A stretch of DNA of 13,604 nt, taken from NCBI GenBank assembly GCA_018384835.1, contig JAHAYB010000314.1, positions 1 through 13,604 of the forward strand, read 5' to 3'. This document shows positions 1 through 13,604 of this stretch, one piece after another. The translations under genes were made by a program, and so were the position numbers. The stretch is from Comamonas sp. Its GTDB lineage: Bacteria > Pseudomonadota > Gammaproteobacteria > Burkholderiales > Burkholderiaceae_C. Each line of letters starts with the position of its first letter. Within the stretch, counting starts at the first letter, position 1. The notes beneath the pieces were generated by a model that saw nothing but the letters and a program-made list of their open reading frames with translations, had not been told where the DNA came from and did no database searches.

Positions 1-139
1 CATCTATATGATGAATTTCAAGATATGTGTGCTCATTGCAAAAAGTAATGGAGCATCGATGCCCAGCTTGAGTTCTGACGCTCCGATCAATGTCTGCTGG
101 AATATTTGGCCTACCGCCATCGTATTTCTTATCTGCCAT
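1..139 (-). CDS. HNH endonuclease, N-terminal part (cut by window edge)
   Basis: This open frame starts at ATG 139-137 and runs off the left edge, giving 46 residues. The translation begins MADKKYDGGRPNIPADIDRS and continues to a Cys-x4-Cys pair (C29, C34) and a His-His-Ile-Asp motif (residues 43-46). A Cys pair followed by an 'LEIHHID' strand is the first half of the HNH (beta-beta-alpha-metal) nuclease fold, in which the second His of HH is the usual general base. The Asn/His of the second half would lie beyond the edge. The gene begins about 50 bases inside its cassette, right after the attC at 184-244. The Shine-Dalgarno is weak (a purine-rich stretch just before ATG). Small HNH proteins of this type occur in restriction and phage-related settings, but the target here is unknown. 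The HNH call is good; the role is inference. Confidence 0.78.
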   Translation of the reverse strand, partial: MADKKYDGGRPNIPADIDRSVRTQAGHRCSITFCNEHTYLEIHHID

Positions 140-189
140 TTTCTTAAATGTCAATAATTAAATTTCAACTGCGTACTTGGTTTTTCTAA
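1..189 (-). mobile_element. Integron gene cassette 4 (HNH cassette), partial
   Basis: This cassette begins at the G/TT cut point in the minus-strand core site GTTAGAA (184-190) and continues off the left edge, so its own attC is not seen. It carries the start of the HNH nuclease gene with a roughly 50-base AT-rich leader. It is the most distal cassette visible. Confidence 0.7.
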
Positions 190-244
190 CGTGAAAGCTC
201 AGCCGCGCCGCTTCTGCGGCGTCGGCTGCAGCGCCTGGTTAGGC
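184..244 (-). other. attC recombination site (59-base element) of the FtsZ-like/nuclease cassette
   Basis: On the plus strand the site runs from TTCTAAC (184-190) to GTTAGGC (238-244), 61 bases. The inner arms AGCCGCGCCGC and GCGGCGTCGGCT pair around a short loop. The right arm carries one extra T, the extrahelical base expected on the recombinogenic bottom strand. This fixes the cassette orientation as minus, in agreement with the genes. In minus orientation the inverse core is GCCTAAC and the core is GTTAGAA, whose last base departs from GTTRRRY. The inner arms are nearly the same as in the attC at 1807-1866. Confidence 0.9.
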
Positions 245-284
245 GCTCTTCGCTTTGTTGCACTTCAAGCTTGAATCCGTGCGC

Positions 285-1184
285 TCAAACTTCGCGATAG
301 GTGCCAGTTGCGAGACGGAACCATTCTTGCCCGCTGTCATTGTTCATGCAGAAATCATCGAATACGTGTTGCAGCGGAAACACGATATGCCCGTTGATCT
401 CTTGCGCCTGATCGCATCGGCAAAAGTAGATGGTAGCGCCACCTTGCAAGCGATAGGGATCCAATTTCCGAAGCTTACTGTCGCCAACGCTGAGTCTTTT
501 GAAGGTGACCTGCGCAGAAATTATTTTCCCGTTTTCAGAAACTCCGAGGATGTCAATGTCTTTCATGGTCCGTCCGACCGGCATCAGGGTGTGCCTGAGA
601 ACAGGAAGACCACGAATTCTCGCATTTTCTGTGCGCAGATACTCCATGCACATAACCTCCTGAAGATCGGGAGTCAGGCTATCAAGCCCGGCTGGAGGGG
701 TTCCTGTGACAAGCGCTATGACTCGCTGGCCAACTTTTCGCCACCGACAGAATGTGCCCTGCCTAGGCTGGACGGCCGTTAAAAAAATCGCCTCTTCAGC
801 GGTAAGATTTCGGGACTGTCGTACCTGCAAGGCCTTCAGCATAGCCTCACGGCCTTGGAGCTTATTCTTACCTCCCCATGATCCGCGAAAAAGCTCAACA
901 GATGACCCCGGAGAGACATAGCCCACCTTGCCTCCCGTCTTGCCACGGTAAGTGGCAAAGACGTATCCACCGTCTCTCGCCAACTCATGCAAGCGCTTTA
1001 ATGCTGATCGGGCATGGCCTATGTAGTCTGAGGGGTTCAGGCTGCGAGAGTCTCCACGGCTGAAATCGCCGTTCGTATCCTGAGGATAGTGGATGGCAAT
1101 CCGATCCTCCTTCCAGAGCCTATCTAGAGTGTCTTCATCAACGTCTAGAGCGGAACTGTGGCGGATAAAGTAAGTGTTTTTCAT
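285..1184 (-). CDS. Two-domain protein with PD-(D/E)XK nuclease-like C-terminal half (partner of FtsZ-like protein)
   Basis: This 299-residue protein belongs to no family I can name. Residues 1-160 form an alpha/beta domain starting MKNTYFIRHS, with a Trp-x5-IAIHYP strand (24-34) and a 'GGYVFATY...GKVGYVSPGS' segment (72-94). It faintly resembles PUA/EVE-type or Mrr N-terminal modules, which is speculative. Residues 170-280 follow the order of the restriction-endonuclease core: a helix with E176 (PDLQEVMCMEYLR), a strand with D209/D211 (KDIDILGVS), a strand ending in Q225-V-T227 (KIISAQVTF), a helix (SKLRKLDPYR), then a strand (ATIYFCRC). The expected E/Q-x-K is Q-x-T here, with K229 two residues later, so catalysis is uncertain. 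ATG 1184-1182 overlaps the stop of the FtsZ-like gene as ATGA and has no Shine-Dalgarno of its own, which points to translational coupling. A 12-base palindrome (264-275) and the attC follow the stop. Confidence 0.72.
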   Translation of the reverse strand: MKNTYFIRHSSALDVDEDTLDRLWKEDRIAIHYPQDTNGDFSRGDSRSLNPSDYIGHARSALKRLHELARDGGYVFATYRGKTGGKVGYVSPGSSVELFRGSWGGKNKLQGREAMLKALQVRQSRNLTAEEAIFLTAVQPRQGTFCRWRKVGQRVIALVTGTPPAGLDSLTPDLQEVMCMEYLRTENARIRGLPVLRHTLMPVGRTMKDIDILGVSENGKIISAQVTFKRLSVGDSKLRKLDPYRLQGGATIYFCRCDQAQEINGHIVFPLQHVFDDFCMNNDSGQEWFRLATGTYREV

Positions 1185-1738
1185 GTTAAAGATTGTTCCA
1201 AGCGAGAGCCTAACTCTTTCGCAACACGGTCAAAATATTCATCGAGCGATTCTTGTAAGGGGCTCTTGCAGTGGCTGGCAGTCGAGTGATCGTGAAGGAT
1301 CAGTACGTCCACATGCTCCTTTAGTTTGGGGAGAACTGTGTCTGCGATTGCAAGGGACTTTTTCTCAAAGGAAAACGGGCGTGTTGCGACGGCTGTGATA
1401 TGCATGCCAGAGCTCCGTGCGATCTCTGCCAATGCAGGGGTCGCCCCGCTCCCGGTAACTCCTCCGAGGCCGACGACAAGAATAACCCTCTGATTGCCAG
1501 CTATTATCTTTCGAAACTCAGCGGCTCCTTTTTCCACGGCCGCTTCTGCTGTCATAACTGTTGGGAGTCGCCCACTTTGAGAGCCAATGTTCAAGTAAAG
1601 CCGATGTTGTGCAGCTTTTTCCTCAAGGCGGTTCTCGGAACTGTTAACCAGCAAGACGTCGTAACCGGCTGATTGCCCGAGTTTTTCGGCTATCGCGCAG
1701 CCGGCTCCGCCGACTCCAACTATTATGGTTTTTTTCAT
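1181..1738 (-). CDS. Single-domain FtsZ/tubulin-like GTP-binding protein
   Basis: This 185-residue protein is clearly homologous to the GTPase domain of FtsZ. Visible features are the T1 loop GVGGAGC (8-14), an NSSENRL segment where FtsZ has NTDxQAL (32-38), and the tubulin-signature T4 loop GLGGVTGSGATP (90-101; usually GMGGGTGTGAAP). They continue with the T5 region ATRPFSFEKK (118-127; usually TKPFxFEGxxR) and the following 'HVDVLIL' strand. The protein stops in the helix corresponding to H7. The T7 synergy loop (NxDxxD) and the whole C-terminal domain are absent, against about 320-400 residues for FtsZ. It should bind GTP or GDP but cannot supply the catalytic aspartate to a neighbour in a filament. 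I chose ATG 1738-1736 over ATG 1750 because GGGAGG (1748-1743) sits just ahead of it and overlaps the earlier ATG. The stop overlaps the next gene (ATGA). It is not the cell-division gene: it lies alone in an integron cassette. Confidence 0.88.
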   Translation of the reverse strand: MKKTIIVGVGGAGCAIAEKLGQSAGYDVLLVNSSENRLEEKAAQHRLYLNIGSQSGRLPTVMTAEAAVEKGAAEFRKIIAGNQRVILVVGLGGVTGSGATPALAEIARSSGMHITAVATRPFSFEKKSLAIADTVLPKLKEHVDVLILHDHSTASHCKSPLQESLDEYFDRVAKELGSRLEQSLT

Positions 1739-1742
1739 ATCG

Positions 1743-1748
1743 CCTCCC
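1743..1748 (-). promoter_or_regulatory. Ribosome binding site deciding the FtsZ-like gene start
   Basis: GGGAGG on the minus strand lies 4 bases before ATG 1738. It overlaps the alternative in-frame ATG at 1750, which would encode only four more residues from the ribosome site itself. This supports the shorter protein. Confidence 0.8.
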
Positions 1749-1806
1749 ATAGCTTGTTGCGGACGATAGCAAACGCTCCGACAGAGTGTGTCGTAGTCTT
1801 TGGGGC

Positions 1807-1866
1807 GCCTAACGCCTGAATTAAGCCGCGCCGCGAAGCGGCGTCGGCTTGAATGAATTGTTAGGT
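1807..1866 (-). other. attC recombination site of the two-membrane-protein cassette
   Basis: The site spans 60 bases from GCCTAAC (1807-1813) to GTTAGGT (1860-1866) on the plus strand. The inner arms AGCCGCGCCGC and GCGGCGTCGGCTT pair around a GAA loop. As in the leftmost attC, the right arm has one unpaired T. In cassette (minus) orientation the inverse core is ACCTAAC and the core GTTAGGC fits GTTRRRY exactly. Confidence 0.93.
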
Positions 1867-1870
1867 GCCA

Positions 1871-2098
1871 CTACCGACGCGCACCCGGGTCAAGACCAAG
1901 CAGACGCAACACCCAATTTAGGCCGAAGCCAACAATCAGTGGCCACCAATGCACAAGCACGATAGCCAATACTGAAAAGCCAATTGATACGATTGACGAT
2001 AGCAACAGGCCAATGTGCTTGGTCTGTGCATAGGCCGACAAGCCGCCGATGGCCAACAGAATGGACAGACCGGCAAGAATATAAATGACAATAGCCAT
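1871..2098 (-). CDS. Small integral membrane protein (cassette-borne, unknown function)
   Basis: This 75-residue protein is very hydrophobic. One membrane segment covers about residues 2-22 (MAIVIYILAGLSILLAIGG...), and a second covers about 30-65 and may be split at HWWPLIVG. The C-terminus, LGLDPGARR, is basic, consistent with a cytoplasmic end. ATG 2098-2096 follows the stop of the 115-residue gene by 3 bases, so the two are likely translated together. I do not recognise a family. Frames on the same strand that overlap it lack cassette-appropriate starts and were discarded. Confidence 0.65.
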   Translation of the reverse strand: MAIVIYILAGLSILLAIGGLSAYAQTKHIGLLLSSIVSIGFSVLAIVLVHWWPLIVGFGLNWVLRLLGLDPGARR

Positions 2099-2101
2099 GT
2101 G

Positions 2102-2449
2102 TCACCGAAGAAGCCAGGCAACCGCGCATACGACACCAAGCAATATGACTGCTATTGGCGCGATGAGTTGAGTGCTCTCCTTAGCCGTTGGCAGGAACAG
2201 ACGGGTAAAAATGTTGCCGCCAAGTAGCGCGGCAATTGGCCCCCACCAGCCAACCGCTAGGTAGCCAAAGATGAGCGAGCCTACCAATGCAATATATGCG
2301 ATGCCTTGCAACCAAGAAAAGCCTGCGAAATACCATGCACCGCCCCGCCAGCCTCGCTGCGTTGCATAGCCAGAATAGGCAATCATGGCCCAGCCGGAAC
2401 CGCACAAGGCAACGGCAGCTATCAGAAGTATCAATTGCAGAGAATGCAT
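2102..2449 (-). CDS. Multi-pass membrane protein (cassette-borne, unknown function)
   Basis: This 115-residue protein has about four hydrophobic segments: residues 4-24, about 38-62 (GAWYFAGFSWLQGIAYIALV), 64-80 (GYLAVGWWGPIAALLG) and 95-113. It is rich in Gly, Trp and Ala, with a short polar stretch (LPTAKESTQ, 87-95) between the last two. The start at 2449 lies about 15 bases inside the cassette without a visible Shine-Dalgarno. It is followed closely by the 75-residue membrane protein gene and probably works with it. I assign no function. Confidence 0.68.
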   Translation of the reverse strand: MHSLQLILLIAAVALCGSGWAMIAYSGYATQRGWRGGAWYFAGFSWLQGIAYIALVGSLIFGYLAVGWWGPIAALLGGNIFTRLFLPTAKESTQLIAPIAVILLGVVCAVAWLLR

Positions 2450-2458
2450 GGCTGTGGC

Positions 2459-2530
2459 ACCTAACGTTTAGCTTGAGGGGCGCGGAGCCGGCTTGCCGGC
2501 GGAGCGTCCCTCTCGAAGCGCTGGTTAGCA
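2459..2530 (-). other. attC recombination site of the secreted-protein cassette
   Basis: The site spans 72 bases from ACCTAAC (2459-2465) to GTTAGCA (2524-2530) on the plus strand. The arms GAGGG...CGC...GCCGGC and GCCGGC...GCG...CCCTC pair, with a 3x3 internal loop (GGA/GGA). Its arm sequence differs from the two attC sites to the left, so this cassette probably comes from another integron lineage. Confidence 0.88.
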
Positions 2531-2827
2531 ACTTCAATCCTTGTCCATCTCAAAGGTTCGATACTCCCCTGAATCTTGGTCGTAAACCTCAACTTCTACT
2601 GTTGAGCCACTATCTTGGATCGATTCAACGTCGCCATAGCGATACTCGCCCTTGTCGTAGTCGTAGTACTCAATTTCGCGGCCTGGGCGGACAAGTTGGC
2701 CTTTTTCAATCTCGACATAGTTTCCGGATTCGTAGTCGTATCCATCCCATGCAGCAGCCGGCGATGTGAAAGCGAGAATGGAACAAATGATTAACAGATT
2801 TCGCATAAGGGCCTCCTTTGTTGCTAA
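2465..2827 (-). mobile_element. Integron gene cassette 1 (attI-proximal): secreted small protein
   Basis: This 363-base cassette lies between the core-like GTTAGCA read on the minus strand at 2828-2822 and the core at 2465. Both the proximal boundary and the attC inverse core carry the same GTTAGCAAC stretch. One gene with a strong Shine-Dalgarno fills it. Confidence 0.82.
2534..2806 (-). CDS. Small secreted acidic, Tyr-rich protein (possibly DUF5334-like)
   Basis: This 90-residue protein starts with a signal peptide, MRNLLIICSILAFTSPAAA, with likely cleavage after the last Ala. The mature part of about 71 residues is acidic and Tyr-rich, with repeated E/D-Y pairs (WDGYDYESG near 20-28, EYYDYDKGEYRYGDVE, YDQDSGEYRTFE). 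The alternation suggests a small all-beta fold. It recalls short exported 'WDGYDYESG' proteins in Proteobacteria, which I tentatively link to DUF5334 from memory. AGGAGG (2817-2812) sits 5 bases before ATG 2806, a strong ribosome site. Function unknown. Confidence 0.75.
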   Translation of the reverse strand: MRNLLIICSILAFTSPAAAWDGYDYESGNYVEIEKGQLVRPGREIEYYDYDKGEYRYGDVESIQDSGSTVEVEVYDQDSGEYRTFEMDKD

Positions 2828-2880
2828 CTAGAATTAGACGACAGCATCAACAAGCACTATCGTCGGCTAAACATAGCTCA
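2822..2880 (-). other. Degenerate attC-like hairpin or attI at the proximal end of the array
   Basis: On the plus strand TGCTAAC (2822-2828) is followed by TTAGACGACAG, a loop, then CTATCGTC, GG, CTAA and TAGC. The arms can pair with one mismatch and a small bulge, giving an attC-like fold. The far core is decayed: GAGCTATG instead of RYYYAAC in minus orientation. It could be an old attC whose outer half has mutated, or the attI site. The cut point at 2827/2828 must have been used as the upstream core of cassette 1. Confidence 0.5.
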
Positions 2881-2990
2881 TGCTATCAGAACCCCAGACA
2901 AATCCCAGGCAACTTGGTGTTTAGTGCATCCTAAAATTTTTCGAATGACCTAAACACCAGCCTGTGCCTTCTCCCCACGCCTAGGGCACC
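2881..2990. other. Junction between argA and the cassette array
   Basis: No gene or integrase is seen here. The stretch holds an inverted repeat with 10-base arms, TGGTGTTTAG (2915-2924) and CTAAACACCA (2950-2959), around a 25-base AT-rich spacer. The stem is AT-rich and the spacer long, so it is a poor classical terminator for argA. It may be the original downstream hairpin of argA or a recombination-related site. Confidence 0.5.
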
Positions 2991-4337
2991 CTACAAACTC
3001 TTCACCAACACCTGACTTTTACGGCTCCAGTTGTATTTAGCTTTACGCGCTTGGGGCAGCCAGTCGGGGCTGGCTGGCTCAAAGCCGCGTTTAAGAAACC
3101 AGTGCATGGTGCGGGTGGTAAGCACAAACAGGGTTTTTGCGCCTTGGGCGCGGGCGCGTTTTTCTATGCGTTTGAGTAGTTTTTCTCCATCACCCGTGCC
3201 CTGGGCTGTGGGCGAGACGGTGACGGCGGCCATTTCTGCCGTTTGTGCTTCTGGGTAAATATGCAGGGCGGCGCAGCCAAAAATCACGCCGTCGTGCTCA
3301 ATCACGGTGTAGCTGGCAATGTCGCGCTCAATCTCGGTGCGGTCGCGCTTAACCAGCGTGCCGTCATTCTCAAACGGTTCTATCAGTTGGATGATGCTGC
3401 CCACATCGTCAATCGTGGCTTCGCGCAGCTCTTCCAGCTTTTCATCAATCACCATGGTGCCAACTCCATCGTGCACGTAAATTTCCAGCAGCAGCGAGCC
3501 ATCGACCGCAAAGGGCAGGATGTGGCTGCGCTCTACGCCATGCTCGCAGGCACGCACACAGTGGCGCAGGTAGAAGCTGGGGTCGCTGGGCTGCTCGGGC
3601 GCGGGCAGTTGCGCCAACATGCGCCGGGCGTTGGCCAGGGGGATTTCGGTGTCAATCGGGTTGTCTTCGCTAATGGGTTCCAGCGGGTTGCTGGCCAGGC
3701 CGGGCACTTCGGTGAGGAAAATCAGCTTGTGTGCTTTGAGTTCGCAGGCCACGCGGGTAGCGACTTCTTCCATGCTGAGGTTGAACGCCTCGCCCGTCGG
3801 GGAAAAGCCAAAGGGTGAAATCAACACCATAGCTTCAGAATTCAAAGCGCGGCGAATGCCTTCCACATCCACCTTGCGCACCAGGCCGGTGTGCTGAAAA
3901 TCCACCCCATCGACAATCCCCACGGGACGCGCTGTTAAAAAGTTACCCGACATCACCCGTACCCGCGCACCGGCCATGGGCGTATTGGGCAAGCCCTGGC
4001 TAAAGGCGGCCTCAATCTCGTAGCGCAATTGGCCGGCGGCTTCTTGCGCACAATCGAGCGCCACGGGGTCGGTAATGCGCACCCCGGCGGCAAACTGGGG
4101 CTGGTGGTTTTTTAGGCGCAGTTGCTCATTCACCTGGGGACGAAAGCCGTGTACCAGCACAATATCCACGCCCATGGCCTGAATCATCGCCAAGTCTTGC
4201 ACGATGGATTGCAGCTTGCCAGCGGCAATGGCCTCACCCGTGATGCCGACCACAAAAGTCTGGTGACGAAACTTGTGGATGTAGGGCGCTACCGAGCGAA
4301 ACCAGGGCACAAAAGTAAAGTTAAAAACAGTGGACAT
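2991..4337 (-). CDS. argA: Amino-acid N-acetyltransferase (N-acetylglutamate synthase)
   Basis: ArgA catalyses the first step of arginine synthesis, the transfer of acetyl from acetyl-CoA to glutamate, in the cytoplasm. The 448-residue length is usual for the two-domain bacterial enzyme. Residues 20-290 are the amino-acid-kinase-like domain: VLVHGFRPQVN at 60-70 and the TGLVRKVD segment (150-157) typical of this family's regulatory domain, with FNLSMEEVAT at 185-194. Residues 305-440 are the GNAT domain with the acetyl-CoA motif AVTVSPTAQGTGDGEKLL (QGTGDG, 379-384). Arginine feedback inhibition is expected from the family. The gene is monocistronic, with a terminator for the upstream MFS gene just before it and the integron array after it. 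Its Shine-Dalgarno is weak. Confidence 0.95.
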   Translation of the reverse strand: MSTVFNFTFVPWFRSVAPYIHKFRHQTFVVGITGEAIAAGKLQSIVQDLAMIQAMGVDIVLVHGFRPQVNEQLRLKNHQPQFAAGVRITDPVALDCAQEAAGQLRYEIEAAFSQGLPNTPMAGARVRVMSGNFLTARPVGIVDGVDFQHTGLVRKVDVEGIRRALNSEAMVLISPFGFSPTGEAFNLSMEEVATRVACELKAHKLIFLTEVPGLASNPLEPISEDNPIDTEIPLANARRMLAQLPAPEQPSDPSFYLRHCVRACEHGVERSHILPFAVDGSLLLEIYVHDGVGTMVIDEKLEELREATIDDVGSIIQLIEPFENDGTLVKRDRTEIERDIASYTVIEHDGVIFGCAALHIYPEAQTAEMAAVTVSPTAQGTGDGEKLLKRIEKRARAQGAKTLFVLTTRTMHWFLKRGFEPASPDWLPQARKAKYNWSRKSQVLVKSL

Positions 4338-4383
4338 GGCTGCATCCCAGAAAATTTGCCGTTCAAACGCTGTGCAAAACCAG

Positions 4384-4418
4384 AGAAAAAGCCCGCAAGC
4401 AAGAGCGCTGCGGGCTTT
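4384..4418 (-). terminator. Rho-independent terminator downstream of the MFS gene
   Basis: On the minus strand the 10-base arms AAAGCCCGCA (4418-4409) and TGCGGGCTTT (4397-4388) pair around an 11-base loop and run into a T-rich tail. It lies between the MFS stop and the argA start, so argA probably has its own promoter in the short gap or is reached by readthrough. On the plus strand the stem also ends in TTT, so it may work both ways. Confidence 0.88.
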
Positions 4419-4459
4419 GGAAGGTGATTGCGCCTAGTTTAGCGCTGCCTGCCCCTGAT

Positions 4460-5731
4460 TTAGGCGTTGGCGCTGCGGTTTTTTCTGGCTTGCAGCGCCA
4501 TCATCCCCAGCACGATGATGACCAAGGGCTGCATCCCGATGTTGATGCCATTCCAGCCCGCGCTGTGCAGCAGTTGGCCAGAGCCAAACGAGGCAATCGC
4601 CACCGTGCCAAACACCAGAAAATCGTTCAGCGCCTGCACCTTGGTGCGCTCGGCGGGCGTGTAGCACTCGGTCAGCATAGCGGTTGCGCCGATAAAACCA
4701 AAGTTCCAGCCCACGCCCAGCAAAATCAGCGAGCCCCAGAACTGGAATAAATCCTCGCCCGTCAGCGCCAGCAGGCCAGAGCCTGCAATCATGACCAGCC
4801 CCAGGGCGGTAATGCTGCCTTTGCCAAAGCGGCCAATCAGCCTGCCGGTAAAAAAGCTGGGGGCAAACATGGCCAGCACATGCCACTGAATGCCCAGGGC
4901 GGCCTTATCGACACTGTGGCCGCAGCCCACCATCGCCATTGGGGCGGCGGTCATCAAAAAAGCCATCAGGCCGTAGCTGACCACGCCCGCAGAAGCCGCG
5001 ACGATGAACTGGGGTGTGCTGGCAATCTCCCGCAAGGGACGCGCTACGCCACTAATCGCCTGCTTTTTGGGGTTGGGCAAGCGCAGCAGTAGCAAAAAGG
5101 GCAAGGCCAGCGCCGCTAAAGCAGCCTGGCTATAGAAGCTGCCCGCAAAAGGCGTGGCGGGCAGGGCATCGCGTGTCCAAATCACCACTTGGGGGCCGAT
5201 GATGGCGGCAATCAAGCCACCGACCATGATGCGCGAGATGGCTTTGGCGTGCATCGTCGGCTCGCCCACCGCATCCAGGGCGGCAAAGCGGTAACTTTGC
5301 ACACAGGCGGCATAAAAACCAGCCAGCGCCGTGCCAATACAGAAGGTCATGAAGTCTGATTGCGAGATGCCGTAAGCGGCAATCATCCCCGAAACAATGC
5401 CCATCAGCGCCCCCAGCACATAGGCCGCACGGCGACCCAGGCGGTGCATCAGCCAAGCCGCAGGCAGGGTGGAAAGCGCCAGCCCCAACTGGTAAATGCT
5501 AACGGGCAAGGTAGTGGCCGTAGGGTTGCTCGAAAGCTGCTGCCCCACCAGTCCCCCCAGAGAAATGATGATGGGTGGCGAAGCCCCGCCCAAGGATTGG
5601 GCTGCTACCAGCAGCCCCAGGTTGCGGGTGCGCAGGCGGTCGATCAGGCTGGTATCAGCCGCCTCGGTGGATGCAGCAGCCGCGTTAGAAGATGAAGATG
5701 AAGAAGAGGATGAAGGCTTAGCTTGAGTCAT
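4460..5731 (-). CDS. MFS transporter
   Basis: This 423-residue protein has about 12 hydrophobic segments and the MFS motif A in the loop between segments 2 and 3 (HRLGRRAAYVLGAL, 96-109). It is therefore a major facilitator carrier of the inner membrane. The first 30 residues are a cytoplasmic low-complexity tail with nine serines in a row (7-15) followed by alanines. The central loop (LPNPKKQAISGVARPLREIA) is short and basic, as usual. The substrate cannot be read from sequence. GAGGAG about 10 bases upstream of ATG 5731 supports the start. The gene lies 31 bases after the metallophosphoesterase gene and ends at a terminator, so the two may be co-transcribed. Confidence 0.9.
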   Translation of the reverse strand: MTQAKPSSSSSSSSSNAAAASTEAADTSLIDRLRTRNLGLLVAAQSLGGASPPIIISLGGLVGQQLSSNPTATTLPVSIYQLGLALSTLPAAWLMHRLGRRAAYVLGALMGIVSGMIAAYGISQSDFMTFCIGTALAGFYAACVQSYRFAALDAVGEPTMHAKAISRIMVGGLIAAIIGPQVVIWTRDALPATPFAGSFYSQAALAALALPFLLLLRLPNPKKQAISGVARPLREIASTPQFIVAASAGVVSYGLMAFLMTAAPMAMVGCGHSVDKAALGIQWHVLAMFAPSFFTGRLIGRFGKGSITALGLVMIAGSGLLALTGEDLFQFWGSLILLGVGWNFGFIGATAMLTECYTPAERTKVQALNDFLVFGTVAIASFGSGQLLHSAGWNGINIGMQPLVIIVLGMMALQARKNRSANA

Positions 5732-5762
5732 GGCTTGGATTCTCCTCTACTTCTTTATTTGC

Positions 5763-6944
5763 TTATTTAGTTAAGTCTTTTGCGCTTTTGCTACTGCGCA
5801 AAACCAGCACATCTATTGCCGCAGGCACGCCCAAGCGTTGGGTAAAGCCCGCCCACAGCCCCGCGCCGTTGCTGACGAACAAGGTCATGCCGTCCAAGTC
5901 ATAGCGCCCGCGCACAAAGCCATCGTTAAACCGAGCCACCAAGCGGTCTAGCCCCAGGATATGCCCTCCGTGGGTATGGCCTGCGATGTGCAAATCCACG
6001 CTGCCTTGCGCAGCATATTCGCGTGCCATTTTGGGTTGATGCCCCAGCAGGATATGAAACTGCACACTTTGCTCACGCGCCTGGGCGGCAACAGCGGCAA
6101 TATCAGGAGCCAGCCCCTGCCCACCCTGGTTATTGGCTTGGTAATAGGCCGGGTCTCCCACCCCAGAGATGCCCAGGCGCTGTCCAGCTATGTCGATGGT
6201 GCGCACTTGGTTCACCAAGTAAGGCAAGCCCAGCCGCGCAAACTCCGCCGCCCAGGCCAGATAGCCGCTGTAATACTCGTGATTACCAGGCGCAGCCCAA
6301 ACACCGTAACGCGCCCGCAATTGCGCCAGCGCGGCGATATTGCCCGCTTGCGTAGCGGCATCACCATCGACCAAATCACCGGGCAGCACAATCAAATCGG
6401 GCTGGGTGGCGTTGGCACGCGCTACCACTTGGCTGATATAGCGGGCGTTGTTGACCGGGCTGGCATGTAAGTCCGCCAAAACGGCCACGCGCAGGCCATC
6501 GAGTTCAGGCGGCAGGCTCGCTAGGGGCAGTTCTTGCTCGCGCACCGTGGGCAGTTGCAAGCCTTGCCAAGCGCCGTAGCCGGTCAGCACCAACGCCCCC
6601 AGCGCAACCAGCACGGTAGCAGCAGGCCGCCAGAGCCAGCACATCAGCCCCCGTTGCCCGAACAGTCCAGCCAGCAAGGCCGCCGCATCGCGGACAAGCG
6701 CCCACACGGCGGTGAGCAGCATGGCCGCTAGCAACCAACCGCTAATTACTTGGGCGTGGGCAATCAGGCCATAGTCCACTCGGGTGTAGCGCATGGCGGC
6801 AATCAGCGCCGCAGGCAGCAAGCCCAGCAAGACGGTGAGCAAGGCTAGCAAGGCGTATCGAAAGCCACTGTTGCCGCTACGCAGCGGATGCCACAGCCAA
6901 ACCGCCAATAGCAGACTGATAGCCAGCAAGCCCCAAATCAGCAT
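5763..6944 (-). CDS. Membrane-anchored metallophosphoesterase (YaeI/YkuE-like)
   Basis: This 393-residue protein has about four N-terminal membrane segments (residues 1-125) and then a calcineurin-type phosphoesterase domain. The metal ligands are visible in order: D-x-H in VLADLHAS (D158, H160), GDLVDGD (189-195), GNHE (220-223), GHQP (301) and GHTHGG (322-327). Relatives hydrolyse phosphate esters such as lipid-linked or cyclic phosphates; the substrate here is unknown. I start it at ATG 6944 because AGAGGGAG (6957-6950) precedes it and the next ATG upstream (6998) lies inside the metY terminator. The domain should sit on one face of the inner membrane behind the membrane helices. Confidence 0.9.
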   Translation of the reverse strand: MLIWGLLAISLLLAVWLWHPLRSGNSGFRYALLALLTVLLGLLPAALIAAMRYTRVDYGLIAHAQVISGWLLAAMLLTAVWALVRDAAALLAGLFGQRGLMCWLWRPAATVLVALGALVLTGYGAWQGLQLPTVREQELPLASLPPELDGLRVAVLADLHASPVNNARYISQVVARANATQPDLIVLPGDLVDGDAATQAGNIAALAQLRARYGVWAAPGNHEYYSGYLAWAAEFARLGLPYLVNQVRTIDIAGQRLGISGVGDPAYYQANNQGGQGLAPDIAAVAAQAREQSVQFHILLGHQPKMAREYAAQGSVDLHIAGHTHGGHILGLDRLVARFNDGFVRGRYDLDGMTLFVSNGAGLWAGFTQRLGVPAAIDVLVLRSSKSAKDLTK

Positions 6945-6949
6945 GGCCG

Positions 6950-6957
6950 CTCCCTCT
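6950..6957 (-). promoter_or_regulatory. Ribosome binding site deciding the phosphoesterase start
   Basis: AGAGGGAG on the minus strand lies 5 bases before ATG 6944. It favours this start over the in-frame ATG at 6998, which is inside a terminator stem. Confidence 0.75.
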
Positions 6958-6983
6958 GGTGTGTTTGAGTTCGTTGGAAAAAG

Positions 6984-7019
6984 AAAAAACCGCCCCATGC
7001 CCTATTGGCCGGGGGCGGG
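6984..7019 (-). terminator. Rho-independent terminator downstream of metY
   Basis: On the minus strand CCGCCCC (7018-7012) pairs with GGGGCGG (6996-6990), followed by TTTTTTC (6989-6983). The GC-only 7-base stem with a T-run is a textbook terminator. It ends the sulfhydrylase transcript 30 bases after the stop. Confidence 0.9.
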
Positions 7020-7049
7020 CTAGCGTGGGCAAGCCGACTTCAAGCCAAC

Positions 7050-8336
7050 TTATACCGCGTCCAGGGCACGGTTCAGGTCTTCGAGCAGGTCATCAATATG
7101 CTCAATGCCGATGGATAGGCGCACCATGCCCTCGGTCACACCGGCCTTGGCCAGCTCTTCGGGGTTGAGCTGGCGGTGGGTGGTGGAGGCGGGGTGGGTA
7201 GCCAGCGACTTGGAGTCGCCAATATTGACCAAGCGCAGGAAGAGTTGCAGCGCATCCAAAAAGCGTGCCCCCGCAGCGCGGGCATCTTCGCCGGGGGCGG
7301 TTTTCAGGCTAAAGGACAGCACGCCCGATGCCTTGCCGCCCATTTGGCGCTGCGCCAGTGCGTGGTCGGGGTGGTTAGGCAGGCCAGCGTAGCGCACCCA
7401 TTCCACCTTGGGGTGGTTTTGCAGGGTTTCGGCAATGGTTTGGCTGTTGCTGCAAATGCGCTCCATGCGCAGCGCCAGGGTTTCAATGCCTTGCAAGGTC
7501 AGCCAGGCGTTAAAGGGCGAGAGCGCCGCGCCCATATTGCGCAGCGGCACCACGCGGGCACGGGCAATAAAGGCGGCCGCGCCAATGGCCTCGGTATAGA
7601 CCACGCCGTGGTAGCTCACGTCTGGCTCGTTCAGGCGCTTAAAGCGCTCTTTGTGCTCGGCCCAGGGGAATTTGCCGCTATCGACAATCACGCCGCCAAT
7701 GCTGTTGCCGTGGCCGTTCATGTATTTGGTGACGGCGTGGATAACGATGTCTGCACCATGCTCAATAGGGCGGAACAGGAAGGGGCTGGGCACGGTGTTA
7801 TCGACGATAAGCGGCACACCGGCGGCGTGTGCCACATCGGCCAGGGCGCGGATGTCGGTCACATTGCCCAGGGGGTTGCCAATGGATTCGCAGAAGATGG
7901 CTTTGGTGCGGCCATCAACCAGCGTGGCAAAGCTGGCAGGGTTGCTGGGGTCAGCAAAGCGCACTTCAATGCCTTGCTGGGGCAGGGTGTGAGCAAACAG
8001 GTTGTACGTGCCGCCATACAGGGTGCTGGCGCTGATGATGTTGTCGCCCGCCTCGGCTATGGTTTGGATGGCGGCGGTAATCGCCGCCATGCCCGATGCC
8101 ATGGCCAAAGCGCCAATGCCGCCTTCCAGAGCGGCCACGCGCTCTTCCAATACGGCATTGGTGGGGTTGGTGATGCGGGTGTAGATGTTGCCTGCCACCT
8201 TCAGGTCAAACAGGTCTGCGCCGTGCTGGGCATCGTCGAAGGTGTAAGACGTGGTTTGGTACAGCGGTACAGCGGCAGAGCGGGTCGTAGGCTCAGATTT
8301 GTAGCCAGCGTGAACGGCCAGGGTTTCTAGGCGCAT
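7050..8336 (-). CDS. metY: O-acetylhomoserine sulfhydrylase (aminocarboxypropyltransferase)
   Basis: This 428-residue protein is a PLP-dependent Cys/Met-metabolism enzyme. The family member of this length makes homocysteine from O-acetylhomoserine and sulfide (direct sulfhydrylation) in methionine synthesis. Visible features are YTRITNPTNAVLEERVAALEG (52-72, cofactor phosphate and subunit-contact region), VDNTVPSPFLFRP (178-190, with D179 for the pyridine nitrogen), and the Schiff-base lysine K204 in HAVTKYMNGHGN. The C-terminal ATHPASTTH segment is typical. The long form with the roughly 60-residue insertion after 'TKYMNGHG' separates MetY from the shorter MetB/MetC/MetZ type. AGGAG lies 9 bases before the ATG. 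Flanking hairpin terminators make it a single-gene unit. Confidence 0.93.
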   Translation of the reverse strand: MRLETLAVHAGYKSEPTTRSAAVPLYQTTSYTFDDAQHGADLFDLKVAGNIYTRITNPTNAVLEERVAALEGGIGALAMASGMAAITAAIQTIAEAGDNIISASTLYGGTYNLFAHTLPQQGIEVRFADPSNPASFATLVDGRTKAIFCESIGNPLGNVTDIRALADVAHAAGVPLIVDNTVPSPFLFRPIEHGADIVIHAVTKYMNGHGNSIGGVIVDSGKFPWAEHKERFKRLNEPDVSYHGVVYTEAIGAAAFIARARVVPLRNMGAALSPFNAWLTLQGIETLALRMERICSNSQTIAETLQNHPKVEWVRYAGLPNHPDHALAQRQMGGKASGVLSFSLKTAPGEDARAAGARFLDALQLFLRLVNIGDSKSLATHPASTTHRQLNPEELAKAGVTEGMVRLSIGIEHIDDLLEDLNRALDAV

Positions 8337-8353
8337 GGGGGAGGTCTCCTGAA

Positions 8354-8402
8354 TGAAAAAGAGAATATGCGCAGCGGAATCAGCCTCTCATCCGTTGCGC
8401 AT
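8354..8402 (-). terminator. Hairpin terminator between the CBS gene and metY
   Basis: On the minus strand ATGCGCAACGGA (8402-8391) and TCCGCTGCGCAT (8378-8367) form a 12-base stem with one mismatch, followed by ATTCTCTTTTTC (8366-8355). It probably ends the CBS-protein transcript. The tail is interrupted by C, so termination may be partial. Confidence 0.65.
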
Positions 8403-8417
8403 AAAAAAGGGGGGGGG

Positions 8418-8897
8418 TTAAGCAGACGGCGTGCCTGGGATTTGGGGCTGCTGGCCGTCTTCCGTCTCTGGCCAATCGCGGATATAGGCTTTGAGCAGTT
8501 GGTTTTCAAAGTTCTGCTCCTCCACCACCGCCTTGGCCACGTCGTAGAAACTGACCACGCCCATCAACATGTGGCCATCCATCACCGGCATATAACGGGC
8601 ATGGCGCTCTAGCATCATTAGGCGCACTTGGTTCATATCGGTATCTACGGTGCAAAGCAGGGGGTTGCTCTCCATCGCCTCGCGCACCACAGATGCGCCT
8701 ACCGCACCGCCATTTTTAACAATGGTGTTAATCACTTCACGAAAGGTCAGCATCCCCACGACTTGGCCTGCTTCGACAACGACCAAAGAGCCCATGTCTT
8801 TATCTGCCATGGTGACCATGGCTTGCGCCAGGGTATCGTCGGGCTTGACCACGTACAACGTACCACCCTTGACGCGCAAAATATCGCTTACTTTCAT
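8418..8897 (-). CDS. Tandem CBS-domain protein
   Basis: This 159-residue cytoplasmic protein is made almost entirely of two CBS domains (about 5-62 and 73-127), a pair that usually binds adenine nucleotides and acts as an energy or ligand sensor. The first has PDDTLAQAMVTMADKDMGSL and VGMLTFREV, the second TDMNQVRLMMLERHARYMPV and LMGVVSFYDV. A 30-residue tail ends QQPQIPGTPSA. No catalytic domain is attached, so a partner must exist. The start at ATG 8897 is set by AGGGAGA (8909-8903); an in-frame ATG 105 bases upstream would add a non-conserved leader. A run of nine C on the minus strand directly follows the stop. Confidence 0.9.
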   Translation of the reverse strand: MKVSDILRVKGGTLYVVKPDDTLAQAMVTMADKDMGSLVVVEAGQVVGMLTFREVINTIVKNGGAVGASVVREAMESNPLLCTVDTDMNQVRLMMLERHARYMPVMDGHMLMGVVSFYDVAKAVVEEQNFENQLLKAYIRDWPETEDGQQPQIPGTPSA

Positions 8898-8902
8898 AAC
8901 TG

Positions 8903-8909
8903 TCTCCCT
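8903..8909 (-). promoter_or_regulatory. Ribosome binding site deciding the CBS-protein start
   Basis: AGGGAGA on the minus strand lies 5 bases before ATG 8897, whereas the in-frame ATG at 9002 has no comparable site. Confidence 0.75.
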
Positions 8910-9043
8910 GTGAAAAAAATGAAAGCTGAACCAAAGCTGCCAAGCCTTGTGCAGCCCTGGCGGCAAATGATAGCGCAGCGCGTAGGTGCAAAAATGCAGC
9001 AAAACCTTGTCCGCTTCGCCGCTTTAGGCATTTTTAGGAATTT

Positions 9044-9943
9044 TTAGGTGCTCAGGCTGTGCCTGGGGTAGGCACGTAAACCGCACAGGGCAGCACGGGC
9101 GTTGGCACTGGTGGCAGCAGCCAGTGCAGGCAGGCTAATGCCCCGCAGCACCGCCAGCACCTGGGCAATGCGCGGCAGCTCGGCGCTGGTGTTGCGCCCC
9201 TGGGGCTGGCCTTGGCTGCGCATTGGGGCGCTGCGGTACAGCCATTGGGGGGGCATATCGGGGGCATCGGTTTCTAGCACTAGGCTGGTCAGCGGCAGAG
9301 TTTGCGCCAGTTGGCGCAGCTTGGTAGCGCGTTCGTAAGTGATGGCTCCACCAAAACCGAGTTTGAAGCCCTGCGCTATCCACCCCTGCGCCTGCTGGGC
9401 ACTGCCGTTAAAAGCATGGGCGATGCCACCGCGCACCGGGCGCTGGCGCAGCGTACGCAGCAAGCAATCGCTGCTGCGGCGCACATGCACAATGACCGGC
9501 AAGTCAAACTCACGCGCCAGGGCGATTTGCTGCTCGTAGAACCATATTTGCCGCGCCCTGGCCTCTGGGGTGCAAAGCGCGGGTACAAAAAAATCCAGGC
9601 CCATCTCGCCCACAGCAACCAGCCTGGGGTCGCTGCGCTGCTCAGTCAGGAGCTGGCGCAAGGCGGCAATATCCTCTGCTTGCGCCTGGGGGGTGTAAAG
9701 CGGGTGAATGCCCAGGGCGTAGCTATCGCCCGTTTGGGCAGCCAAGGCAATCACCGCCTGCCAGTTGCCCCGCTGCACCGCTGGAATCACGCAATGCCCC
9801 ACCCCAGCCGCATGGGCTGCGGCACGCACAGCAGCGCGGTCAGGGGCGAAGGCTGGGGCATCGAGGTGGCAGTGGGTGTCTATCCATGAAGAGGGGGGAC
9901 ACGCCGTCGGGTTAATTGCCTTGCCCCTCGTTGTCAAAATCAT
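9044..9943 (-). CDS. TatD-family metal-dependent hydrolase
   Basis: TatD proteins are TIM-barrel metal-dependent nucleases (3'-5' exonuclease or DNase activity in characterised members). The ligand set is complete: H24-x-H26 in WIDTHCHLDA, E113 in VGEMGLDF, H153 in VIVHVRRSSD, H176 in HAFNGS and D226 in LETDAPDMPP. The subfamily appears closer to YjjV than to YcfH/TatD. I place the start at ATG 9943, which overlaps the 3' end of dctM by 32 bases. There is no in-frame ATG between there and the first conserved strand, and starts further upstream would add only a read through dctM in another frame. Translation is probably coupled to dctM. At 299 residues it is slightly longer than the usual 255-270. 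Confidence 0.87.
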   Translation of the reverse strand: MILTTRGKAINPTACPPSSWIDTHCHLDAPAFAPDRAAVRAAAHAAGVGHCVIPAVQRGNWQAVIALAAQTGDSYALGIHPLYTPQAQAEDIAALRQLLTEQRSDPRLVAVGEMGLDFFVPALCTPEARARQIWFYEQQIALAREFDLPVIVHVRRSSDCLLRTLRQRPVRGGIAHAFNGSAQQAQGWIAQGFKLGFGGAITYERATKLRQLAQTLPLTSLVLETDAPDMPPQWLYRSAPMRSQGQPQGRNTSAELPRIAQVLAVLRGISLPALAAATSANARAALCGLRAYPRHSLST

Positions 9944-11624
9944 CGAACGAGAAGGGGTTATCGAAGTCAATAGCGTCGGGCATACTGGCCTCCATCTGCT
10001 CGCGGATGGCATCCAGGTCGTACTCGATTTGCTCATCCAAGCCGCTAGAGACAATGCCCGGGAAGGCAACCACCAAACCCACCATAATGATTTGAATCAC
10101 CAGGAAGGGGATAGAGCCCATGTAAATCTGCGTAGTGGTCACAGGAGCCACGCGCTTTTTAGTGACTTTGTCGGTGTATTCCTTATCAGGTGCTACCGAG
10201 CGCAGATAGAACAGCGCAAAGCCAAAGGGTGGGTGCATGAAGGAGGTTTGCATATTGATGGCCAGCAACACGCCGAACCACACCAAGTCAATGCCCAGCT
10301 TCTCCGCTACCGGTGCCAGCAGCGGCACAACGATGAAGGACAGCTCAAAGAAGTCCAAGAAGAAGGCTAGCACAAAGACCAGAATGTTCACCAGAATCAA
10401 AAAGCCCAAGGCACCGCCCGGCAGATTGGCCAGCAGGCCTTCTACCCACATAGGGCCATCCACACCCTGGAAGGTCAGGCTGAAGATGGTGGCTCCAATC
10501 AGGATGAACAGCACAAAGCAAGACAGCTTGGTGGTACCAACCAGCGCCTGGCGCAGCAGGTTGTAGTTCAAGCGGCGGCGGCTGATGGCCAAAATGATGG
10601 CACCCAATGCCCCCATGGCACCACCCTCAGTAGGTGTGGCAATGCCCAGGAAAATCGTGCCCAGTACCAGGAAAATCAGCAGCAGGGGGGGAATCAGCAC
10701 AAAGGTGACTTTTTCTGCCACGCTAGAGAGCAGGTGCAGGCCAGAGATGCGGTTGAGCGATGCAGCCATAAACGCCAGGGTGACCCCAAAGCACATGGAG
10801 AACACAATAGTTTCATCTTTGGCCACATGCTCTACCACCTCGCCAGTAAACCAGGTGTGAATGGTTTCCATATGCTGGGCGGCAAATACCGACAGACCCA
10901 CGCAGATGACGGTCAACACCAGCAGAGAAGGCAGGCCGCTGGAACCGTCTTTGTCCTTGAGGTTACGCGCCTCTGGTGGCAGGGCGGGAACCATATTGGG
11001 ACGGAAAATGGCAAAGGCAAAAATCAGTAGCACGTACAGCCCTACCAGCATAAAGCCAGGCAGGAATGCGCCTTTGTACAGGTCACCTACGCTGCGACCC
11101 AACTGGTCAGCCAAGATAATCAGCACCAGAGAGGGCGGAATAATCTGCGCCAGCGTGCCCGAGGCGGCAATCACCCCGGTGGCAATGCGCCGGTCATAGC
11201 CGTAGCGCAGCATGATGGGCAGGGAAATCAAGCCCATGGAAATCACAGAGGCGGCTACCACGCCGGTGGTTGCTGCCAGCATTGCGCCCACAATAATCAC
11301 CGCAATCGCTACACCACCACGAATTGGGCCAAAGAGCTGGCCCACGGTGTCCAGCAAATCCTCGGCCATGCCGCTGCGCTCTAATATCAGCCCCATCAGC
11401 GTAAAGAAGGGGATGGCCAGCAGCGTCTCGTTTTGCATGATGCCGTAAATGCGCAGCGGCAAGGCTTGCAGCAGCGCCTCGGGCAAAACACCCAGCTTGA
11501 TGCCGATAAGGGCAAAAAACAAGCCGCAAGCACCCAGGCTGAACGCCACGGGAAAGCCTAGTAGCAGGAAGAAAATCAGCCCGCCAAACATGATGGGGGC
11601 TAGGTTGCCAGTAATAAATTCCAC
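9912..11624 (-). CDS. dctM: TRAP transporter large permease subunit (DctM family)
   Basis: DctM is the sodium-coupled translocation subunit of tripartite ATP-independent periplasmic transporters. This 570-residue protein starts MEFITGNLAPIMFGGLIFFL and contains the conserved 'IPFFTLMGLILERSGMAEDLLD' and 'GVVAASVISMGLISLPIMLRYGYDRRIATGVIAASGTLAQIIPPS' type segments, seen at about residues 75-165. It is about 140 residues longer than typical DctM. A central insert (about 215-305) carries extra hydrophobic stretches, and the tail after residue 525 is acidic. This longer form is the group often annotated for mannitol/chloroaromatic or 2-oxoacid uptake; the substrate is not readable. The start is GTG with AAGGAGAA 5 bases upstream, 17 bases after dctQ. 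Confidence 0.92.
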   Translation of the reverse strand: MEFITGNLAPIMFGGLIFFLLLGFPVAFSLGACGLFFALIGIKLGVLPEALLQALPLRIYGIMQNETLLAIPFFTLMGLILERSGMAEDLLDTVGQLFGPIRGGVAIAVIIVGAMLAATTGVVAASVISMGLISLPIMLRYGYDRRIATGVIAASGTLAQIIPPSLVLIILADQLGRSVGDLYKGAFLPGFMLVGLYVLLIFAFAIFRPNMVPALPPEARNLKDKDGSSGLPSLLVLTVICVGLSVFAAQHMETIHTWFTGEVVEHVAKDETIVFSMCFGVTLAFMAASLNRISGLHLLSSVAEKVTFVLIPPLLLIFLVLGTIFLGIATPTEGGAMGALGAIILAISRRRLNYNLLRQALVGTTKLSCFVLFILIGATIFSLTFQGVDGPMWVEGLLANLPGGALGFLILVNILVFVLAFFLDFFELSFIVVPLLAPVAEKLGIDLVWFGVLLAINMQTSFMHPPFGFALFYLRSVAPDKEYTDKVTKKRVAPVTTTQIYMGSIPFLVIQIIMVGLVVAFPGIVSSGLDEQIEYDLDAIREQMEASMPDAIDFDNPFSFDDFDNEGQGN

Positions 11625-11629
11625 AGTGC

Positions 11630-11637
11630 TTCTCCTT
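11630..11637 (-). promoter_or_regulatory. Ribosome binding site for the GTG start of dctM
   Basis: AAGGAGAA on the minus strand lies 5 bases before GTG 11624 in the short gap after dctQ. It supports the non-ATG start, which places the first membrane helix at the N-terminus as in the family. Confidence 0.75.
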
Positions 11638-11641
11638 GCGC

Positions 11642-12253
11642 TTAGGCGGTTTTGGCCTTGGCGGCGGCTTGTTCTTCTTCGGCTTTGCGGATGGCCTCGG
11701 CCAGTTCTTCCTCGGCAGACTTTTCCAGTACCTTGACCGTTGGGTCAGGTACTAGACCAGCCAGAAAAGCAAAGCGCTTAATCAGCTCAGAGATGCCTTG
11801 CAGCAGCAGCAGGCCAAAGCCCAGCGGCATCATCAGATACACGGGCCAGCGAATCAGGCCACCGGCATTGCTGGAGGTCTCGCCAGAGTGCCAGGCTTGC
11901 AGAAAGAAGGGCGTGCCATAGTACAAAATTACCGCGCACACCGGCCCCAAAAAGAAGATGAAGCCAAAAATATCAATCCACACCCGCACACGCAATGGCA
12001 AGTGGGCGTTGACCACATCCACCTTGACGTGCTCTTTCTCTAGCAGGGCGTAGCCAGCGGCCAGCAAAAAAGAAGCAGCGAACAAGTACCACTGAATCTC
12101 CAAAAACGCGTTGGAGCTGGTGTGAAACACTTTGCGTACTACGGCGTTGAGGCCGCTAATGGCGGTAGCCGCCAGAATGAGCCAGATGACGTAGCGCCCA
12201 ACCCAGCGGCTAAGCCCGTCAATGGCCTGTGAAAGTTTGAGTAATGCCTGCAT
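11642..12253 (-). CDS. dctQ: TRAP transporter small permease subunit (DctQ family)
   Basis: This 203-residue inner-membrane protein has four hydrophobic segments (about 22-42, 55-73, 92-113, 135-157). It carries the conserved DctQ region FLEIQWYLFAASFLLAAGYA and 'KEHVKVDVVNAHLP' (about 50-86), which contacts the large subunit. The last 35 residues form a charged, Glu/Lys/Ala-rich helix (EEELAEAIRKAEEEQAAAKA), probably cytoplasmic. GGAG lies about 6 bases upstream of ATG 12253. It is co-transcribed with dctM. The third component, the periplasmic binding protein DctP, is not in this window. Confidence 0.9.
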   Translation of the reverse strand: MQALLKLSQAIDGLSRWVGRYVIWLILAATAISGLNAVVRKVFHTSSNAFLEIQWYLFAASFLLAAGYALLEKEHVKVDVVNAHLPLRVRVWIDIFGFIFFLGPVCAVILYYGTPFFLQAWHSGETSSNAGGLIRWPVYLMMPLGFGLLLLQGISELIKRFAFLAGLVPDPTVKVLEKSAEEELAEAIRKAEEEQAAAKAKTA

Positions 12254-12480
12254 GAGGGCTCCGAAAAAAGTGCGTTCTTATTCAAAAACGGGGTTCAGCC
12301 AATCGCTGGGGAAAAAATTTTACGCAGCAACACGCATAAGGGATGCGGTTATACGGGCTTTCTACTTGCTTAGGGGTTGAAACAAGGGAAAACGATAGTG
12401 TTTCTGCCTCTTGACTAAGCGTACTTATTGTGCCTCTCAGCATCAGATTGAAATTATTTCAAAAACTGAGGCTTGGCAAC
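12254..12480 (-). promoter_or_regulatory. Intergenic region upstream of dctQM, with nested palindromes
   Basis: This 227-base gap should hold the dctQM promoter. A -10-like TATAAC can be seen on the minus strand near 12350, but I find no convincing -35 partner. At 12448-12462 lies a perfect 15-base palindrome, TTGAAATTATTTCAA. It sits inside a wider inverted repeat, GCCTCTCAG and CTGAGGC, at about 12432-12475. This could be an operator for dctQM or the 3' hairpin of the upstream hypothetical gene. The AT-rich, T-poor layout argues against a simple terminator. Confidence 0.4.
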
Positions 12481-12903
12481 CTAGCCTTCCTCGTCTAGCC
12501 AAGCATCGCGTACCAGGCAATCCATACTGGGGTGACAAACCAGCGTCAAGGACAGGCTAAACCAACAAGCGCTCTGCGGCTCCTGCCCCTGCTGCCAGGC
12601 AGGCGGTGGTGCTTGTAATTGCCAGCCGTCCCAGTGCAAGGGCAGGGGCTGGCTGAGGGGCGAGCCTGCCACCTCCACCTGAGCTTGCAGGTCAAAATCC
12701 CACAAACCGCCCTCCTCCAGCGGCTGAGGGCTAGCCTGGGTTTGGCACCAGCGCAGCAGGGCTTGCACCTCTGCAAGTACCTCTGGCCAGCGCGGCGCTT
12801 GCACACTCGCCATGGCATCCCAGCAGGCGCTGCCATCCTCGGCTTGGCTGCTATCAAAATCTAAAAAATACAGGGTAGGTGGTGTTGGGCTGTGGGTCGG
12901 CAT
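12481..12903 (-). CDS. Conserved hypothetical protein next to mutS
   Basis: This 140-residue soluble protein has no signal peptide or membrane segment and is rich in Trp, Gln and Leu. It begins MPTHSPTPPTLYFLDFDSSQ, continues with a 'WDAMASV...RWPEVLAEVQALLRWC' helix (about 28-53), a central 'EEGGLWDFDLQAQVEV' strand pair (62-77), and ends in an acidic DEEG. I recall similar proteins beside mutS in Comamonadaceae, but no function is known to me. There is no Shine-Dalgarno. ATG follows directly on a six-T run that may be the mutS terminator tail, so translation of this gene could depend on readthrough. The start is somewhat uncertain. Confidence 0.75.
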   Translation of the reverse strand: MPTHSPTPPTLYFLDFDSSQAEDGSACWDAMASVQAPRWPEVLAEVQALLRWCQTQASPQPLEEGGLWDFDLQAQVEVAGSPLSQPLPLHWDGWQLQAPPPAWQQGQEPQSACWFSLSLTLVCHPSMDCLVRDAWLDEEG

Positions 12904-12936
12904 AAAAAAGAGGCTAAAGCAAGCAGCATCAGCCTA
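12904..12936 (-). terminator. Possible weak terminator after mutS
   Basis: On the minus strand AGGCT (12935-12931) and AGCCT (12915-12911) pair around a 15-base loop and are followed by C and six T (12909-12904). The stem is short, and the T-run ends at the start codon of the next gene. Confidence 0.4.
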
Positions 12937-12968
12937 TCAGCCTATCAGCCTATCAGGCTATCGGGCTA
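12929..12968. repeat. 8-base tandem repeat at the mutS stop codon
   Basis: Five head-to-tail copies of TCAGCCTA fill 40 bases. Three are exact (12929-12952), then TCAGGCTA and TCGGGCTA. The last copy contains the mutS stop (TAG on the minus strand, 12968-12966). Copies three and four can pair as a small hairpin (AGCCT / AGGCT). Confidence 0.9.
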
Positions 12969-13604
12969 AACAGAGCGCTGGGCGCGGGCCTTGAGCTGGT
13001 ACAGCGCCTCCAACGCCTCGCGGGGGCTGAGGGCATCGGGGTTAATTTGTGCCAGCAGCGCCTCGACCGCGCTGGGGGCGGGAATGTCTGCCTCGGGCGG
13101 GGGGGCGAATAAATCAACTTGCAGCCGGTCAGCATCGGCGCGTTCTTCCAGGGCATTCAAGGCGTGGCGGGCATGGTTGAGCACTGGCGCAGGAATGCCC
13201 GCCAGCTTGGCCACTTGCACGCCGTAGCTGCGGCTGGCCGGGCCAGGCTGGATTTCGTGCAGAAACACAATGTCTTGCCCGTTTTCTGCAGCAGCGACGT
13301 GGTGGTTGACGGCGGCGCGTGCCTGGGCGGGTAGCTCGGTCAGCTCAAAGTAATGGGTGGCAAACAGGGTGAAGGCTTGCACCCGGTCATGCAGGTGGCG
13401 GGCAATGCCGCTGGCCAGCGCCAAGCCATCAAAGGTGGACGTGCCCCGGCCAATCTCATCCATCAGCACCAGGCTGTGCGCCGTAGCGCTGTGCAGAATT
13501 TGCGCGGCTTCCACCATCTCTAGCATGAAGGTCGATTGCGCATTGGCTAAATCATCTGCCGCGCCAATGCGGGTGTGGATGGCATCAATCGGCCCCAGGC
13601 GGCA
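12966..13604 (-). CDS. mutS: DNA mismatch repair protein MutS, C-terminal part (cut by window edge)
   Basis: The frame is open from the right edge and gives the last 212 residues of MutS, the mismatch-recognition ATPase. It begins [20 protein letters not shown] and covers the ABC-type ATPase domain after Walker A. It includes the 'QSTFMLEM' segment, Walker B in [15 protein letters not shown] (about 46-60) and the [11 protein letters not shown] switch (about 81-91), followed by the '[16 protein letters not shown]' dimer region. The tail after about residue 165 carries the short helix-hairpin dimer region. No frameshift or missing motif is seen. The stop is TAG inside an 8-base tandem repeat. 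Confidence 0.96.

Follow-up and report, generated by a model that had tools for sequence, protein, structure and literature searches.

A short FtsZ-like gene overlapping the gene of a nuclease-like protein in an integron cassette: a possible two-part restriction-like module

Modification-dependent endonucleases of the EVE-PD-(D/E)XK and EVE-HNH types (VcaM4I) carry a PUA-superfamily reader ahead of the nuclease domain in one protein. PMC7641849 reports EVE-PD(D/E)XK architectures, and PMC7897488 describes NTP-independent enzymes of this kind as typically single genes; such EVE-nucleases occur near restriction genes (PMC7641849 and PMC7897488). MspJI combines an SRA reader with a PD-(D/E)xK domain. 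McrBC, which acts on modified DNA, is encoded by a two-gene operon: one product hydrolyzes GTP, and the other is a nuclease of the restriction fold. The AAA+ protein McrB carries the reader, and EVE domains are common readers in McrBC systems according to PMC10602043. The same source describes PcdA from Staphylococcus aureus, an McrB-family protein that binds FtsZ, and its authors hypothesize that certain McrB systems may localize to division septa. Tubulin/FtsZ-fold proteins also appear in predicted GTPase-centered conflict systems, in which different GTPases are joined to HSP70 or vWA proteins (PMC7159879).

Unlike the latter systems, the Comamonas sp. integron cassette described here holds two genes only, coding for a short FtsZ-like protein and a nuclease-like protein. 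It lies in the window, which is an entire contig of 13,604 bases. The nuclease-like protein is probably a new member of the described EVE-nuclease layout: its model suggests a reader ahead of a nuclease domain, and its family also occurs near restriction genes. It differs from the EVE-nucleases in being overlapped by a gene for an FtsZ-fold protein and in having a threonine instead of the catalytic-motif lysine. Sequence similarity to MspJI is not detectable, and the reader looks EVE/YTH-like rather than SRA-like. The pair resembles McrBC in joining a GTPase fold and a predicted restriction-fold nuclease in two linked genes, but here the GTPase fold is a tubulin-fold domain, and the predicted reader sits on the nuclease. 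The pair is not McrBC, because it has no AAA+ subunit; no AAA+ family is present among the Pfam matches of the FtsZ-like protein or the best 25 of its 28 NCBIfam matches. The short protein shares the N-terminal GTPase domain with bacterial FtsZ, unlike which it has no C-terminal domain or T7 loop, shows altered T3 and T6 regions and falls into a separate clade. PcdA (PMC10602043) is likewise a point of contact between FtsZ on one side and EVE domains and type IV restriction proteins on the other; unlike the window pair, it is a derived AAA+ cell division protein without a linked restriction subunit. PADLOC contains no family matching either window protein at an E value of ≤10. A literature search retrieved no paper joining integron cassettes, FtsZ or FtsZ-like proteins, and phage defense or restriction endonucleases; most subscription papers were outside its reach, so absence from print stays open to doubt.

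The cassette array forms the left end of the contig, up to position 2530, and is read on the minus strand (Table 1). An earlier note, made from the letters alone, had placed a cassette with its own attC here and had seen in it two genes overlapping by ATGA. Both statements hold, and so do its coordinates and its description of the two genes: the two open reading frames (ORFs) are present with this overlap, the cassette is flanked by attC sites in the same orientation, and its limits are exactly those proposed, assuming that the cut falls inside the R' sites. The attC consensus is departed from at the last R' base of the closing attC and at the first R'' base of the third attC. An alternative start 12 bases upstream would give an FtsZ-like protein of 189 residues, but the ribosome-binding site just precedes the ATG at position 1738. 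The genome (2.8 Mb in 526 contigs, 85% complete) contains no integron integrase above the TIGR02249 cutoff and four matches below it, so the array may be without an integrase of its own. To our knowledge, most environmental integron cassettes have unknown functions. The cassette as a whole matches none of 72,556 plasmid records.

The neighboring cassettes contain other genes. The next one (2-139, minus strand) shows the first 46 residues of an ORF cut by the contig end, which looks HNH-nuclease-like by eye (RCSI..C....LEIHHID) and has no significant Pfam match. Positions 1871-2449 (minus strand) hold two tandem ORFs of 115 and 75 residues without family, apparently membrane proteins by eye. 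On the 5' side of the array, positions 2534-2806 (minus strand) encode a DUF5334 protein (Pfam, 8e-24), whose gene adjoins not an integrase gene but an argA-like one, with domains of an amino acid kinase and an acetyltransferase.

Table 1. Coordinates of the array features within the window
Feature	Positions	Strand	Remarks
Integron gene cassette	190..1812	-	5' end 1812, 3' end 190; R' GTTAGGC (attC2), R' GTTAGAA (attC1)
Cassette leader with ribosome-binding site GGAGG (1747-1743)	1739..1812	-	Read directly
Short FtsZ-like protein, 185 aa, N-terminal GTPase domain only	1181..1738	-	Stop included; Pfam Tubulin, AlphaFold2, Foldseek
Overlap ATGA, FtsZ-like stop/nuclease start	1181..1184	-	Read from sequence
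Nuclease-like protein, 299 aa	285..1184	-	Stop included; 84 homologues, AlphaFold2 model
EVE/YTH (PUA-superfamily)-like reader domain, residues 1-162	699..1184	-	Predicted
PD-(D/E)xK-like nuclease domain, residues 164-294	303..695	-	Predicted
attC closing the cassette	184..244	-	61 bases
attC of the preceding cassette	1807..1866	-	60 bases, hairpin fold; R' is the 5' cassette boundary
Third attC of the array	2459..2530	-	72 bases, imperfect R''

The first protein, proposed by the earlier note as an FtsZ-type GTP-binding domain, matches the Pfam Tubulin family above the cutoff (7e-17), and its best PDB matches are FtsZ structures (7e-15). The AlphaFold2 model (pLDDT of 85.5) superposes on E. 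coli FtsZ in Foldseek with a TMq of 0.84; the TMt is just 0.52 because the C-terminal domain of that structure (306 residues) has no counterpart. The protein ends after an H7-like helix and thus contains neither the C-terminal domain nor the T7 loop. FtsZ has the signature loop GGGTG(T/S)G, and its GTP hydrolysis depends on the T7 loop of each subunit reaching into the pocket of its neighbor. In an alignment with FtsZ, the phosphate-binding loops are largely kept in the window copy (GVGGAG, GGVTGSG and PFSFE), the T3 region is shortened, and the T6 region is replaced, with a motif [HVQ][DN]H recurring across the family. The signature loop reads GG[VIA]TGSG in five of six aligned rows, and the wider family has other versions, e.g., GGNTGSQ and GGAIGSG. 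The residues that presumably hold the guanine in FtsZ appear changed as well. In a phylogenetic tree that also included 22 domains of ordinary FtsZ and 8 further short proteins of the tubulin fold, 17 short FtsZ-like proteins lie on one side of a branch with a support of 99/97 and do not group with ordinary FtsZ; P0089, P0110 and P0111 (fused or frame disrupted) were left out, and P0103 and P0109 were trimmed to the FtsZ-like part. The dN/dS ratios are 0.23 to 0.24 in three pairs. Judged from these comparisons of sequence, the short FtsZ-like proteins are a real, selected and separate family and not a broken ftsZ. P0089 (106 member sequences, 4 contigs) shows a short FtsZ-like part fused behind a DUF1382 domain, which may be a chimera or a read-through.

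The nuclease-like protein shows no significant match in Pfam, NCBIfam, PADLOC or the PDB sequences and matches one unnamed PHROG (9e-11). It has 84 homologues at an E value of ≤1e-3, its own sequence included. The AlphaFold2 model (pLDDT of 91.6) resembles modification-dependent enzymes in both halves; the C-terminal half, which the earlier note had called restriction-endonuclease-like, is a candidate PD-(D/E)xK-like domain. E176 and D211, singled out there, are invariant together with D209, Q225 and K237 in the 65 of 84 homologues that were aligned. Of the catalytic D...(D/E/Q)xK motif, D211 and Q225 are invariant, and the lysine position is occupied by T227, which is nearly invariant. To judge from this conservation, K237 might stand in for the absent catalytic lysine.

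Three loci with a short FtsZ-like gene are readable, those of the window, Marinobacter and Alkalilimnicola, and in all three a nuclease gene lies next to it, each from a different family (two assigned by fold or Pfam, one by motif). In Marinobacter fuscus, a 332-residue PDDEXK_4 nuclease (Pfam, 1.8e-11, above the cutoff) follows 82 bases after the FtsZ-like stop and resembles the PADLOC candidate PDC-S26 (5e-11). This pair also lies inside a cassette, with an R' site upstream and an attC downstream. The gap is spanned by a 74-residue ORF in another frame (1948-2172 of locus L091), which starts on a GTGA at the FtsZ-like stop and whose frame meets that of the nuclease by -1 at A_AAA_AAC (about 2039-2046); this could be a site of programmed frameshifting or the remnant of a gene that was exchanged. 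Downstream of this cassette (3910-5340 of L091) lies a 476-residue ORF resembling, by eye, the reverse transcriptase of a group II intron. In Alkalilimnicola sp. S0819, the short FtsZ-like gene overlaps by GTGA the gene of a 179-residue protein with a GIY-YIG-type motif string. The assignment as a probable GIY-YIG protein is made by motif, the Pfam value of 0.088 not reaching the cutoff; the motif expression, written with the target sequence in view, matched 0 of 200,000 shuffles. No significant match of this protein was found in PDB sequences and none in NCBIfam, PADLOC or PHROG, and searches of viral contigs, phages and plasmids gave no homologue either. The pair is convergent with hsdR of a type I restriction locus at a distance of 30 bases, a gap too short for an attC as long as those in the window. 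Between hsdS and hsdR of the same locus (L075, 4591-5583), a protein with a death-on-curing-type C-terminal half scores just under the NCBIfam cutoff.

The window and Marinobacter cassettes are alike at both ends. At the 5' end, 598 columns align with 74% identity; they start at the R' site, span the leader and take in the greater part of the FtsZ-like gene (L091, 1299-1892). At the 3' end, 94 columns align with 91% identity and include most of the closing attC, from which the other two attC sites of the window differ. Between the aligned ends there is no significant match, and the nucleases differ. The common 3' end is absent from the 72,556 plasmid records and is therefore not a common resistance-cassette end. 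The simplest reading of these alignments is a cassette that retained its FtsZ-like gene and recombination site while one nuclease within it was replaced by another. P0103 (18 members, 29 contigs) hints at the same cassette setting; by eye, it looks like an ORF of an upstream cassette that continues across an attC and enters the same leader. The longest contig is 2853 bases for both P0110, a frame-disrupted FtsZ-like protein, and P0029, an 81% relative of the nuclease, which is suggestive only of a second copy of the exact pair: in simulations, such a coincidence arose anywhere in the two lists with a chance of 0.15, and with a chance of 0.005 if the closest relatives alone were compared, a restriction chosen afterwards.

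These findings suggest an undescribed two-part system of a short FtsZ-like protein and swappable nucleases, which may protect cells against foreign DNA. We give a probability of about one half to the reading that the cassette encodes a two-gene restriction-like module consisting of an FtsZ-fold control subunit and a partner nuclease. Since the FtsZ-like gene is constant and the nuclease varies, the former would be a general control part and the latter an interchangeable effector. The nuclease, with its putative EVE/YTH-like modified-base reader ahead of the PD-(D/E)xK-like domain, would cut modified foreign DNA. The one-domain FtsZ/tubulin fold keeps most of its phosphate-binding loops and could bind a nucleotide; without a T7 loop and C-terminal domain, it would be unable to polymerize and hydrolyze GTP like FtsZ. 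It would instead serve as a nucleotide-dependent switch or guide subunit through a putative physical interaction with the nuclease. As the window nuclease seems to have its own reader, the FtsZ-like protein would set when or where it acts. GTP may gate the activity, loosely as McrB does for McrC; the nuclease may be held in check; or it may be brought to the division machinery through contact with host FtsZ at the septum. A septal link has a precedent in the binding of FtsZ by PcdA (PMC10602043).

The FtsZ-like protein could also be the effector itself: as a mimic made of a single FtsZ domain, it would cap the FtsZ filaments of the host and stop division upon infection, with the nuclease acting separately on DNA. 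Its fold is that of the FtsZ N-terminal domain (TMq of 0.84), and, lacking a T7 loop, it could structurally accept the T7 loop of host FtsZ without passing on polymerization; it is also quite distant from the FtsZ that the host itself encodes (32% over residues 6-148). However, the shortened T3 and the replacement of T6 by [HVQ][DN]H would be expected to disturb an FtsZ-like longitudinal contact, and a mimic by itself leaves the nuclease gene in all three loci unexplained. We regard this explanation as unlikely.

The distribution of the nuclease family bears on the control-subunit reading and on two further alternatives. The family was found at 24 loci in genome contigs, from proteobacteria to Bacteroidota, Verrucomicrobiota and archaea, and the short FtsZ-like protein is absent from the available DNA of all 24, four of which (L004, L020, L022 and L026) have <500 bases upstream before a contig end. 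Seventeen of the 24 genomes were searched whole for FtsZ-like proteins; 15 matched, in 19 places that all score 61 to 77 bits, the range of ordinary FtsZ, compared to ≥160 bits for the short family. One of these places (L065) sits in a 225-codon frame near a contig end. That these two particular families regularly go together is rejected. The earlier interpretation is partly supported. Type I, type III or type IIG restriction genes or BREX genes lie within 3 kb in at least 5 of the 24 loci, a count resting on nine neighbor proteins at five loci picked by eye and not on a full survey of neighbors. Their models are type III (L007), BREX helicase (L009), type I (L010 and L014) and type IIG (L012). 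With such neighbors and no FtsZ-like protein, the nuclease alone looks like a stand-alone defense nuclease.

An FtsZ-like protein acting as an immunity or chaperone partner, which keeps a toxic nuclease inactive until triggered in the fashion of a toxin-antitoxin pair, would be in keeping with its upstream gene position, the overlaps in two of three loci and the nuclease-like appearance of all the differing partners. Antitoxins usually codiverge with a single toxin family, whereas here one FtsZ-like family meets three unrelated nucleases, and the window nuclease family does without it in 24 of 24 loci, which makes this explanation quite improbable. A similarly low probability is given to chance neighbors, i.e., an independent type IV restriction enzyme beside an FtsZ-like protein with an unrelated job: genes without any relation can be captured by cassettes, the nuclease usually stands alone and just three loci are readable, but all three carry a different nuclease gene, two with 4-base overlaps and one without room for an attC behind it. 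The dN/dS of 0.23 between the window and Marinobacter FtsZ-like genes shows that the observation itself is more than chance. Of a control subunit, a fixed toxin-antitoxin pair and chance, the first best fits a constant FtsZ-fold protein with a variable nuclease.

Should the two proteins act together, the control part of a nuclease-based defense would be a GTPase fold taken over from the cytoskeleton, in parallel to the AAA+ McrB but from a different superfamily. DNA restriction would then be tied to the cellular GTP state or the division ring, which offers a concrete and testable connection of foreign-DNA restriction with GTP status or cell division, and the cassette would keep its regulator while exchanging its effector. 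It makes clear predictions for phages with modified DNA. A wider generalization can be offered only tentatively: a new class of immune system in which a polymerization-incompetent FtsZ fold is the universal nucleotide-sensing control subunit for nucleases of unrelated folds, spread by cassettes with the nuclease swapped between conserved ends.

The nuclease occurs in 1 of 61 relatives and 1 of 369 genomes of the class, both times the window's own. The short FtsZ-like gene is found in 2 of the 369, the window's own included; two further matches (G149 and G261) lie in frames of 363 and 398 codons and are taken as ordinary FtsZ. Additional genome sets gave 0 of 390, 1 of 124 and 1 of 151 (the same Marinobacter genome) and 1 of 384 (the window's own). 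In the order of Alkalilimnicola sp. S0819, 51 of 54 genomes matched at a loose cutoff; only strain S0819 reached 253 bits, and the other places score 87 to 103 bits, of which two lie in 238- and 286-codon frames. A viral origin was rejected, as IMG/VR scans gave no relative of either protein. The nuclease matches none of 50,697 phage records; the FtsZ-like protein has three matches among them, which cover 25 to 26% of it, one annotated as FtsZ. Carriage of the pair on plasmids was not seen in the plasmid records. For the nuclease alone, a plasmid of Vibrio harveyi carries a 56% relative, and two more distant relatives are archaeal; the FtsZ-like protein matches two 2.2-Mb gonococcal records over 26% of its length, presumably ordinary ftsZ. 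A further set of short FtsZ-type proteins (P0116, P0119, P0120, P0159 and P0191; 233 to 283 residues) lacks the Pfam domain of the FtsZ C terminus and forms a separate branch with a support of 98/91.
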